In this document: piece by piece, positions 1 through 64,000 of the stretch
Layout of the letters: each line of letters opens with the position of its first letter
How positions within the stretch are numbered: the first letter of the stretch is position 1
Origin: Hallerella porci
GTDB taxonomy: Bacteria; Fibrobacterota; Fibrobacteria; Fibrobacterales; Fibrobacteraceae
DNA length: 64,000 nt
Direction of reading: 5' to 3'
NCBI RefSeq assembly: GCF_003148885.1
Contig: NZ_QGHD01000008.1
Coordinates: 1 to 64,000, forward strand
Notes under the pieces: generated by a model
The model's database searches: none
Told to the model about the DNA's origin: nothing
What the model saw: only the letters and a program-made list of their open reading frames with translations
Translations under genes and position numbers: made by a program

Positions 1-715
1 CTAAATCAACAGCTTCTCTAGATGTTTGTTGAAACTCCGTATTTTGTGAAGATTCGTTTTCTTCATTCTTTTCTGCTAAGACGGGGCGAACAGATAACCC
101 ATAGTCGCGGCAGGCGTAGTCGTCCACGATCTGACCGCCCGAACCGAAGCCCAAGTTGTAAGCGCTCTCGCTGCCGCGCTCGGTCGGAGTAGAACTCCAG
201 CAGCGGCCGATACTCCCTGCGTCGTCCAAACCAGAATCGGGAAGGAGCCCTGCCGCTGGGAGGAAAATTGAATTTCCATTCGGACCTGTTACTTTACAAC
301 CATTTCTATGATTTTTGCTTGTCCACTTCCATTCACATTTTTCAACTAATTCTCGATATTCTTCTTCTGTTGGCATGCGCCATTTTCCGCCCCAATTGGC
401 TGTAGCTGCGTCATACTTCGGGCTGCCTGCTATATCAAAATTGAAGTCATCCTTTTGATATGTTAGGCTATTTTCATCGGTGTATTCTGCTTTGGGTTCT
501 ATTTCGCCCCATGCAAAGTAATCTCCATAATCTTCGGAATTTGTAGCCCCTACATTATGATCAGCCCACCGAACTGACAAGCCTAAATCAACTGGTTCAC
601 CCACCACTGGTTTTGCACTCAATGGTGCTGTACAAAAAGGACACTGCTGTAATTTTGCAAGAACTTCTTCTGGAAAATTCAATTCCATTCCACATTGGGG
701 GCATTTTTTTGCCAT
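1..715 (-). CDS. FISUMP-domain protein with N-terminal zinc ribbon (3' end outside window)
   Basis: The reading frame starts at ATG 715 behind a strong AAGGAG site and is still open at the left edge, so about 238 residues are visible. Residues 5-8 (CPQC) and 25-28 (CPFC) form a small zinc-ribbon-like pair. From about residue 42 the protein follows the Fibrobacter succinogenes major paralogous (FISUMP) domain: VDLGLSVRWADHNVGA, a YFAWGE motif, GGKWRMPTEEEYREL, FLPAAG, CWSS and YGLSVRPVL. A Glu/Ser/Gln-rich tail follows and runs off the window. There is no signal peptide; with the cysteine knuckles this suggests a cytoplasmic protein, unlike many secreted FISUMP lipoproteins. The function of the domain is unknown. 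Family assignment is confident; the role is not. Confidence 0.85.
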   Translation of the reverse strand, partial: MAKKCPQCGMELNFPEEVLAKLQQCPFCTAPLSAKPVVGEPVDLGLSVRWADHNVGATNSEDYGDYFAWGEIEPKAEYTDENSLTYQKDDFNFDIAGSPKYDAATANWGGKWRMPTEEEYRELVEKCEWKWTSKNHRNGCKVTGPNGNSIFLPAAGLLPDSGLDDAGSIGRCWSSTPTERGSESAYNLGFGSGGQIVDDYACRDYGLSVRPVLAEKNEENESSQNTEFQQTSREAVDL

Positions 716-822
716 ATTTACAATCTCCTTTTGAATTTGTTGTTTTAGGTTAAGCTTTTGACTATACGAAATCCCGTATATTTGTGACCGTTCTCGTTCG
801 ATTTGATTCCTCGTTTCTTGCG

Positions 823-846
823 GTCGCGGACCTGCAAGCCCGCGAC
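823..846. other. GC-rich hairpin in an AT-rich gap
   Basis: GTCGCGG and CCGCGAC form a 7-bp stem around a 10-base loop between the FISUMP gene and the FISUMP stub. No T-run follows on either strand, so it is not a convincing terminator. It may be a scar or part of an intergenic repeat. Confidence 0.35.
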
Positions 847-885
847 AAATAAATCGAATAAATCAAATGAAACGAATGCGCTACG

Positions 886-955
886 CTATTCTGCTAAGAC
901 GGGGCGAACAGATAGTCCGTAGTAGCGGCGGCTGTCGCTCACGTACATACTACCA
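886..955 (-). pseudogene. Remnant of a FISUMP domain C-terminus
   Basis: Read on the minus strand, the last ~22 codons before TAG 888-886 spell GSMYVSDSRRYYGLSVRPVL followed by AE, the canonical C-terminal end of a FISUMP domain. The neighbouring intact copy ends its domain with the same YGLSVRPVLAE string. No start codon or upstream domain exists: the frame meets the terminator of the glycosylase gene within a few codons. It is a stub of a second tandem FISUMP gene, probably left by deletion or insertion. Confidence 0.7.
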
Positions 956-967
956 ATAAAATAGCCA

Positions 968-1006
968 ATAAAAGGATTAAACTTTTCACCATTTAATCCT
1001 TTTTTA
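968..1006 (-). terminator. Rho-independent terminator of the glycosylase-like gene
   Basis: A 12-bp AT-rich inverted repeat (AAAAGGATTAAA / TTTAATCCTTTT, 970-981 and 992-1003) lies just after the stop of the minus-strand gene, with T-rich sequence on its exit side. A T-run also follows on the plus strand, so it may work both ways. Confidence 0.6.
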
Positions 1007-1015
1007 TAGAGAATA

Positions 1016-1612
1016 CTATTTTATGTGCAAAAGTCCAATCTCTTGAAATTTTTCTTTATACAATTGAATTTTGTTTTCTCTTGTCCAGAGGCCGCTTTTT
1101 TGAGTTTCTCGACTTGAACTTGGAAGGCAATAGATTGTTATTTTTTCAAGTTCTGCAGAATCACCGATTTTTGAAAGCTTGATGCTAAATTGTTCATTGA
1201 CAATTTTTGCAGGTTCACCTTTTCCTAAAATAAACAAAGCTTTACAATCAGGAACAAATTCTAACAAAGCTTTAATATCTGTTGCTTGAACACAAGGATT
1301 TTTTTTATCAGCAGCTCCTTTTTCTTTTCGATGAGCGATTGTGACAACATCATACAATCCGATTCCTTTTTCACGCAAAAATTCTTCAATTTTACTTTGG
1401 TCATAAACCTTTTTAGAGGCAGGCTTTATAAAATGCTTTTCATCATTAAAAAAAATTGCCCCCAACATTTCCCACATTTCATTAGTGGAGCTTGAATAAT
1501 AAAAATCCATTGTGCGGTTTTCTTTTGGCGTAGGAAAATACCCAAACATCAAAACTTTCGTATTTTGAGGTAAAAAGGGTCCGAATGGATGAACTTCAAT
1601 AGGATTAATCAT
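1016..1612 (-). CDS. Uracil-DNA glycosylase superfamily protein
   Basis: This 198-residue protein resembles the uracil-DNA glycosylase fold family found in Bacteroidota. The N-terminus HPFGPFLPQNTKVLMFGYFP matches the family's first active-site motif (usually G-S/Y-F-P-P), followed by an MDFYY segment. Near the C-terminus LPSSSRETQ corresponds to the second motif, the DNA-intercalating loop. It would remove uracil or mismatched bases, but the substrate cannot be fixed from sequence. ATG 1612 has AAGGAG upstream. Visibly AT-rich codon use and flanking gene remnants suggest an accessory, possibly acquired gene. It stands alone with its own terminator. Confidence 0.7.
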   Translation of the reverse strand: MINPIEVHPFGPFLPQNTKVLMFGYFPTPKENRTMDFYYSSSTNEMWEMLGAIFFNDEKHFIKPASKKVYDQSKIEEFLREKGIGLYDVVTIAHRKEKGAADKKNPCVQATDIKALLEFVPDCKALFILGKGEPAKIVNEQFSIKLSKIGDSAELEKITIYCLPSSSRETQKSGLWTRENKIQLYKEKFQEIGLLHIK

Positions 1613-1636
1613 AGAGAATGCTCCTTTTAAGCAATG

Positions 1637-1653
1637 TTACAATAGCATTGTAA
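1637..1653. promoter_or_regulatory. Palindrome in the glycosylase gene promoter region
   Basis: TTACAAT-AGC-ATTGTAA is a perfect 7-bp inverted repeat 25 bases upstream of the glycosylase start. It sits beside a minus-strand TTGACA (1667-1672) and a TACAAT (1647-1652), although their 14-base spacing is short for a sigma-70 promoter. It could be an operator, perhaps for the nearby XRE regulator. Confidence 0.35.
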
Positions 1654-1801
1654 AAAAAAATACATTTGTCAATGTTTTTTACAAATTTTTTGAAAATTTA
1701 TGGAAGTAAAACACTTGCCTCATAGTCCTACTAACTTAATTCAACTAAAGAACTAAGAACTTCCAAGTTTCATATATCGCTACGCTCAGAATGACACAGC
1801 A

Positions 1802-1945
1802 TTCGTTCCATACTCTCTAGGACTTTCCAAAGGGCGTAAGGAAGAAAAGTATTCCCTTGCCAAAGGATTCTTGAAAGCGGGAATTCCGATTAAGACTATT
1901 GCAAAAGTTACCGGCCTTACAATTGACGAAATTAAAGCTCTGTAA
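1802..1945 (+). pseudogene. C-terminal remnant of an Rpn-type recombination-promoting nuclease
   Basis: An open frame without a start codon ends at TAA 1943-1945 and encodes GLSKGRKEEKYSLAKGFL, then KAGIPIKTIAKVTGLTIDEI and KAL. This is the usual ending of Rpn/PD-(D/E)XK transposase-like nucleases: a charged KGR-EEG linker and a helix-turn-helix-like tail with TGL..EEI. The nuclease domain is absent. A clean terminator follows directly, as expected for the true 3' end of a lost gene. Confidence 0.65.
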
Positions 1946-1946
1946 C

Positions 1947-1970
1947 AAAGAACCCTTCGGGGTTCTTTTT
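1947..1970 (+). terminator. Rho-independent terminator after the Rpn remnant
   Basis: AAAGAACCC-TTCG-GGGTTCTTT forms a 9-bp stem with a stable TTCG tetraloop followed by further T residues. It starts one base after the stop codon of the remnant. Confidence 0.85.
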
Positions 1971-2054
1971 GATTTGAATGAAACGCTGACAGCAAAATTC
2001 CCTCCTTTTTGGTTACACGCATTTTCAATCAATTAAAATATATTTAAAATCGGT

Positions 2055-2432
2055 ATGGAAAAAATTTCTAAAGAAGAACTACAATTTATGCGTCGTGCAT
2101 TTCGCAATGTTCTTGTCGAATGGCGCGCAGAAAGAAATCTCTCTCAAAATCACGTGGCGCATCATTGTTCTCTTTCGAACCAGCAAGTGTATCGTTTGGA
2201 AAATGCACAAGAATCCCCCACTCTCACTTCTCTTGCAAGTATTATTACAGGACTTGAAAAAAATTGGTTCGAATTTGGGATGACGATGGAACGAGCTGTT
2301 CATCGAGAACAAGAACTTGAAAATCACAAAGCCGAAAAAGAGCGAATCATCGCCGAGCGCATTGCCGCATGGGCTGCTCTAAGACAAAAAAGAATTTATC
2401 TTCAAAATACCGCACGGAAAAATTGGCTCTAA
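2055..2432 (+). CDS. XRE-family helix-turn-helix regulator
   Basis: A 125-residue protein. Residues ~12-70 form a Cro/CI-type helix-turn-helix (FRNVLVEWRAERNLSQNHVA, then LSNQQVYRLENAQESPTLTS, then LASIITGLEKNWFEFG). Residues ~75-125 are a charged helix rich in Glu, Lys and Arg, plausibly for dimerisation. No Shine-Dalgarno is seen before ATG 2055. A TATATTTA close to the TAnnTTTG promoter element lies about 10 bases upstream, so the mRNA could have a very short leader. The target is unknown; it sits in the AT-rich accessory patch, 30 bases from the convergent bioD gene. Confidence 0.8.
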   Translation: MEKISKEELQFMRRAFRNVLVEWRAERNLSQNHVAHHCSLSNQQVYRLENAQESPTLTSLASIITGLEKNWFEFGMTMERAVHREQELENHKAEKERIIAERIAAWAALRQKRIYLQNTARKNWL

Positions 2433-2458
2433 ATAGCGAATCTAACTTTTCAACGATT

Positions 2459-3124
2459 TTAAAATGCGCTGCAGTGAAGTTCTTTATCGCCCGATTTAAC
2501 TTTAGCGAGAATTTCTAAGCGAGTTAATTTTTGCATCATTAAAATGTTATCGTCTTCCATTTCTACATTGCCGCTTTCGCCGTAACGGTTGACGATAATG
2601 CCGCGAATTGAAATGCCTCGACTTTTGGCGTATTCGGCAGTTAAAACGCAGGCGTTGATAGATCCGAGCGCTGCTGTGGTGACGATTAAAATCGGAAGAT
2701 TCACCGTTTTAATAATGTCTTCCAAAAAAATTTGTTTTTCTGCGTCGTAGCGAATCGGGCAAATGATTCCCCCGCTGCCTTCGACAAAGATAAACTGATG
2801 TCGTTTGCAAGCAGCTTCAAAATCTGCGCGAACTTGAGAAAGTTCAACGGGATTTCCTTCTTTGCGGGCTGCGAGATGCGGAGAAACCGCTTCTTTGTAA
2901 ACGTAGCTGACGAGTTCTTCTTCAGAATCGGAAAGGCCTGCAAAATTTTTCACATAATCTGCATCGCCTGCAATCCATTTTCCATTGCGAAATTCTGCAC
3001 CGCTGAGAGCAGCTTTATAATAGCCCGCATCCATTCCTAAATCGCGCCATTTTTTGACAAGAAGTGCTGTGACAAAAGTTTTCCCGACATCGGTTCCAGT
3101 CGCTGTAACAAAATATCCTTTCAT
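2459..3124 (-). CDS. bioD: Dethiobiotin synthetase
   Basis: BioD closes the ureido ring of dethiobiotin from 7,8-diaminononanoate, CO2 and ATP, the penultimate step of biotin synthesis in the cytoplasm. At 221 residues it has normal length. The P-loop GTDVGKT is at residues 10-16, the substrate/metal motif VEGSGGIICPI lies in the middle, and VNRYGE is near the C-terminus. It follows bioA by 18 bases in the same direction, so the two form a biotin operon. bioB and bioF are not in the window. Confidence 0.95.
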   Translation of the reverse strand: MKGYFVTATGTDVGKTFVTALLVKKWRDLGMDAGYYKAALSGAEFRNGKWIAGDADYVKNFAGLSDSEEELVSYVYKEAVSPHLAARKEGNPVELSQVRADFEAACKRHQFIFVEGSGGIICPIRYDAEKQIFLEDIIKTVNLPILIVTTAALGSINACVLTAEYAKSRGISIRGIIVNRYGESGNVEMEDDNILMMQKLTRLEILAKVKSGDKELHCSAF

Positions 3125-3142
3125 CTTTTCCTCTGCGAAAAT

Positions 3143-4450
3143 TTATTCGTGAAATTCATCGTCGTCCGTAACGGGCGCAGGTTCACATTCTCCGATTTTT
3201 TTTATCGCTTCGCAAATGCGATCGATTTCTGCATCCGTTGTGATGAACGGAGGCATCGTGTAAACGTAATTGCAAAATGGACGCAACCAAACTCCGGTTT
3301 CGCGGATGACTTTTAAAATATCTTCGGCAGATGGTTTTGCTTTGAGTTCCAAAACGCCAATCGCACCGAGGACGCGGACATCGGCAGCGTTTTCCAAATT
3401 TTTGAGCGGTAAAATATTTTGCTTTAACCGTTTTTCGATGTGGGCAACTTCTTTTTTGTAATCGCGATTTTCAAAGAGCGAAAGCGAAGCAATTCCCGCA
3501 GCACATGCGAGCGGATTTGCCATATAAGTGGGACCGTGCATGAACGCAGAAATTTTACTATTCGTAATCGTTTCGGCGACCATTTCCGAAGCGACGCAAG
3601 CCGCCATCGTAATGCTTCCGCCGGTGAGAGCTTTTCCGATGCACATAATATCCGGAACAATTCCCGCGTGTTCCATTGCAAAGCGCGGACCTGTCCGATA
3701 AAATCCCGCGGCGATTTCGTCCAAAATCAAAAGGATTCCGTTTTCATCACACAATTTGCGCAAGCGTTTTAAATACTGCGGATGATAAAGCCACATTCCG
3801 TTTCCGCCTTGAAAAACGGGCTCGCAAATGACGGCTGCGATTTCTTTTTTGTGAAGCGCAACCACTTCTTCCATCGAACGAAAATCTTCATCGTTCCATT
3901 CACCGTCCGCGCGGCAGTTGGGACGCTCTGCAAAATAATGCTGCGGCATAATTCCGCGGAAAAGTACATGCATTCCATCGGGATCGCTGAGCGCCATCGC
4001 ACCCGCAGTGTCACCGTGATAGCCGCCTTTGAGCGCGACCAATTTGCATTTTTCGGGATGCCCTTTTGCATACTGATATTGCACCGCCATTTTCGCAGCA
4101 CATTCTACCGAAATGCTTCCCGAATCGGCGAAGAAAATTTTATTCAATCCCGCGGGCAAAAAGCGAACCAATTTTTCTCCGAGTTCAATTGCGGGCTCGT
4201 GAGTGAATCCGCCGAACATCACGTGGCACATTTTTTCACTTTGCTTTTGAATCGCTTCGACAATTTCTGGCGCATTATGACCATGAGCCATGCTCCACCA
4301 ACTTGAAACGGCGTCGATTAAATGATAACCGTCTGCGGTTTCGATGGTCGTTCCGTGCGCCGATTTTGCGAGGAATCGCGCCGGTGTATTTTTGAGAGCG
4401 GCATAAGGATGCCACAAATATTCGCTATCAAATTGCAAAAGATTTTTCAT
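3143..4450 (-). CDS. bioA: Adenosylmethionine-8-amino-7-oxononanoate aminotransferase
   Basis: BioA transaminates 8-amino-7-oxononanoate to 7,8-diaminononanoate using S-adenosylmethionine as amino donor, with PLP as cofactor. The class III aminotransferase features are clear: YLWHPYAALK at the N-terminus, SSWWS, GGYHGDT, LDEIAAGFYRTG with the cofactor Asp, and IGKALTGG with the PLP lysine. The C-terminal LRPFCNYVYTMPPFITT fits BioA. I start at ATG 4450 (MKNLLQFDSEYLWHPY), four bases after the upstream gene. A longer frame from 4483 would overlap that gene and adds residues not expected for the family. Confidence 0.95.
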   Translation of the reverse strand: MKNLLQFDSEYLWHPYAALKNTPARFLAKSAHGTTIETADGYHLIDAVSSWWSMAHGHNAPEIVEAIQKQSEKMCHVMFGGFTHEPAIELGEKLVRFLPAGLNKIFFADSGSISVECAAKMAVQYQYAKGHPEKCKLVALKGGYHGDTAGAMALSDPDGMHVLFRGIMPQHYFAERPNCRADGEWNDEDFRSMEEVVALHKKEIAAVICEPVFQGGNGMWLYHPQYLKRLRKLCDENGILLILDEIAAGFYRTGPRFAMEHAGIVPDIMCIGKALTGGSITMAACVASEMVAETITNSKISAFMHGPTYMANPLACAAGIASLSLFENRDYKKEVAHIEKRLKQNILPLKNLENAADVRVLGAIGVLELKAKPSAEDILKVIRETGVWLRPFCNYVYTMPPFITTDAEIDRICEAIKKIGECEPAPVTDDDEFHE

Positions 4451-4454
4451 TTTT

Positions 4455-5126
4455 TTACCCGAGAATTGCATTGAGCAATTCATTCAACACAATATTTGCC
4501 TGCGGGATGTAACGTTCACCCAATTCTAAAATTTGCGGCTTTGTTTGGACGAATTGACGATAATTGGAAAGTTCTAAATTCAGTTCATCCGCACAATTTT
4601 CCAAAATGCTTTTCATCGATTCTGCGGTCGTTTCTAAGTGAAATTGAAGCCCGACAGATCGTCCGATTTTAAAACCTTGATTTTTACACGCTTCGCTGTA
4701 AGCAAGCGGCACCGCATATTCTGGAATATCAAATGTTTCGCCATGCCAATGGAAAGCGTTTAACGATAATCCATTTTCAAAAGTCACCGGAAACCAACCG
4801 ATTTCTTTTTCCGGATTTTTTCGAATCGGCGCATAAAATGCATTTGCGAGTAATTGTGCACCCAAACAAATTCCGAGTAGCGGTTTATTCGCCGCAAACA
4901 TTTCGCGGCAAAATTGTTTTTCGGCTGAGAGAAACGGAAATTTATCTTCGTCTAACGCACTCATCGGTCCGCCCATTAACACGGCAAAATCGACTGCTGA
5001 GGAATCTGGAACCGCATCGCCTGCATATAAATTCACTCGGTGAATGCGATGCCCTTTGGCTTCTAAAATCGGAAGGATGGCACCCGGTCCTTCGAATTCA
5101 ACATGTTGAAAAATGAAGGTTTCCAT
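4455..5126 (-). CDS. Class I glutamine amidotransferase-like protein
   Basis: This 223-residue stand-alone GATase1 domain has a complete catalytic triad: Cys87 in GICLGAQLLA, His163 and Glu165 in QFHLETT. The oxyanion-hole motif MGGPMS is at 51-56. It resembles the GMP-synthase-like amidotransferases that lack a synthetase partner, and also YrxA/PuuD-like hydrolases. It would release ammonia from glutamine or hydrolyse a gamma-glutamyl compound; the substrate is unknown. It is immediately upstream of bioA (4-base gap), so it is probably in the same transcript, but I know no biotin step that needs it. Confidence 0.8.
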   Translation of the reverse strand: METFIFQHVEFEGPGAILPILEAKGHRIHRVNLYAGDAVPDSSAVDFAVLMGGPMSALDEDKFPFLSAEKQFCREMFAANKPLLGICLGAQLLANAFYAPIRKNPEKEIGWFPVTFENGLSLNAFHWHGETFDIPEYAVPLAYSEACKNQGFKIGRSVGLQFHLETTAESMKSILENCADELNLELSNYRQFVQTKPQILELGERYIPQANIVLNELLNAILG

Positions 5127-5226
5127 GACACTAATTTAAATTAGAAATGAACAATTTTTTGCTTTCGAAAAATGATTATCCCGCTTTAAGGGCAATTAAA
5201 ATTTGGAAATAAATTTTACAACAAAA

Positions 5227-5254
5227 AATCCCCGGCGAATGCCGGGGATTTTTA
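5227..5254 (-). terminator. Bidirectional terminator after the OmpA-like gene
   Basis: AATCCCCGGC-GAAT-GCCGGGGATT is a perfect 10-bp stem flanked by A6 on one side and T on the other, 17 bases beyond the stop of the OmpA-like gene. The flanking runs let it act in both directions. Confidence 0.85.
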
Positions 5255-5271
5255 CGTTACGCTTTTAGCGA

Positions 5272-7890
5272 TTACTGAACGCGCTTCATCATAATGCGGC
5301 GGTTGAGTTCACGACCTTCTGCAGTGCTGTTGTCTGCGACCGGATCGGCTTCGCCCTTACCGATTGCTTCCAAGCGGCCCTTGTCAACGCCGTTCTTCAC
5401 GAGTTCGGTGACAACGGCATCAGCACGCTTCTGAGAAAGTTTCAGGTTCGTCTTGTCGTTACCGCGGTCATCGGTGTAACCGAGAATCTGGTAACGTTCA
5501 TTCTTACGTTCCTTCGTGTTCAAGCTCTTGGCGAGTTCGCGGAGAGATCTCTTCGAGTTCGCTGTGAGTTTTGCCTTACCGCTTGCGAAGTAAACTTCAA
5601 GTTTGATTTCTTCAACAGCGCAGCCGTCAGCATCCAACGAGCCCGCTTCGAACGGACACTTGTCGAGGCCGGTGCACTTATCCTTGAAGACTTCGAGCAT
5701 GCCCTTCTGCGTTACCCACGGATCGCAAACGCCATCGTTATCCGAGTCCGGATTATCAAGCGGGCAACCGTTGTTCTGGACAGAGCCAGAATCGAGCGGG
5801 CACTTATCAATGCCAGAGCACTTATCCTTGAAGAGTTCAAGCATGCCCTTCTGAGAAACCCACGGATCGCAAACGCTATCGTTATCCGAGTCCGGATTAT
5901 CGAGCGGGCAACCGTTATTGGCTACTGCACCCGAATCATACGGGCACTTGTCGAGGCCGGTGCAGACATCCTTGAAGACGTCAAGCATACCCTTCTGCGT
6001 TACCCACGGATCGCAAACGCTGTCTTTATCCACGTCCGGATCTTCGGTCGGGCAACCATTCGTTGCGAGCGGACCCTTTTCATTCGGGCACTTGTCGAGG
6101 CCAGTGCAAACGCTCTTGTAATCATCGAGCATACCCTTTTCGGTAACCCACGGAGAGCAGACGCTATCTTGGTCTGGGTCCGGATTTTCGAGCGGGCAGC
6201 CATCATTTTCAACCGGTCCGTATTCAGCCGGGCACTTATCAACGCCCTTGCACTGTTTCACGTTCGGATCTGTCGGATTTTCAAAGAAGTAACCGAGACC
6301 CTTTTCGGTAACCCAAGAATCGCAGAGACCGTCACCGTCCACATCCGGATCTGGCCACGGGCAACCCTTATTAGCAACCGGACCACTTTCGCCCGGGCAC
6401 ATATCGTAACCCTTACAAACATTTGCAAAGTCAGCGAGACGACCTTCGTCAGTCACCCACGGAGAGCAAATCGAGTCATTATCCGGGTCCGGATTCTTCG
6501 ACGGGCAACCGTTAAAGGCGAGAGAACCTGCTTGGTTCGGGCATTCATCAATGCCTTCGCAAACATCCTTGAACTGGGCGAGCATATTCTTTTGAGCTAC
6601 CCACGGATCGCAAACGCCATCACCATCGGCGTCCGGATTGTCGAGCGGGCAACCGTCCGAACCATTACCGGCTTCGTTCGGGCAACGGTCAATGCCTTCG
6701 CAAATATCAGCAAATTCAGCGTTCAAACCTTTTTCTGCCACCCACGGATCGCAGATACCATCTTCATCCAAGTCCGGATTCGGCCACGAGCAACCGTCGT
6801 TGCGCTTGTCGCCTCTTTCGTCCGGGCACTTATCGTCCGAGTCAGGAACACCATCACCGTCACGATCCGGATCGATCAAGAAGCCAGACCAAGTGATGCC
6901 GCCAAAGCCAGCAGCGGAAGGAGTCGTACGAGCTTTGTATGTCCATTCCTTTTCCGATGCGCCATCGCTGCCCTTATGCGTTCCGTCATGCGAGAATGCG
7001 CCCGAAACCGGAGCTGCCGTATGGCTCTTTGCGAGAGCGAAATGACCGCCGACCTGCAAGTCTAAGTGCGAACCGATGTGGAACACGAGACCGACAGAAG
7101 CTTCGTTCATGCCCATATCTTTCACGAGGTCATAAGAACCGTCGGCGATATCCATATAATATTCACCGAAGACCGAGACCACCGGAAGAGGATAGACTTC
7201 GAGGCCTGCGGCAAACGAGAAGAAGTTCGGGAAAGCGTCATTGCCCACCGTAAAGCGATAGCCACCGTTCAAATGGATGAGGAGCGGAGCGGCATCGGTT
7301 TTACGAAGGTCCATCGTTGCAGCTGCGGTAATCCGCATAATCGAATTGCTCGAACCGAACGAATAAGCGCGACCATTATCTTTGTTAATGTAATCCGGCT
7401 GACGAATCCAAGCACCGCGTTTGTTCTTATCGGTGGTCGGGAAGTCGGCGCCGAGAATCAATGCGAGATCAAAGAGCTGATCTTCGGGAAGCGGAGCGCG
7501 GAATTTCATGCTCGCACGGAGATTACCGAGGTAACCTTGGTTCGCAGCATCCGCTTTCTTAAAGCCGACGTGGTCATAGTAAACCGGAAGCATAATAGAC
7601 ACGTCCACCACTTCGAACATGCCAAAAGCCATACCGAAGTAACCACTTCCGCCAAAATATTCGGAAATTTTGTCGCCGTCAACAGCGTGACCATTGTCAA
7701 AACCGTCCAAGACACTCTTATCATTGGAGAAGTCACCCAAAACGGTGATTCCCAACTGACCGTGCTTCATCGATTTTGCTGAATAGGTTTTGTCGAAACC
7801 GAGTTGTGCATCGCGGTTAAAGGTTTCATGCGCAAAAGCCATTGAAGCCGTTAAACCGAGAAGCGCAAGACACTTCATACAGTTTTTCAT
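5272..7890 (-). CDS. OmpA-family outer-membrane protein with thrombospondin-3 repeats
   Basis: An 872-residue secreted protein. The signal peptide MKNCMKCLALLGLTASMAFA is followed by an outer-membrane beta-barrel region (about 25-340). Then come Asp-rich thrombospondin type 3 repeats (starting DRDGDGVPDSDD; eight long units at 371-757), and a C-terminal OmpA peptidoglycan-binding domain (about 760-872) with LEVYFASGKAKLT, GYTDDRGND, LSQKRADAV and NRRI. The barrel should sit in the outer membrane, the calcium-binding repeats span the periplasm, and the OmpA domain holds the cell wall. AAGGAG lies 6 bases before ATG 7890. GC-rich, strongly biased codons (CGC, CTT, AAG) suggest high expression. 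It is monocistronic with a strong terminator and divergent from pectate lyase. Confidence 0.9.
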   Translation of the reverse strand: MKNCMKCLALLGLTASMAFAHETFNRDAQLGFDKTYSAKSMKHGQLGITVLGDFSNDKSVLDGFDNGHAVDGDKISEYFGGSGYFGMAFGMFEVVDVSIMLPVYYDHVGFKKADAANQGYLGNLRASMKFRAPLPEDQLFDLALILGADFPTTDKNKRGAWIRQPDYINKDNGRAYSFGSSNSIMRITAAATMDLRKTDAAPLLIHLNGGYRFTVGNDAFPNFFSFAAGLEVYPLPVVSVFGEYYMDIADGSYDLVKDMGMNEASVGLVFHIGSHLDLQVGGHFALAKSHTAAPVSGAFSHDGTHKGSDGASEKEWTYKARTTPSAAGFGGITWSGFLIDPDRDGDGVPDSDDKCPDERGDKRNDGCSWPNPDLDEDGICDPWVAEKGLNAEFADICEGIDRCPNEAGNGSDGCPLDNPDADGDGVCDPWVAQKNMLAQFKDVCEGIDECPNQAGSLAFNGCPSKNPDPDNDSICSPWVTDEGRLADFANVCKGYDMCPGESGPVANKGCPWPDPDVDGDGLCDSWVTEKGLGYFFENPTDPNVKQCKGVDKCPAEYGPVENDGCPLENPDPDQDSVCSPWVTEKGMLDDYKSVCTGLDKCPNEKGPLATNGCPTEDPDVDKDSVCDPWVTQKGMLDVFKDVCTGLDKCPYDSGAVANNGCPLDNPDSDNDSVCDPWVSQKGMLELFKDKCSGIDKCPLDSGSVQNNGCPLDNPDSDNDGVCDPWVTQKGMLEVFKDKCTGLDKCPFEAGSLDADGCAVEEIKLEVYFASGKAKLTANSKRSLRELAKSLNTKERKNERYQILGYTDDRGNDKTNLKLSQKRADAVVTELVKNGVDKGRLEAIGKGEADPVADNSTAEGRELNRRIMMKRVQ
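5620..6780 (-). repeat. Eight in-frame ~144-bp repeats (TSP3 units with PWV insert)
   Basis: Within the OmpA-like gene, residues 371-757 consist of eight units of about 48 residues. Each has NPDxDxDxxCDPWV, a helical stretch KGMLxxFKDxC, GxDKCP and xxxNGCP. Unit 4 is longer by about 7 residues (ENPTDPNVKQC). Each unit carries four cysteines and one or two Asp-rich calcium loops. The last three units are most alike at DNA level, which suggests recent duplication. Confidence 0.85.
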
Positions 7891-8086
7891 TGGTTCTCCT
7901 TCTTATAACCAATCCGACCCGCTAAGAAATAGCGAGTCCAACCCTTTTTTGAAAAGATAGTTAGAAAAAACGTTTTTGTCTTTACCGAATTGCGGAAGCG
8001 CACCTTCGTTTCTGCATTTTTACAATTTTCGCCGTTTTTTGGAGAATTTTCGGCAAAATTCAGGGTTTAATTTTACAATTTGCAAA

Positions 8087-8103
8087 TAATTTTGAGAACA
8101 TTT
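8087..8103 (+). promoter_or_regulatory. Upstream copy of the TAnnTTTG-AGAACATT element
   Basis: TAATTTTGAGAACATT matches the element at 8208-8223 in all but one base and is 121 bp upstream of it. The first eight bases fit the FCB-group -7 promoter consensus TAnnTTTG. It may be a second promoter or a second binding site of the same regulator. Confidence 0.45.
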
Positions 8104-8180
8104 TAATCATTTCATTTTTATCAAAATTTAGAATTTTCCATTATTTTTCAAAGAAATTTAAAATTTTTCACTTTTCTCTA

Positions 8181-8230
8181 TTGACTTTTCTCCGCTTTAG
8201 TTTAAATTATTTTTGAGAACATTCTCAAAA
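8181..8230 (+). promoter_or_regulatory. Pectate lyase promoter with overlapping palindromic operator
   Basis: TTGACT (8181-8186) and TATTTTTG (8208-8215) are candidate -33 and -7 elements, although the 21-base spacing is long. Overlapping the -7 element is the perfect palindrome TTTTGAGAA-CA-TTCTCAAAA (8211-8230). A protein bound there would cover the transcription start, so repression is the likely mode. AAGGA (8246-8250) precedes ATG 8261. Confidence 0.55.
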
Positions 8231-8260
8231 CGGGAAAACTTTTCCAAGGATTGGTGTTGT

Positions 8261-10723
8261 ATGAAGAATTCATCGCACAAAAATTCACTTTTGGTTTCGA
8301 CAATCGCTTTCGGGCTTGCGGCAACTGCAGCGAATGCGCTTACCATTCAAGAAGCGGGCGGTTGGTTTGAAACCGCTTACGCCAAATGGACTCCGGTAAG
8401 CGGCGCTACCAAATACAATGTTTATTGCGACGGCGTTAAAATTGACGATGCGCTGATTCGCACTTATAGCGGTTATGTCCGCGCGGACATTCCGGGAATT
8501 TCTGCAGGTTCTCACACTATCAAAGTTGCTGCGGTGACGGCGAGCGGTGAGAGTTCCTCAGAAGTCACGACGAAAACCATCACAGCGATTGCGCACGATC
8601 GGAGCGGTTTTGCGTTTTCGGACGGACGCGTTCCGGGCGCTTATAAAGCCGACGGCACTTTGAAAAATGGCGCGGTGATTATTTATATGTCCGAAGCGAC
8701 GAAAGAAACGGTGACGATGGATGTGACCACCAATTCGAAAGGCACGAAGACGACTTGCAAAAGCGTTCAAGGCATTTTGAATTGTTACAAGAAAGGTTAC
8801 GAAACGCGGCCTCTTGATATCCGCTTGATTGGAAATGTCACCGATTCCGATTCTTTGGTCGGCGGCGATATGATGATTGATTTAGGAAATTCGACGAATT
8901 CTTATGTTACTGTCGAAGGCATTGGCGAAGACGCGACCGTGAACGGTTGGGGCATTCGCATTAAAAATGCGCAGAATGTCGAAGTCCGCAATGTGGGCAT
9001 TATGAACGTCAATTCGGGCGAAGGCGATAACATCGGGCTTCAGCAAGGAAACGCTCACATTTGGGTGCACAATAATGATTTCTTCTACGGAGACGCAGGC
9101 TCGGACGCAGACCAAGCAAAGGGCGACGGCGCTCTCGATTGCAAAAAATCTTCGTACGTCACATTTAGCTACAACCATTTCTGGGATAACGGCAAGAGCA
9201 ATTTACTCGGCCTTTCGGAAGGCGTCTACAGCTACAATTCCACCGACTATTACATTACTTATCATCATAACTGGTACGATCATTCCGATAGTCGTCATCC
9301 GCGCGTGCGCTTTTACAATGCTCACGTTTACAACAACTATTACGATGGCAACGCAAAATACGGAGCTGGAAGCACTCAAGGTTCGTCGGTCTTTATGGAA
9401 GGCAATTATTTCCGCAACTGCAAATATCCGATGCTCACTTCGATGCAAGGGTCGGATTTGTATGCGGGCACAGCGACAAGCTCGACGGAAAATGCCACAT
9501 TCAGCAAAGAACCCGGCGGATCCATTAAAGCGTTCAACAATTTCATGGAAGGCGGTTACACTTTCATTCCTTACGGCGCAACTTCTTATGTGAACAAAGG
9601 CGAATCCGTTTCGGCTGCGACAATGAATGTGAACACGCAAACCGATTTTGATGCTTACGTCGTCAAGAGCGCAAAAGAAACCGTTCCGAATTCCGTAAAA
9701 TCAAAATCCGGAGCGCATTATTACAGCAACTTTGACACCGGCTCAAAAATGTATTCTTACAAAGCAGAAGAACCTGCTGCGGCAAAGACAACGGTCACAA
9801 CTTATGCAGGTCGTATGCACGGCGGCGATTTCCAGTGGACATTCACCGCAGCCGACGATGAATCGTATGCAGTGAATACGGCGCTCAAAAATAAATTGAA
9901 TAATTACACGAGTGCGCTCAAAAGCATCCAAGGAACGGGCGCAATCATCATTACAAGTTCGAGCAGCGAAGCTGAAAAATCTTCAAGTTCGCAAGCAAAG
10001 TCGAGCAGTTCGATGAGCAGTTCTTCGTGCAGCGAAAAAGTTTCGAGCAGTTCAGTTGCTGCGAGCGTCAAACCGATTTTCGAAAGCGTTTCACACAACT
10101 TTACCGAAAGCGGAAATTCGAGCGAATATTTTGCGATTAGCGGAAACTTGACAAAGGCTTCGACAACCGTCAACGGAAAAGAACTCACTCAAGCATTGAA
10201 AATGGAATCGGCTACGAGCATTCAATTTACTTTGGAAAAAGCGGCGACAGTGACTTTGACTTTCAACGCGGACTTTGCAAAAAAAGTGAAAGTCAACGGC
10301 AAAGCTTATACAGCAAACGCGGGCATTGTAAAAGTGAATTTAGACGCCGGCGATTACACGATTACAAAAGGCTACATGGCAAATCTCTTCGTCATCGATG
10401 TTGAAATCGGAAACGTTTCGTCATCGAGTTCTGTAGCCGATTTGAGTTCAAGCAGCACCGAAAATAAATCCAGCAGTTCTTTGACAACAGCGATTACGAC
10501 GGTGAAGCAAAATACTGCGACGATGCGTTTCTCTCGGGCGACGAATCATTTGAGCATTGAATGCGCCCGCGTGAAAAATGTTGCGATTCTTTCGGCAAAT
10601 GGTCAAGTTCTATTGCGCGCTGATGGTCAAAAAGAATTGAATCTGAGCAATCTTCCTCGCGGCATGTACATTATCCGCGCGGTCACAGAAAACGGAACGC
10701 AGTTGATGAAAATTCAAAAATAA
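8261..10723 (+). CDS. Secreted pectate lyase, PL1 family, multi-domain
   Basis: This 820-residue enzyme cleaves pectate by beta-elimination outside the cell. Residues 1-26 are a signal peptide ending ATAANA. A fibronectin-III-like module follows (about 30-110), then the PL1 parallel beta-helix (about 130-470). The helix carries IWVHNNDFFYGDAGSDADQA, GDGALDCK and the catalytic-arginine motif SRHPRVRF. A poly-Ser linker (about 565-605) leads to a beta-sandwich module that often follows bacterial pectate lyases. A second Ser linker leads to a C-terminal ~75-residue domain (VAILSANGQVLL, LPRGMYIIRAV, MKIQK) of the type IX sorting kind. I chose ATG 8261 because AAGGA precedes it and the signal peptide begins there; an upstream frame from 8213 lies in the promoter. 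Confidence 0.92.
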   Translation: MKNSSHKNSLLVSTIAFGLAATAANALTIQEAGGWFETAYAKWTPVSGATKYNVYCDGVKIDDALIRTYSGYVRADIPGISAGSHTIKVAAVTASGESSSEVTTKTITAIAHDRSGFAFSDGRVPGAYKADGTLKNGAVIIYMSEATKETVTMDVTTNSKGTKTTCKSVQGILNCYKKGYETRPLDIRLIGNVTDSDSLVGGDMMIDLGNSTNSYVTVEGIGEDATVNGWGIRIKNAQNVEVRNVGIMNVNSGEGDNIGLQQGNAHIWVHNNDFFYGDAGSDADQAKGDGALDCKKSSYVTFSYNHFWDNGKSNLLGLSEGVYSYNSTDYYITYHHNWYDHSDSRHPRVRFYNAHVYNNYYDGNAKYGAGSTQGSSVFMEGNYFRNCKYPMLTSMQGSDLYAGTATSSTENATFSKEPGGSIKAFNNFMEGGYTFIPYGATSYVNKGESVSAATMNVNTQTDFDAYVVKSAKETVPNSVKSKSGAHYYSNFDTGSKMYSYKAEEPAAAKTTVTTYAGRMHGGDFQWTFTAADDESYAVNTALKNKLNNYTSALKSIQGTGAIIITSSSSEAEKSSSSQAKSSSSMSSSSCSEKVSSSSVAASVKPIFESVSHNFTESGNSSEYFAISGNLTKASTTVNGKELTQALKMESATSIQFTLEKAATVTLTFNADFAKKVKVNGKAYTANAGIVKVNLDAGDYTITKGYMANLFVIDVEIGNVSSSSSVADLSSSSTENKSSSSLTTAITTVKQNTATMRFSRATNHLSIECARVKNVAILSANGQVLLRADGQKELNLSNLPRGMYIIRAVTENGTQLMKIQK

Positions 10724-10730
10724 AACTTCA

Positions 10731-10757
10731 AACACCGCCGGCTTTGCCGGCGGTGTT
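10731..10757 (+). terminator. Hairpin 1 downstream of pectate lyase
   Basis: AACACCGCCGGC-TTT-GCCGGCGGTGTT is a perfect 12-bp stem 7 bases after the pectate lyase stop. No T-run follows on the plus strand, so it may protect the 3' end of the mRNA rather than terminate it. Confidence 0.6.
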
Positions 10758-10765
10758 AAACAAAG

Positions 10766-10789
10766 AAAAGCCCGCTGCGGCGGGCTTTT
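10766..10789 (+). terminator. Rho-independent terminator (bidirectional) between pectate lyase and leuB
   Basis: AAAAGCCCGC-TGCG-GCGGGCTTTT is a 10-bp stem with flanking A and T runs, so it can stop transcription from either side. Confidence 0.8.
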
Positions 10790-10797
10790 GATTAAAA

Positions 10798-10820
10798 AAG
10801 GCTCGCCTTCGGCGAGCCTT
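10798..10820 (-). terminator. Terminator of leuB
   Basis: AAGGCTCGCC-TTC-GGCGAGCCTT lies 6 bases beyond the leuB stop codon and is followed on the minus strand by a run of six T residues. Confidence 0.8.
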
Positions 10821-10825
10821 TCATT

Positions 10826-11929
<1,104 letters not shown>

Positions 11930-11940
11930 TTAGACGAAAA

Positions 11941-11948
11941 CAAATGTA
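11941..11948 (-). promoter_or_regulatory. leuB promoter -7 element
   Basis: Minus-strand TACATTTG fits TAnnTTTG and lies 26 bases before the leuB start. It leaves a short leader that contains the ribosome-binding site. Confidence 0.5.
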
Positions 11949-11979
11949 ATAAATCCAAACGCTGCAAAATTTTTTCGCA

Positions 11980-13047
11980 TTAAATGGATCTAAATTTTTT
12001 CGCTAACGCTTTTTGGTTAACGCTAATCAAACGCTCCGCTAAGCCTTCGCGAATTTCGGCATCCAACTGATGAATTTGCTTTTGGCGTTTTCCCAAATAA
12101 TTTTCAAGGCGATCAAATTCTTGGAGAGTGATTAACATATTCACATAATCTGCGTCCACGTTTTCGCCCGAGCGGAAATTTTCGTGCGCATTCAAAAGTT
12201 CTTCTCTCCGCGATTTCGAAACGACATTGCAAAGGCTCATCAAATGGAAAGCCTTCGGAAATTTTTCGTATAATTCTTCGGCGAGTTTTAACGCTTCGTC
12301 TTTCTTCTCTTCGCGGAAAAGAATTCCCACTTTCAAATCCAAAAATTCTTCTTCATCTTCATTCTTCGGATTTTCGACTTCATTCAAAACGCGGTTCGCA
12401 TTTGCCACATCGCCTGCAACATAATAAGCGTTCGCCACTTCGATTTTCGTATGATTCGAAACATCCGGATCGCGGAGAAGAGAAATTTTTTCATAAAGCG
12501 ACGGATCGCCTAAACTATCAGCGACATCGAGAAGACCTGCAAAAATTTCGTCTTCATTTTCAAGCCCGCGTCCGCGAATCGAATTTAAAACATCGTCGAT
12601 GACTCGGCGCATTTCTTCTTCGGAAAGAAATTCTTTTGCCGAAAGGAAAACTTCTTCACGCGCTTCTTCGCCGATGGAATTGACAATTAAATCGTGCAAT
12701 AAATTGACGACATATTCGCGATCATCAAATGATTTTGCTTTTTCCGTAAAAAGCGCAACGGCATCGGAAAAGAGATTTTCAAAATCTTCCGCCAAATCTT
12801 CGCTGCATTCCACATCGCAAAATGCGCTGCAGTTAAGAAACCAAGCGAGCATTTCTAATTCTTCGCGACCATTTAAATTTTCAATTTTTTCAAATTCGCT
12901 AACGAGCAAATCAAAAAGTTTATCCGGCTCCGAAAGCGCTGAATTTTTTCCGTGCAAAACCGAGAGAAGTGTATCGCGGATTTTATCCGATGCGCTGCGA
13001 TTGCTTTCGTTCAAAGACGAAGATTGCCAAATTTTTTTCTTTTTCAT
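11980..13047 (-). CDS. Uncharacterised acidic helical protein
   Basis: I do not recognise a family. The 355-residue product has no signal peptide or membrane segment. It starts with a short basic stretch (MKKKKIW) and is then strongly acidic and helical, with Glu/Asp-Leu patterns such as DLAEDFENLFSDAV and KNEDEEEFLDLKVG. The C-terminal half has degenerate tetratricopeptide-like helices (VANAYYVAGDVANANRVLNE; DEALKLAEELYEKFPKAFHL). It may be a cytoplasmic scaffold. It sits between leuB and the TonB operon on the same strand, 34 bases from the TPR gene's end, and may be read through from that operon. Confidence 0.6.
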   Translation of the reverse strand: MKKKKIWQSSSLNESNRSASDKIRDTLLSVLHGKNSALSEPDKLFDLLVSEFEKIENLNGREELEMLAWFLNCSAFCDVECSEDLAEDFENLFSDAVALFTEKAKSFDDREYVVNLLHDLIVNSIGEEAREEVFLSAKEFLSEEEMRRVIDDVLNSIRGRGLENEDEIFAGLLDVADSLGDPSLYEKISLLRDPDVSNHTKIEVANAYYVAGDVANANRVLNEVENPKNEDEEEFLDLKVGILFREEKKDEALKLAEELYEKFPKAFHLMSLCNVVSKSRREELLNAHENFRSGENVDADYVNMLITLQEFDRLENYLGKRQKQIHQLDAEIREGLAERLISVNQKALAKKFRSI

Positions 13048-13081
13048 GCGCCAAAAATAAAAATAAAATGAAGATTTTTCG

Positions 13082-14074
13082 TCAGCGTTTTTGAATCACA
13101 CGCTGATAAATTTCTTGGGCTTTTGCTTCATCGCCGGCATTGTAAATTGCATTGCCCACATTTTCTGCGCCGATGCGCCCTTGAGAATTTCCCATTTTCC
13201 AAGCGTTCATGTAATTTTCTAACGCTTCGTCATAACGCTTTTGCGAAAAATAAATTTGTCCTAAATCCACATAAAGTTGATCGCTATTTTTCTTGAAACG
13301 CAAACCTTCTTCGAGTGTAAAAATCGCCATCCACGGAGACGCATCTTGCAAATACATCTGCGCCAAAAAACGCCTCGCCGATGTATTCTGCGGATCGATT
13401 AAAAGTCCGCTTTCCATTTCGCGAATCGCTTTTTTTGACGAATCCATTTTGCTGTAATAATGCGAAAGCGTGTAATGCACATCGGCGCCAGCGGCTGCTG
13501 TATTATCGACCGCGCGCTTCAAAGTTTTAATCGCATATTCGTAATCGCCGAGTTTTTCATAGACTTCGGCTAGTCCATACCAAGCGTCAATGCGATCGGG
13601 ATTTAAACGCGTCGCCGCTTCAAAATGTTTTTGTGCAAGCGCTAAACTGTGCGATTTGATAAAGCATTCGCCGAGCGCATAATGAATGTGATCCGAATCT
13701 TCGCCGAGTTCGAGCGCCCGTTTGTAAGCGACAATCGAAAGTCCGTAATCGCCACCGAGATAATATAAATCGCCGAGGAGCACCCACGCTTTTGTAAAAT
13801 CGGGCATGAGTTCAACAGTTCGTTTGTATGCAACCATAGCGATATTATTTTTTCCGAGTTGCACCAAAGTGTTTCCTAAATTGAACCAGGCAAACGGTTC
13901 ATAGCGCCCTTCTTGAATGGCTGCGCGATACACTTTTACTGCTTTTTTGTATTCGCCTTTGTCGTAAAGTTCATTGGCTTGTTTGAAAAAATCTTGAGCC
14001 GATGCGAAAGAAGCAAAAGTAAAAATGACGAGCACAAAAAATTTGCGCGAAAATTTCAGAAAATTACGGAACAA
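13082..14074 (-). CDS. TPR protein of the TonB2-type operon
   Basis: This 330-residue protein has a signal peptide (FVLVIFTFASFASAQ) and at least eight tetratricopeptide repeats, e.g. EPFAWFNLGNTLVQLGKNNI and KAWVLLGDLYYLGGDYGLSI. It should be periplasmic and bind partners of the TonB complex. I place the start at TTG 14074: AAGGAG lies seven bases upstream, the signal peptide begins there, and the frame overlaps the tonB stop by 11 bases, implying translational coupling. An ATG at 14179 would put a 35-residue Arg/Lys-rich leader inside tonB. It is the last gene of the operon, where TonB2 systems usually carry a TPR protein. Confidence 0.8.
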   Translation of the reverse strand: MFRNFLKFSRKFFVLVIFTFASFASAQDFFKQANELYDKGEYKKAVKVYRAAIQEGRYEPFAWFNLGNTLVQLGKNNIAMVAYKRTVELMPDFTKAWVLLGDLYYLGGDYGLSIVAYKRALELGEDSDHIHYALGECFIKSHSLALAQKHFEAATRLNPDRIDAWYGLAEVYEKLGDYEYAIKTLKRAVDNTAAAGADVHYTLSHYYSKMDSSKKAIREMESGLLIDPQNTSARRFLAQMYLQDASPWMAIFTLEEGLRFKKNSDQLYVDLGQIYFSQKRYDEALENYMNAWKMGNSQGRIGAENVGNAIYNAGDEAKAQEIYQRVIQKR

Positions 14075-14723
14075 ATTTGAACTCCTTCGTCGCTTTCTGC
14101 GCCACCGGATAATGTCCGAGTTTTGCGGGTTCAAATTTCCAAGAGCGAATCGCTTTGAGCGCTTCCGTTTCAAATCCATATCCCGGCGGATCGATAGAAA
14201 GCACTTTTACATCGGTGACATTTCCATAGACATCGATGACCATATAAATTTTTACATAACCCGCAACGCCGAGTTTTTTTGCACGCTCCGGATAAACGGG
14301 ATTTACCATTTTTAATGCCTGCGCTTCTTCGTCCACATCGCCCGCTTCATAGACGACATTTTGCATACCGCCGCCAGCGCCGACTTCAACGCCGTCGCCA
14401 TTTCCGTCTCCGCGGGCAAGCGATAAATCCATGCTAAAATTCGAATGCGAACGTGCGCTATTCGCTGTGCTGTTGAGTTTGAATTTATTCGGCTGCACAA
14501 TTTTATGAATCATTTTCTGCGGCTGCGTTTTCTTTTTTTCGCGCACAACCGTTTCCACTTCGGTCAATTCTTCTAATTGCACTTTTCGCGGAGCGCCGTC
14601 ATTCTTAAAAAGAAGAACGTTCAAAACCGGAATGGCCAAGAAGAAAAATGTGTTCACGACCACGGCGAAAATCACCGCGAAGAACCACCGAGAATGAAAG
14701 AAAATGCCGGAGAGTTTTTTCAA
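14064..14723 (-). CDS. tonB: TonB-family energy transducer
   Basis: TonB transfers energy from the inner-membrane proton channel to outer-membrane receptors. The 219-residue protein has one N-terminal transmembrane helix (about 12-38, FAVIFAVVVNTFFFLAIPVL). A basic periplasmic linker follows (VVREKKKTQPQKMIHKIV), then a Gly/Asp-rich stretch. The C-terminal TonB domain is at about 137-219 (NPVYPERAKKLGVAGYVKIY, GNVTDVKVL, WKFEPAK). The linker lacks the long Pro-Lys repeats of E. coli TonB, as is usual for the shorter TonB2 type. It lies between exbD and the TPR gene. Confidence 0.9.
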   Translation of the reverse strand: MKKLSGIFFHSRWFFAVIFAVVVNTFFFLAIPVLNVLLFKNDGAPRKVQLEELTEVETVVREKKKTQPQKMIHKIVQPNKFKLNSTANSARSHSNFSMDLSLARGDGNGDGVEVGAGGGMQNVVYEAGDVDEEAQALKMVNPVYPERAKKLGVAGYVKIYMVIDVYGNVTDVKVLSIDPPGYGFETEALKAIRSWKFEPAKLGHYPVAQKATKEFKFVP

Positions 14724-14726
14724 GCG

Positions 14727-15128
14727 TTACTCCTTCGCCGCCGAAATAGAAACTTTCCGCACATGCGCCAAATTGCATTCGTCCAAGACGTCGACGATTT
14801 TTCCCGAAGGAGCGTCTCTATCCGAAACGATAATCACAGGACGATCCGGAGCTTCGTTCATCATCTGCCGCAAAATCGTCTGCAGCGACGAAAGATTCAC
14901 CTGCGTTTCGTTAATGTGAATCGTTCCTTGCCGCGTAATTCCAATCAAGATGCTTTCTTTCGAAAGTTCTTTGACGGAACTGGCTTTCGGTTTTGAAACA
15001 TCAATTCCCGTTTCGCGGGTAAATGTCGAAGTGACGATGAAAAAGATGAGCAAGATGAACGTCATGTCCATCATCGGAGAAATATCAATTCCGCCGGTGT
15101 TTCGGCGTTTGCGTCGGATAAAACTCAT
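14727..15128 (-). CDS. exbD: ExbD/TolR biopolymer transport protein
   Basis: ExbD forms the proton-conducting pore with ExbB. The 133-residue protein has the basic N-terminus MSFIRRKRRNTGGIDISPMM, a single transmembrane helix (MDMTFILLIFFIVTSTF) with the channel Asp at MMDMTF, and a periplasmic domain. The start is ATG 15128 behind GGAGG, in a four-base ATGA overlap with exbB; an upstream in-frame codon at 15179 would add 17 residues that do not fit the family. Confidence 0.92.
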   Translation of the reverse strand: MSFIRRKRRNTGGIDISPMMDMTFILLIFFIVTSTFTRETGIDVSKPKASSVKELSKESILIGITRQGTIHINETQVNLSSLQTILRQMMNEAPDRPVIIVSDRDAPSGKIVDVLDECNLAHVRKVSISAAKE

Positions 15129-15688
15129 TTGCCCTCCGCGGAAAATTTTTCGTTTTCCAATTGCAAAGCGCGCTTCCAACTTTCGGCTTTTAAGCGTTCC
15201 ATGCGAGCGCGCAGATGATTGTTTGCAAGCACAATAGGAAATGCGACGAGAAGTCCCGCCTGCGTCGTCAAGAGCGCTTCGGAAATTCCGTCAGCGATAA
15301 GCACCGGATTTCCAAATCCAAAAAGTTGAATCGTTTGAAAGACGTGAACCATTCCCGAAACCGTTCCGAGAAGACCAAGCATCGGCGCAAGCGCTGCGCA
15401 AGAAGCAATCGTCGGAAACGCTTTGTCAAAATCCACTTCGATAAAATGGCGAATTTCTTCTAAGCGAAAATTCACGGCGCGTCTTCCGAATGCATAAGAA
15501 TCTAAAATCGATTTTTGAAATTGCGAAATGATTCCAAATTCTCCTTTGCTTTTTGCGCGGCGATAGGTAAAATATCTTTCAAAAATTAAAATCCACGCAA
15601 AAAGTCCGAGCAGAAAAATGGGAAGCATTACCCAACCGCCCTGCACAAGCAGCGCACGAATTTCTTCGAGTGCCGAAAGTTGCGTCAT
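15125..15688 (-). CDS. exbB: ExbB/TolQ proton-channel protein (short form)
   Basis: This 187-residue MotA/TolQ/ExbB protein has three predicted membrane helices: WVMLPIFLLGLFAWILIF at the N-terminus, then ASCAALAPMLGLLGTVSGMV and LLTTQAGLLVAFPIVL. It pairs with the ExbD encoded directly after it. It is the second ExbB-type protein of the operon; the larger one is encoded just upstream, 3 bases away. Confidence 0.92.
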   Translation of the reverse strand: MTQLSALEEIRALLVQGGWVMLPIFLLGLFAWILIFERYFTYRRAKSKGEFGIISQFQKSILDSYAFGRRAVNFRLEEIRHFIEVDFDKAFPTIASCAALAPMLGLLGTVSGMVHVFQTIQLFGFGNPVLIADGISEALLTTQAGLLVAFPIVLANNHLRARMERLKAESWKRALQLENEKFSAEGK

Positions 15689-15691
15689 CGT

Positions 15692-17173
15692 TTAACCTTT
15701 CAGCCAGCGCGAATTGAGAACAGCGAGTCCCGCTTTTTCCATGCGACTGCGGATTGCGTCCACGCGGTTCGAAACGAAAGTGTGCAAAAATTGGAGAGGA
15801 ATCGCAACGATTAGTCCCGCTTCCGTCGTAATCAACGCCACAGAAATTCCGCCCGCGAGCAATTTTGGATCCGAAGTTCCGTGCATCGTAATCACTTGGA
15901 AAAGTTGAATCATTCCCATCACCGTTCCCAAAAGTCCGATGAGAGGAGCCGTCGTCGCCATCACCGAAATCGAAGAAAGTCCGCGTTCGAGTGCGGGCAC
16001 TTCGCCTGCAAAAACTTCTTCCAACGCTTTTTCTGCCGAATCTCTATCCGGATAATCTTTGAGTATTCCCGTTTTAATGACGCGACCGACAGAGCCGTGA
16101 AGTTTCTTCGCTTTTTCGCGGGCTTCTTCCAGCTTTCCTTCGCGGGCAAGGTCTAGCACTTTGCGGTAGCGTAACGTCGCCCCTTTAATCGAAAGCACGA
16201 TCAAGCGTTCGAGCACAAGCAAAAGCCCGAGCACGAAAAGCGCAGCAATCGGATACATTAAAATGCCACCGCTTTTAAAAGTTTCTTTGCAAATTTCGAA
16301 GAAGGATTTTTCTTCGGCGCTCGCCAATTCCGACGAAAGAGTTGTGCTCAAAAGAACATCGACCGGAATCATCGCAAAGGCAGAATCTTTCGCCATTTCA
16401 AATGCCGCATTCACTTCGGCTTTGGGTTCTGCGGTATTCATCTCTTGCCACGAGAAAATGCGGCCTTTATCGCCTGCCGAAGGAAGCATTAACGCAACCG
16501 AACTATCTGCGCCCGAGGATGCTCGCATCGCAAAAATATTTCCAAGTCGCAATTCATCGCCAAATGCCACTTTGTTTCCGAAGACGAGTTCGCCTTTGTT
16601 CCATTCCATTTCGCGGGTGAACGCGAGCTCTTTCTTCGCCAAATCGATGACTGTTTTAGCCACTTTCAGCGGATCATCGCGGAAAAGTGCCATATTTTTT
16701 TCGGTGCGATTGAAATTTTCAATGCGCTGCGGAAGCCGATACGGAATGCCGTGATCTTTTAATTGATTCAGCGGCTCCAAAATGCTTTTGTCCGCAGAAA
16801 GCGCTAAAAATTCCGAACGTTTTGCTTCGGCGTTTTCTTTCACCTGCGCCAAATCTTCTCGGGCGACGCGGACATTTTCTTCCAAGCGCACCCGTTCTTC
16901 CATTAAGCGATCGAGTTCATCTTTCGCTTCTTCGTATTTTTGATTGAAAAGTTCGCGCTCTTGATTCGCTTTTTCGCGGTCATTCCAACGCGCAGCCACT
17001 TCCATATCGCGCTTTTGGCGCGCTTCTTCTAAGTCGGCTTTTGCTTTATTCAATTCAGCGCGTTCCCGCACTAAATTATCGCCATTTGCAGAGCCTCCAA
17101 GCGGAGTTTGCGCAAAGAGAATTCCCGTTGAAATAGCGGTAATCGCAAAAATTTTTGAGAGAGAAATTTTCAT
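15692..17173 (-). CDS. TtpC-like ExbB fusion of the TonB2 system
   Basis: A 493-residue protein with a signal peptide (FAITAISTGILFAQ), a long periplasmic coiled coil (about 28-125, rich in Glu/Arg/Ala), a mixed domain, and a C-terminal ExbB/TolQ channel domain (about 310-493: MYPIAALFVLGLLLVLERLI, TTAPLIGLLGTVMGMIQLFQ, TEAGLIVAIPL). This architecture matches TtpC, the extra inner-membrane component of Vibrio/Shewanella TonB2 systems. It overlaps the DUF3450 gene by four bases and precedes exbB. Confidence 0.88.
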   Translation of the reverse strand: MKISLSKIFAITAISTGILFAQTPLGGSANGDNLVRERAELNKAKADLEEARQKRDMEVAARWNDREKANQERELFNQKYEEAKDELDRLMEERVRLEENVRVAREDLAQVKENAEAKRSEFLALSADKSILEPLNQLKDHGIPYRLPQRIENFNRTEKNMALFRDDPLKVAKTVIDLAKKELAFTREMEWNKGELVFGNKVAFGDELRLGNIFAMRASSGADSSVALMLPSAGDKGRIFSWQEMNTAEPKAEVNAAFEMAKDSAFAMIPVDVLLSTTLSSELASAEEKSFFEICKETFKSGGILMYPIAALFVLGLLLVLERLIVLSIKGATLRYRKVLDLAREGKLEEAREKAKKLHGSVGRVIKTGILKDYPDRDSAEKALEEVFAGEVPALERGLSSISVMATTAPLIGLLGTVMGMIQLFQVITMHGTSDPKLLAGGISVALITTEAGLIVAIPLQFLHTFVSNRVDAIRSRMEKAGLAVLNSRWLKG

Positions 17174-18018
17174 TTTTTCACCTCCCCAGCCTTCTGAACT
17201 TTTTCGGTTTTCGCATCCGCCTTTTCCTGATTCACTTTATCAAACGATGAAGTCGGCACCGGAATTTTCACAATGTGCGGAGCTGCCTTTCCTTCGGCGA
17301 CGCGGAACGATTCTTTCACATCGGCGCGCAGCGCTAACGATTCGGGAATTTTCTTCCAAGAATAAACATTATTTAAATGATCAAGCCAATAATAATCGAC
17401 TTGGTCGGCGCTTTCGAAAATAGCTGCGACTGCACCGTAGCGGAAAAATTTTCCTTGTACTTGTTTTCCGGTTTCGGCGTCCGTCAGATAACCATCCCAA
17501 CTTTCTGTCGTCGAGCCCATCCGAATGCGTTCGACAAAAACTTCCATCACACGGCTGAGCGCATCATCGGGCGCGACAACGCCTTTGCGCAATTCTCCCG
17601 CCATCGCTTTTAAACTTTCGACGGTTTCGCTATTGCGATACGGAAAGTCCGCTTCAAAAAACGGCGCTAAGCCTTCGATGACCGCAGCCAATTCTTGCGC
17701 ATATTTTTGTTTCCGAGAATCATACCAACGAGAAATTCCCGCAGACTTATTCCGCGCTTCGTTCAACCGAGAAAGTTCCGCTTTCATCTCATCGATTTCG
17801 GCGCGGAGAGTTTTCTTCTGATTCGAAAGAGAAATCACTTTTTCGCGCCCCGATTTGATAAAGTCTTCGTGGCGTTTTTTTTCATCGGCGTGTAATTTTT
17901 TTTCGCGTTCGGTTTCGCTATTCACCGTCTGAATCTGCCGACGAATGCCGTCCACCGTTTCGGCAGCAAAGACAGAGCCAAGGCTCAAAATCAAAAATAA
18001 AGGAAGGAATTTCTTCAT
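17170..18018 (-). CDS. DUF3450 periplasmic coiled-coil protein, first gene of the TonB2-type operon
   Basis: This 282-residue protein has a signal peptide (FLPLFLILSLGSVFA) and a coiled coil (about 22-100: QTVNSETEREKKLHADEKKR). A globular domain follows with ISRWYDSRKQKYAQEL, MEVFVERIRMGSTTE and a final YYWLDHLNNVYSWKKIP. These are features of DUF3450 proteins, which are encoded at the head of TonB2 operons. The gene order DUF3450, TtpC, exbB, exbD, tonB, TPR is the full canonical set. The protein's exact role is not known. Confidence 0.82.
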   Translation of the reverse strand: MKKFLPLFLILSLGSVFAAETVDGIRRQIQTVNSETEREKKLHADEKKRHEDFIKSGREKVISLSNQKKTLRAEIDEMKAELSRLNEARNKSAGISRWYDSRKQKYAQELAAVIEGLAPFFEADFPYRNSETVESLKAMAGELRKGVVAPDDALSRVMEVFVERIRMGSTTESWDGYLTDAETGKQVQGKFFRYGAVAAIFESADQVDYYWLDHLNNVYSWKKIPESLALRADVKESFRVAEGKAAPHIVKIPVPTSSFDKVNQEKADAKTEKVQKAGEVKK

Positions 18019-18032
18019 AGCGTATAAGATAC

Positions 18033-18057
18033 AAAAAAAGCACGCCGAAGGCGTGCC
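18033..18057 (-). terminator. Terminator of the ankyrin lipoprotein gene
   Basis: GCACGCC-GAA-GGCGTGC (18040-18056) forms a 7-bp GC stem followed on the minus strand by seven T residues. It separates the ankyrin gene from the TonB operon. Confidence 0.8.
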
Positions 18058-18079
18058 CTAAAATTTGAGAAATCAAAAA

Positions 18080-18814
18080 TTACTTTCCGAATTCTTTCAT
18101 GTATTTCGGCGTATTCTTGGCTCCGTTTTTCTTTAAGTAAGCGATTAAACGCGTATAGCCTTCGTTCTTTGCCCAATCGAGAACAGAATAACCTTGACCG
18201 CATTTTGCGTTAACATCGACGCCTTTCGAAATCAAATAAACCATCGCGTCATAATTGCCGCCCTTCACCGCGAGATGAATCGGGAAATACGAATCGGCGC
18301 CGCGGGTTTCAAGAGGTGCGCCAGCATCGCCGAGCATTTTCAAAATTTCTGCGTCGCCGGTTTTTGCGGTCAAAGCCACCGCCGGAGCTGTCGATTGAAT
18401 TTCGCCGGATTCTTGCAATTTCGTAATGAGGAATTGCGCCACATCCTTGTGCTTATTTTCAATCGCATCTTCCAAATAGGTTTTGCCTGCGCTATTCGTG
18501 CCATCGAGCTTTGCCCCGTGACTGACTAAATACTGCAACATATCGAGTTTGCCTTTGTTCACGGCAATCGCCACCGCAGAATTTCCATTGTCATCGGTCG
18601 AATTGATATCGTAAGCCGCCTGCAAGAAGAGAGTCATCTTAGCGGTATCGTTCTGACCGATATACGAGATAAATTTATTCGGGGTAAACGGAATGCTCTG
18701 CTTGGTTAAATACTTGCGGACAGAGGCCGGATCATTCGGATCCATTTCGTCGGAGCAAGCGGAAAACATCAAAGACAAAGCGCAAGCGCCGAGAACGAAA
18801 AACTTCTTATTCAT
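18080..18814 (-). CDS. Ankyrin-repeat lipoprotein
   Basis: A 244-residue lipoprotein. MNKKFFVLGACALSLMFSAC ends in a lipobox-like cysteine (residue 20). About five ankyrin repeats follow, e.g. NGNSAVAIAVNKGKLDMLQY, GKTYLEDAIENKHKDVAQFL and HLAVKGGNYDAMVYLISKGV. It is probably anchored in the envelope and mediates protein binding. I start at ATG 18814, with GGAG nine bases upstream; an in-frame ATG at 18913 lies in the promoter region and would destroy the signal sequence. The gene has its own terminator. Confidence 0.82.
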   Translation of the reverse strand: MNKKFFVLGACALSLMFSACSDEMDPNDPASVRKYLTKQSIPFTPNKFISYIGQNDTAKMTLFLQAAYDINSTDDNGNSAVAIAVNKGKLDMLQYLVSHGAKLDGTNSAGKTYLEDAIENKHKDVAQFLITKLQESGEIQSTAPAVALTAKTGDAEILKMLGDAGAPLETRGADSYFPIHLAVKGGNYDAMVYLISKGVDVNAKCGQGYSVLDWAKNEGYTRLIAYLKKNGAKNTPKYMKEFGK

Positions 18815-19019
18815 GCGGAAAGACTCCAAAAAAGGGATTTGCTTCTTGAAAATACATTTCATTTTACAAAAATGCGCATTTTTTTGTAAAATTTTCGAGA
18901 GAAAAGTCCACATTTGCCCCCATTTTCGACGGATTCTTCCATTTTTGTCGCCACTTTTTCAAGGATACTTTGAAAAAAACTTGGCAAAATCCCGCAAAAA
19001 ATTGTAAACTTATGACGCA

Positions 19020-20045
19020 ATGTTCTACTCTCATCGACTTTTTCGACTTTTCCCCGTTGCGATGGCGCTTTTCATCGGAACTAGTTTTAGCTATGCCGAC
19101 GAAACCGCTCTCCCCGTTTCGGATTCTTTACAAGCCAAAAATTTAACCGAAAATTCTGCTCCCGATTCCGCGGTCGCGAAAGCTCCGAGCGATTCTGCCG
19201 TTACAATTCCCGATTCCGCGGTCGCGAAAGCTCCAAGTGATTCTGCCGTTACAATTCCCGATTCCACGGTCGCGAAAGCTCCAAGTGATTCTGCCGTTAC
19301 AATTCCCGATTCCGCAGTCGCGAAAGCCCCAAGTGATTCTGCCGTTACAATTCCCGATTCCGCAGTCGCGAAAGCCCCGAGCGATTCTGCCGCTACAATT
19401 CCCGATTCCGCGGTCGCGAAAGCGCAAACCGATTCTTCTAACGCAGACACGATTCTTTACCAAAAACGCCGCCCGATGGGACTCGGTTTGATTTACGAAA
19501 TCACGAATGTGAAAGCGTCCAATGTCGAAAGCAATATGCGCCGCAAAGGAAAAAATTACGACGTCGATGTAGACATTTCCAATTTAATCGGTATCGCTTC
19601 TCAATATTACATCAACAAATGGATTTCTCTCTTCGGTGCCTTTGCATATAACCGTTTTGATATCGATTATACGCCGCGGGACAAGTCCGATAAAGAACGC
19701 TCGATTACCGCAAACAATTTACTGCTCCAAGGCGGATTCCAAATCGGATTTTCTTTCCTGCACAGTCAGAATTATCAAATCCGCGCGCTCGGATTTTTGG
19801 GCGGAATGTTCGGCTATTCGTTCCTCAACGACGACTATTATATGAATCCGTTAATTTTCGGATATCTCCGCGGCATCGGTTTACAAGTCGCCTTTCATCG
19901 CGTTGCCATTTTCGCCGGCGTTCGCAGCACGCACTATTATTTCCACACGTATGATAGCAGCCATTGGGACAATGACGATTACGGATTTATGCTCGACTTT
20001 GACACGATGTCCTGCCCATTCTTCTCTGTCGGCATAGGATTTTAA
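19020..20045 (+). CDS. Outer-membrane beta-barrel protein with a DSAV repeat linker
   Basis: A 341-residue protein with signal peptide (FPVAMALFIGTSFSYA). A low-complexity linker at residues 49-137 has 16-residue units (PDSAVAKAPSDSAVTI). A beta-barrel-like C-terminal half of about 200 residues follows, rich in alternating aromatic strands such as QYYINKWISLFGAFAYNRFD and GYLRGIGLQVAFHRVAIFAG. It probably sits in the outer membrane; I cannot name a family. Eight bases separate it from the downstream epimerase gene, so they may share a transcript. Confidence 0.65.
   Translation: MFYSHRLFRLFPVAMALFIGTSFSYADETALPVSDSLQAKNLTENSAPDSAVAKAPSDSAVTIPDSAVAKAPSDSAVTIPDSTVAKAPSDSAVTIPDSAVAKAPSDSAVTIPDSAVAKAPSDSAATIPDSAVAKAQTDSSNADTILYQKRRPMGLGLIYEITNVKASNVESNMRRKGKNYDVDVDISNLIGIASQYYINKWISLFGAFAYNRFDIDYTPRDKSDKERSITANNLLLQGGFQIGFSFLHSQNYQIRALGFLGGMFGYSFLNDDYYMNPLIFGYLRGIGLQVAFHRVAIFAGVRSTHYYFHTYDSSHWDNDDYGFMLDFDTMSCPFFSVGIGF
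19164..19432 (+). repeat. 48-bp coding minisatellite (about 5.6 copies)
   Basis: Copies begin at 19164, 19212, 19260, 19308, 19356 and 19404, exactly 48 bp apart. They differ only at a few positions (GCGGTC/ACGGTC/GCAGTC, CTCCAAG/CCCCAAG/CTCCGAG). The period keeps the frame, so copy-number change would lengthen or shorten the linker without disrupting the protein. Confidence 0.95.
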
Positions 20046-20053
20046 GGGGTGAT

Positions 20054-21019
20054 ATGAAAATTCTCGTCACAGGCGTTGCCGGATTTATCGGATGCGAAAC
20101 CGCTCTTGCTTTTTTGAAAGAAGGGCACAAAGTCGTAGGCATTGATAATTTGAATGATTACTACATCGTTCAATTAAAGCGGGATCGTTTGAGCCGAATT
20201 CCGACGGAACATTTCCGCTTTGTCGAATGCAATCTTTCGGATAAAGAAACTCTTTTACCGCTTTTCCAAGAAAATCATTTTGACATCGTCGTGAATTTAG
20301 CGGCGCAAGCTGGGGTGCGTTACAGTTTGATCAATCCGCAAAGTTATGTGGAATCAAATGTCGCAGGCTTTGTGAATTTGTTAGAATGCGCCCGCGCTGT
20401 TCCGCCGAAACATTTCGTTTACGCTTCTTCGTCGAGCGTTTACGGTCGAAATACCGAGACGCCGTTCCGCACAACTGACCGCGTTGAAAAACCGTCGAGT
20501 TTATATGCCGCGACAAAACGTGCAAACGAACTCATGGCAGAAACTTATCATCATCTTTTTCAGCTGAATTTAACGGGGCTTCGCTTCTTTACCGTTTACG
20601 GTCCGTGGGGCCGTCCCGATATGTCACCGTGGCTTTTCGCCGATGCGATTACACACAACCGCCCGATTAAAGTTTTTAACAACGGAAAAATGATGCGCGA
20701 CTTCACGTATATCGATGATATCGTCGAAGGCATTAAACGCATCGCTTACGATGGCGTCGAGAAAAAAGAACCTTTAAATCGTTTGTATAATATCGGACGC
20801 GGTCAGCCGATTAAACTGATGGATTTCATCGCGACTCTCGAAAAAAATTTTGGAAAAGTCGCCGAAAAAATTATGCTGCCGATGCAACCGGGCGATGTCG
20901 AAGTCACTTGGGCCGATACGGAAGCTTTGGAAAAAGATATCGGTTATAAGCCCGCTGTCGATTTGGACGAAGGCATTGCAAAATTTGCGGAATGGTTCAA
21001 ACGCTACACGAAAGTTTAG
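20054..21019 (+). CDS. NAD-dependent sugar epimerase (UDP-glucuronate 4-epimerase type)
   Basis: This 321-residue extended short-chain dehydrogenase interconverts nucleotide sugars for surface polysaccharides. The Rossmann motif is GVAGFIG (residues 7-13). SSSSVYG and the catalytic YAATK (Tyr-x-x-x-Lys) follow, then GLRFFTVYGPWGRPDMSPWL, which is typical of the UDP-glucuronate/CapI-type epimerases. An AAGGGG site precedes ATG 20054. GalE-type or dTDP-sugar activity cannot be excluded from sequence. Confidence 0.85.
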   Translation: MKILVTGVAGFIGCETALAFLKEGHKVVGIDNLNDYYIVQLKRDRLSRIPTEHFRFVECNLSDKETLLPLFQENHFDIVVNLAAQAGVRYSLINPQSYVESNVAGFVNLLECARAVPPKHFVYASSSSVYGRNTETPFRTTDRVEKPSSLYAATKRANELMAETYHHLFQLNLTGLRFFTVYGPWGRPDMSPWLFADAITHNRPIKVFNNGKMMRDFTYIDDIVEGIKRIAYDGVEKKEPLNRLYNIGRGQPIKLMDFIATLEKNFGKVAEKIMLPMQPGDVEVTWADTEALEKDIGYKPAVDLDEGIAKFAEWFKRYTKV

Positions 21020-21034
21020 CATTCTCGCAATTTC

Positions 21035-21042
21035 TATATTTG
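21035..21042 (+). promoter_or_regulatory. hslO -7 promoter element next to the start codon
   Basis: TATATTTG (TAnnTTTG) ends four bases before ATG 21047, and there is no Shine-Dalgarno. Transcription should begin at or within a few bases of the ATG, giving a leaderless mRNA. Confidence 0.55.
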
Positions 21043-21046
21043 ACTT

Positions 21047-21934
21047 ATGCAAAATTCTTCCCTAGACCGTTTAATTCGTGCGACCGGTTCGCACGTTCCT
21101 TTTCGTTTAGTTCTCGCGGACATTACCAAATCCGCCGAAGAAATCGGCAAAATGCACGGCGCTTCTTCGGAAGCTTTAAAGCTTTTGGCAGAAACTTCTC
21201 TTGCGTCGCTTTTCCTTTCGTCAAGTTTAAAATTTGCGGGAACGGTCTGCGTGAAAGTTTCGTTTTCGGGCGATATTTCGTTTACCGAAGCCGATTCCAC
21301 GCCGCAAGGACTTTTCCGTGCGATGATTCCGCAAGACGAAATTCAAAAAAATAAACAATACGAGCCCGCACTTTCCCCGCAGCGTTTTGAAGTCGTCACC
21401 TTGGATGAACACGGAAAACGCGTCCGCGAAAGCATTATCGAAGCGGTTTCCGAAAGCATGGGGCGCAACCTTTCTGTCTACATGTTGCAATCGGCGCAGA
21501 CTCGTTCTGCAGTCGGCATTGAAGCGCGCTTAAACAAAAATGATCCGCAGAAATTAGATTATGCGGTCGGATTTTATTTGGAACCTTTTGCCGATATCGC
21601 CGACGATGAACTCGCACAACTCGAAAAGCAAATTGCGAAACTTCCTGCATTCTCGGAATTTTTTGACGGCAACCAATACAATTTGAACCGTTTAATGGAA
21701 GCGATTTCGGGCGAATATCCGACGACAATCGTCCGCGAAATTAAGCCGCAGCCTTATTGCCCGTGCAGCAAAGTCCGCTCTCTCGCTTCCCTTGCAACGA
21801 TTCCGACCGAAGATTTGCAAGACTTAATCCAAGACGGAAAAAATGTGGAACTCGTCTGCGAATTTTGCCGGAACAAATACATTATCACGCCGAGCGAAAT
21901 TCAAGAAATTTTAAACGATCGACTTCTCAAATAA
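21047..21934 (+). CDS. hslO: Redox-regulated chaperone Hsp33
   Basis: Hsp33 holds unfolded proteins during oxidative stress; its C-terminal zinc switch unfolds on disulfide formation. The protein is 295 residues, normal for the family. The redox cysteines are present as YCPCSK (CxC) and VCEFCRN (CxxC) near the C-terminus, and the N-terminal region begins LDRLIRATGSHVPFRLVLAD. It heads a plus-strand run hslO-thrH-rlmI with short gaps, and probably yields a leaderless transcript. Confidence 0.93.
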   Translation: MQNSSLDRLIRATGSHVPFRLVLADITKSAEEIGKMHGASSEALKLLAETSLASLFLSSSLKFAGTVCVKVSFSGDISFTEADSTPQGLFRAMIPQDEIQKNKQYEPALSPQRFEVVTLDEHGKRVRESIIEAVSESMGRNLSVYMLQSAQTRSAVGIEARLNKNDPQKLDYAVGFYLEPFADIADDELAQLEKQIAKLPAFSEFFDGNQYNLNRLMEAISGEYPTTIVREIKPQPYCPCSKVRSLASLATIPTEDLQDLIQDGKNVELVCEFCRNKYIITPSEIQEILNDRLLK

Positions 21935-21944
21935 AGTAGCGCTT

Positions 21945-22562
21945 ATGTTTACGAAACAATGCATTGTCACGTTGGATATGGAAGGGGTTTTAACTCCGGA
22001 AATTTGGATTGCCTTCGCCGAAAAAACGGGAATTCCAGAACTGCGTTTAACCACCCGCGATATTCAAGATTACGATGAACTGATGCGCGGACGCTTGAAA
22101 ATTTTGGAACGCAATCATTTGAAGCTTTCGGATATTCAACGCGTCATCGGAAGCCTTCCGCTTTTGGACGGCGCTCTAGAATTTTTAAACACTCTCCGCA
22201 ACGAAGCGCAAGTCATCATCCTTTCGGATACCTTCCAAGAATTTGCGTATCCGCTGGTCAAGAAGATGAATTTGCCGACGATTTTCTGCCACAATTTAAT
22301 TGTCGAAGACGATAAAATCATCGGTTATCATTTGCGTTTACAAGATCAAAAACGCAAAACCGTCGAAGCGCTCAAAACATTAAATTTCAAAGTATTTTCT
22401 GCGGGCGATTCCTTTAACGATACGGGAATGCTTCTCGCTGCCGACAAAGGTTCCTTTCTCTTTGCGCCCGAAAATGTAACCGCCAAATTCCCCACTCTCG
22501 CAGCGGCAAATTCCTACAAAGAATTGCTCGATTCGTTCCATCAATTTCAGGATACGCTGTAA
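21945..22562 (+). CDS. thrH: ThrH-type phosphoserine/phosphohomoserine phosphatase
   Basis: ThrH is a HAD enzyme that dephosphorylates phosphoserine and can transfer phosphate to homoserine. The 205-residue length and sequence match the family: LDMEGVLTPEIWIAFAEKTG (the catalytic Asp motif with Glu in DMEG), a YDELMRGRL cap segment, ILSDTFQEFA (motif II) and AGDSFNDTGML (motif III). Its stop codon overlaps the rlmI start (TAATG), so translation is coupled. Confidence 0.9.
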   Translation: MFTKQCIVTLDMEGVLTPEIWIAFAEKTGIPELRLTTRDIQDYDELMRGRLKILERNHLKLSDIQRVIGSLPLLDGALEFLNTLRNEAQVIILSDTFQEFAYPLVKKMNLPTIFCHNLIVEDDKIIGYHLRLQDQKRKTVEALKTLNFKVFSAGDSFNDTGMLLAADKGSFLFAPENVTAKFPTLAAANSYKELLDSFHQFQDTL

Positions 22563-23770
22563 TGGCTAAAGCGGAAATTCCGGTCATCGTTTTAACAGCG
22601 GGAAAAGAAAAATCGGCGGTGCGCAATCATCCGTGGATTTTTAGCGGCGCCATTCATCAAGTTCTCGGGAATCCGCAAGCCGGCGATACCGTCGAAGTGC
22701 GTTCCGCTCACGGAGAATTTTTAGGCTACGCGGCATTTTCGCCGACGTCGCAAATCCGCGCACGCTTTTGGACTTTCCGCGAACGCACACCGATCGACCG
22801 CGATTTTTTTGCAGCTCTCATCGACAAGGCGATTGAAAATCGCCGTGCCCGCGGCTTTGATGTCGCAGACCCGAAATCCGCTTTCCGCTTAATTCACGCC
22901 GAAAATGACGGCATTCCCGGCTGCATTGTCGATAAATACGCCGACATTCTTTCCATCGAAATCCTCGCTGCCGGCGCAGAAAAATTTCGCAAAATCCTCT
23001 ACGAAATTCTCGTCGAAAAAGTGCATCCACGCGGCATTTTAGAACGCTGCGATGCCGACGTCCGCTTAAAAGAAGGACTTCCGCAGAGAAAAGAAATCGT
23101 TTACGGCGATGTGCCAAAAACTCCCGTCGAAATGCTCGAAAACGGAATTCGTTTTGACGTTGACGTTTGGAATGGGCACAAAACCGGTTACTATTTGGAT
23201 CAGCGCGACGCGCGTTTCGAAGTCGGAAAATTCGCCCGCGGAAAACACGTGCTCAACTGTTTTTCGTACACCGGAGGCTTCGGACTTTTTGCTTTACAAA
23301 ATGACGCGAAGCTTGTCACCGAAGTCGATGTTTCCCGAGATGCGCTCCAAATCGCGGATTCGTTAATTCAGAAAAATGGATTTGACAAAAGCAAAACCGA
23401 ACTCGTCGAAGCCGATGTATTTGCGTATCTTCGCAAATGCCGCGACAGCCGGAAAACTTTTGATTTAATCGTCCTCGATCCGCCGAAATTTATCGAAAGC
23501 AAATCGCATTTAGAAAAAGGCGCCCGCGGTTACAAAGACATCAATTTGCTCGCGCTCAAACTTTTAGCGCCGCAAGGAATGCTCGCGACCTTCAGCTGTT
23601 CTGGTCTTATGGAAATGTCACTTTTCCAAAAAATCGTCGCCGACGCAGCTCTTGACGCTCACCGCGATGTGCAAATCATCAAGCGTTTCGGACAACCCGC
23701 AGACCATCCGATTAAAACAACTTTCCCCGAAGGACAATATCTCAAAGGGCTTTTGCTGCAAGCCGATTAA
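22562..23770 (+). CDS. rlmI: 23S rRNA m5C methyltransferase RlmI-like
   Basis: This 402-residue class I SAM methyltransferase combines an N-terminal PUA domain (about 8-90, AVRNHPWIFSGAI) with a C-terminal Rossmann domain. Motifs are VLNCFSYTGGFGLFAL (SAM-binding), LIVLDPPKFIESKSH and FSCSGLM with the catalytic cysteine region. The expected target is C1962 of 23S rRNA. It is the last gene of the hslO-thrH-rlmI run and is followed by a strong terminator. Confidence 0.88.
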   Translation: MAKAEIPVIVLTAGKEKSAVRNHPWIFSGAIHQVLGNPQAGDTVEVRSAHGEFLGYAAFSPTSQIRARFWTFRERTPIDRDFFAALIDKAIENRRARGFDVADPKSAFRLIHAENDGIPGCIVDKYADILSIEILAAGAEKFRKILYEILVEKVHPRGILERCDADVRLKEGLPQRKEIVYGDVPKTPVEMLENGIRFDVDVWNGHKTGYYLDQRDARFEVGKFARGKHVLNCFSYTGGFGLFALQNDAKLVTEVDVSRDALQIADSLIQKNGFDKSKTELVEADVFAYLRKCRDSRKTFDLIVLDPPKFIESKSHLEKGARGYKDINLLALKLLAPQGMLATFSCSGLMEMSLFQKIVADAALDAHRDVQIIKRFGQPADHPIKTTFPEGQYLKGLLLQAD

Positions 23771-23776
23771 ATTTTC

Positions 23777-23801
23777 TCGGACGCGTCAAGCGTCCTTTTT
23801 T
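23777..23801 (+). terminator. Terminator of the hslO-thrH-rlmI operon
   Basis: GGACGC-GTCAA-GCGTCC (23779-23795) is followed directly by six T residues. Confidence 0.85.
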
Positions 23802-23873
23802 GTTGAAGCTCAAAATGATTTGCGATTTTAAAGTCGCATTTTCAAAATCCGCCAAAATGCGGAAAAGCTTTAA

Positions 23874-23907
23874 ACACAAAAAAGCCCTGAGATTTCTCTC
23901 AGGGCTT
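23874..23907 (-). terminator. Terminator of the tRNA-Arg gene
   Basis: AAGCCCTGAGA / TCTCAGGGCTT (23882-23892 and 23897-23907) forms an 11-bp stem just beyond the tRNA 3' end, with a run of six T residues on the minus strand. Confidence 0.85.
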
Positions 23908-23909
23908 CG

Positions 23910-23983
23910 TGCGAGTGGCAGGACTCGAACCTGCAACCTACTGGTTCGTAGCCAGTTGCGCTATCCAGTTACGCCACATTCGC
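23910..23983 (-). tRNA. tRNA-Arg, anticodon ACG
   Basis: The minus strand folds into a full cloverleaf. The acceptor is GCGAATG paired with CACTCGC (one A-C mismatch at pair 5). The anticodon stem ACTGG/CCAGT carries the loop CTACGAA, giving anticodon ACG. The T arm is GCAGG-TTCGAGT-CCTGC, and the discriminator is A. CCA is not encoded. The wobble A34 should be edited to inosine by TadA to read CGU/CGC/CGA. A promoter and a terminator flank it. Confidence 0.93.
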
Positions 23984-23995
23984 ATTGGAACGACC

Positions 23996-24025
23996 CAAAT
24001 ATAGATTTTTCAGAAATCTTGTCAA
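23996..24025 (-). promoter_or_regulatory. tRNA-Arg promoter
   Basis: On the minus strand TTGACA (24020-24025) and TATATTTG (23996-24003) are 16 bases apart, and the second ends 12 bases before the tRNA 5' end. This is the clearest complete promoter in the window and supports TTGACA/TAnnTTTG as the vegetative promoter pattern here. Confidence 0.7.
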
Positions 24026-24053
24026 GGGTTGTTCGCACATTTTTTTCATTTTT

Positions 24054-24965
24054 TTATTTCTGATCCACGGTGACCGTGAGTTTATACGGTTGCGGCAGCT
24101 GTCCCTTCGTCGGAAGAGTTTCCGAATAACGCACGACAATGTAATACGGAAGGTAATCCGTCACCGTATTTGTTCCGCATTCATGAATATCGCCGATGCC
24201 GATTGTCGTATCGATTACCACTGTCTTTTTACGCTTTGCTGCATCGACCGAGACAAATTCATCGTTGTCATAGATGCATTCTGCGGGAGCACCATCAATT
24301 TTTGCGGGACCTAAAACAGCAAGTTCCAAAGGAATCGAATCCGTTAAGCCGGCGAGTTGAATGGAAAGAGTGTCGCGCTTTTTCAAATAGACTTTGAAAA
24401 GGTCTTCATCATCGCGGCAGTTCTTATTATACTGTCCGCCGAGAATTCCGGTGACTGTGATTCCTTTCGTGAGTTTTGAACCGTCGTAGAATTTAAGGGA
24501 AGAATCCATTAAAACTTCGGCATCTTTCGGCTTGGAATTGGAGCGGCAATTTCCCGCTTCATTTGTTTCGTATTCATCGCTATCGAGATACGGATACGTG
24601 GAAAAAGTTACCGTTTGCAATTTTTCTTTATTGCCGTCGTCATCTTCGATGTTGATGAATCGGAGTGTATCGTAATCGCTCGAAGGCATTAAACGCGGAA
24701 TACCCGCAACCGTATCGACTGCGCCGACGATGTAAATTTTGGAACCTTTTTGTTTGACGACGCGGATTTTTACATTCGATGTCACTTGTTCTTCGTCAAA
24801 GTCGTCAATGCTTTTATCAAAGTAAGCGATGAGAGTATCCATCGGAGAAACCGAACCAAAAACTGTTTCGAGGCGCGGAGGATCGTGATCGACAGAACCG
24901 CAAGCGGCAAGGCCGAATAAAGAGAAACTGAGTGCTGCAGGAAGGAGATGCTTAAAAGGGCGCAT
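24054..24965 (-). CDS. Uncharacterised lipoprotein
   Basis: A 303-residue protein starting MRPFKHLLPAALSFSLFGLA with a good lipobox, LAAC. The remainder is a beta-rich extracytoplasmic protein without a family I recognise. An Ig-like segment (about 25-125) contains SPMDTLIAYFDKSIDDFDEE, which resembles bacterial Ig-like modules. A second half with paired cysteines (NCRSNSK, NKNCRDDEDLF, AECIYDNDEF, HECGTN) may be disulfide-bonded. I start at ATG 24965 with GGAG nine bases upstream, rather than at ATG 24980, which lacks a site. Confidence 0.7.
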   Translation of the reverse strand: MRPFKHLLPAALSFSLFGLAACGSVDHDPPRLETVFGSVSPMDTLIAYFDKSIDDFDEEQVTSNVKIRVVKQKGSKIYIVGAVDTVAGIPRLMPSSDYDTLRFINIEDDDGNKEKLQTVTFSTYPYLDSDEYETNEAGNCRSNSKPKDAEVLMDSSLKFYDGSKLTKGITVTGILGGQYNKNCRDDEDLFKVYLKKRDTLSIQLAGLTDSIPLELAVLGPAKIDGAPAECIYDNDEFVSVDAAKRKKTVVIDTTIGIGDIHECGTNTVTDYLPYYIVVRYSETLPTKGQLPQPYKLTVTVDQK

Positions 24966-25038
24966 TTCAAAAAACTCCATCTAAATTTTGTTCTGCATAA
25001 AGTTACATTTTATTCAAAATTTTTACCACTCCCCTTTT

Positions 25039-25046
25039 TAGATTTG
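25039..25046 (+). promoter_or_regulatory. Promoter -7 element just before the PBP gene
   Basis: TAGATTTG fits TAnnTTTG and ends seven bases before ATG 25054. There is no Shine-Dalgarno in the gap, so a leaderless or near-leaderless mRNA is predicted. Confidence 0.5.
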
Positions 25047-25053
25047 TGATAAA

Positions 25054-27363
25054 ATGAACGCATTTCAAAAAATTCTTTCGCTGATTTCTCGCGTCTTCCC
25101 AGTTCCTGGGAAAAAGGTTTTCATTTGGCTCGGCATTTTCCTTTTGCCGTGTATCGCTATCTTCGTTGCAATTTATCTGTATTTTGCAAGTCTTGTGCCG
25201 ACTCTTCCTTCGCTCGAGCAACTCGAAGATATCGACCCGAAACTCGTGACAACCGTTTACGATAAAGACAGCGTTCCGGTGCACGAATTCTTTGTAGAAC
25301 GTCGCATGTGGACGCCGATTGATTCAATTCCGCAGATGGCGATGAATGCGGTGATGGCGACGGAAGACCGCGTTTTCTACAGCCATTGGGGCATGAACAT
25401 TTTGGCGATTCCGAAAGCGGTGATTCAGTCCGTGACCCGCGGCGATAAAATCCGCGGAGCTTCCACGTTAACGCAGCAACTTTCCAAGCTTCTCTTCCTC
25501 ACTCCCGAGCGCAAACTTTCGCGTAAAATCAAAGAAGCGATGACTTCGGTTCGCATTGAACAAACTTATACCAAGCGCGAAATCATGGAATTTTACATGA
25601 ACGAAGTTTACTTGGGCGGAGGCAATTACGGCTTCCAAGCGGCGAGTGATTTTTATTTCGGAAAACCTCTTGATAGTCTTTCCGTTCCGCAGTATGCAAT
25701 TCTCGCGGGCATGTTACAGCGCCCCGAAGGTTACCGCCCCGATCGCCATCCGAAACTCGCACTAGAACGTCGCAATACCGTTCTCTATGCGATGTATGAC
25801 GAAGGCTACATTTCCAAAGAAGATTACAAGCGTTACATTGAAACTCCCGTCGAAACGGTGAAGCACAAAGTCGGAAACGGCTCCGGACTTTACTACTACG
25901 AAGAAATTCGCAAATTCATGGAAAATAAATATGGTCAAAAATCCCTTTACGCAGACGGCGTGAACATTTACAGCACCATCGATCCCGAAATTCAAGCGTT
26001 CGCAGAACAAGTCGAAAAGAAGCACATTGAACGCATCCGGAAACGCATTCAGCAGCGTGCCGTTTGGAAGCTCGGACTCACAAGCAAATACAAGATGGAT
26101 AGCGATTCCATCGTCGCACACTTCGATAGCGTTTACGCTCTTTTCAAAAAAGAATACTTGGCAAAAGATACCGCATCCGATCCGTCCAAGTGGCGTTATC
26201 CCGATTCTTCGCGTTACCACGCCCCGCAGATGGCGATGATTTTAATCGAAAACGGAACGGGCGCAATCCGCGCAATGGTCGGCGGCAACGACTTTAACGA
26301 ATCCCGCTGGAACCGTGCAGTGCAATCCTTACGCCAACCGGGTTCTTCTTTTAAGCCGATTGTTTACGCGACTGCAGTCGAAGCCGGAGCCTCTCCTTGC
26401 GATTCGATTAACGACCAACCGGTAACGATTGAAGACGAAAGCGATCCGTCAAAAACATGGCGTCCCGCGAACTTTGAAAAAGAATTTGAAGGGATGATGA
26501 CTCTCCGCCGCGCCCTTTATCGTTCGATGAATTTACCCGCCGTTCTCACCGGCATTAAATACGGCCTCCCCAATGTGGTGAACTACGCCCGCAAGTTTGG
26601 CATTCGCAAAGCACCGCTACAGCCAGTCCCCAGTCTTGCGCTCGGATCCATCGGCAGCACGTTAATGGAAATGACTTCGGCGTATACCGTATTCCCGAAC
26701 GGAGGCGTCCGCATTGAACCGTATATGATCGATTCCATCGTCGATAAAGCGGGAAACGTCATCGAAAGACATAAAAGCGAAGAACGGACGGTTTTAAAAC
26801 CGGCGAGCGCATACATTATGGTCGATATGCTGAAAGATGTCAACATCCACGGAACCGCAGCCCGCGTCGGCGCCAGCGGATTCCGCCACCCGAGCGGAGG
26901 AAAAACCGGAACGACAAATAATTACGCAGACGCTTGGTACATCGGCTTTACCCGTTACTACACCCTCGGCATTTGGGTTGGGACTGATTCGCCCGCTCCG
27001 ATGGGCCCGGGACATACCGGTTCCGAAGATCCGCTCCCCGCTTGGATTGAAGTGATGAAAGAATTGCACAAGGATTTGCCGATTAAAACGTTTGCGATGG
27101 CACCCGGCGTTGTAAGCAAAAAAATGTGTAACTTTACGGGAAAAATTGCAGGTGAATTCTGCGGAACTACTTCTTACTGTCTTTATTCCGCGGGACATGT
27201 TCCTTCTGAATTCTGCGACGGCAATCATCTTTCGAATAAAAAGTCTGCAGACGATGCGACGATTTTCTCGAGCAAAAGCACCGCCGAAGGCTCGATGAAA
27301 GCGAAAACGAAAAAAGAAAAAGACGCTCCGCCCCCGAAAAAGAAAACGAGACAAATGTTCTAA
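25054..27363 (+). CDS. mrcA: Class A penicillin-binding protein (PBP1A family)
   Basis: This bifunctional enzyme polymerises and cross-links peptidoglycan in the periplasm. The 769-residue protein has an N-terminal membrane helix (FIWLGIFLLPCIAIFVAIYL). The GT51 glycosyltransferase domain (about 60-240) contains ATEDRVFYSHWG with the catalytic Glu and GASTLTQQLSKL. The transpeptidase domain (about 400-690) has SSFK (Ser nucleophile), SMN and KTGTT. The C-terminus is a Lys-rich tail (KAKTKKEKDAPPPKKKTRQMF is its last part) after a cysteine-containing segment with four Cys (MCNFTG, EFCGTTSYC, EFCDG). A terminator follows. Confidence 0.93.
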   Translation: MNAFQKILSLISRVFPVPGKKVFIWLGIFLLPCIAIFVAIYLYFASLVPTLPSLEQLEDIDPKLVTTVYDKDSVPVHEFFVERRMWTPIDSIPQMAMNAVMATEDRVFYSHWGMNILAIPKAVIQSVTRGDKIRGASTLTQQLSKLLFLTPERKLSRKIKEAMTSVRIEQTYTKREIMEFYMNEVYLGGGNYGFQAASDFYFGKPLDSLSVPQYAILAGMLQRPEGYRPDRHPKLALERRNTVLYAMYDEGYISKEDYKRYIETPVETVKHKVGNGSGLYYYEEIRKFMENKYGQKSLYADGVNIYSTIDPEIQAFAEQVEKKHIERIRKRIQQRAVWKLGLTSKYKMDSDSIVAHFDSVYALFKKEYLAKDTASDPSKWRYPDSSRYHAPQMAMILIENGTGAIRAMVGGNDFNESRWNRAVQSLRQPGSSFKPIVYATAVEAGASPCDSINDQPVTIEDESDPSKTWRPANFEKEFEGMMTLRRALYRSMNLPAVLTGIKYGLPNVVNYARKFGIRKAPLQPVPSLALGSIGSTLMEMTSAYTVFPNGGVRIEPYMIDSIVDKAGNVIERHKSEERTVLKPASAYIMVDMLKDVNIHGTAARVGASGFRHPSGGKTGTTNNYADAWYIGFTRYYTLGIWVGTDSPAPMGPGHTGSEDPLPAWIEVMKELHKDLPIKTFAMAPGVVSKKMCNFTGKIAGEFCGTTSYCLYSAGHVPSEFCDGNHLSNKKSADDATIFSSKSTAEGSMKAKTKKEKDAPPPKKKTRQMF

Positions 27364-27371
27364 TTGAAATT

Positions 27372-27394
27372 AAAGGCGCCAGAGGCGCCTTTTT
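27372..27394 (+). terminator. Terminator of the PBP gene
   Basis: AAAGGCGCC-AGA-GGCGCCTTT is a 9-bp stem followed by two more T residues, nine bases after the stop codon. Confidence 0.85.
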
Positions 27395-28034
27395 CATTAG
27401 GAATGAAGAATGAGTGCGCACCGCTTCGCGGGGTTTTGAGAACTTAGAGCTGAGAACTTAGAGCTTAGAAATACAAGTTCTAAGATCTTGCGTTACCGCG
27501 CGACAAAGTCGCGCCATGATGACATTTCTAACTCCTCATTGCCCATTTCTCATTTTCTCTCATGCAATTCTGCGAGAAGCCATTTAACACGTCAAATTCG
27601 TCCACACAATTCTGCAAGATGCCGTTTTACTCACCAAATGCGTCCATTCACTTTTGCGAGATGCTGTTTTACCCACCAAATGTGTCCATTCACTTTTGCA
27701 AGATGCCGTTTTACCCACCAAATGTGTCCATTCACTTTTGCAAGATGCTGTTTTACCCACCAAATGAGCCCATTCACTTTTGCAAGATGCTGTTTTGCCC
27801 ACCAAATGTGTCCATTCACTTTTGCAAGATGCTGTTTTGCCCGCCAAATGCGTCCATGCATTTGGCAAGGTGACATTTTACCCACCAAATGCGTCCTTGC
27901 ACTTTTACGGTTCCCCCTAACCACTAGCCACTAACAACTAATCACGACTCCCCTTTCGCGCCTTTTCCCCCGCGCAGCTTTGCCACACGCTATCTACATT
28001 TCTAATTTCTCATTCCTAATTTCTAATTTTTTTC
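27395..28034. other. Non-coding intergenic locus A
   Basis: About 640 bp without a credible gene. It starts with near-repeats GAACTTAGAGCT, an AGTTCTAAGATCT stretch and a GCGCGAC-AAA-GTCGCGC hairpin (27498-27514). It then holds the 42-bp array, and ends in T-rich text with repeated ATTTCTAATTTCTCATTCC-type motifs just before the rlmN promoter. Similar motifs recur at locus B (44909-45555). Confidence 0.6.
27562..27915. repeat. 42-bp tandem repeat array A (about 8 copies)
   Basis: Copies recur every 42 bases; the TGC anchor is at 27571, 27613, 27655, 27697, 27739, 27781 and 27823, with a degenerate last copy after 27860. Central units are nearly identical (GCAAGATGCTGTTTTACCCA, then CCAAATGTGTCCATTCACTT). 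The first unit is different and is shared with array B: 27577-27604 is identical to 44984-45011. Because 42 is a multiple of three and the unit lacks stops, several frames on both strands are open, but none has a ribosome site. I treat it as non-coding. Confidence 0.92.
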
Positions 28035-28042
28035 TATTTTTG
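28035..28042 (+). promoter_or_regulatory. rlmN promoter -7 element
   Basis: TATTTTTG ends seven bases before GTG 28050 and there is no ribosome-binding site, so a leaderless mRNA is predicted. Confidence 0.5.
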
Positions 28043-28049
28043 CTTTTCG

Positions 28050-29144
28050 GTGACAAATTATAAAGATATCAAATCTCTGACTGTGGACGAGCTCAAAGAA
28101 TGGCTTTCTGCCAACTGTGAGAAGACGTACCGCGCGGATCAAATCGAAAATTGGCTCTTTTGCGGTCAAGTTTCGAGTTATGACCAGATGAAAAATATTC
28201 CGCAGCAAACGCGGGATAAATTATCAAAAGCTTTTGCGATTCGCTCACTTTCCGAAGTGCAGCACCTCGTTTCTGTCGATGGAACCGTCAAATGGCTTTT
28301 CAAAACCCCCGATGAAAAATTCATCGAAACCGTTCTCATTCCGACGAATGGACGGTTCTCGGTTTGCGTTTCGACGCAAATCGGATGCGCACAAAATTGC
28401 GCCTTTTGCCGCACCGCAAAAATGGGATTCATCCGCAATCTCGAAGCCGGCGAAATTCTCGAAGAAATCATCCGGGTCAACGAATATCTCAAAGAAACCG
28501 GCGAAATTGACGCCGATGGAAAACCCGCCCAAGTCACGAATATCATCTTCATGGGAATGGGCGAACCGCTCAATAATTTGGAAAATGTGCACCGCACTTG
28601 TTGCACTCTCCACAACCAAAAATTATTTAATCTCGGCCGTAAAAAAATGACCGTAAGCACGAGTGGCGTCGTTCCGAAAATCAAAGAACTCGTCGATAGA
28701 AACACGCCTTGCTGCCTCGCGGTTAGCCTCAACAGCACAAACAATGAACGTCGCAGTTCTGTAATGCCCGTCAATAAAGTTTGGCCGATTGAAAAACTTT
28801 TAGAAGCGACGGACGAATATACCCGCCGCACCGACAATTACGTCACCTTTGAATTTGTTTTGATGAAAGGCGTCACGTGCACCGATGAAGCCGCCAAAGA
28901 ACTGATCAAAATCTGCGCCCCGCGCCGCTGCAAAGTCAATGCGATTGTCCTCAATCAAATGGACGATCCCAACTTGGAAGCGCCAACACAAGAAGAAGTG
29001 GACCATTTCCTCGAGAAAGTTCGTGCCGCCGAAATTCAAATCACTATCCGCAACCCGCGGGGACGCGATATTCTCGCAGCCTGCGGTCAGCTCGCTTACA
29101 AAAAACAACAGAAGGTAGTCAATGCTCACACAGAATCTCTCTGA
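28050..29144 (+). CDS. rlmN: Dual-specificity RNA m2A methyltransferase RlmN
   Basis: RlmN is a radical-SAM enzyme that methylates C2 of A2503 in 23S rRNA and A37 in some tRNAs. Its 364-residue length is typical. The iron-sulfur cysteines are Cys113, Cys117 and Cys120 (CAQNCAFC). GMGEPLNN, STSGVVP and AVSLNS are family motifs, and the C-terminal Cys in AACGQLA is the methyl-carrying residue. The start is GTG 28050, directly after a promoter-like element; no upstream ATG exists in frame. The 3' end overlaps the next gene by 23 bases. Confidence 0.95.
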   Translation: MTNYKDIKSLTVDELKEWLSANCEKTYRADQIENWLFCGQVSSYDQMKNIPQQTRDKLSKAFAIRSLSEVQHLVSVDGTVKWLFKTPDEKFIETVLIPTNGRFSVCVSTQIGCAQNCAFCRTAKMGFIRNLEAGEILEEIIRVNEYLKETGEIDADGKPAQVTNIIFMGMGEPLNNLENVHRTCCTLHNQKLFNLGRKKMTVSTSGVVPKIKELVDRNTPCCLAVSLNSTNNERRSSVMPVNKVWPIEKLLEATDEYTRRTDNYVTFEFVLMKGVTCTDEAAKELIKICAPRRCKVNAIVLNQMDDPNLEAPTQEEVDHFLEKVRAAEIQITIRNPRGRDILAACGQLAYKKQQKVVNAHTESL

Positions 29145-29745
29145 ATTCTGGGAAAATCTCTACACGGAACACAAAGATTATTGGAATTTGAAGAAAGCGA
29201 CTCCCGCTCTCTTAGATTTTTTCAACCATCCTAGTTGCCCGAAAACGGGAAATGTTCTTGTACCCGGTGCTGGATTCGGCTACGATGCAGAAGCTTGGGC
29301 AATGCGCGGACACGATGTGCTCGCCGTTGACTTTGCGCCAACTGCCGTCGATGAATTGGATCGTATTTCTCGAAAGCATGAGAATTTCAAATCGTTGGAT
29401 TTGGATCTTTTTGAACTGAGTCCGAAAGACCCGAAAAAAGGCGGCTTGCAATTTGACATTATTTATGACTATTGCACATTTACCGCAATTCATCCGGGAC
29501 GCCGCGACGAATGCTTTGAAGTGTGGCACAAAATGTTAAAAGACGACGGCGTTGTCATCGCATTCTTCTACCCATTCTTGAATGCAAATACTCTCCAAGG
29601 TCCTCCGCATCCGACTTCCGAAGGCGAGCTGATGGCGCGTCTCGGCGGCATCTTTGATGTGGCAGAACGCATCGCCGTAAACGACAGTGTTCCTTCTCGC
29701 AAAGGCAAGGAAGAAATCTGGCTTTTGAAGAAGGCTGCAGAATAA
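29122..29745 (+). CDS. Thiopurine S-methyltransferase-like SAM methyltransferase
   Basis: A 207-residue class I methyltransferase of the TPMT family. FWENLYTEHKDYWNLKKATP at the N-terminus, SAM motif I VLVPGAGFGYDAEAWAMRGH, and VLAVDFAPTAVDEL with the acidic SAM-binding Asp are clear. YDYCTFTAIHPGRRDE matches the substrate loop of this family. Bacterial members methylate thiols, halides, selenium or tellurium compounds; the substrate here is unknown. It overlaps rlmN by 23 bases, so translation is likely coupled. A terminator follows. Confidence 0.85.
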   Translation: MLTQNLSEFWENLYTEHKDYWNLKKATPALLDFFNHPSCPKTGNVLVPGAGFGYDAEAWAMRGHDVLAVDFAPTAVDELDRISRKHENFKSLDLDLFELSPKDPKKGGLQFDIIYDYCTFTAIHPGRRDECFEVWHKMLKDDGVVIAFFYPFLNANTLQGPPHPTSEGELMARLGGIFDVAERIAVNDSVPSRKGKEEIWLLKKAAE

Positions 29746-29760
29746 AATAATTCTATTTTT

Positions 29761-29786
29761 AAGGTCACCCCTTGCGGGGTGACTTA
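29761..29786 (+). terminator. Terminator between the TPMT-like gene and ychJ
   Basis: GTCACCCC-TTGC-GGGGTGAC (29764-29783) is an 8-bp GC-rich stem followed by a short T-containing tail. Confidence 0.7.
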
Positions 29787-29816
29787 TCGTGTTTTAAAAC
29801 AACAAGGATTTTGATT

Positions 29817-30317
29817 ATGGCAGACGAAGAACTTTGCCCGTGCGGCTCCGGAAAGAAATATTCCGAATGCTGCGAACCGATTATCAAAGGCACTACTCTT
29901 GCGCCGACTCCAGAAGCGTTGATGCGTTCTCGCTACACCGCCTACGCCAAGCATGAAGTCAAGTGGCTCAAGGATTCTCTCGAACCGTCTCAGCAAACCG
30001 ACTACGATGAAAAGAGCGTCGAAGAATGGAGCAAGCGTTCGCAGTGGATGGGCTTTAAGATTCTCCAGACCAAAACCGAAGAAGACAAGAATATCGGTTG
30101 GGTGGAATTTATTTGCAAATACAAGCAAGGAAATCTCGCCCGCGAACATCACGAACTTTCGGAATTCCACAAAGTCAAAGGCGCGTGGCTCTTCTACGAT
30201 GGACGTGCGGTAAAGCCGACAACCGTTCACAACACAACGCCGACAATCGGCCGTAACGATCCGTGTCCGTGCGGTTCGGGTCTCAAATACAAAAAGTGCT
30301 GCGGCAAGGATAAATAA
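29817..30317 (+). CDS. ychJ: YchJ-family protein with two SEC-C zinc motifs
   Basis: A 166-residue UPF0225/YchJ protein. SEC-C motifs stand at both ends: [15 protein letters not shown] near the N-terminus and [17 protein letters not shown] at the C-terminus. The central NTF2-like domain contains [17 protein letters not shown] and YDGRAV. The role is unknown; the zinc motifs resemble the SecA tail that binds SecB. The start is ATG 29817, with AAGGA nine bases upstream. An earlier in-frame codon at 29772 lies inside the terminator hairpin and is rejected. Confidence 0.9.
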
Positions 30318-30320
30318 AAA

Positions 30321-31292
30321 ATGTTCAAAATTTTCGTCGATGGCGAAGCAGGAACCACAGGGCTCCAGATCAATGAACGTCTTGCGAAACGCGATGACGT
30401 AGAAATTCTCCATATCGATCCGGAACTGCGCAAAGATGCAGCGGAACGTGCGAAACTCATTAACGCATCCGATGTTACATTTCTTTGTCTTCCCGATGCC
30501 GCTTCCAAAGAAAGCGCGCTTCTCTGCACAAACCCAAAGACGAAAATTATTGACGCTTCTACAGCGCACAGAACCAATCCGAATTGGGCTTACGGACTTC
30601 CGGAACTTTCTCCGGAATTTCGTCAGAAAATTCAAACCGGTACGCGCATTGCAAATCCCGGCTGTCACGCTTCGGGATTTATCTTGGGCGTTTATCCGTT
30701 AATCGCTGCAGGTCTTCTCAAAAAATCGGCGGACTTAGCGACTTATAGTTTGACCGGATATTCGGGCGGTGGCAAAAAAATGATCGCCACTTACGAAGCC
30801 GAAGGCGCACAAATTTCGCATCCCGGCGAATCTCCGCGACTTTTTGCTCCGCGTCCATACGCCCTCGGACATCATCACAAGCATTTACCCGAAATGCAAC
30901 TGATTTGCGGTCTCACCAAATCGCCCATTTTTAATCCGGTCGTCGGACCTTTCTACAAAGGCATGGCGGTTTCCACGGCGATTTTCCAAAGTTCGCTTTC
31001 GAAAAGTGCAACGGCTGCAGATATTCAAAATATTCTCGCGGAACATTACGCGGGCTCCCGCTTTGTCAAAGTGCTTCCCTACGAAGAAGAACCCACTTTG
31101 GATGCGGGCTCACTCAACCCGACGGAATGCAATGGAACGAATGAAGCGCACGTTTATGTGTTCGGCAAAGGCGAATCCATTCAAGTCTCCGTCATTATCG
31201 ACAATCTGGGGAAAGGCGCTTCGGGCGCTGCGATTCAAAATATGAACATCGCACTCGGAATCGACGAAGGATCTGGTCTTTCATGTTTTTAG
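30321..31292 (+). CDS. argC: N-acetyl-gamma-glutamyl-phosphate reductase, type 2
   Basis: ArgC reduces N-acetylglutamyl phosphate to the semialdehyde with NADPH in arginine synthesis. The 323-residue size and FVDGEAGTTGLQI start fit the short type 2 form. NPGCHASGF contains the catalytic cysteine, and GYSGGGKKMI and LGHHHKHLPEM are conserved. It is separated from ychJ by 3 bases and overlaps obgE by 10, so it heads or joins the ychJ-argC-obgE-HU-smpB-amidase transcript. No other arg genes are in the window. Confidence 0.94.
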   Translation: MFKIFVDGEAGTTGLQINERLAKRDDVEILHIDPELRKDAAERAKLINASDVTFLCLPDAASKESALLCTNPKTKIIDASTAHRTNPNWAYGLPELSPEFRQKIQTGTRIANPGCHASGFILGVYPLIAAGLLKKSADLATYSLTGYSGGGKKMIATYEAEGAQISHPGESPRLFAPRPYALGHHHKHLPEMQLICGLTKSPIFNPVVGPFYKGMAVSTAIFQSSLSKSATAADIQNILAEHYAGSRFVKVLPYEEEPTLDAGSLNPTECNGTNEAHVYVFGKGESIQVSVIIDNLGKGASGAAIQNMNIALGIDEGSGLSCF

Positions 31293-32278
31293 ACGAAAAA
31301 ACGATCGAAGTTCGCTCGGGCAAAGGCGGCAACGGCTTAAGCAGTTTCCGTCGTGAAAAATTCGTACCGCTCGGCGGTCCGGACGGAGGCGATGGCGGTC
31401 GCGGAGGTAGCGTAATTCTGCGAGCAAACGAACAGTACACCACTTTGCTTGATATGGGAAATCTTCACGTTTACAAAGCTCAAAACGGTGAAGATGGCGG
31501 TCCTTCGCGCAGCACAGGAAAATCGGCGAAAGATTTAATCGTCGATGTTCCGTGCGGAACTCTCGTCAAAGATTCCGAAGGGCATATTCTCGCCGACTTA
31601 ACCGAACCCAATCAGCGTTGGGTGGCCGCGAAAGGTGGTCGAGGCGGACTCGGAAACGTCCACTTTGTAACTCCCGCATTGCAAGGCCCCGAAAAAGCGA
31701 CGCAAGGTCAACGCGGAGAACGCCGCAAACTTTTCTTAGAGCTCAAACTCGTCGCCGATGTCGGACTTGTCGGTTTCCCAAACGCGGGCAAGTCTTCTCT
31801 CGTAAATAAAATTTCGAGCGGACGCCCCAAAGTCGGCGATTATCCGTTCACCACTCTCGAACCGGTCTTAGGCATTGTCGCAGAAAATTCCCGCAGTTTT
31901 GTCGTCGCAGACATTCCGGGTTTGATCGAAGGCGCAAGCGAAGGCAAAGGCCTCGGACACGAATTTTTAAAACACATTGAACGCACTTATGCGCTTCTTT
32001 TTGTCATCGATGCCTTTGACGAAAACGCTTGGAAAAATTTCCAAACTCTGCGGAAAGAATTGAAAAAATTCCACCCGAAGCTCGTCGAAAAGCCTTACAC
32101 GATTGCGCTCAACAAAGCGGACTTGGGAATTGAAAAAGCCGAAAAAATTTTCAAATCAAAAAAAGAAAATTTCGTTTCGACTTCGGCCGTTACCGGCGAA
32201 GGCGTCAAAGAATTAAATAAAATTCTTTCGAACCTCGTCCCCGATAAGCGCAAAAAAGCAGTCGGTTGGGGAAAGTAA
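31283..32278 (+). CDS. obgE: GTPase Obg
   Basis: Obg is an essential ribosome-associated GTPase linking ribosome assembly and stress. The 331-residue protein has the glycine-rich Obg domain (about 1-158, SGKGGNGLSSFRREKFVPLG) and the G domain with GFPNAGKSS (G1), DIPG (G3), NKAD (G4) and SAV (G5). No long C-terminal extension is present. It overlaps argC by 10 bases and ends one base before the HU gene. Confidence 0.96.
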   Translation: MFLDEKTIEVRSGKGGNGLSSFRREKFVPLGGPDGGDGGRGGSVILRANEQYTTLLDMGNLHVYKAQNGEDGGPSRSTGKSAKDLIVDVPCGTLVKDSEGHILADLTEPNQRWVAAKGGRGGLGNVHFVTPALQGPEKATQGQRGERRKLFLELKLVADVGLVGFPNAGKSSLVNKISSGRPKVGDYPFTTLEPVLGIVAENSRSFVVADIPGLIEGASEGKGLGHEFLKHIERTYALLFVIDAFDENAWKNFQTLRKELKKFHPKLVEKPYTIALNKADLGIEKAEKIFKSKKENFVSTSAVTGEGVKELNKILSNLVPDKRKKAVGWGK

Positions 32279-32279
32279 A

Positions 32280-32666
32280 ATGGCAAATTCCGGAAACAAT
32301 CTCACGAAAAAAGATCTCGTGGAGGAAATCGCCTCCCGCGCCGGCTTGACTCAAGTCGACACAAAAATCATCGTGGAAAATTTTCTGGCCGCCATTTCAC
32401 AAGCGCTAATCGAAGGCAAAAATATTGAAATTCGCGGATTCGGACGTTTCAAATTACGCATGCGCGGCGCCCGCAAAGCACGCAATCCGCGGACGGGCGA
32501 ACCTGTCAATATCGACGCTCAAATTCGCCCCGTTTTTGAAGCGAGCAAAGAATTGAGTAAACTGTTCGATTCGAAATCTGCCGATGCAAAATTCATCGAA
32601 AAAATTGAAAGCGATGATTCCTTCGACGACGATTCCAACAGAAGCGAAGACGAATATGGCCGATAA
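32280..32666 (+). CDS. HU/IHF-family DNA-binding protein with acidic tail
   Basis: A 128-residue histone-like protein. The HU/IHF fold spans about 8-98: LTKKDLVEEIASRAGLTQVD, then GFGRFKLRMRGARKARNPRT and GEPVNI for the DNA-binding arm. The C-terminal ~30 residues form an unusual acidic tail (KIESDDSFDDDSNRSEDEYG). Such tails may tune DNA binding. The last 11 bases overlap the smpB start. Confidence 0.88.
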   Translation: MANSGNNLTKKDLVEEIASRAGLTQVDTKIIVENFLAAISQALIEGKNIEIRGFGRFKLRMRGARKARNPRTGEPVNIDAQIRPVFEASKELSKLFDSKSADAKFIEKIESDDSFDDDSNRSEDEYGR

Positions 32667-33138
32667 AAAAGACATTGCAAAAACGCCGACCATTACAAAC
32701 CGCAAAGCGCAACATCTCTACTTTGTAGAAAGCCGTTTTGAAGTGGGCATTATGCTCGTCGGTTCCGAAATCAAATCCATCCGCGCAGGGAAATGCACTT
32801 TTAGCGATGCTTGGGTCGAAGTTTCGCGGGACAAAAATGAGCTCTGGCTCGTCGGCGCGCATATCGACGAATATTTTTTTGCAAAACGTTTTGGGCACGA
32901 ACCGCAGCGCAAGCGCAAACTTCTCGCCCACATTTCTGAAATTCAAAAAATGCGGAAAGCGACCGAAATCAAAGGGCTCACGCTGATTCCGCTCAAATTG
33001 TATTTTAAAAATCGCTACGCCAAACTTGAAATAGGATTATGCCGAGGCAAAGATCAAAGAGACAAGCGGGCCGATATCATCGCCCGAGACGAAAAACTCG
33101 CGATTGCAAGAATTGTCAAAGCCGGCGGTCGGCGCTAA
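32656..33138 (+). CDS. smpB: SsrA-binding protein SmpB
   Basis: SmpB escorts tmRNA to stalled ribosomes for trans-translation. The 160-residue product has TITNRKAQHLYFVESRFEVG, LVGSEIKSIRAGK, GAHIDEYF, the HEPQRKRKLLAH segment and a basic tail (GKDQRDKRADIIARDEKLAI). The start ATG 32656 lies inside the 3' end of the HU gene; the frame open from 32584 would be out of family. The tmRNA gene itself is not in the window. Confidence 0.95.
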   Translation: MADKKDIAKTPTITNRKAQHLYFVESRFEVGIMLVGSEIKSIRAGKCTFSDAWVEVSRDKNELWLVGAHIDEYFFAKRFGHEPQRKRKLLAHISEIQKMRKATEIKGLTLIPLKLYFKNRYAKLEIGLCRGKDQRDKRADIIARDEKLAIARIVKAGGRR

Positions 33139-34424
33139 TTTTTCTTGGTTGCGTTTTGCTTTTCGGCCTTTTCTCGGAAGCGGCCGCTGCGGTTTCTATT
33201 GCGCAAAAGAACGGCGCTTGGATGGTCGATATTGATGCGCTTTCGCAAAGTGAAAATTTAACGACCTCGCTACAGCCCGTCGAAAGGCGCTTCAAAGCCG
33301 AAGGAAAAACTTTTTCGTGTTCCTTTGTCATCGGGTTTCCGTATATTTTAGCCAATGGAAAAGCGGTCAAATTAAATTCTTCGACCACCTACGAAGACGA
33401 TACGGTTTGGGCGCCAGCGCAAGAAACGATTGAAATTTTTAGCGCAGCCTTTTCCAAAAATTACACTCTCGATTCTGCAAACAAAGTTTTAAAAATTGTT
33501 GAAGCAAAAAGCACTCCCCAAAATACAGTTGCTCTCCAAAAGGAAGTAACTGTAGAAAAGAAAGAAATTTTACAAAAGAAAGATTCTTCCGAAAAGAAAG
33601 CAACTGTAAAATCGACCGCACAAGAAACGAAACCTGCAAAAGAAAAAGTCGTAGAATCCGTTCCCGTTCGCACGAACAAAAATGCGCCCGCGGGCTCGCG
33701 CGAAGTCAAAACAATTATCATCGATCCTGGTCACGGCGGAAAAGATCCCGGTGCGATTGGACTTTTTTCCAATGAAAAAGATATCGTCTTAGCCGTTGCC
33801 AAAAAATTGCAAAAAGAATTGACCGCAAACGGATTCGAAGTCAAACTCACCCGCAGCACCGATATTTTTATTCAGCTTTCGGAACGTCCGCAACTCGCCA
33901 ATAAATGGAACGGCGACCTTTTCATCAGTTTACATTGCAATGCAATTGACGGCAACAAAGAACGCAAAAAGAAGACAAAAGGCTTCCGCATTTACGTGCT
34001 TCGCGATCCCGAAAGCGAAGAAGACCGCGCCATCGCTCGCCGCGAAAACAAAGTCGCCAAAACTTACGGCGATAAAAATTCAAAAGACGAACTTTCGCCT
34101 CTCGATTGGTTAAAAATTCAAGCCCGCTTGGAACAATACAAACAAGCGAGTTACACATTTACGGAAAAAGTCATCCGCTCCTACGAAAAAGGAAAAATTC
34201 CCAAGATGGGCTCAGGCGCAGGCGGTGCTGGATTTATGGTTCTCGTCGGCGCCTTTATGCCAGCGACTCTTATCGAACTCGGCTTTATCAGCAATCCCGA
34301 TGAAGAAAAATTCATGAATAGCGAAAAAGGCCAAGTGGATATGGCGAAACGCATCGCAAACGGCGTCATCGATTACAAAAAAGCGATGAACGAATACTTG
34401 GAAACCCTCAAAGCGAGAAACTAA
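33039..34424 (+). CDS. N-acetylmuramoyl-L-alanine amidase (Amidase_3)
   Basis: This AmiC-type zinc amidase cuts the peptide from peptidoglycan in the periplasm. The C-terminal catalytic domain (about 225-450) has IIDPGHGGKDPGAIG (zinc His), the SLHCNA His and LIELGFISNPDEE with the catalytic Glu. An N-terminal export segment (ALIFLGCVLLFGLFSEAAAA) precedes a beta domain and a Lys/Glu-rich linker (about 155-220). The start is uncertain: ATG 33039 overlaps smpB by 100 bases and gives a 30-residue Arg-rich leader. The only near alternative is TTG 33156, which would truncate the signal. Confidence 0.85.
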   Translation: MPRQRSKRQAGRYHRPRRKTRDCKNCQSRRSALIFLGCVLLFGLFSEAAAAVSIAQKNGAWMVDIDALSQSENLTTSLQPVERRFKAEGKTFSCSFVIGFPYILANGKAVKLNSSTTYEDDTVWAPAQETIEIFSAAFSKNYTLDSANKVLKIVEAKSTPQNTVALQKEVTVEKKEILQKKDSSEKKATVKSTAQETKPAKEKVVESVPVRTNKNAPAGSREVKTIIIDPGHGGKDPGAIGLFSNEKDIVLAVAKKLQKELTANGFEVKLTRSTDIFIQLSERPQLANKWNGDLFISLHCNAIDGNKERKKKTKGFRIYVLRDPESEEDRAIARRENKVAKTYGDKNSKDELSPLDWLKIQARLEQYKQASYTFTEKVIRSYEKGKIPKMGSGAGGAGFMVLVGAFMPATLIELGFISNPDEEKFMNSEKGQVDMAKRIANGVIDYKKAMNEYLETLKARN

Positions 34425-34492
34425 GCCAGAAAAAATGAATTTTAGGCGTAAAGAAAGCAAAGATTTGCTATAAAATTGCGCTTAAATTTTTC

Positions 34493-34500
34493 TATTTTTG
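34493..34500 (+). promoter_or_regulatory. yebC promoter -7 element
   Basis: TATTTTTG lies 31 bases before the yebC start, leaving a short leader with a GAGGT ribosome site. Confidence 0.5.
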
Positions 34501-34531
34501 AGCAACAAATTTTGATAACACCGAGGTATCT

Positions 34532-35278
34532 ATGTCCGGACACTCTAAATGGGCAACCACTAAACGCAAAAAAGCAAAGACCGACGTCGCCCGCGCAAAA
34601 GCCTGGAACAAATTCATTAAGGAAATTTCCATCGCTGCAAAGCTCGGCGGCGGAAACCCAGATTCTAACCCGCGTCTCCGCGCTGCAATTCTTAAGGCCA
34701 AGAGCCAGAGCCTTCCTGCGAAGAACATCGAATCCGCTATCGCCAAGGGTACCGGCGAAGGTAAAGATGTGGTGATGGAAGAACCGATTTACGAAGGACG
34801 CGGTCCTGGTGGAGTTGCGATTTTCGTCAAGTGCATGACGGATAACAAGACCCGCACCGTTTCGAACATCCGCAACATTTTCAACAAGAACGGCGGAAGC
34901 CTTGGCGAAGCTGGCTCTGTTTCGTGGGCATTCACGCACAAAGGTGTGATCGATGTCGACGCAGAAAAGTATCCCGAAGACAAGGTGATGGATACCGCTC
35001 TTGAAGCCGGTGCCGATGACATGACCACCGAAGACGGTGTGCATGAAATTTCGACGACTCCGGAATCTTTCGACGCTGTGACGAAAGCTTTGGAAGCTGC
35101 TGGCATTGAAATGCTCAGCGCAGAAATCAGCTACATTCCGAATGATCCGGTGAAGCTCGAACATGCAGATGCGCAGAAACTTTTGAAAATCATCGACAAG
35201 TTCGAAGATGACGATGACGTTCAAGATGTTTATCACAACGCAGAAATCAGCAACGAAGATTTGGAAGCTGCAGAATAA
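34532..35278 (+). CDS. yebC: YebC/PmpR-family protein
   Basis: YebC-type proteins act as transcription regulators or help translation of proline-rich stretches. The 248-residue protein has MSGHSKWATTKRKKAKTDVA, FIKEISIAAKLGGGNPDSNP and GRGPGGVAIFV, all hallmarks. AAGAAC and other frequent codons suggest good expression. It is monocistronic with its own promoter and a strong terminator. Confidence 0.94.
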   Translation: MSGHSKWATTKRKKAKTDVARAKAWNKFIKEISIAAKLGGGNPDSNPRLRAAILKAKSQSLPAKNIESAIAKGTGEGKDVVMEEPIYEGRGPGGVAIFVKCMTDNKTRTVSNIRNIFNKNGGSLGEAGSVSWAFTHKGVIDVDAEKYPEDKVMDTALEAGADDMTTEDGVHEISTTPESFDAVTKALEAAGIEMLSAEISYIPNDPVKLEHADAQKLLKIIDKFEDDDDVQDVYHNAEISNEDLEAAE

Positions 35279-35304
35279 TTTCTGCTTCCGATGACGAAAC
35301 TGCA

Positions 35305-35331
35305 AACGCCCCGCGAAGCGGGGCGTTTTTA
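35305..35331 (+). terminator. Terminator of yebC
   Basis: AACGCCCCGC-GAA-GCGGGGCGTT is a 10-bp stem followed by T residues. It is followed by a short duplicated ATTTGACTTG motif. Confidence 0.88.
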
Positions 35332-35399
35332 TTTGACTTGTTCGAAAAATGGAATTGACTTGTTTAACTATTTGACTTGTCCGAAAAATTTCGTCGCCA

Positions 35400-35999
35400 T
35401 TAAATCATCATCAAGTCTGCGTTCGGATTGGAGTCCGAAGAATTTTCCGGTTCTTGATAACACGTTTCTGGAGCTTGCACTTGTGTCGCAAAAAAATTGC
35501 GATGCGCTTCGACGATTTTTTCGCGGGCAACTTCGGCGGGAAGCCAATCTCCAATTTGCACCGACTTGCCTTCGAGTTCTTTATAATACTGGAAGAAATT
35601 CCGCGTAATTTTTAAGAACATCGGATCGACATCTTGCACATCGCGAATCGGATGCGGAATATAAAGCGGAACGCCTAAAACCTTGTAATCTTTTTTCCCG
35701 CCATCGGTCATGTCTAAGACGCCGACTGCGCGACAAGAAACGACCGTTCCCGTGGCAAGTGGCGAAGAACAATAGACCAGCATATCCAGTGCGTCCCCGT
35801 CATCGGCTCGTGTACTCGGAATTAAACCGTAACTACAAGGATAACTCATCGACGAAAGCAGACAGCGGTCAAGACGAAATACATGATAACGTTCATCGTA
35901 TTCATATTTGACATTCGTATCTTTCGGGATTTCTACAACACAGTCCACTTCGTACGGATACTTCGGACCAATCGGCAGTTCTAAGTAATTGATAGGCAT
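35400..35999 (-). CDS. ppa: Inorganic pyrophosphatase (family I)
   Basis: The enzyme hydrolyses pyrophosphate to phosphate. The 199-residue protein keeps VVEIPKDTNVKYEYDE and the metal-binding DGDALDMLV, where the usual Pro/Glu after the second Asp is replaced by Ala, and ITRNFFQYYKELEGK near the end. The final ~30 residues are a Gln/Asn/Ser-rich tail. A TATATTTG element ends four bases before ATG 35999, so the transcript may be leaderless. The promoter lies inside the end of the neighbouring Omp85 gene. Confidence 0.92.
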   Translation of the reverse strand: MPINYLELPIGPKYPYEVDCVVEIPKDTNVKYEYDERYHVFRLDRCLLSSMSYPCSYGLIPSTRADDGDALDMLVYCSSPLATGTVVSCRAVGVLDMTDGGKKDYKVLGVPLYIPHPIRDVQDVDPMFLKITRNFFQYYKELEGKSVQIGDWLPAEVAREKIVEAHRNFFATQVQAPETCYQEPENSSDSNPNADLMMI

Positions 36000-36003
36000 A
36001 GTT

Positions 36004-36035
36004 CAAATATAAATTATGCTTACCGAGAGCGCCAA
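36004..36035 (-). promoter_or_regulatory. ppa promoter
   Basis: Minus-strand TTGGCG (36030-36035) and TATATTTG (36004-36011) are separated by 18 bases, and the latter ends four bases before the ppa ATG with no Shine-Dalgarno. Confidence 0.6.
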
Positions 36036-37273
36036 CGCATCGCTACATTTTTGTCATAGAGACCCACGGCAATTTTTACAGAACCGCCATCGGGGCTATA
36101 GCCCGCTTCAAAACGAATCCGTTCCAACGCCGGAATTAAGAAGTGAACGCCGCCGTAAATGCTTTGGCGGTAATCTTCCCAATCAGGGCTTTTCGTGTTC
36201 CAAAGAAAGGAGCCTTCGACGCCCGCGACAATTTGCATTCCCCAAAATAAATTTGCGCCCATCACCGAAAACGGGCGACGCTTCACCAATTCAAAGCGTT
36301 CTTCGACATTCCAAATCGCTTCGTGCCGACCGTTAATGCTCGAATCGGGTTCAAAGCCCCGCAGCGTATTGGCGCCACCTTGATGCAAACGATCGAAAAA
36401 TTTTTGCGTTCCCGGACGATAACGTACGAGAGAAGAAACTCCCGTAATAAAGCGTCCAAAATGAATGTAAATGCGATTGTCCCAAAGATATTCGATGTAA
36501 TTTTCTACGTCATCGTAAAAGACGCCGTAACGCGTCACACGCCATTCTTCGTAAGCGCCGCGATGCGGGTCTAATTTAGAATCGCGTTTATCTAACATAA
36601 TTCCAACACCCAAATCGGGAACCGAACCGTAATCTTCTACGTAACGGTAAGAGGGCGCCCAAATCAACGAAAAATCATTCCACAATTTTCCGTCGAGCTC
36701 TAAATGCAAATAGCAAGAACGGTCATAAAAATTCCGCAAATCATCCCAAGAATCCGTGCGCAAAAATTCAAAATTCCAAGCTATCGGCAAATTAAAAAGC
36801 CACGGCGAACTCGCATAAATGGCAAATTCTTTGGAATCAAAAAGCGGGTCAATTGATGTGCGATATTGCGTTTCGATGCGGATGTCTTCTCCGGCGACAT
36901 TCAAATTTGCGAGCGCAAGCCCGAGCATCCAACCGTCTTGATCTGTCTTCTTTCCTGCGGGCGAAGGAATCCAACGGAGCAATTCCGTAAAACGATATTC
37001 CAAATTCACACCGTCAGCGTTCGGTTCACAATGAAGCGACACTTCCGAAAATAAATCCAAACTTTCGAATCGCAATTTTTCGGTTTCAAAATCGGCGTGC
37101 GAAAATTCTCGGCCGACCGCATTTAACAATTCCCGATCGACGACATGCGATTTTGTCTGAGAAAGCCCCGCATACCGAATCCGCATCACCTTTTTTCCAT
37201 CGACGCAATTTTCCTGCGCAAACGAAAGCTGCAAAAGCACAAGCAAAAGGATGAAAATAAAATGCCGATTCAC
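36020..37273 (-). CDS. Omp85-superfamily outer-membrane protein with a single POTRA
   Basis: A 417-residue protein with a signal peptide (FIFILLLVLLQLSFAQ). One POTRA-like domain (about 25-95, VMRIRYAGLSQTKSHVVDRE) precedes an Omp85-type 16-strand barrel. GGANTLRGFEPD carries the LRGF motif of the conserved barrel loop L6. It is shorter than BamA or TamA, so it is a minimal member; function could be protein insertion or secretion, or a phospholipase-type barrel. No ATG is available: GTG 37273 gives a normal signal peptide, TTG 37300 a slightly longer one; neither has a clear ribosome site. Confidence 0.75.
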   Translation of the reverse strand: MNRHFIFILLLVLLQLSFAQENCVDGKKVMRIRYAGLSQTKSHVVDRELLNAVGREFSHADFETEKLRFESLDLFSEVSLHCEPNADGVNLEYRFTELLRWIPSPAGKKTDQDGWMLGLALANLNVAGEDIRIETQYRTSIDPLFDSKEFAIYASSPWLFNLPIAWNFEFLRTDSWDDLRNFYDRSCYLHLELDGKLWNDFSLIWAPSYRYVEDYGSVPDLGVGIMLDKRDSKLDPHRGAYEEWRVTRYGVFYDDVENYIEYLWDNRIYIHFGRFITGVSSLVRYRPGTQKFFDRLHQGGANTLRGFEPDSSINGRHEAIWNVEERFELVKRRPFSVMGANLFWGMQIVAGVEGSFLWNTKSPDWEDYRQSIYGGVHFLIPALERIRFEAGYSPDGGSVKIAVGLYDKNVAMRWRSR

Positions 37274-37355
37274 GGCACAAAAATAACTTTTCTTTGGCAA
37301 GATGAATTTTTGAAAAGGCGAAGAATGAAAAGGGAAATTTCAAAAAATGATTTCA

Positions 37356-37390
37356 TAAAAAAACTTCCCAAGATGGTGGGAAGTCTTTTT
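37356..37390 (-). terminator. Terminator of rpmE
   Basis: ACTTCCCA-AGATGG-TGGGAAGT (37363-37384) with a run of seven T residues on the minus strand, 20 bases past the rpmE stop. Confidence 0.8.
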
Positions 37391-37410
37391 GAAATTCGTC
37401 AAGAATAAAA

Positions 37411-37719
37411 TTATTCTTCGTCTTTCTTCGGAGCGACGCGGCGAGTCTTGCGCTTTGCACCAGAGATGTTCAGCTTGCCTTCGCCAGCAAAACGCTTGTT
37501 GAACTGATCAATACGACCAGCGGTATCCACGCGGTGCTGCTTGCCAGTCCAGAAAGGATGCGTGTCGCTGGTGATTTCCAAAGTAACTACACCATATTCG
37601 ACGCCATCGATCACTTTCTTTTCGGCAGACTGCTTCGTGGAGCGGGTGACAAATTCTTTACCCGTATTCGCATCAACGAACACGACCGGTTTGTAATCGG
37701 GATGAATACCATTTTTCAT
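37411..37719 (-). CDS. rpmE2: 50S ribosomal protein L31, type B
   Basis: The 102-residue protein shows MKNGIHPDYKPVVFVDANTG, then TRSTKQ and ITSDTHPFWTGKQHRVDTAG, followed by FNKRF. It lacks the zinc-binding CxxC pair, as expected for the type B form that replaces the zinc form when zinc is scarce. The basic C-terminal extension (SGAKRKTRRVAPKKDEE) is longer than usual. It has its own promoter and terminator. Confidence 0.95.
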   Translation of the reverse strand: MKNGIHPDYKPVVFVDANTGKEFVTRSTKQSAEKKVIDGVEYGVVTLEITSDTHPFWTGKQHRVDTAGRIDQFNKRFAGEGKLNISGAKRKTRRVAPKKDEE

Positions 37720-37753
37720 TTTTTTAATCCTACTGATTAAACGTTAGGTGAAG

Positions 37754-37761
37754 CAAATTTA
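37754..37761 (-). promoter_or_regulatory. rpmE promoter -7 element
   Basis: Minus-strand TAAATTTG lies 34 bases before the rpmE start, leaving a leader with AGGATT as ribosome site. Confidence 0.5.
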
Positions 37762-37807
37762 GCTGTTTTTTCTCGTTTTGGCAATTCATAAATAGTATTT
37801 TTACACT

Positions 37808-38407
37808 ATGAAACGAAAAATTTTCACTCTTTTATTTTTTAGCTGCGCTTGGGGATTCCTTTTTACAGCTTGCGGCAACGAAAATCAAGCAAATCGGTTG
37901 CAAATCAATCAAAAGTACACTCTTCAATCGTGGCCCGATAGCGCTTACATTGCAGACCTCGATTCTATTTTGCACGCAGAACCGTTAAAGGCAAACGCCG
38001 ATTCCGAAAAAACAGAATTAACCATTTACTCGGGAACGATTCCGACGATTACACTTCCCGGACAAAAATCTGCAAAATCGCAAGCGGCAGTAAAATCACA
38101 TTCTAAAAAGCGCACCGCCCCTGCCGGTTCAACAGAAAAGCCCGCAGTCCACAACGCCGAAAACTTCGCCGATGCCTTTATGAAAGCGTTAAGCGAACTC
38201 CAATCTGACCCGAATAATGCGGCAAAATATAAGACAGTTTCTGTCAAAGATGGCGAAGATTTATTTGCGCTACTTTCCCGCGCTTACGGGAAAAATGCAG
38301 CAAAACTCCCCCGTTTTTATACTCTTTCTGCGTTACAGTCAGTCAATCCCGGCGTTAAACTAGAACACTTAACCGCCGGCGAAGCGGTTAGAATTCCAAA
38401 ACTTTAA
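37808..38407 (+). CDS. Lipoprotein with C-terminal LysM-like domain
   Basis: A 199-residue lipoprotein (MKRKIFTLLFFSCAWGFLFT then AC; lipobox Cys at about 22). A Lys/Ala/Ser-rich middle (about 80-125) leads to a C-terminal domain (about 140-199) resembling LysM: VKDGEDLFALLSRAYGKNAA, LQSVNPGVKLEHLTAGEAV and RIPKL. It probably binds peptidoglycan. It stands between rpmE and hisB, convergent with hisB. Confidence 0.72.
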   Translation: MKRKIFTLLFFSCAWGFLFTACGNENQANRLQINQKYTLQSWPDSAYIADLDSILHAEPLKANADSEKTELTIYSGTIPTITLPGQKSAKSQAAVKSHSKKRTAPAGSTEKPAVHNAENFADAFMKALSELQSDPNNAAKYKTVSVKDGEDLFALLSRAYGKNAAKLPRFYTLSALQSVNPGVKLEHLTAGEAVRIPKL

Positions 38408-38415
38408 CGATTGAA

Positions 38416-39006
38416 TTATAAACTTCCCTTGCTGCTCGGGACGCCTTTGACATTTCGCGAAGGCGAAACAGCCTTTGCAACCGCCCGCGCAAATGCTTTG
38501 AAAATCGCTTCTAAGCAATGATGATTATCGGCGCCGTAGAAAAGTTCTACGTGCAAATTCATGCGCGCATTTTCACCGAGAGTTTTGAAGAAATGTTCGA
38601 AAAGACTTGCGGGCATATTTTCTGCGCCGACCGTTGCATTCGGGAGTTTCACATTCCAAACGATGCCAATCCGATTGGAGAAATCGATGCAGACGCGTGC
38701 GAGCGCTTCGTCCATCGGGACAAAGTAAAAGCCGTAACGTTCAATGCCTTTTTTATCGCCGAGGCATTTGACGAAAGCTTCGCCCAAACAAATCGCAATG
38801 TCTTCGATGGAATGATGCATATCAACGTAGGTATCGCCGTGACATTCCACGTTTAAAGTGAAGCCGCCGTGGACTTGGAATAAATCCAACATGTGATCGA
38901 GAAAGCCCGAACCCGTGTGAATTTTTCCGCGAGAAGCTTCGTCTAAATTTAACGAAAGAGAAATCTGCGTTTCGCTTGTGTTGCGGACAATTTCGGCTTG
39001 ACGCAT
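38416..39006 (-). CDS. hisB: Imidazoleglycerol-phosphate dehydratase
   Basis: HisB dehydrates imidazole-glycerol phosphate in histidine synthesis. The monofunctional 196-residue form has both metal-binding motifs: GFLDHMLDLFQVH with DMHHSIED, and LFYGADNHHCLEAIFKA. It follows the RodZ-like gene by one base in the same direction, an unusual pairing, and no other his genes are in the window. It probably depends on the upstream promoter. Confidence 0.94.
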   Translation of the reverse strand: MRQAEIVRNTSETQISLSLNLDEASRGKIHTGSGFLDHMLDLFQVHGGFTLNVECHGDTYVDMHHSIEDIAICLGEAFVKCLGDKKGIERYGFYFVPMDEALARVCIDFSNRIGIVWNVKLPNATVGAENMPASLFEHFFKTLGENARMNLHVELFYGADNHHCLEAIFKAFARAVAKAVSPSRNVKGVPSSKGSL

Positions 39007-39007
39007 T

Positions 39008-39955
39008 TTATCTCCTTGTGAATTTTCCGTTCGTCGTTAAGCAGAAGCGGCTTGCATAACCTTTGCGCACCGGCACTTTGGTGACTTTTCCGTTGACGGT
39101 CATTTGACCGACTGCATCGGAATTGCCGATGACGACGCAAAGCGTATCGTTATAAGTGTAGCGAATCGCAGACTTAGACGAAGTAATATTCGCTTCTTTC
39201 AAAACCTTGTTATCGTTCAAGCTGCGGTAAAGTCCAACCCAAGAAGTAGCGGAATCATTTCCCGAAATGGCGATGCGGATTTTTCCGGTTTCGACGACTT
39301 CGGCGACGGAATCTTTTTTCGAATCGGACGAAGTCACAAATGTCGTTGCGGAATTGCTCTTCACCGGCGCTTTGATCGCTGCGGAATCATTTTCGACGGG
39401 AGCAGAAACGGTGAGCGATTCGGGCGGGACATTTTCTGCGCCATCGGGAACGGTCGCTTCAAAAGACGAAGTGTCATCTTCAACGACAGCGGGAGTTGGA
39501 TTTACCGGAGCCGGCGCTGCGGGCTGTTCCATTTTCTTCAAAAAGTTCATGCCTGCAAAGAAGACAACCGCTAAAATCAAAACGACGATGATAATCGTTT
39601 TGACGCTGCTCTTTCCGCCGCCGACTTTTCCTCCGGCGAACGAATCGGAATCCGAAGAAAGAGTTTCTTGTGCAACAAATTCCTGCGAATAAGAAGAGCC
39701 GACTTCTTTCGAATAGCATTCGAGAATTTTCGGCATATCCAAATCGAGGGCGACCGCGATAGAATTTAAGTACCCGCGGACATACGCTTCGACGGGGAAT
39801 TTATTCCACTCGCCCGCTTCAATTTCTTGCAGATGAGTTTCGGAAATGCGCGTCTTTTGCGCAAATTCTTCTAAGGAAAGTCCTTTGGATTCGCGGATTC
39901 TTTTTAAGTAAGCGCCGAGAGTTTCTTCAGCCGCTTTTCCTTCTAACTCAGACAT
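39008..39955 (-). CDS. rodZ: RodZ-like helix-turn-helix membrane protein
   Basis: RodZ links the MreB cytoskeleton to the cell envelope and controls rod shape. The 315-residue protein has an N-terminal helix-turn-helix (about 12-75: TLGAYLKRIRESKGLSLEEF, ISETHLQEIEAGEWNKFPVE, YVRGYLNSIA). One membrane helix follows (about 124-143, TIIIVVLILAVVFFAGMNF), then a Pro/Ser/Glu-rich periplasmic linker and a C-terminal DUF4115-like domain. I start at ATG 39955, with GGAG six bases upstream; ATG 39961 has it abutting. It overlaps maf by eight bases. Confidence 0.85.
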   Translation of the reverse strand: MSELEGKAAEETLGAYLKRIRESKGLSLEEFAQKTRISETHLQEIEAGEWNKFPVEAYVRGYLNSIAVALDLDMPKILECYSKEVGSSYSQEFVAQETLSSDSDSFAGGKVGGGKSSVKTIIIVVLILAVVFFAGMNFLKKMEQPAAPAPVNPTPAVVEDDTSSFEATVPDGAENVPPESLTVSAPVENDSAAIKAPVKSNSATTFVTSSDSKKDSVAEVVETGKIRIAISGNDSATSWVGLYRSLNDNKVLKEANITSSKSAIRYTYNDTLCVVIGNSDAVGQMTVNGKVTKVPVRKGYASRFCLTTNGKFTRR

Positions 39956-40517
39956 TTTCATCTCCTAAACGATCGATCAAATCCAACGTTTTGGCAACGG
40001 GAAGACCGACGACATTATAATAACAGCCGTGGATGCTTTTGACAAGGCTTGCACCCAATCCTTGAATCGCATAAGCGCCCGCTTTGTCTAACGATTCGCC
40101 CGATTCTACATAATTTTCGATGAACGCATCCGTCACATGGCGGAAGACGACATCGGTCACGACGCGCGCGGACGAAATCACTTTTCCACCACGAGCAATT
40201 GCAACTCCCGAGATGACTTTGTGACGTTTGCCGTTTAAGTATTTGAGCATCGCCACAGCGTCGGCTTTATCTTTCGGTTTGCCAAGTGCATCGCCGTCTA
40301 AGTAAACGAGAGTATCGTAGCCGAGAACATATTCCTCGGGGAATTTTTTCGACACATCCAACGCTTTGCCTTCGGCAAATTTCTGCGGACGATCTTCGGG
40401 TTCTAGATCCCCGGCGACTTCTTCGAACTTAGAAGGCTCGACGCGAAATGGGATTTTAATTTGAGAAAGAATTGCGGAACGGCGCGGAGATGCGCTTGCC
40501 AAGATGAAGTTTTTCAC
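39948..40517 (-). CDS. maf: Maf-like nucleotide pyrophosphatase
   Basis: Maf proteins hydrolyse non-canonical or ordinary nucleoside triphosphates to monophosphates; some also affect septum formation. The 189-residue protein has ILASASPRRSAILSQI (P-loop-like motif), YDTLVYLDGDALGKPKDKAD and IQGLGASLVKSIHGCYYNVV with the usual final motif. It overlaps the nucleotidyltransferase gene by 4 bases and rodZ by 8, forming one transcript. Confidence 0.93.
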   Translation of the reverse strand: MKNFILASASPRRSAILSQIKIPFRVEPSKFEEVAGDLEPEDRPQKFAEGKALDVSKKFPEEYVLGYDTLVYLDGDALGKPKDKADAVAMLKYLNGKRHKVISGVAIARGGKVISSARVVTDVVFRHVTDAFIENYVESGESLDKAGAYAIQGLGASLVKSIHGCYYNVVGLPVAKTLDLIDRLGDENV

Positions 40518-41503
40518 AAAACCCCCGAGATGACTTTGGAATGATCCCCCAAAAGTAATGACCCTTTAAAACCCCGAACTTCGGATTCGCCGCCAAAGAT
40601 GGAATGCGAAATTTCGGAATCCACGAGAAGAGTGTGTTCTGAAATCACGGAATTTTCCACTTTAGAATTTTCGATGACGACTTCGGGTCCCACAGAAACA
40701 TTGGGACCGACAACCGAATTGCGAATCGTCGCCGACTCGTCGATGTGACAAGGCGGAATAATTTTACTGCCTTGAAATACCCGATTGACTTCTGGCTTTT
40801 CCGAAAGAATTTTTGCATTCGTTTCGAGGAAAGTTTCGGCGGTGCCGCAGTCGAGCCAAGAACGAATCGGTGCTGTGCGGAATTTTGATCCAGCGTCCAC
40901 CATCATTTGGAGCGCCTCGGTCAGCTGATATTCATTGCGGGTGCGGATATCTTCTTTGATAAGCCGCGTTAAACTTTTGCGCAGAGCGGCGACATCGGTA
41001 ATGTAATAGATGCCGACGAGCGCTTCGTTCGAAACAAATGTTTCGGGTTTTTCGACGAGCTTCGTCACATGTCCCGTCGAATCTGTTACCGCAACGCCAA
41101 AGCGTTTTGGATTTTCGACTTCGCGGGTCATGAGGACATTTTCTTTTTCGTTTTTGAGGAACGAAAGGTCTGCATCAAAAAGCGTATCGCCCAAGATAAT
41201 TAGAACAGGTTCGTCATCGGACAAAAACGGAAGGCAAAGAGAAATCGCTTCTCCAAGCCCTTGCGGATTGCGCTGACGCACGGTGTGTGCATTTGCAAAA
41301 TTCCGCTGCCGGATGAAATCTTCCACCAGCTCCCCTTTATACCCAATAATGAAAATTTGTTCTGATACCGATAACGATGAATACGATTCGATGATGTGTT
41401 CAATCAGCGCCTTCCCTGCGATGGGGAGCAAGCACTTCGGAAGCGACAATGTAAATGGACGAAGTCGCGTTCCAGTTCCGGCAACAGGTAAAATAACTTT
41501 CAT
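40514..41503 (-). CDS. Sugar-phosphate nucleotidyltransferase with left-handed beta-helix tail
   Basis: This 329-residue protein resembles glucose-1-phosphate thymidylyltransferase/GlmU-type enzymes. VILPVAGTGTRLRPFTLSLP is the nucleotide-binding loop with the KCLLPI signature. ILGDTLFDAD and WLDCGTAETF are typical. Residues about 245-329 form hexapeptide repeats (left-handed beta helix). It activates a sugar 1-phosphate for envelope polysaccharides; the exact sugar is unclear. It begins the operon leading to maf, rodZ and hisB. Confidence 0.85.
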   Translation of the reverse strand: MKVILPVAGTGTRLRPFTLSLPKCLLPIAGKALIEHIIESYSSLSVSEQIFIIGYKGELVEDFIRQRNFANAHTVRQRNPQGLGEAISLCLPFLSDDEPVLIILGDTLFDADLSFLKNEKENVLMTREVENPKRFGVAVTDSTGHVTKLVEKPETFVSNEALVGIYYITDVAALRKSLTRLIKEDIRTRNEYQLTEALQMMVDAGSKFRTAPIRSWLDCGTAETFLETNAKILSEKPEVNRVFQGSKIIPPCHIDESATIRNSVVGPNVSVGPEVVIENSKVENSVISEHTLLVDSEISHSIFGGESEVRGFKGSLLLGDHSKVISGVL

Positions 41504-41533
41504 AATGGCAATAATGTAGTAAAAAGAAAAGCG

Positions 41534-44002
41534 CTACTTGGTATCATCGGTGCTCGCGGCATTCAATTTGATATCCGGCAAATCCTTCACGTAAACGGTA
41601 AAGCTCCAGCCAGCCGCAGGACCCGTCGGCGTCCACGTAAAATTGAGCATCCAACAATGAAGAGAACGATCAAAGGTAAATTCATGCGAAGCGAAACGCC
41701 CTTCGGTGTAACTGTAACGCGTCGAATAAGTCATCGACCAATTTGGCGTCGGATGAAGAGATGCCGAAAATCCCGTCGAATGCGAAACATTATCGCGGAA
41801 AACTTTTTTCCCAACTCGCGTGCTCGAGAAAGAATAGCGGTAATCCAAACTCGCAGACCAAGAATCTTTTTTATACTTCCCCATTTGCGATGCTAAGCCC
41901 GAATTGAAGTCTCCCGAAAAATTGAAAGTCTTCGAAAGATCATACGCCCAATACGTGAGTTCGGGAACGCGGACTTTATTGGGATTTTCTTCGAATTTAT
42001 GATAGACGCTATGACGCGTTCGCACGGTGAATAAATAATTCGGTAAAACCTGCAAACCAAAACTCGAATTGATATCGGACCATTGCAAAGAATCCGCGGC
42101 AAAATTATACGACGTCGAATGCGATGTCGTGAGAAGTCTGCGCGTGCCGTAAGAATCTTCGACTTCGGTCGAATCTTTTCCGTCTTCGCTTTTTTTCGTG
42201 TGCCCGACGACGCGCAAATACTTGATATCGAAATCGTTTGAAAGTCCAAATCCGATTGCTTTTTGTTCGGTTTGATACGGCGTTTGTCCTAAGAGCGGAT
42301 GCTTCACAAAGTATTTGTTCGTATCCATTTCGGGCGCATAGGTATAAGAAATACTCGGCGAAAGAACATGGCGAATTCCGGTGAAACTCCCAATTTCGGG
42401 CATCCAAATGCCATAAAGTTTTGTGTCGGCGGTAATGCTATAATTGTGATTGTAAAAGAATTCGCCGTATTCATCGTGCTCGGGATCGATGCCGTTGCGC
42501 TGCCGCCAATACTTCGAAGAATCATCGGGATTGATCCAACGGTTTCCCGTCCACATGCCGGTGAATGTTACCTTCGGCGTAATGTTGATGACATCGAATA
42601 GCGACGCAGAATAATCCAATGCAAATGTTCCGATGTAGCCCGAATACCACGCTGCGGTATCGATATCGCGAATTGTATCGGGAGCAATTTTTTCGTATAA
42701 ATTAAATCGATTCGTAAACGAATAATTGAAATTATCGAGCCACGAAGATTCAGCGACTTCATCTTCGTCGGTTTCAAATTCAAAAAGCGGTCCGCTCATG
42801 CGGTATTGAATATCGGGAATTTGCCGTTCTTTGTGCCCCGTCGTCAAGTTGTAATTTTGCGAAACTTTCACCGTGAGATTTTTGTTTTTTCCGAATTGCC
42901 CGGAATAAGTCATCTGCGCATTCGCTTGTTGGTTGAGAATCGTTTTTGCATCGAGTCCGTTTTCTTTGCGCACGGTTTGATCCGAAACAAACGAGCCCGA
43001 ACCCGAGATAGAATGCTTGCCGTCGGGAGTTAAATTCTGCTTGTGATTAAAGGAAATGTCGTAACCGCTATTCGCCATGTCAAATTCTTCGAGGTAACTC
43101 GTATAGGTCACGCTACCGTCTAACCAATACCGCAATTTATAGCGCACGGTTTCGGTGAGAGTTGTCTTTTCGAAATTTGCCGCAGAGCCTTCGACGATAT
43201 CGCCCGAAGTCGTCGCATCCCAATAATCGTTCGGCGCATAATAGAAGCCGACATTTTTAATGTAAAAGCCTTGCACTTGGTCACCGCCGAATTTCGGCGT
43301 GAGAAGTCCCGATTTGCGGCCACTTTTGAGAGGCGCTACAATCATCGGGAGAACGGCGACTGGAACGTCTGCGATGTTTAAGACGACGGGGCGCGCGGTC
43401 ACACTTTCTTTGGGTTTGACGACCATGCGGCGGCTATAAAAAAAGTAATGCTGATGCGTGGTATCGTCGCAAGTGCTAAAATCTCCGCGGGCGATGAGAA
43501 GTCTCGAATCGGGAAGCCTTCGCACTTCCATGCCGTTGAGCTGATTATTATCTTGGAATGTCGTCGCGTAATAAATTTCCCCGACCCGCGTTTTCATATT
43601 GTACTTCATCCGATAGCCGGCGAGAGAAGGATTTTTCGTTTCGCGTAAAACCGGATCCCCGCTCGCTTGAAGCACTTGATCTTTCTGATTAAATAAAACG
43701 GTATCGGCGTCCAATGTCGCTGTCCGATATTTTAATTGCGCTTTATTATTCAAATTGAATGTGGATGTTTCCACGTCGTATTGTAAATCGACAGCGTGAT
43801 ATTCTATCGTATCCGTTTGCGTCGAATCATTTGCCGAGCCAAACCAATCGCCCGCTGACGAATCTTTTGAAGTCGTATCGGGTTCTGCTCTTTCGGGGAG
43901 ATCGATTTTGGTGAGTTCTTGCGCAAATCCCAAAGACACGAGAAAAAGCGCATAGAAAACTACGCGCCAGAGGTGCCTTGGCTGAAATGTGCGAAATATC
44001 AC
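41534..44002 (-). CDS. lptD: LptD/OstA-family LPS-assembly outer-membrane protein
   Basis: LptD inserts lipopolysaccharide into the outer leaflet of the outer membrane. The 822-residue protein has a signal peptide (VVFYALFLVSLGFAQ). An OstA jellyroll follows (about 65-170, LQYDVETSTFNLNNKAQLKY, DADTVLFNQKDQVLQASGDP). The LptD barrel has GRKSGLLTPKFGGDQVQGFY and many aromatic-terminated strands. It ends about 30 bases before the nucleotidyltransferase start. A TATACTTG element lies just upstream of its ATG, close to the TAnnTTTG pattern. Confidence 0.85.
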   Translation of the reverse strand: MIFRTFQPRHLWRVVFYALFLVSLGFAQELTKIDLPERAEPDTTSKDSSAGDWFGSANDSTQTDTIEYHAVDLQYDVETSTFNLNNKAQLKYRTATLDADTVLFNQKDQVLQASGDPVLRETKNPSLAGYRMKYNMKTRVGEIYYATTFQDNNQLNGMEVRRLPDSRLLIARGDFSTCDDTTHQHYFFYSRRMVVKPKESVTARPVVLNIADVPVAVLPMIVAPLKSGRKSGLLTPKFGGDQVQGFYIKNVGFYYAPNDYWDATTSGDIVEGSAANFEKTTLTETVRYKLRYWLDGSVTYTSYLEEFDMANSGYDISFNHKQNLTPDGKHSISGSGSFVSDQTVRKENGLDAKTILNQQANAQMTYSGQFGKNKNLTVKVSQNYNLTTGHKERQIPDIQYRMSGPLFEFETDEDEVAESSWLDNFNYSFTNRFNLYEKIAPDTIRDIDTAAWYSGYIGTFALDYSASLFDVINITPKVTFTGMWTGNRWINPDDSSKYWRQRNGIDPEHDEYGEFFYNHNYSITADTKLYGIWMPEIGSFTGIRHVLSPSISYTYAPEMDTNKYFVKHPLLGQTPYQTEQKAIGFGLSNDFDIKYLRVVGHTKKSEDGKDSTEVEDSYGTRRLLTTSHSTSYNFAADSLQWSDINSSFGLQVLPNYLFTVRTRHSVYHKFEENPNKVRVPELTYWAYDLSKTFNFSGDFNSGLASQMGKYKKDSWSASLDYRYSFSSTRVGKKVFRDNVSHSTGFSASLHPTPNWSMTYSTRYSYTEGRFASHEFTFDRSLHCWMLNFTWTPTGPAAGWSFTVYVKDLPDIKLNAASTDDTK

Positions 44003-44015
44003 AGCGCAAGTATAG

Positions 44016-44038
44016 AAAAAGCACGCCCACGGCGTGCT
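44016..44038 (-). terminator. Terminator of the PDZ protein gene
   Basis: GCACGCC-CAC-GGCGTGC (44021-44037) followed by five T residues on the minus strand, between the PDZ gene and lptD. It closely resembles the terminator at 18033-18057. Confidence 0.75.
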
Positions 44039-44089
44039 ATGAGAAATTCGTAACGAGTAAAATTTAGAAAGCGAAAAGGCTTTGCAAAA

Positions 44090-44908
44090 TTACTTCAATT
44101 CGGCTGCGGCTGCAGAAGATGCGCCGTTTTGTTCGATGTGAACAATGTAACGGCCAGCGGCTGCGTTCTTGCCATTCCAAGTGAGAGTTTGGAATCCCGC
44201 TTTGGCGTGATCCGCTGTTAAGCGCGCCAGTTCTTCGCCGTTTGCGCTCACAATGCGAATGATAGCAGAGCCTTCGCGTTTTAGGTCAAAGGAAACTTGG
44301 TTGCGGTTAAATCCTTTGAGAGAACCCGCCGAACGGACTTGCGATTTTGTCTGCGGCATTTCGAAAGAAGCATCCGCTTTTTCAATGGCGACAGCCGAAA
44401 GTTCTGAAGCGCCGACGGTCATATCTTCGGGGATAACGCGACCTTCTTTCATCACCGAGAGAAGTTCATAATTTTCGCCGAGATTTTTGCGGGCAACTTC
44501 TGCGATTTCTGCGGCAGAATAAGCCTTCGAAGAGGATCCGTCATACCATTCTTGCACAGAAGCCGCGTCGATTTCGTTCACCGCAATTTGTGCGCGGCGT
44601 AAAGTCACCGACATCTTTTCTTTTTCGCGGACGATGGAAAGTTCAACGGGCTTTCCGACGGTGCCGCGGAGAATGTCCTTCGATTCTTCGAGGTCATTTC
44701 CCGCGAGAGAATTGCCGTCCACCGCGATAATGCGGTCGTCTTTTTCGAGTCCCGCTTCGAAAGCCGGTGAACCCGGAATGACTTCGACAACGCGAACGCC
44801 GTCATCCGTTGCATAAATGGTGACACCGATACCGCCAAAAGATTCACCAGCCATTGCCGCGGTCGCTGCAAAAGCCAAAGCACAAGCTGTTTTCGTCAAA
44901 AGTTTCAT
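44090..44908 (-). CDS. Secreted PDZ-domain protein with C-terminal Ig-like/sorting domain
   Basis: A 272-residue protein with signal peptide MKLLTKTACALAFAATAAMA. Residues about 25-105 form a PDZ domain (GGIGVTIYATDDGVRVVEVI, FEAGLEKDDRIIAVDG, LRGTVGKPVEL). The C-terminal ~75 residues look like a FlgD-Ig/type IX sorting-like domain (SAGSLKGFNRNQVSFDLKRE, TWNGKNAAAGRYIVHIEQ). No protease domain is present, so it is a binding or scaffold protein, possibly at the surface. GGAGG precedes ATG 44908. Confidence 0.78.
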   Translation of the reverse strand: MKLLTKTACALAFAATAAMAGESFGGIGVTIYATDDGVRVVEVIPGSPAFEAGLEKDDRIIAVDGNSLAGNDLEESKDILRGTVGKPVELSIVREKEKMSVTLRRAQIAVNEIDAASVQEWYDGSSSKAYSAAEIAEVARKNLGENYELLSVMKEGRVIPEDMTVGASELSAVAIEKADASFEMPQTKSQVRSAGSLKGFNRNQVSFDLKREGSAIIRIVSANGEELARLTADHAKAGFQTLTWNGKNAAAGRYIVHIEQNGASSAAAAELK

Positions 44909-44976
44909 AAAACCTCCAAGAACAATGTAGTTAATTAGAAATGAGGTATGAGGCGCACCTCTGTGCCGTGCTCCGC

Positions 44977-45290
44977 CTGCAGGAAGCCATTTAACACGTC
45001 AAATTCGTCCATGCAACGCTGCGGCAAGCCATTTAACACGTCAAATTCGTTCTTGCAACGCTGCGGCAAGCCATTTAACACGTTAAATTCGTCCTTGCAA
45101 CGCTGCGGCAAGCCATTTAACACGTCAAATTCGTCCATGCAACGCTGCGGCAAGCCATTTAACACGTCAAATTCGTTCTTGCAACGCTGCGGCAAGCCAT
45201 TTAACACGTCAAATTCGTTCTTGCAACGCTGCGGGAAGCCATTTAACACGTTAAATTCGTCCTTGCAACGCTGCGGGAACACTTTTAAAT
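44977..45290. repeat. 42-bp tandem repeat array B (about 7.5 copies)
   Basis: The CTGC anchor recurs at 44977, 45019, 45061, 45103, 45145, 45187, 45229 and 45271, exactly 42 bases apart. The unit contains GCAAGCCATTTAACACGTCA followed by AATTCGTCCATGCAACGCTG. Variation falls at few sites (GTCA/GTTA, TCCATG/TTCTTG/TCCTTG). Aligned to the array A unit, 26 of 42 bases agree, and 44984-45011 is identical to 27577-27604. Open frames run through both strands, as for A, but lack ribosome sites. Confidence 0.93.
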
Positions 45291-45333
45291 GAGAAATGAA
45301 GATGATGGCACGCAGGAGAAGCGTCTAAAAAAC

Positions 45334-45442
45334 GCTAGTAAGCTAGCGGAGGCCTCGGAAGCCTTCTTTTGATTTGCTGGCAAGCTAGCAGAGACCTCGG
45401 AAACCTTCATTTGATTTGCTAGCATACTAGCGGAGGCCTCGG
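45334..45442. repeat. 42-bp tandem repeat array C (about 2.6 copies)
   Basis: GCTAGTAAGCTAGCGGAGGC begins at 45334, with copies at 45376 and 45418. Each has an imperfect GCTAG-CTAGC palindrome and GAGGCCTCGG. Its sequence is unrelated to arrays A and B, but the 42-bp period is the same and it starts 44 bp after array B. Confidence 0.88.
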
Positions 45443-45452
45443 TAAGAACTTT

Positions 45453-45495
45453 GATCTTAGAAATCTCTAAGCTCTAAACTCTAAGTTCTAAGATC
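45453..45495. repeat. 10-bp inverted repeat GATCTTAGAA / TTCTAAGATC
   Basis: Perfect arms at 45453-45462 and 45486-45495 enclose 23 bases rich in CTCTAAG. The right arm, as AGTTCTAAGATCT, also occurs beside array A at 27476-27488, so it seems to be part of a composite intergenic element. Confidence 0.6.
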
Positions 45496-45525
45496 TCATT
45501 CCTCATTTTTTCCTCCTTCCTATTT

Positions 45526-45533
45526 TAAATTTG
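45526..45533 (+). promoter_or_regulatory. Exporter gene promoter -7 element
   Basis: TAAATTTG fits TAnnTTTG and is 22 bases before ATG 45556. Confidence 0.45.
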
Positions 45534-45555
45534 CGCACAAAAAATGAGGTGCTTT

Positions 45556-46596
45556 ATGCTCAGCGAAAATAAACGGAACTTCTTCTTTGGAATTCTCTTT
45601 ATCGCGTTGATAACGGAAATCGCCTTCTTCATCGCCGAAATTCCTGCGGTCAAAGCCTTGTCTTTGAGCCCGCTTATCGTCGGTCTCTTGCTCGGTATTA
45701 TTTATGCGAATACCTTGCGCAAATTTACACCTACATCTTGGGCGCCCGGTGTTGCGTTCTGCTCCAAAAAAATTCTGCGGTTGGGCATCATCCTTTACGG
45801 CTTCCGTTTGACTTTTGGACAAATTATCGATGTGGGAATTCCGGCTCTGATGGTCGACGCCATTATTGTTTCCGTGACTCTTGTCGGCGGTTACTTCATC
45901 GGCGCAAAATGCATGAAGATGGATAAAGAAACCGCTCTTCTCACTTCTTGTGGAAGCGCTATCTGCGGAGCTGCTGCCGTTCTCGGTGCCGAAGCCGCTA
46001 TCAAAAGTAAACCGTATAAGACTGCGGTCGCCGTTTCGACCGTCGTGCTTTTCGGAACTCTTGCGATGTTCCTTTACCCGATTCTTTATCGGAATGGTAT
46101 TCTTCATTTGAGCCCCGAAAATACAGGCCTTTACATCGGTTCAACGATTCACGAAGTGGCGCACGCCGTCGGTGCCGGAAATGCTACGGGCGATGCGGTC
46201 ATCGCTGCCAATGCGATTGTCGTGAAAATGATTCGCGTGATGTTCCTCGTTCCGGTTCTTCTCGTTCTCGCTTTCTTTGTCGCAGGCCGCTTAAAATCGG
46301 ACGATGAAAAAGGCGACTCTGCAAATACAAAACGCAAAATCGCTGTTCCTTGGTTTGCCTTTGGATTCCTCGCTGTCGTAATTTTCAATTCGTTTGGACT
46401 CTTTGGCACTGGCCTTCTCAAGGGAATTGAAACAGTCGATACTTTCTTCCTTTCGATGGCGATGACCGCTCTCGGTACAGAAACGAGTCTCGATAAATTC
46501 AAACAAGCCGGTCCGAAGCCATTTATTTTGGCGACGATTCTTTTCGTCTGGCTCGTCTTTGGCGGTTACGGTCTCGCATACGCCTTAGGCGCATAA
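45556..46596 (+). CDS. YeiH/UPF0324-family putative sulfate exporter
   Basis: A 346-residue multi-spanning membrane protein with about ten helices. LSLSPLIVGLLLGIIYANTL, RLGIILYGFRLTF, TSCGSAICGAAAVLGAEAAI and GSTIHEVAHAVGAGNATGDA match the YeiH family. Members are proposed to export sulfate or related anions, but substrates are poorly tested. I start at ATG 45556, preceded by GAGGTG; the in-frame ATG 45544 lacks a site. The next gene, also a transporter, follows in the same direction. Confidence 0.85.
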   Translation: MLSENKRNFFFGILFIALITEIAFFIAEIPAVKALSLSPLIVGLLLGIIYANTLRKFTPTSWAPGVAFCSKKILRLGIILYGFRLTFGQIIDVGIPALMVDAIIVSVTLVGGYFIGAKCMKMDKETALLTSCGSAICGAAAVLGAEAAIKSKPYKTAVAVSTVVLFGTLAMFLYPILYRNGILHLSPENTGLYIGSTIHEVAHAVGAGNATGDAVIAANAIVVKMIRVMFLVPVLLVLAFFVAGRLKSDDEKGDSANTKRKIAVPWFAFGFLAVVIFNSFGLFGTGLLKGIETVDTFFLSMAMTALGTETSLDKFKQAGPKPFILATILFVWLVFGGYGLAYALGA

Positions 46597-46640
46597 AAAA
46601 TCAAATGGAAAAATTGCGCAGATTCTAAAAAAGGATTTTT

Positions 46641-47858
46641 ATGACTCAAGTCAAAACATTTAAGAAAAAACAAGTCATCATTTGGCTTTCCGCACTAATT
46701 CTCGGCGCGGGACTCGGGCTTCTCAATTCCGAAGGTCTGATGCAATTTTTCAATTTCATCGCTTCGGTTTACACGCGGCTTTTTCAATTCATCGCAGTGC
46801 CGACGATTGCGATTGCGCTCACGACAACTCTTTCGATGCTCGGCTTAAAAAAGAGCACGGGGCGCATTTTTGCGCATACAATTTTTTATACGCTGCTCAC
46901 GACTTTTGCGGCAGCGTTCGTCGGGCTTTTGCTTTATACCATAATTGAACCGGGAACTCTTCCGCAGAGTCTCGTTTCGGAAGGATTTGCCGAAGTCCCG
47001 AAAAATTTGGAAACCCTTTCGTATTACGATCACATCCTCGGCGTCATCCCGAATAATGTGGTGAATCCATTCTTAAGCGGAAATGTTCTCGGCATTTTAA
47101 TCGTCGCAGCGGCAGTCGGTTTAGGCCTCGCCTTTATGCCCGAATCCGAAAATAAATCCACTTTGTTAAAAGGAATTCTCGGGCTTCGCGAACTTCTCTT
47201 CACTTTGATTCGCGCTTTGGTTTGGGCGCTTCCGCTCGGCATTGTCGCTTTCGCGGCTCAACTTTCCAATCAAATGAACGCGGGAATTGTCGTCGATTCT
47301 CTCGGAAAATATATCGCTGTTGTTCTCGGCGGAAATGCGATTCAATTCTTCATCGTGCTGCCGCTTATTTTATTTGTCCGCGGATTAAATCCGCTCACCG
47401 TTTTTAAGAAAATGTCGCCCGCTGTGATGATGGCATTTTTCACAAAAAGTTCTGCAGCAACTCTCCCCGTGACGATGCAATCTGCCGAAGACAATTTAAA
47501 AGTCAAGCCGGAAATCGCCCGCTTTGTTCTCCCGATTTGCACGACGATTAACATGAACGGCTGCGCGGCATTTATTTTGGTGACGTCGCTTTTTGTGATG
47601 CAAAATACCGGCGTTGAACTTTCTCTCGGAATGATGTTTCTTTGGCTTGTCATTTCGGTCGTTTCTGCTGTAGGAAACGCAGGCGTTCCGATGGGCTGCT
47701 ACTTTTTAACCCTTTCGTTAATGGTCGGGATGAACGCAAATATCGGTGTGATGGGTGTGATTCTTCCGCTTTATGCGATTATCGATATGGTCGAAACCGC
47801 AGAAAATGTTTGGTCCGATTCCTGCGTTTGCGCAATCGTTAACGAGAAAAATAGTTAG
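46641..47858 (+). CDS. Dicarboxylate/amino acid:cation symporter (DAACS)
   Basis: This 405-residue SLC1-type transporter imports a dicarboxylate or acidic amino acid with Na+ or H+. The re-entrant serine-rich hairpin FTKSSAATLPVTMQ and the TM7 motif NMNGCAAFI (usually NMDG) are present, as is the final TM8 region ending VETAENVWSDSCVCAIV. It follows the YeiH-like gene by 44 bases behind AAAGGA. Glutamate, serine/threonine or dicarboxylate are all possible substrates. Confidence 0.85.
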   Translation: MTQVKTFKKKQVIIWLSALILGAGLGLLNSEGLMQFFNFIASVYTRLFQFIAVPTIAIALTTTLSMLGLKKSTGRIFAHTIFYTLLTTFAAAFVGLLLYTIIEPGTLPQSLVSEGFAEVPKNLETLSYYDHILGVIPNNVVNPFLSGNVLGILIVAAAVGLGLAFMPESENKSTLLKGILGLRELLFTLIRALVWALPLGIVAFAAQLSNQMNAGIVVDSLGKYIAVVLGGNAIQFFIVLPLILFVRGLNPLTVFKKMSPAVMMAFFTKSSAATLPVTMQSAEDNLKVKPEIARFVLPICTTINMNGCAAFILVTSLFVMQNTGVELSLGMMFLWLVISVVSAVGNAGVPMGCYFLTLSLMVGMNANIGVMGVILPLYAIIDMVETAENVWSDSCVCAIVNEKNS

Positions 47859-47865
47859 AAATTTT

Positions 47866-47884
47866 GCCGCGATTTTTTCGCGGC
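47866..47884. terminator. Hairpin between convergent symporter and rsmE genes
   Basis: GCCGCGA-TTTTT-TCGCGGC is a 7-bp stem abutting the rsmE stop codon. It lacks a clear T tail on either side, so termination is likely but weakly supported. Confidence 0.45.
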
Positions 47885-48586
47885 TTAGACGAGTTTTCCA
47901 ATGCCGACAATGGCTGCGGTTCTTGCGCGGAGACGCGTTTCACCTAAGCCTAAAATTTTCATTTCGCCATTTTGATAATTCTTTACCAAGTTAATTTCAC
48001 GCGGAGAAAATCCACCCTCAGGACCGACAAGAAGGGTGGTTTCTTTTTTTATCGGGGGCAAATTTTTTTCGCCACCTAAATCGCATAGGATAATATCACC
48101 CGTATAATTTTTCAGCCATTCGTCAAAAGGAATCGGCCCGCGGATTTCGGTAAGCCACGCTTTCATCGATTGTTTTAAACTCACGAGCGCTTTTAATTCG
48201 GAGCGGCGCACGACTTTTTGCAAATTCGAATCTTTCGGTTCTTCGGAATGATCCGTGCGAAATAATGTAATGCTTCCGACTTCCATTTCGCTCACGTGCA
48301 AAGCGACTTCTTCGTTTGCGTCATCTTTAAGGCAAGCGATTCCCAAATGCAAAAGCGGTTTCGGGCGAGGCGAATCTTCGATTTTTTCCACGCGAATTTG
48401 CGTGCATTTCGCATCGGCTTTTTCGACAATGCCCAATGCAAAATGGCCTTTGCCATCGGTTAAATTTAAGCCGTCGCCTTCGCGGGCGCGGCAAACGCGG
48501 ATAGCGTGCGAACTTTCATCGGGCGAAAGTTCTTGAGAACCGATGACCAAGTTTGGAACATAAAATCGAGTGTCGGGAGATTTCAT
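47885..48586 (-). CDS. rsmE: 16S rRNA m3U1498 methyltransferase
   Basis: RsmE is a SPOUT methyltransferase acting on U1498 of 16S rRNA. The 233-residue protein has an N-terminal PUA-like domain (SPDESSHAIRVCRAREGDGL) and the knotted C-terminal domain with LLVGPEGGFSPREI and LGLGETRLRARTA, the SAM-binding signature. The promoter element TATCTTTG ends four bases before ATG 48586, predicting a leaderless mRNA. Confidence 0.93.
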   Translation of the reverse strand: MKSPDTRFYVPNLVIGSQELSPDESSHAIRVCRAREGDGLNLTDGKGHFALGIVEKADAKCTQIRVEKIEDSPRPKPLLHLGIACLKDDANEEVALHVSEMEVGSITLFRTDHSEEPKDSNLQKVVRRSELKALVSLKQSMKAWLTEIRGPIPFDEWLKNYTGDIILCDLGGEKNLPPIKKETTLLVGPEGGFSPREINLVKNYQNGEMKILGLGETRLRARTAAIVGIGKLV

Positions 48587-48590
48587 GGTG

Positions 48591-48598
48591 CAAAGATA
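48591..48598 (-). promoter_or_regulatory. rsmE promoter -7 element next to the start codon
   Basis: Minus-strand TATCTTTG ends four bases before the ATG. A TTTGCA lies 18 bases further upstream. No Shine-Dalgarno is present. Confidence 0.5.
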
Positions 48599-48615
48599 AA
48601 TACTAAATTGCGCTT

Positions 48616-49401
48616 ATGCAAATCAAAGCTGTTGTATTCGATTTAGATGGAACTCTTTACCTTTCGGGAAAACCTTATCCGCGTGCGGTTGAAACGGTCC
48701 GCGCTGTCGCCGAAAAAGTTCCCGTTTATTATCTCTCGAATAATACCAGCAAATCGCTCGTCTTTTATACGAATCGCCTTTTGCGCATGGGACTTCCCAT
48801 TCAAAATCATCAAAGCATTTTGTCGGCGATGACTTTTGCACTTTCGGAAATTCATAAGCGCGGAATTAAAAATATTTATCTGTTTGCAAATCCCGAAGTG
48901 GAAGAATGGGTCGCTTCGGAAGATCCGTCTTTGAATCTCCACGCTCCGCTCGATAAAACAGAACTCGTTCTCGTCGCGTATCATTCTTCTTTTAATTACC
49001 GCGACCTTTGCGAAGTTTCGTGGCGATTAGAACGCGGCGCCGATTTTTGGGTCACGCATGCAGATTTCGTTTGCCCCGATGAACTCGGACCCGTTCCGGA
49101 TATCGGCAGTTTTATGGCGATGTTCAAAGCGACGACAGGCCGAGAACCTTCGCATATTTTTGGGAAGCCTAATCCCGAGATGCTTTCGCCGTTAACAGAA
49201 ACTTTAAAGCCCGAAGAAATTTTATTTGTCGGCGACCGTTTATATACCGATTTTGAACTCGCAATTCGCGCCGGCTGCCATTTTGCGCTCGTCCTCTGCG
49301 GCGAAACAAAAGCCCGCGATGTGCAACGCTTAGCTCGTCAGCCCGATATCATCGCTGAACAAGTTTCAGATATCAATTTTGATGCGCTAATAAAAAAATG
49401 A
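48616..49401 (+). CDS. NagD-like HAD phosphatase
   Basis: A 261-residue HAD hydrolase of the NagD/4-nitrophenylphosphatase type. VVFDLDGTLYLSGKPYPRAV has the nucleophile Asp9 and acid/base Asp11. YLSNNTSKS is motif II with the C2-cap start, and GKPNPEM (motif III Lys) and FVGDRLYTDFELAIRAG (motif IV) follow. The substrate is unknown. No Shine-Dalgarno; TAAATTGC, close to the TAnnTTTG element, lies just upstream, and the gene is divergent from rsmE. Confidence 0.82.
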   Translation: MQIKAVVFDLDGTLYLSGKPYPRAVETVRAVAEKVPVYYLSNNTSKSLVFYTNRLLRMGLPIQNHQSILSAMTFALSEIHKRGIKNIYLFANPEVEEWVASEDPSLNLHAPLDKTELVLVAYHSSFNYRDLCEVSWRLERGADFWVTHADFVCPDELGPVPDIGSFMAMFKATTGREPSHIFGKPNPEMLSPLTETLKPEEILFVGDRLYTDFELAIRAGCHFALVLCGETKARDVQRLARQPDIIAEQVSDINFDALIKK

Positions 49402-49447
49402 AAATTTAGACATGCGGAAAGAGGGGTCCGAAATTTTCCGTAAATTT

Positions 49448-49455
49448 TATTTTTG
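49448..49455 (+). promoter_or_regulatory. SulP gene promoter -7 element
   Basis: TATTTTTG fits TAnnTTTG and lies 47 bases before ATG 49503. Confidence 0.45.
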
Positions 49456-49502
49456 TAAACTCTTTAAAACAAATCGGACTTTTCCTAAATTTGGCAGCAC
49501 TT

Positions 49503-51422
49503 ATGCCAAAGCTCCCTCATTACACTCCCGAACTCTTCAAACAGCTCCGCAAAGGTTACACCAAACAGGACTTCACGAAAGATTTGATGTCCGGTTTAAT
49601 CGTCGGAATTTTAGCGCTTCCTCTGGCGATTGCATTTGCGATTGCTTCGGGAGTTGGTCCCGAACAAGGCCTTTATACGGCGATTATCGCGGGCTTTGCA
49701 ATTTCATTCTTCGGCGGTAGCCGCTTCCAAATCGGCGGGCCGACGGGCGCTTTCATTGTAATCGTTTACGGCATCGTCGCCAAATTCGGTTACGATGGCC
49801 TTGCGACGGCGACTTTAATGGCGGGCGTAATGCTCATCATTTTCGGCATTGCAAAACTCGGCGGTATCATCAAATTTATTCCGTTCCCCGTGACCGTCGG
49901 TTTTACCGGGGGAATTGCGATTATCATTGCACTCGGGCAGGTGCCGAATTTTCTCGGGCTTCAATTCATGGGGGCGAAAGAACCCGCTGATGCGATTGGC
50001 AAAGTGACTTTATACGCAAAATCTTTGGACACGACGAATTTGTATGCGGTCATTATCGGCATCATCGCTTTGGCGATTTGCTTCTTGTGGCCAAAAATTA
50101 CGACGAAAGTTCCGGGCTCTTTAATCGCAATTATTTTTGCTACCGCTTTGGTAAAAATCCTCGGCTGGGATGAAGCGCACGGTGTGATGACAATCGGTTC
50201 AAAGAATTCCATTCCGACTGGTTTTCCGACTCCGCATTTGCCAAATATCGGCTTGGATATGATGCGACAAGTGTTCCAGCCTGCGTTAACGATTGCCATT
50301 CTCGGAGCGATTGAATCTTTGCTTTCGGCAGTTGTCGCGGACGGCATGACCGGTTCACGCCACCGTTCCAATACAGAACTTGTCGGGCAAGGCATTGCGA
50401 ATGTGCTTTCTCCGATTTTCGGCGGAATTCCTGCGACCGGTGCGATTGCGCGTACCGCGACGAATATTAAAAATGGTGCCGTGAGTCCGATTTCGGGCTT
50501 AATTCACGCGGTCATTCTTCTTTTGATTATGCTGATTTTTGGAAAATACGCCGAGATGATTCCGATGGCGGCGCTCGCTGCGGTACTTTTCCAAGTAGCA
50601 TTTAATATGTGCGGTTACAAAAATTTCATCAAGTTGATTAAAGGCGCTCCGAAAAGCGATGTAACCGTTTTGCTCGTCACGTTTGTGCTTACCGTCGTTA
50701 TGGATTTGACGATTGCAATTGAAGTCGGCGTTCTCCTCGCGGCAATTCTCTTTATCCGTCGCATGTCCGATGTCGCAGAAGTCGAATGCGTGATGGAAGA
50801 CGATGACTTGAAGCAAGATGATGAAGAACTCGCTGACCCGAATAATATCGGAAGCCGTCATGTTCCGCACGGCGTTGCTGTTTTCGAAATCATGGGTTCG
50901 CTTTTCTTTGGCGCTGTTGAAAAATTTAAAACCGCTCTCGATATGACGAGCAGCCATCCGAAAATTTTAATTCTGCGGATGCGCCAAGTGCCTTCTATCG
51001 ATGCAGCGGGAGTTCAAATGATCGAAGGTTTACTCGCAAAGTGCCGCGCCGAAGGAACGCAACTTCTCCTTTCGGGTGTGCATTCGCAGCCGATCGTCGC
51101 CCTTTCGAAATCGGGACTTTTAAAAGACATCGGCGAACAAAATGTTCTCGCAAATATTGACGCTGCCTTAAACCGCGCCCGCGAAATTCTCGGGCTCCCG
51201 CTTGTCGCAGCGAAGCCGACAACGCCGAGCGTCGATTGGGAACACAATGTGCAACAGCCGTGGATTCCGGAAAATGCAAACGCTAAGGTCGCTGAAGAAA
51301 CGACCGAAGTTATCGCCGAAACCGTTTCTGAAATTCAATCCGCCGACATTCCCAAGGCCGAAAGCGAAAAGAAAGACACCTTCCACAAAATGATGCACAA
51401 AATTTTCCCATGGATTAAATAA
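49503..51422 (+). CDS. SulP-family anion transporter with STAS domain
   Basis: A 639-residue protein with about 10-12 membrane helices and a cytoplasmic C-terminal STAS domain (about 430-550, VAVFEIMGSLFFGAVEKFKT, LILRMRQVPSIDAAGVQM). LMSGLIVGILALPLAIAFAI, LYTAIIAGFA and FGGSRFQIGGPTGAF are SulP motifs. SulP proteins carry sulfate, bicarbonate or other anions. A long acidic C-terminal tail (about 565-639) follows the STAS domain. The start is ATG 49503; TTG 49491 is in frame but lacks support. A strong terminator follows. Confidence 0.9.
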   Translation: MPKLPHYTPELFKQLRKGYTKQDFTKDLMSGLIVGILALPLAIAFAIASGVGPEQGLYTAIIAGFAISFFGGSRFQIGGPTGAFIVIVYGIVAKFGYDGLATATLMAGVMLIIFGIAKLGGIIKFIPFPVTVGFTGGIAIIIALGQVPNFLGLQFMGAKEPADAIGKVTLYAKSLDTTNLYAVIIGIIALAICFLWPKITTKVPGSLIAIIFATALVKILGWDEAHGVMTIGSKNSIPTGFPTPHLPNIGLDMMRQVFQPALTIAILGAIESLLSAVVADGMTGSRHRSNTELVGQGIANVLSPIFGGIPATGAIARTATNIKNGAVSPISGLIHAVILLLIMLIFGKYAEMIPMAALAAVLFQVAFNMCGYKNFIKLIKGAPKSDVTVLLVTFVLTVVMDLTIAIEVGVLLAAILFIRRMSDVAEVECVMEDDDLKQDDEELADPNNIGSRHVPHGVAVFEIMGSLFFGAVEKFKTALDMTSSHPKILILRMRQVPSIDAAGVQMIEGLLAKCRAEGTQLLLSGVHSQPIVALSKSGLLKDIGEQNVLANIDAALNRAREILGLPLVAAKPTTPSVDWEHNVQQPWIPENANAKVAEETTEVIAETVSEIQSADIPKAESEKKDTFHKMMHKIFPWIK

Positions 51423-51434
51423 CCAGAAAAATTC

Positions 51435-51461
51435 AAAGCACCGCATTCGCGGTGCTTTTTT
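51435..51461 (+). terminator. Terminator of the SulP gene
   Basis: AAAGCACCGC-ATTC-GCGGTGCTTT is a 10-bp stem followed by T residues, and can act in both directions. Confidence 0.85.
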
Positions 51462-51470
51462 ATTTCCGAA

Positions 51471-52214
51471 TTATTCCGATTTTTCAGAATTCAAAAACAA
51501 ATCGTTTTCCATGAAAGTTTTGGGATGAAAACTTTTTCGATGCTCCGGAGTAAAGCCGAATTTTTGAATGCCTTCTAAATGCGCTTTCGTGCCATAGCCC
51601 GCATTTTTTTCGAAGGCATAGCCCGGATATTTTTCGGCGAGAGAATCCATATAGCGATCGCGGAAAACTTTGGCTAAAATAGACGCCGCTGAGATGCTTG
51701 CGATGCGACCGTCGCCTTTGATAATCGCCAGTTGCAAATTCGAAGGCACTCCGCGAATTTTCAAATTGCCATCGACCGCAATCAAGATTTCTGCGCCCGC
51801 GGGAATTTTTCCGCTGGATTCAATCGGAATTTCTGGAGCGGAAATTTCTAAGCCCGAAACGCCTAACGCAGAAAGTGCGCGCCGCATCGCTAAAAAGTCT
51901 GCGTTGAGAATATTGAGTTCATCGATTTCTGAAACGCTCGCACTCGCAATCGCATAACAAAGACATTCGGATTTAACGGTTTCAAACATCGCTTCGCGTT
52001 TTTTGCGCGTGAGTTTTTTAGAATCGTTTAAAGCGAAATCCGCCGTCGGATTTTTTAACATCGCAGCGCATGCGACAACTGGCCCCGCCAACGGTCCGCG
52101 CCCCACTTCATCGACGCCGACGATAATTTGATTCGGATAATTTTTGCGCAAAGCGATTTCGCCATCGACAGGCGAAGAAATGCCTTGCAAAAATTCGGGC
52201 AGTGCAAATTTCAT
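51471..52214 (-). CDS. rnhB: Ribonuclease HII
   Basis: RNase HII cuts RNA in RNA-DNA hybrids and starts ribonucleotide excision. GVDEVGRGPLAGPVV holds the first catalytic acids, AVDGN provides a further acidic residue, and SAASILAKVFRDRYMD and YGTKAHLEGIQKFG match the family. At 247 residues it has a ~30-residue insert after position 120 (ISAPEIPIESSGKIPAGAEI). It follows purN by one base. Confidence 0.93.
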   Translation of the reverse strand: MKFALPEFLQGISSPVDGEIALRKNYPNQIIVGVDEVGRGPLAGPVVACAAMLKNPTADFALNDSKKLTRKKREAMFETVKSECLCYAIASASVSEIDELNILNADFLAMRRALSALGVSGLEISAPEIPIESSGKIPAGAEILIAVDGNLKIRGVPSNLQLAIIKGDGRIASISAASILAKVFRDRYMDSLAEKYPGYAFEKNAGYGTKAHLEGIQKFGFTPEHRKSFHPKTFMENDLFLNSEKSE

Positions 52215-52215
52215 T

Positions 52216-52821
52216 TTAAACTTTTCCGTTTTTGTGCAAAAAATTTTCAGCGTAATTTTTTAAAGTTTTCCAATAAAGCGCGTGCTCTTGCACGAGAACG
52301 CGCGCCGCTAAATCCGCCGGCGAATCCGATTCGAAAACCGGAACTTTTGTTTGAGCTAAAATTTTTCCGCTATCGTAATCGCCGCTGACTAAATGAATCG
52401 TCGCTCCGCTTTCTTTTTCTTTCGCTGCGATGACCGCTTCGTGAACATGAATTCCGAAAAATCCTGCGCCACCGAATTTCGGTAAAAGCGACGGATGCAC
52501 ATTCAACATGCGATTTTCTGTCGCCTGTAAAACCGCATCGGGAATACGTTTCATGTAGCCGCAAAGCGCAATCAAATTGACCGCATTTTCTTTTAAAACT
52601 TTTAAAATCGCTTGTTCATATTCGGCGGGATTCGGGTGCGTTTTTCCCGAAATATGATACACCGGAATGCCAAAATTTTTTGCAATTTCTGCGGCGCCTG
52701 AGCCCGCGTTATTCGTGATTAAAAAGCGGCACTCACCGCCCAATGTTCCGTCTTTTTCATGCGAAAGGATAGCCTTAAAATTACTGCCGCCACCCGAAGC
52801 AAAAACGCCAAAAGTAAACAT
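52216..52821 (-). CDS. purN: Phosphoribosylglycinamide formyltransferase
   Basis: PurN adds the formyl group from 10-formyl-tetrahydrofolate to GAR, the third step of purine synthesis. The 201-residue protein has FASGGGSNFKAIL at the N-terminus, ALCGYMKRIP, NVHPSLLPKFGGAGFFGIHV with the catalytic Asn/His, and HLVSGDYDSGKILAQ with the catalytic Asp. It is followed by rnhB in the same operon. A TATCTTTC sequence five bases before the start is close to the TAnnTTTG promoter element. Confidence 0.95.
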   Translation of the reverse strand: MFTFGVFASGGGSNFKAILSHEKDGTLGGECRFLITNNAGSGAAEIAKNFGIPVYHISGKTHPNPAEYEQAILKVLKENAVNLIALCGYMKRIPDAVLQATENRMLNVHPSLLPKFGGAGFFGIHVHEAVIAAKEKESGATIHLVSGDYDSGKILAQTKVPVFESDSPADLAARVLVQEHALYWKTLKNYAENFLHKNGKV

Positions 52822-52909
52822 AAACGAAAGATAGAATTTTATCCCGAAAGAATTTATTTTGAAGAAATTCTTTTTTAAATTCTACTCAACTTAAATCAAT
52901 AGGAATGCT

Positions 52910-55900
52910 ATGACATTTGACAAGTATCTTGAATCCGCGAAACTTCATGGAAACGTGAAAGACCTGATGACAAAAGGTCTCGCTGTTGAATTTATTCAGC
53001 CGTGGTACACTCCGCTCACCACAACTCCTGCGACAACGGGCATTGCTGTCGGCGGCATCGGAAGCACTTACACCGTAACGCCTGCCGGCACAACTCCGGT
53101 GACGGGCGTAATCCCGGGCGTTCAAGTGCGCACGACCAATCCCGACGATTTGCGTTTGCAAAATGTTTTCTACCGCGAATCGGTCATTGTCAAAAATGCG
53201 CCCCTCGCCATTCGCAATTTCTTCGAATTCAATCGTAAAAATCAATTTTACACATTGAAAGATTCCGAAGGAAAACCGCTCTTTACAGAAACGACCGAAA
53301 AAGAAGCGTTAAAAAAAATTGAAAAAGTTCTCGCCGACAAGAATTTCTTTGCGACCAATCAAGAAGCGCTTTATCGTTGGCATACAGAATTTAGCCCGCG
53401 CACACAAGCGATGATCGCCGCGGGAAAGACGACAACTCCTGAATTTAATCGCGCAGTTCTCATCGATTTCTTTGACGGTGAACTCGGCGAAAAAGTCGAA
53501 AGCAAAGGCGCTCTCACCGCAGCATTTGGAAACGATACCGAATTCCTCGGCGAAGCGGGATACGATGCGCAAAAGATGGAATACACCGCAGAATATCCGC
53601 TGTCTCGCACCCAATACAAAGCGACCAAAGGAATTCAAATTACCCGTTATCAATACAGCTACGTGCTGCCGAATAACGAACGCATTTCGAGTCTTCCGGT
53701 GAGCGCAACGCGTTACGAATTCGTCAACCCGACGAAAGATGTCCGCGAAATCACTCTCGTGCAAGTGCAAGAAAATTATTGCGGTTACCAAGTCCGCAAA
53801 GATCGCGAAGGCGTTCAAGATTCTTCGTTCGTCCTCGTGCCTGTTGCGAAGAATCCGCAAGGCGTTGAATTTTCGGCAAATCTCGCCGACGGTCGTCAAG
53901 TTAAAGGCGTTGAATTTTACAACAAGACGCCGCTTTCCGAAAGCGACTTTGACGGTTGCATGGGAATTAGCGCAGCATGGAATCCGAAGGACGATGTAAA
54001 CGTTTCGACGAAACCGCTCTTCTACCGCGATGATCAAAAAACAGTTCTCGCAGGAGCGCTCCACAGCGGACGCCTTTCGCAGAATTTTGTGAAGAATGTT
54101 TACAGCGGACGCGAAACTGTCGCCGGCGCAATCGCCGTGACCGTGCGCTTAAAACCGCGCGCCAAAGCAACGATTCAACTGAACACCGTTCTCGACTTTG
54201 CGCACATTCGCTTCCAAGAAAAAGAAAATTTGAAGAAATACACCGTCTTCTATCCGGATCCGTTTGGCCGCGTTCAAGCGATGCTTTCGGAAGCGCTTTC
54301 GTTTGACGCCGAATTTGAAAATACATTTGGCGAAGCTTACCGCGCACTCGCTCCGGAAAAAGCACTCGCAAAACTTTTCCCGAAAGACAAGAAGAAACAA
54401 GCGGAATTCCGCAGCTTAGCTTTGAACACGCTGAGCTTTATTCCCGAAGCAACTGTTTGGGATAAAGACGATAATTTCCTCGTCCGCGAATGCGCCGACT
54501 ATCCGTTCTTCAATTCTCTCGACGTTTACTTCTACGGCAGCTTCTCGCTTCTCGCTTTGATGCCGCGCTTAGACGGTGCTGTGATGAAGCGCTTTGCCGA
54601 TGCGATTCTCGCCGAAGATAATACCATTCGCCGTCACCACGAATATGTGAACCATCCTTACGCCGACTTGCCCGAAGCCAAATTGGAAGGTCCGCGCGCC
54701 GTTCACGGAGCCGTGATTCACGATCTCGGCAGCCCCTTTAATCCGGCGCCCGATGCCTACGACTGGCACAATGTGAAAGAATGGAAAGATCTCGCTCCGA
54801 AATATGTGTTGATGGTTTTACGCCATTACAAATTCACCGGCGACAAGTCTGTAGTCGATTCTTGCAAAGATGCCGTTTACGCTTGCATGGAATATTTAGA
54901 GAAGATGGTGGACGAAGGACAAAACTTCCCGCTCACCCACGGAACCGATGACACCTTCGACAATCTTTCGTCGAACGGCATCTCGGTTTACTGCGGATCT
55001 CTTTGGATTGCAGGCCTCCGCGCCGCTGCAAAAATCGCAGAACTCGAAGGCGACAGCGCCCGCGCTCTCGATTGGGAAAAGAAAGCCGACGAAGCCGAAG
55101 CCGAATTCCACGAAGCCTTGTGGGATGAAAACGAAGGCTACTTCCATTTCTTTGCCACTCCGATTGAAGCGAAAGACGTTCACTTCGAACACTTCGACAA
55201 AATCGTGGAAGCGCTCGCTGACGAAGTTCCGCTTTCCGGTTCCGACGCGCAGAAACTCGCCGAGCTCAACGATTGGCTAAACTTCTCTGAAATTCCCGAA
55301 GATGTGGAACTTTCGAAGCTCGAACTTCGCAAGTTCAAAAAAGAATGGCTCTACGGCACAGCGCCCGAAGCCTTCACCGAATCTTTCCAGAAAAAATTGG
55401 AATTGGATTCCGATGATGTCTTCGCCGACTCGATGCTCGCGGACACGTATCTGCGCCTTCTCGGACTTGCGCCTCTCACCGATTTCGAAAAGGGAGCAAG
55501 CACCCTCGACCGCATTTACCGCACCAATTATAAAGCGAACACGCCGCTTCTCGGCGCCGCCAACTTGGTGCACAAAGACGGTTCCCCGCTCGATGAATTC
55601 AACTTCCAAGCTCACGATGTTTGGATTGGCATTCAATACAGCATCGCAAGCGGCATGATTCTCCACGAAGAAATTGACGAAGCCCGCGACATCGTCAATA
55701 GCATGATTCAAAATCTTTACGAAGAAGCGAAGATTCCGTTCGCCGCACCCGAAGGCTTTAACGGAAGTTGCCGCCTCCACGAAGACGCTCTCGTAAAAGC
55801 GGGAGTTTCGATGACCGCGGCAAAATCTCTCATCGCAGAACTCGTGAAGAAAGGCGCACTTCTCGCGGATCAACGCATTTCGCCGAAGCTTCCGAAGAAT

Positions 55901-56074
55901 CTCGCCGCCTTCAAAAAGGCTTACGGCACACTCGCCAAGAAAGCGAAAATTTCCGAAGAAGATTTGTTCACATTGCTGCACAGCACTGCGCTCAAATACA
56001 CCGCCGGAAAATATTTCCGTCCGGGAATGGTCTTCGCCCTCTTCGATGCACTCAAATTGGATGCGTTAAAGTAA
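52910..56074 (+). CDS. GH116-family glycosidase (GBA2-like)
   Basis: A 1054-residue protein without a signal peptide. The N-terminal half has the GH116 beta-sandwich start GIAVGGIGSTYTVTPAGT. The C-terminal alpha/alpha barrel contains FLVRECADYPFFNSLDVYFY with the likely nucleophile Glu, VIHDLGSPFN, WKDLAPKYVLMVLRHYKFTG, HGTDDTFDNLSSNGISVYCG with the likely acid/base Asp, and AHDVWIGIQYSIASGMI. GH116 enzymes are beta-glucosidases, beta-xylosidases or N-acetylglucosaminidases; a cytoplasmic oligosaccharide-cleaving role is inferred. AGGAA precedes ATG 52910. It converges on a regulator gene beside a lichenase. Length exceeds typical bacterial GH116 by ~200 residues, much of it N-terminal. Confidence 0.75.
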   Translation: MTFDKYLESAKLHGNVKDLMTKGLAVEFIQPWYTPLTTTPATTGIAVGGIGSTYTVTPAGTTPVTGVIPGVQVRTTNPDDLRLQNVFYRESVIVKNAPLAIRNFFEFNRKNQFYTLKDSEGKPLFTETTEKEALKKIEKVLADKNFFATNQEALYRWHTEFSPRTQAMIAAGKTTTPEFNRAVLIDFFDGELGEKVESKGALTAAFGNDTEFLGEAGYDAQKMEYTAEYPLSRTQYKATKGIQITRYQYSYVLPNNERISSLPVSATRYEFVNPTKDVREITLVQVQENYCGYQVRKDREGVQDSSFVLVPVAKNPQGVEFSANLADGRQVKGVEFYNKTPLSESDFDGCMGISAAWNPKDDVNVSTKPLFYRDDQKTVLAGALHSGRLSQNFVKNVYSGRETVAGAIAVTVRLKPRAKATIQLNTVLDFAHIRFQEKENLKKYTVFYPDPFGRVQAMLSEALSFDAEFENTFGEAYRALAPEKALAKLFPKDKKKQAEFRSLALNTLSFIPEATVWDKDDNFLVRECADYPFFNSLDVYFYGSFSLLALMPRLDGAVMKRFADAILAEDNTIRRHHEYVNHPYADLPEAKLEGPRAVHGAVIHDLGSPFNPAPDAYDWHNVKEWKDLAPKYVLMVLRHYKFTGDKSVVDSCKDAVYACMEYLEKMVDEGQNFPLTHGTDDTFDNLSSNGISVYCGSLWIAGLRAAAKIAELEGDSARALDWEKKADEAEAEFHEALWDENEGYFHFFATPIEAKDVHFEHFDKIVEALADEVPLSGSDAQKLAELNDWLNFSEIPEDVELSKLELRKFKKEWLYGTAPEAFTESFQKKLELDSDDVFADSMLADTYLRLLGLAPLTDFEKGASTLDRIYRTNYKANTPLLGAANLVHKDGSPLDEFNFQAHDVWIGIQYSIASGMILHEEIDEARDIVNSMIQNLYEEAKIPFAAPEGFNGSCRLHEDALVKAGVSMTAAKSLIAELVKKGALLADQRISPKLPKNLAAFKKAYGTLAKKAKISEEDLFTLLHSTALKYTAGKYFRPGMVFALFDALKLDALK

Positions 56075-56077
56075 CGA

Positions 56078-57427
56078 TTACTTTTCCACGACCTTCCCGG
56101 GAATTTCCCGCAGAAGGCCGGTGCGGAAAGGATCATTCTTTCCAAGTTCCAAATGGTAAAACATTTGGATAACCAAATTTTCCGTATTGAAGTCAAACGA
56201 ATCCAAGCGAAGCAAAAAGCTTTCTGCGGAATTGTCAAAGCCGACTAAATACGGAATATTTTTTAATTCCCCTTCTTCTTCTAATTCCCGCAAAAGACCC
56301 GCGACTTCATCATTCACGGTGACCCACGGCATCTCGGCGGGAATTTCTTTTAAAAGTCGTCGCAAAATTTCTTTCTCATGTTTTTTTGCCCGCAATTCAA
56401 TCGTATATTTCGGACCATTTTGACTGGCGAGATGACGAAAATCCCACGGGCTCGCATATTTCGAATCGACGCATTCCACCACTTCGATGCCGCTTTCGCG
56501 CAGACCTTGCAAACGGTCGATTGACCACGAACTCGCATGATACGGCGAAATGTATGCGATTTGCGAAATGCCTTTTTGCTTCAAAAATTTGCCGACGGAT
56601 TTTCCCGGATTTTTCCCAAACGATGAATTGAAAAATGCCCAGCCATCTTGTTTAAGAAAAATTTTTTCCAAAGAATTTGCAGGGTGCTCCCACCAAATGG
56701 AAATAGGAAAATTCGCCGCGAGAAGTGCGTGCAATAATTTAAATGGTTTTAAAATTAAAAGGGTCGAAACGATTGCGCCCACCGCATTCGGGTAATCCGA
56801 AAAATGGCGCACATTGCCGTTGCGATCGACGAAACGTTCTGCGTCTTCATCAAATCCGAGAAGGCGTAATTTATAATGTTTCTCTGCGCCCAAGCGATAA
56901 GTGAACCGCAGAAAATCCATTTCGCGCTCACTCGCCGGATAAAAAGATCCCCACGCTGTTGAACGCGTGATGAAAAGAATTTCTGTATCCGAAGATTTTT
57001 TTTCTTGCTTCGGAAAATTGTAGCGATTTTTTCCTTTGTGTTCCAAGATGCCGCGGGCACACGCTTCTTTTAAATACTGCCGCAACATATACGGCGAAAT
57101 GCGATAACGCGCAGCGAGTTCTTTTTGCGACGGCAACGATTCGGTCAAAGGAAAATAACCGAAGCGAATATCCGATTGAAATTTTTCAAAGAAAGTTTCT
57201 TGCGGACCCGGCGCCACCGCAGCGATGGCAATCGTTTTTCGCTTTCCCCAAAAAACGCCTTTTCCCGGATCCGTGTAAACGAGACCTTTTTCTTTTAATG
57301 TGCGAATCGCACTTTGAATCGTTCCCGAAGCGGCGTGCAATTTTTGCATTAACACGCGCACCGATGGCAATTTATCGCCATTTTGATGCGGACTCATTAA
57401 CAACGCTTCGACAACGGCATCTTTCAT
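56078..57427 (-). CDS. GntR/LacI-type regulator with two winged-helix domains
   Basis: A 449-residue regulator. Residues ~1-65 are a GntR winged helix (KLPSVRVLMQKLHAASGTIQ, SAIRTLKEKGLVYTDPGKGV). Residues ~80-142 look like a second one (SLPSQKELAARYRISPYMLR, QYLKEACARGILEHKGKNRY). The rest resembles a LacI-type sugar-binding domain (ISQIAYISPYHASSWSIDRL, WVTVNDEVAGLL, LVGFDNSAESFLLRLDSFDF). It overlaps the lichenase stop by four bases (ATGA), so it is co-transcribed with it. It converges on the GH116 gene with only 3 bases between stop codons. A glucan oligosaccharide is a reasonable guess for the ligand. Confidence 0.78.
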   Translation of the reverse strand: MKDAVVEALLMSPHQNGDKLPSVRVLMQKLHAASGTIQSAIRTLKEKGLVYTDPGKGVFWGKRKTIAIAAVAPGPQETFFEKFQSDIRFGYFPLTESLPSQKELAARYRISPYMLRQYLKEACARGILEHKGKNRYNFPKQEKKSSDTEILFITRSTAWGSFYPASEREMDFLRFTYRLGAEKHYKLRLLGFDEDAERFVDRNGNVRHFSDYPNAVGAIVSTLLILKPFKLLHALLAANFPISIWWEHPANSLEKIFLKQDGWAFFNSSFGKNPGKSVGKFLKQKGISQIAYISPYHASSWSIDRLQGLRESGIEVVECVDSKYASPWDFRHLASQNGPKYTIELRAKKHEKEILRRLLKEIPAEMPWVTVNDEVAGLLRELEEEGELKNIPYLVGFDNSAESFLLRLDSFDFNTENLVIQMFYHLELGKNDPFRTGLLREIPGKVVEK

Positions 57428-58419
57428 TTTTTCCTTTTTCCTTTACTGCGCCCGATGAGGTCGTAGGTTTTTAAATATTCGGGATGTGAATTTCCATGAG
57501 AACGCACTGCGCTTTTACGAATTGCAGTTGTCGTATCGACAGGCGGATTTACAACAGGAGGATTCACAATCGGCGGATTCACTACCGGAGGATTTTCTGT
57601 GTTTGACGATTCCGTATCCACGGGAACTGTTCCGTAGAATCCTTCGTTTCCCGCTTTCGTTAAACTAAGAACCATGTAGCCGTCTTTAACCGTCGCATTT
57701 TCCTGTTTTAAATCGACGCGGTTTCCGTCAAAAGTCCATTCGCCACAATTCCAACGGCTCGCGTCAAAAGTGTCAAAATTATCCGTCCAACTGAGAGTAA
57801 AGTCCGAGCCATTTTCTCCTGCGCCCGGCGTATATTTGTAAACCTTTACCCAGTTGATGAATTGATGCACCGGAAGAATCGCATCATTCCATGCGCCAAC
57901 CCAGCCCGCATCTTCCGAAGACCATAAATTAAAACGCAAATCCTGCGGACGCACTAACGCTTGCACCTGACCCTTGCTATCGCTCGAATCGCGTTTCGCT
58001 TTGCGTACAAGTTCACCATCGATAAACCAAGCGACATAATCCGGCGTCCATTCCATTCCATAAGTATGATAAGCGGCATTGGCTGCAGTCGGAAGCGAAT
58101 GAATTTTTTCACTCGTTACTTTTTTCTCAGCGCTGCCCGTGATGATATTCGATTGGAACTTCTGCGGAGCTTTTCCGAGAATTTCAATATCCACTTCTAC
58201 CCACGGCTCCGCGCCGCCCATATACGAATCGTTATGATACAAGAACATAGAGCTTACGAGCCCCGAGCCCGTCGCCATCATCATCCGCGCCTCGTATTTG
58301 CCATACATCTGCGTTTCATTCGTATAGAGTTCTGCACCCGAATAATTTTTGCTCTGCGCCATTGCAGTGGCGGCGAAAATTCCAGTCGAGAGAATCATAA
58401 GTACCTTTTGAAATTTCAT
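57424..58419 (-). CDS. Secreted 1,3-1,4-beta-glucanase (lichenase), circularly permuted GH16
   Basis: This 331-residue enzyme hydrolyses mixed-linkage beta-glucan. The signal peptide MKFQKVLMILSTGIFAATAM ends before AQ. The catalytic ExDxE is Glu75-Asp77-Glu79 in WVEVDIEILG. The order is the permuted one of the F. succinogenes enzyme: SGAELYTNE near the N-terminus, and SWTDNFDTFDASRWNCGEWT with FDGNRVDL near the C-terminus of the domain. A Pro-Val-Asn linker (NPPVVNPPIVNPPVVNPPVD) replaces the poly-Ser linker of that enzyme. A short basic tail ends GRSKGKRKK. ATG 58419 has AGGAAG seven bases upstream; the frame from 58503 starts in the promoter. Confidence 0.93.
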   Translation of the reverse strand: MKFQKVLMILSTGIFAATAMAQSKNYSGAELYTNETQMYGKYEARMMMATGSGLVSSMFLYHNDSYMGGAEPWVEVDIEILGKAPQKFQSNIITGSAEKKVTSEKIHSLPTAANAAYHTYGMEWTPDYVAWFIDGELVRKAKRDSSDSKGQVQALVRPQDLRFNLWSSEDAGWVGAWNDAILPVHQFINWVKVYKYTPGAGENGSDFTLSWTDNFDTFDASRWNCGEWTFDGNRVDLKQENATVKDGYMVLSLTKAGNEGFYGTVPVDTESSNTENPPVVNPPIVNPPVVNPPVDTTTAIRKSAVRSHGNSHPEYLKTYDLIGRSKGKRKK

Positions 58420-58455
58420 CGTGAACTTCCTTTTTTCAAAAGATACCTTCTCTTG

Positions 58456-58477
58456 AGAGTGAATTAAATTCTCTCCA
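58456..58477. promoter_or_regulatory. Imperfect inverted repeat upstream of the lichenase
   Basis: GAGAGTGAATT and AAATTCTCTC form a near-palindrome about 40 bases before the lichenase start, within an AT-rich promoter region that also has TTGATA on the minus strand near 58500. It may be the operator of the co-transcribed regulator. Confidence 0.35.
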
Positions 58478-58508
58478 TTTAAATATATAAAATAATGTAT
58501 CAAGTGTA

Positions 58509-60416
58509 TTAAAATTTCATCACGAGAATTGTGATATCATCTGCTTGTGCTGCGCCATTCGCAAAATTCTTTAACACTTCGAGAAGCGATGTGCGAATTT
58601 CTTCTGCCGAAAGCGCTTCGTATTCCGAAACAAAATTTTGCAAACGCGAAAGTCCGAACATTTCGCCTTTATCGTTCACCGATTCCGTGACACCGTCGGT
58701 ATAAAGGAGAACGGTATCGCCCGCGCTTACCGCTAATTCTTTTTCGCGGATAATGCGACTGTTGTCATCGATCATGCCGAGCGCAATTCCCCCGCTCTTA
58801 ATCGTTTCTAAGGCATTTTCAGATTTCTTAAAATGCAAAATGTGTTCGTGTCCGCAACTCGTATAATGCAGCGATTTTTTCTTTGGATTCCATTCAAAGA
58901 AAAGTAACGAAGCAAACATCGTTTCGGCGATACGCCCCGAAAGTTCGGAATTGACGTGAACGAGTGCGCTGTAGGAATTTTCGAAATGATGACATTCGGC
59001 GTGCAAGAATGCGTAAAGCGTCGTCATCACCATTCCCGCGGGAACGCCTTTTCCCGAAACGTCGCCGATGACAATTCCCAAATTGCCGTTTGGCAAATCC
59101 AAAAAGTCAAAGTAATCGCCACCGATTTCTTTTGCCGGCGTCATCGAACCCGCAAGAGAAATGCCGTCGCAAATGGGAATGCGATTCGGCAAAAGTCCGG
59201 ACTGAATATGAAATCCTAATTGCAATTCCGCTTGAGTCCGCGCTTGATTTTGGCGTTCAACGAGAGCTTCATTCGCTTTTAAAATCATCGTTGCATAATG
59301 CGCAAAATTTTGCACCAGATAATAATCGCTGTCATCAAAATAATGTTCGTATAATTTATTTTCCACGACAAGAACGCCGAGCAGTTGTTTATTAAATGTC
59401 AGCGGCTCTAAAATGAGAGTGCGAATATTTGCCGCGCGACTGCCGAGAGAAAGAATGCGTTCGTCAGAACTCGCAAAACGAATGAGTTCACCCGTCCGCG
59501 AAATTCCACATTGCCAAATCACATTTTCGGATTCGGAAATTTGTTGTGCAAAAGCGATTTCGCGAAGCGCTTCGGCATGAGTAAAACTCATTTCGTTTCC
59601 GCGCGTTAACGGGAAAAAGATTCCGTAAATATCCGAGCAGCGGAAAAGTTTTTGTTTTTCATCCCAAATGTAAACCGCAGCGGATTTCGCTTCAATTCCT
59701 TCGGCAAGAGTCGAAAGAAAATTGGCTATCGATTCGTGTAAATCGGAAAAATCATTTACCGTTTCACCCATTTTCATCACAATGCGATGATTCGTAATCC
59801 GCGCTTCTTCGTGAGCGGTAATCAATCGATCTTTTCGATCAATCCAGTTGCGGTAACGCCGAATAAAAACATATGCGATTTGCAGCAAAAGAAATAAACG
59901 AAATACGGGAAGCACTAAAAAAGAAGAGAGAATGTAAAACGCATAAACTAAATGCACGCGGGGCTTCGGATAATACGACATCGACGAATAAAGCCTATCA
60001 AAATAGACTGCGATTAAAGCGCCCGCAAAAAGTGGAATCAAAAAAATCGGAGGCTGCATCCAATACGAAAACACGCCGATTACCGCAGCAAAAATTCCGA
60101 GTGCGATGAGACCTTTTAAAATATACGGTTTGCGAATCGGATTTGGCGCTTTGCGATTTTCTTCTTTAACAAAAAGAATCGTGAAAAATAAAATGAGAGA
60201 TAAATCGCCGAGAGGAATAAGCGGACGTCCGAACGGAATTTGAGACACAAAACGCGAAGCAATTCCGTGCCAAATGAAAAATCCGATGGAAAAAATTAAC
60301 CAAAGCCATTGCCGTCCTTTCGGACGTTTTCCGTAGAGTTCCACGATCATCATAAAAAGGGGGAACGCAGAAATCAGCGGAATAAAGGAAAGTAAAATTT
60401 TTTCAATCATCTTCAA
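58509..60416 (-). CDS. Membrane SpoIIE/RsbU-type PP2C phosphatase with GAF domain
   Basis: A 635-residue protein. The N-terminus has several membrane helices (about 1-200, IGFFIWHGIASRFVSQIPFG, ILFFTILFVKEENRK, YAFYILSSFLVLPVFRLFLL). A GAF-like sensor follows (about 225-395), then a PP2C SpoIIE phosphatase domain (about 430-635): AGSMTPAKEIGGDYFDFLDL, VIGDVSGKGVPAGMVM, LLYTDGVTESVN, ADDITILVMKF. Such proteins dephosphorylate anti-sigma-factor antagonists in partner-switching pathways. No cognate anti-sigma or STAS partner is encoded next to it. Confidence 0.88.
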   Translation of the reverse strand: MKMIEKILLSFIPLISAFPLFMMIVELYGKRPKGRQWLWLIFSIGFFIWHGIASRFVSQIPFGRPLIPLGDLSLILFFTILFVKEENRKAPNPIRKPYILKGLIALGIFAAVIGVFSYWMQPPIFLIPLFAGALIAVYFDRLYSSMSYYPKPRVHLVYAFYILSSFLVLPVFRLFLLLQIAYVFIRRYRNWIDRKDRLITAHEEARITNHRIVMKMGETVNDFSDLHESIANFLSTLAEGIEAKSAAVYIWDEKQKLFRCSDIYGIFFPLTRGNEMSFTHAEALREIAFAQQISESENVIWQCGISRTGELIRFASSDERILSLGSRAANIRTLILEPLTFNKQLLGVLVVENKLYEHYFDDSDYYLVQNFAHYATMILKANEALVERQNQARTQAELQLGFHIQSGLLPNRIPICDGISLAGSMTPAKEIGGDYFDFLDLPNGNLGIVIGDVSGKGVPAGMVMTTLYAFLHAECHHFENSYSALVHVNSELSGRIAETMFASLLFFEWNPKKKSLHYTSCGHEHILHFKKSENALETIKSGGIALGMIDDNSRIIREKELAVSAGDTVLLYTDGVTESVNDKGEMFGLSRLQNFVSEYEALSAEEIRTSLLEVLKNFANGAAQADDITILVMKF

Positions 60417-60426
60417 ATTTCCTCAT

Positions 60427-60954
60427 TCACTCCAAACGTAAATCGCTGCGATTTTGGCGAATTACGTTGCGCAAAAATTTGCGATGATCGATTGTAGAAA
60501 TTTGGAGAAGTTTCGCCGCTAATTTTTTTCCCGCTTTCGTCGCCATTTTTTTTGGATCGGGATAAATGTCAACGCGGCCTAAATCCAAACGGTCAGCGTC
60601 GTAACAAGTGTCAATCGTCACATCGCCCGAAGCATTTTCCGTTGTATGAAAGCTGCAAGCATGAATGAGTTTTTCAAATCGTTTATCGTCTAAATCGTAA
60701 AGCTTTCCGCGAAGTTCTGCAGCAAATTCTGCGCCCGATTCTCCGTGCGTATCATCGTAACCGTCAACGCAACGTTTCGAATCATGAAAAAGCGCAAAGA
60801 GCCGCACCACCGTTTCGTCGGCGAAAGTTTTTTTCGCAAGCAAGAGCCCATTGAATTCAACTTGACGCCAATGATCTAAACCGTGCAAAAACGAATCCAT
60901 CAAACGATTTTCGTAGATGTATTCTTCCAAAGCCGAAAAATCAATCGAATCCAT
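60427..60954 (-). CDS. HD-domain phosphohydrolase-like protein
   Basis: A 175-residue single-domain protein. HGLDHWRQVE (His24 and His28), LFALFHDSKR (His57-Asp58) and CYDADRLDLGRV (distal Asp) fit the HD superfamily metal site. Members hydrolyse nucleotides or phosphate esters; the substrate is unknown. It is 6 bases downstream of mutS and precedes the phosphatase gene in the same direction, suggesting one transcript. Confidence 0.75.
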   Translation of the reverse strand: MDSIDFSALEEYIYENRLMDSFLHGLDHWRQVEFNGLLLAKKTFADETVVRLFALFHDSKRCVDGYDDTHGESGAEFAAELRGKLYDLDDKRFEKLIHACSFHTTENASGDVTIDTCYDADRLDLGRVDIYPDPKKMATKAGKKLAAKLLQISTIDHRKFLRNVIRQNRSDLRLE

Positions 60955-60960
60955 ACCACC

Positions 60961-63561
60961 TCACTTTCCGTAATGCGCTTTCAAATCGGTCAAAGTTTGA
61001 AGAGCTTGTAGCGGCGTCATCTCTTCGGGTTTTAAACGTCGAATTTCTTCGAGAAGAAGTTGCGTGTCTTCGTCAGGCGGCGCAAAAATATCCATCTGCG
61101 GCTGCGCTTTTATTTTTTCCATTTGCTTCGCATCGCTCGGATCGATATGCGATTTTTCTAATCGCAGTAAAATTTTTCGAGCCCGGCGCACCACTTCGGT
61201 GGGGAGCCCCGCCATTTCGGCAACGTGAATGCCATAGCTTGAATCGCAAGCGCCTGCAATAATTTTGTGCAAAAAGATGAGTTTGTCTCCGTCTTCGCGC
61301 ACGGCGATTTGATAATTGCCCGCATGCTCTAACGAATCCGCAAGGGTTGTCATTTCGTGATAATGCGTTGCGAACAAAGTAATCGCAGCCCGTTTTGCGT
61401 TATCGTGCAAAGTTTCAAAAATTGCCCATGCGATGGAAAGCCCGTCAAACGTACTCGTTCCGCGGCCGATTTCATCTAAGAGCACCAAACTTTTATCGGT
61501 CGCATTGCGCAAAATATTTGCGGTTTCAATCATTTCGACCATGAATGTCGAAAGTCCGCGCGAAAGCCTATCGCTTGCACCGACGCGTGTAAAAATTCGA
61601 TCGACGACGCCGATTTTTGCATATTCCGCCGGCACAAAAGAACCGATTTGCGCCATCAAAACGATGAGTCCCGTTTGCCGCAAATACGTCGATTTACCCG
61701 CCATATTCGGACCCGTAATGAGCATCATCCGATGCGCTTCGGGAGAAAGCGAAACATCATTTGGCACAAAAGATAAATCCGGATTCGCTGCGACGATGAC
61801 CGGATGAAAACCGCCGCGAATTTCAATGCCTGTGCCTTCGAAAACTTCGGCGCGGGTATAATTGCGTTTGCGTGCGGCGACTGCTAAACTGTAAAATGTA
61901 TCGGCTTCGGCAACGGCTTCGGCGATTTGCTGCAACTCAGTGCGTTCTGCATTAACCGATTCGCGGAGACGACAAAAGATGCGATATTCGGCATCGTGAA
62001 TGCGCGTTTCTGCGCTCGAGATAATCGTTTCGCATTCTTTCATCTCGGGCGTAATATAACGCTCAGCATTGACCGTCGTTTGCTTTCGAATATATTCCGG
62101 CGGAATTTTATCCGAATGAATTTTGGAAACTTCGATGTAATATCCAAAGACGCGATTGTAACTCACCTTCAGCGAATTGATGCCGAGGCGTTCTCTTTCG
62201 CGAGCTTCTAAAGACGCAATCCAATCGCGGCGATCTTTGATTTCTGCGTTCATCCGATCGAGTTCTGGATCCGCTCCTTCGCGAATCATTCCGCCTTCGC
62301 GGACAGTCATCGGCAAATCGTCATTCAACATTTTTAAAATTTCGTCACCGCGTCCCTCTGCCGAGAGAAGCACTTCGGAAAGATGATGAAATAACGGCGA
62401 TTTTAAATTCGAAAGCGCTTCAGCAACTTTTGAAGCTTTCGCTAACGAGCGTCCCATGCCGTAGAGATCGCGCGCATTTGCGCGCCCGCTGCCCACACGT
62501 CCGAGCAAGCGTTCCATATCGAGAATTTCGCGGAGAGAATTTTTAAGTTCATCGAGGAAAATCGGATTTGCAACCAATTCAGCAATCGCTTCGGAGCGTT
62601 CATCAATGCGCTTTACCGAAATCAACGGATGCGAAATCCATTCGCGAAGATGTCTCCCGCCCATCGCGGTCACCGTATAATCGAGCACATACATCAGAGT
62701 GCTCTGCGGATCGTCCGCATTTAACGGGCGCACGAGTTCGAGATTGCGCAAAGTCGCCGGATCGAGCACCATATAATCGCCCAAATCCAAAAGTTCCAAA
62801 TGCGTAATGTGCGAAAGTTCTGATTTTTTCTGATCGATTAAATACCAAAGAATAGCGCCTGCGACGCGAGTCTTTTCGGGCGCATCATCGAGCCCGAGGG
62901 ATTCTAAACTGGAAACTTTAAAATGATTTTCAATCACTGCTTTCGCATTTTCTAATTCATAATGCGATGTTTCTACCGGCGTCACCAAAATATTTTCGCT
63001 GCGAGCAAATTCCGCAATCGTCTTCGGAAGTTCCATTTCACTCGGCACTAAAATTTCTTTCGGCATGCGGCGCGCTAATTCACTTTCAAAATTTTGCACC
63101 GGCGATTCGGAAACTGCAAAATATCCCGTCGTCACATCGGCAAAAGAAAATGCAATCGAATTTTTTCCAGGGAGAACTGCGCAAAGATAATTGGCAACTT
63201 TCGCTTCGAGGTTGCCTTCGTTCATCGAAGTACCCGCGCTGATGACTTCGACAATTGCCCGCTTCACAATTCCTTTGGCGAGTTTCGGATCTTCGACTTG
63301 TTCGCAGACGGCGACTTTATAACCTGCCGCCACCATTTTCGGAAAATAACGTTCAGAAGCGTGATGCGGAAAACCGCAAAGCGGCGTATTTCCTGACGCA
63401 CCGTTATTGCGACTCGTGAGAGTTAGCCCGAGAATTTTCGAAGCGATTTCAGCGTCTTGTTCAAACAGCTCAAAAAAATCGCCCATGCGGAAGAATAAAA
63501 TGCAGTCGGGATTTTGAGCTTTAATCTCGTAATACTGCTTCATTAACGGAGTGCAACTCAC
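60961..63561 (-). CDS. mutS: DNA mismatch repair protein MutS
   Basis: MutS recognises mismatches and starts methyl-independent or MutH/L-type repair. At 866 residues it is full length. MGDFFELF holds the mismatch-contacting Phe-x-Glu. The connector, core and clamp follow, then the ATPase with GPNMAGKST (Walker A), LLDEIGRGTSTFDG (Walker B) and LFATHYHEM. The ATGA overlap with scpB suggests a shared transcript. MutL is not in the window. Confidence 0.96.
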   Translation of the reverse strand: MSCTPLMKQYYEIKAQNPDCILFFRMGDFFELFEQDAEIASKILGLTLTSRNNGASGNTPLCGFPHHASERYFPKMVAAGYKVAVCEQVEDPKLAKGIVKRAIVEVISAGTSMNEGNLEAKVANYLCAVLPGKNSIAFSFADVTTGYFAVSESPVQNFESELARRMPKEILVPSEMELPKTIAEFARSENILVTPVETSHYELENAKAVIENHFKVSSLESLGLDDAPEKTRVAGAILWYLIDQKKSELSHITHLELLDLGDYMVLDPATLRNLELVRPLNADDPQSTLMYVLDYTVTAMGGRHLREWISHPLISVKRIDERSEAIAELVANPIFLDELKNSLREILDMERLLGRVGSGRANARDLYGMGRSLAKASKVAEALSNLKSPLFHHLSEVLLSAEGRGDEILKMLNDDLPMTVREGGMIREGADPELDRMNAEIKDRRDWIASLEARERERLGINSLKVSYNRVFGYYIEVSKIHSDKIPPEYIRKQTTVNAERYITPEMKECETIISSAETRIHDAEYRIFCRLRESVNAERTELQQIAEAVAEADTFYSLAVAARKRNYTRAEVFEGTGIEIRGGFHPVIVAANPDLSFVPNDVSLSPEAHRMMLITGPNMAGKSTYLRQTGLIVLMAQIGSFVPAEYAKIGVVDRIFTRVGASDRLSRGLSTFMVEMIETANILRNATDKSLVLLDEIGRGTSTFDGLSIAWAIFETLHDNAKRAAITLFATHYHEMTTLADSLEHAGNYQIAVREDGDKLIFLHKIIAGACDSSYGIHVAEMAGLPTEVVRRARKILLRLEKSHIDPSDAKQMEKIKAQPQMDIFAPPDEDTQLLLEEIRRLKPEEMTPLQALQTLTDLKAHYGK

Positions 63562-64000
63562 GATGACCCCATAGAAAGTTCAATTTGCGATGGATTCGAT
63601 TCAGGTTGTTTCGGCGATTCAGCGCGATCGTTCTGCGCATAATTCGGAACGATTTCATTTGCGTTGAGCAAATCTTGAAATTCGCGGAGACGCGGCAAAT
63701 CTTCGGGAATTTTGTTAATGCCGAAGTATTTGAGAAAATCATCCGTCGTCACATATGTATAAGGATTTCCCACCGTTTCTGCGCGCGCACCGAGAGCGAT
63801 GAGTTTCTTTTCGAGAAGACTTTTTAACGGACCATCACAAGAAACACCGCGAACTTGTTCTAACGCTGCACGCGTAATCGGTTGCTGATACGCGACGATG
63901 GAAAGAGTTTCTAACGCAGCTTGCGAAAGGCGACGCAAATTGGCATCTGGAAATAATTTACGCACCCAAGGATAATAGCGGGCTCGTGTGCGAAAACGAA
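63558..64000 (-). CDS. scpB: Segregation and condensation protein B (5' end outside window)
   Basis: ScpB is the winged-helix subunit of the SMC-ScpAB condensin. The frame continues to the right edge without a start codon (YYPWVRKLFPDANLRRLSQA), so the N-terminal domain is outside the window. ALETLSIVAYQQPITRAALE, QVRGVSCDGPLKSLLEKKLI and GNPYTYVTTDDFLKYFG are the family's second winged helix. A Pro/Ser/Asn-rich tail ends at the stop, which overlaps the mutS start by four bases. Confidence 0.93.
   Translation of the reverse strand, partial: RFRTRARYYPWVRKLFPDANLRRLSQAALETLSIVAYQQPITRAALEQVRGVSCDGPLKSLLEKKLIALGARAETVGNPYTYVTTDDFLKYFGINKIPEDLPRLREFQDLLNANEIVPNYAQNDRAESPKQPESNPSQIELSMGSS

Follow-up and report, generated by a model that had tools for sequence, protein, structure and literature searches.

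Two intergenic gaps in the window (the whole 64,000-nucleotide stretch of Hallerella porci DNA analyzed here, part of contig C8 of a 2.85-Mb genome in 78 contigs) hold tandem arrays of 42-bp units that share sequence with each other. This raises the question of how one repeat came to lie in both places and whether it serves the cell there.

Arrays A, B and C and the repeats around them

The features of the two gaps are listed below. P1 and P2 denote two palindromic centers of the unit, and F1 to F8 the subfamilies of arrays, both described in later sections.

27437..27489, no strand assigned: heptamer module (GAACTTAGAGCTGAGAACTTAGAGC...TTCTAAGATCTT), also found beside arrays across the genome
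27562..27576, plus strand: left terminal P2 half-unit of array A (ATGCAATTCTGCGAG)
27577..27906, plus strand: array A, 42-bp units of subfamily F1 (AAATGTGTCCATTCACTTTTGCAAGATGCTGTTTTACCCACC), detected by TRF, with relatives found genome-wide
27577..27604, plus strand: first unit of array A, F2-like, 28 bp identical to array B
27897..27910, plus strand: right terminal P2 half-unit of array A (TTGCACTTTTACGG)
27917..27949, no strand assigned: heptamer module (CTAACCACTAGCCACTAACAACTAATCACGACT), of a type found at the right end of F1 arrays
27993..28029, no strand assigned: heptamer module (TTCTAAT/TTCTCAT), right edge of the repeat island
44977..45276, plus strand: array B, 42-bp units of subfamily F2, detected by TRF
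45277..45310, plus strand: right-end module of the F2 element at array B, ending in ...TTTTAAATGAGAAATGAAGATGATGGC
45334..45442, minus strand: array C, 42-bp units of subfamily F3, which has five loci in the genome
45446-45497: degenerate intergenic heptamer run

Array A lies between an upstream gene labeled PBP-like in an earlier sequence-only reading (25054-27363, plus strand) and rlmN downstream (28050-29144, plus strand), array B between the genes at 44090-44908 (minus strand) and 45544-46596 (plus strand). TRF confirmed both as 42-bp tandem arrays, as that reading had described them, with 7.5 copies and 88% matches for array A (27593-27906) and 7.1 copies at 94% for array B (44977-45276). 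The 28 identical bases reported for the two arrays were an exact match as well (AAGCCATTTAACACGTCAAATTCGTCCA, 27577-27604 in A and 44984-45011 in B). The likeness of the units also held up (P-value = 0.0008 against 5,000 shuffles of B, mean 17.2 matches), although in the best phase the two consensus units have 24 of 42 positions in common and not the 26 counted before. A chance match in low-complexity text is discounted.

Array C, which the sequence-only reading had not noted, adjoins array B and also has a period of 42, and its unit, which carries GCTAGC and GAGGCCTC palindromes, looks unrelated to those of A and B. The protein encoded at 45544-46596 has a second genome copy (G000:C26:34327-35259, 79% identity, match from query residue 31). 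Distinct from the intergenic arrays are in-frame coding repeats at 19160-19423 (48-bp) and at L083:8840-9146, the latter of 42 bp and lying in a Ser-rich linker.

The arrays are embedded in mosaics of other repeats, chiefly heptamer runs and short G+C palindromes. Degenerate intergenic heptamers of the TTAGAAC, CTAACCA, TTCTAAT and AATTATG types recur across the genome, similar ones are present in F. intestinalis and F. succinogenes-type loci, and the runs recall the heptamer repeats of cyanobacteria. As for CRISPR, which the sequence-only reading had rejected, direct repeats and partly palindromic units are alike, but the units here abut and the unique spacers between repeats are absent.

Array loci across the genome

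DNA searches with six units, with hits merged by eye, gave about 48 array loci in the genome (nine F1, nine F2, eleven F4/F8, eight F5, six F6 and five F3). The proposal of one dispersed family, homogenized separately at each place, is supported and extends far beyond two arrays. The stretches sampled amount to 840 kb, comprising 396 kb of unselected whole contig and a remainder partly picked for hits; beyond them, the catalogue rests on DNA similarity searches. The sampled loci are intergenic. Across the 840 kb, where an intergenic array had a unit of more than 25 bp, its period was nearly always 42, 41, 43 or a multiple, and arrays inside genes had many different periods. The gene gaps that hold arrays can be convergent, divergent or codirectional, and no preference was found for the orientation of arrays relative to genes.

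F1 (array A), F2 (array B), F4 and F5 share one common 42-column register without gaps, with 20-29 of 42 positions agreeing between their references. Most arrays match the reference of their own subfamily at 35-41 of 42 positions, where the shuffle maximum is 25; F1b reaches 28 and F7 only 23. In local alignment, F6, F7 and F8 appeared as weaker relatives of this F1/F2/F4/F5 superfamily, and the similarity of F3 (array C) to the other subfamilies stayed within the null. Comparison of 78 unit pairs with shuffles gave 12 at P ≤ 0.01, nine of them inside the superfamily.

Contig C8 terminates within an F4 array (L082:16260-16742) and contig C26 starts within one, indicating that the arrays break the assembly and that true copy numbers may be higher. 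No match was found for array A among plasmids and phages, nor for one exact 21-base F2 pattern among viral contigs. The open-access literature yielded no description of such interspersed repeats in Fibrobacter.

Common ends and the copy-number series

F1 and F2 arrays have the form P2-(P1-P2)n between recurring end modules, so that they begin and finish with P2. The P2 of array A (GCAATTCTGCG) also terminates arrays on contigs C1, C10 and C15. At F2 loci with a spacing of 42, the number of inner units n is 0 (C20), 1 (C16 and C12), 3 (C1), about 7 (array B) and 8 (C7 and C21). The right end at most F2 loci reads ...GCGGGAAGACTTTTTAAATGAGAAATGTAGATGATGGCGCGCCGGGGTTTTGAGAACTTAG, with L090 departing after AAATGAGAAATGT, and the right-end module of array B recurs in near-identical form at F2 loci in L061, L079, L088, L089 and L092 and in L091. 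Array B has a degenerate left end. F1 arrays have their own common right end (GCAATTCTGCGGTTAAATTCCCTAACCACTAATCAC) and left end (ATCTCATTCAGACCTGC). Mixed arrays also occur: array A opens with an F2-like unit, and an array on C43 combines F1 units with an F2 right end. Terminal units differ from interior ones, which have been homogenized within arrays, and blocks of several units have been duplicated, for instance with a four-unit offset in the C15 array.

Whole-unit block duplications and homogenization within arrays would also be expected if these were plain minisatellites, each grown locally by slippage and made alike between loci only by later gene conversion. However, local slippage does not explain end modules common to several loci or forms with n of zero and one, and one register runs across the subfamilies; we therefore regard this explanation as improbable. 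We propose instead, with a probability of about 0.68, that A and B represent two subfamilies within a single BOX-type, non-coding, non-autonomous interspersed superfamily whose arrays expand by slippage or unequal recombination and are probably near-neutral.

BOX elements of Streptococcus pneumoniae are dispersed, intergenic and built as boxA-(boxB)n-boxC with a variable n that includes zero; they have open frames on both strands without coding evidence and are presumed to be non-autonomous parasites (PMC3049150). The arrays described here are likewise intergenic and composite, with many dispersed copies, a variable number of short tandem units and frames open on both strands; at F2 loci, fixed ends enclose an n that ranges down to zero. 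The likeness is one of architecture and carries no claim of sequence relation or descent from boxA, boxB or boxC. Unlike in BOX, several subfamilies with different palindrome cores coexist in this genome and the unit has two dyads 21 bp apart. Further, gaps between convergent genes contain more BOX elements than expected (PMC3049150), a bias that is not seen here.

Under the BOX-type reading, the basic element would be a short palindrome-rich cassette, P2-P1-P2, set between recurring end modules in intergenic DNA. Since P2 recurs as a direct repeat at a distance of 42 bp, whole P1-P2 units could be gained or lost when copies of P2 slip during replication or recombine unequally. P2-(P1-P2)n would be the outcome, and we infer that this process sets n. 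The same process would homogenize arrays from the inside and leave older sequence in the end units. Shared ends, mixed arrays and block duplications fit a cassette that expands in this way. Dispersal of the cassette, which is presumably mobile, might proceed by transposition or by templated copying between repeat islands. Common end pieces and differing repeat numbers resemble the behavior of parasitic DNA, and the arrays are most likely without essential host function and tolerated in the gaps.

In a test for MITE-type terminal inverted repeats, some F2 loci had TTTCTCATTT...AAATGAGAAA-like ends; neither a partner IS nor a target-site duplication was found, and no transposase was tied to the arrays. 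REP/BIME elements, which are associated with RAYT transposases, are palindromic, intergenic and clustered in arrays too. They were rejected as a model, as the sole Y1 transposase match in this genome is one IS200-like copy with no such repeats adjoining. That match (L215) is not intact as one full-length frame; several Y1 matches are present in F. intestinalis (G005) and in G002. MIRU/VNTR loci of Mycobacterium are also tandem repeats scattered through intergenic DNA, with a copy number particular to each locus, but their units differ in size from those here and some of them overlap the ends of genes with small open reading frames, whereas the units here are partly palindromic and non-coding.

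A unit length divisible by three, together with frames that stay open through A and B on both strands, could suggest proteins with 14-residue repeats. Yet in 23 of 25 arrays substitutions fall evenly on the codon phases (the two exceptions disagree in phase), the open frame differs by array, and related arrays with 41- and 43-bp periods shift the frame. The arrays are thus not coding sequence, and we give this alternative almost no weight.

A transcribed small RNA or 3'-UTR element acting as RNA hairpins, the first being among the functions offered by the sequence-only reading, is very unlikely. The minus strand of array B does fold better than shuffles (z = -2.26, 2 of 100), and pneumococcal BOX elements are transcribed (PMC3049150). 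Against this, both strands of array A and the plus strand of B folded no better than shuffles (z = -0.93, +1.29 and +0.71), Rfam gave no match at the arrays, and orientation relative to genes shows no preference. The z-scores therefore lend a small RNA no support, and a structured RNA family was rejected, with the B minus strand as the exception.

Palindromes, relatives and the near-constant period

Over 129 distinct units, the best palindromic centers were 37.5 (P1) and 16.5 (P2), exactly 21 bp apart, scoring 5.2 and 3.9 of 8 pairs (mean over all centers 2.06, SD 0.77). Center 16.5 also showed the largest covariation excess, i.e., complementarity within over between units (0.98, SD over centers 0.31). 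The same two centers came out on top in F1, F2, F4 and F5 taken singly, with P-values from 0.0025 to 0.2, mostly 0.05-0.2. With a looser palindrome test, only F4 and a few others reached significance. Given the common descent of the subfamilies and the lack of a significant palindrome in array A itself, we consider the two-dyad structure of the superfamily unit suggestive but not conclusive. AT periodicity near 10.5 bp was inconsistent among units. An origin of 42 as six times seven from an internal heptamer periodicity was dismissed, as lag 7 had no clear peak.

The pair of palindromic centers, set 21 bp (two helical turns) apart, is the one feature on which selection could act: it might form hairpins or cruciforms that serve mobility, or offer phased binding sites for dimers. 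On account of this spacing, a protein-binding array is a possible candidate, and the one left among the functions offered by the sequence-only reading. Each unit would present two dyads to a dimeric nucleoid-associated or segregation protein, and selection would hold the period at 41-43 bp (four helical turns). In several subfamilies the two dyads are separated by exactly half a unit and one of the two shows covariation, and the period is 41-43 in almost all intergenic arrays here and 41-42 in four F. intestinalis arrays despite differing units. However, the palindrome cores differ between subfamilies, so one protein would hardly recognize them all, neither F3 nor F. intestinalis units show significant self-complementarity, and the A and B units were not found in sister species, with loci scattered without orientation. 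We therefore judge a binding array unlikely, if somewhat less so than minisatellites. A replication or segregation site, also proposed from the sequence, is unlikely given dozens of loci, none kept in the relatives searched, and no consistent orientation to genes.

A/B-type arrays occur in this species and not in the relatives examined. A search of 60 other Fibrobacterota genomes returned nothing for array B, array A gave nothing above background in five same-genus genomes, and neither A nor B matched significantly in five same-genus species. Intergenic arrays with a period of 41-43 were not found in 400 kb of a complete same-genus genome, nor in roughly 1.5 Mb drawn from further records, most of them from Fibrobacter. 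The gap between the PBP-like gene and rlmN measures 686 bp here and about 100 bp in three same-genus MAGs, where absence is weaker evidence than in a complete genome because MAGs tend to break at repeats. When array B was checked for an empty site, no relative was found to carry the neighboring gene in matching surroundings.

For the RlmN of the window, the closest named record is F. intestinalis ATCC 43854 (95% identity). The corresponding gap in that strain is likewise long, but it contains different palindromes and heptamers. They belong to the strain's own family of intergenic palindromic repeats (GGAATCGGAGATTCC, GGAAGC..GCTTCC; L098:9240-9720), which has matches in more than 60 places there, as against almost none in the genome of the window.

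The intergenic arrays of F. intestinalis have periods of 41, 42, 41, 41 and 39. Weak similarity was seen for F6-Fi_d, F5-Fi_b and Fi_a-Fi_d, each at P = 0.005, which is the floor of 200 shuffles, with 78 pairs tested. Distant common descent is therefore possible, the period is not established as independent of sequence, and the 41-43 period may be inherited, as the similarity links some F. intestinalis units to the superfamily. We consider it doubtful that the period and not the sequence is maintained, with intergenic arrays of the Fibrobacter clade held at 41-43 bp, or four DNA turns, while the unit sequences themselves are replaced from one subfamily or species to the next; this would imply a dedicated enzyme or DNA-binding protein by which helically phased arrays are made or used. 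If the period were a constraint and not an inheritance, it would point to an unknown process shaping intergenic DNA. In herbivore guts, Fibrobacter is a key degrader of fiber. With n running from zero to eight at one cassette and a compact orthologous gap in same-genus genomes, growth of the element is directly testable.
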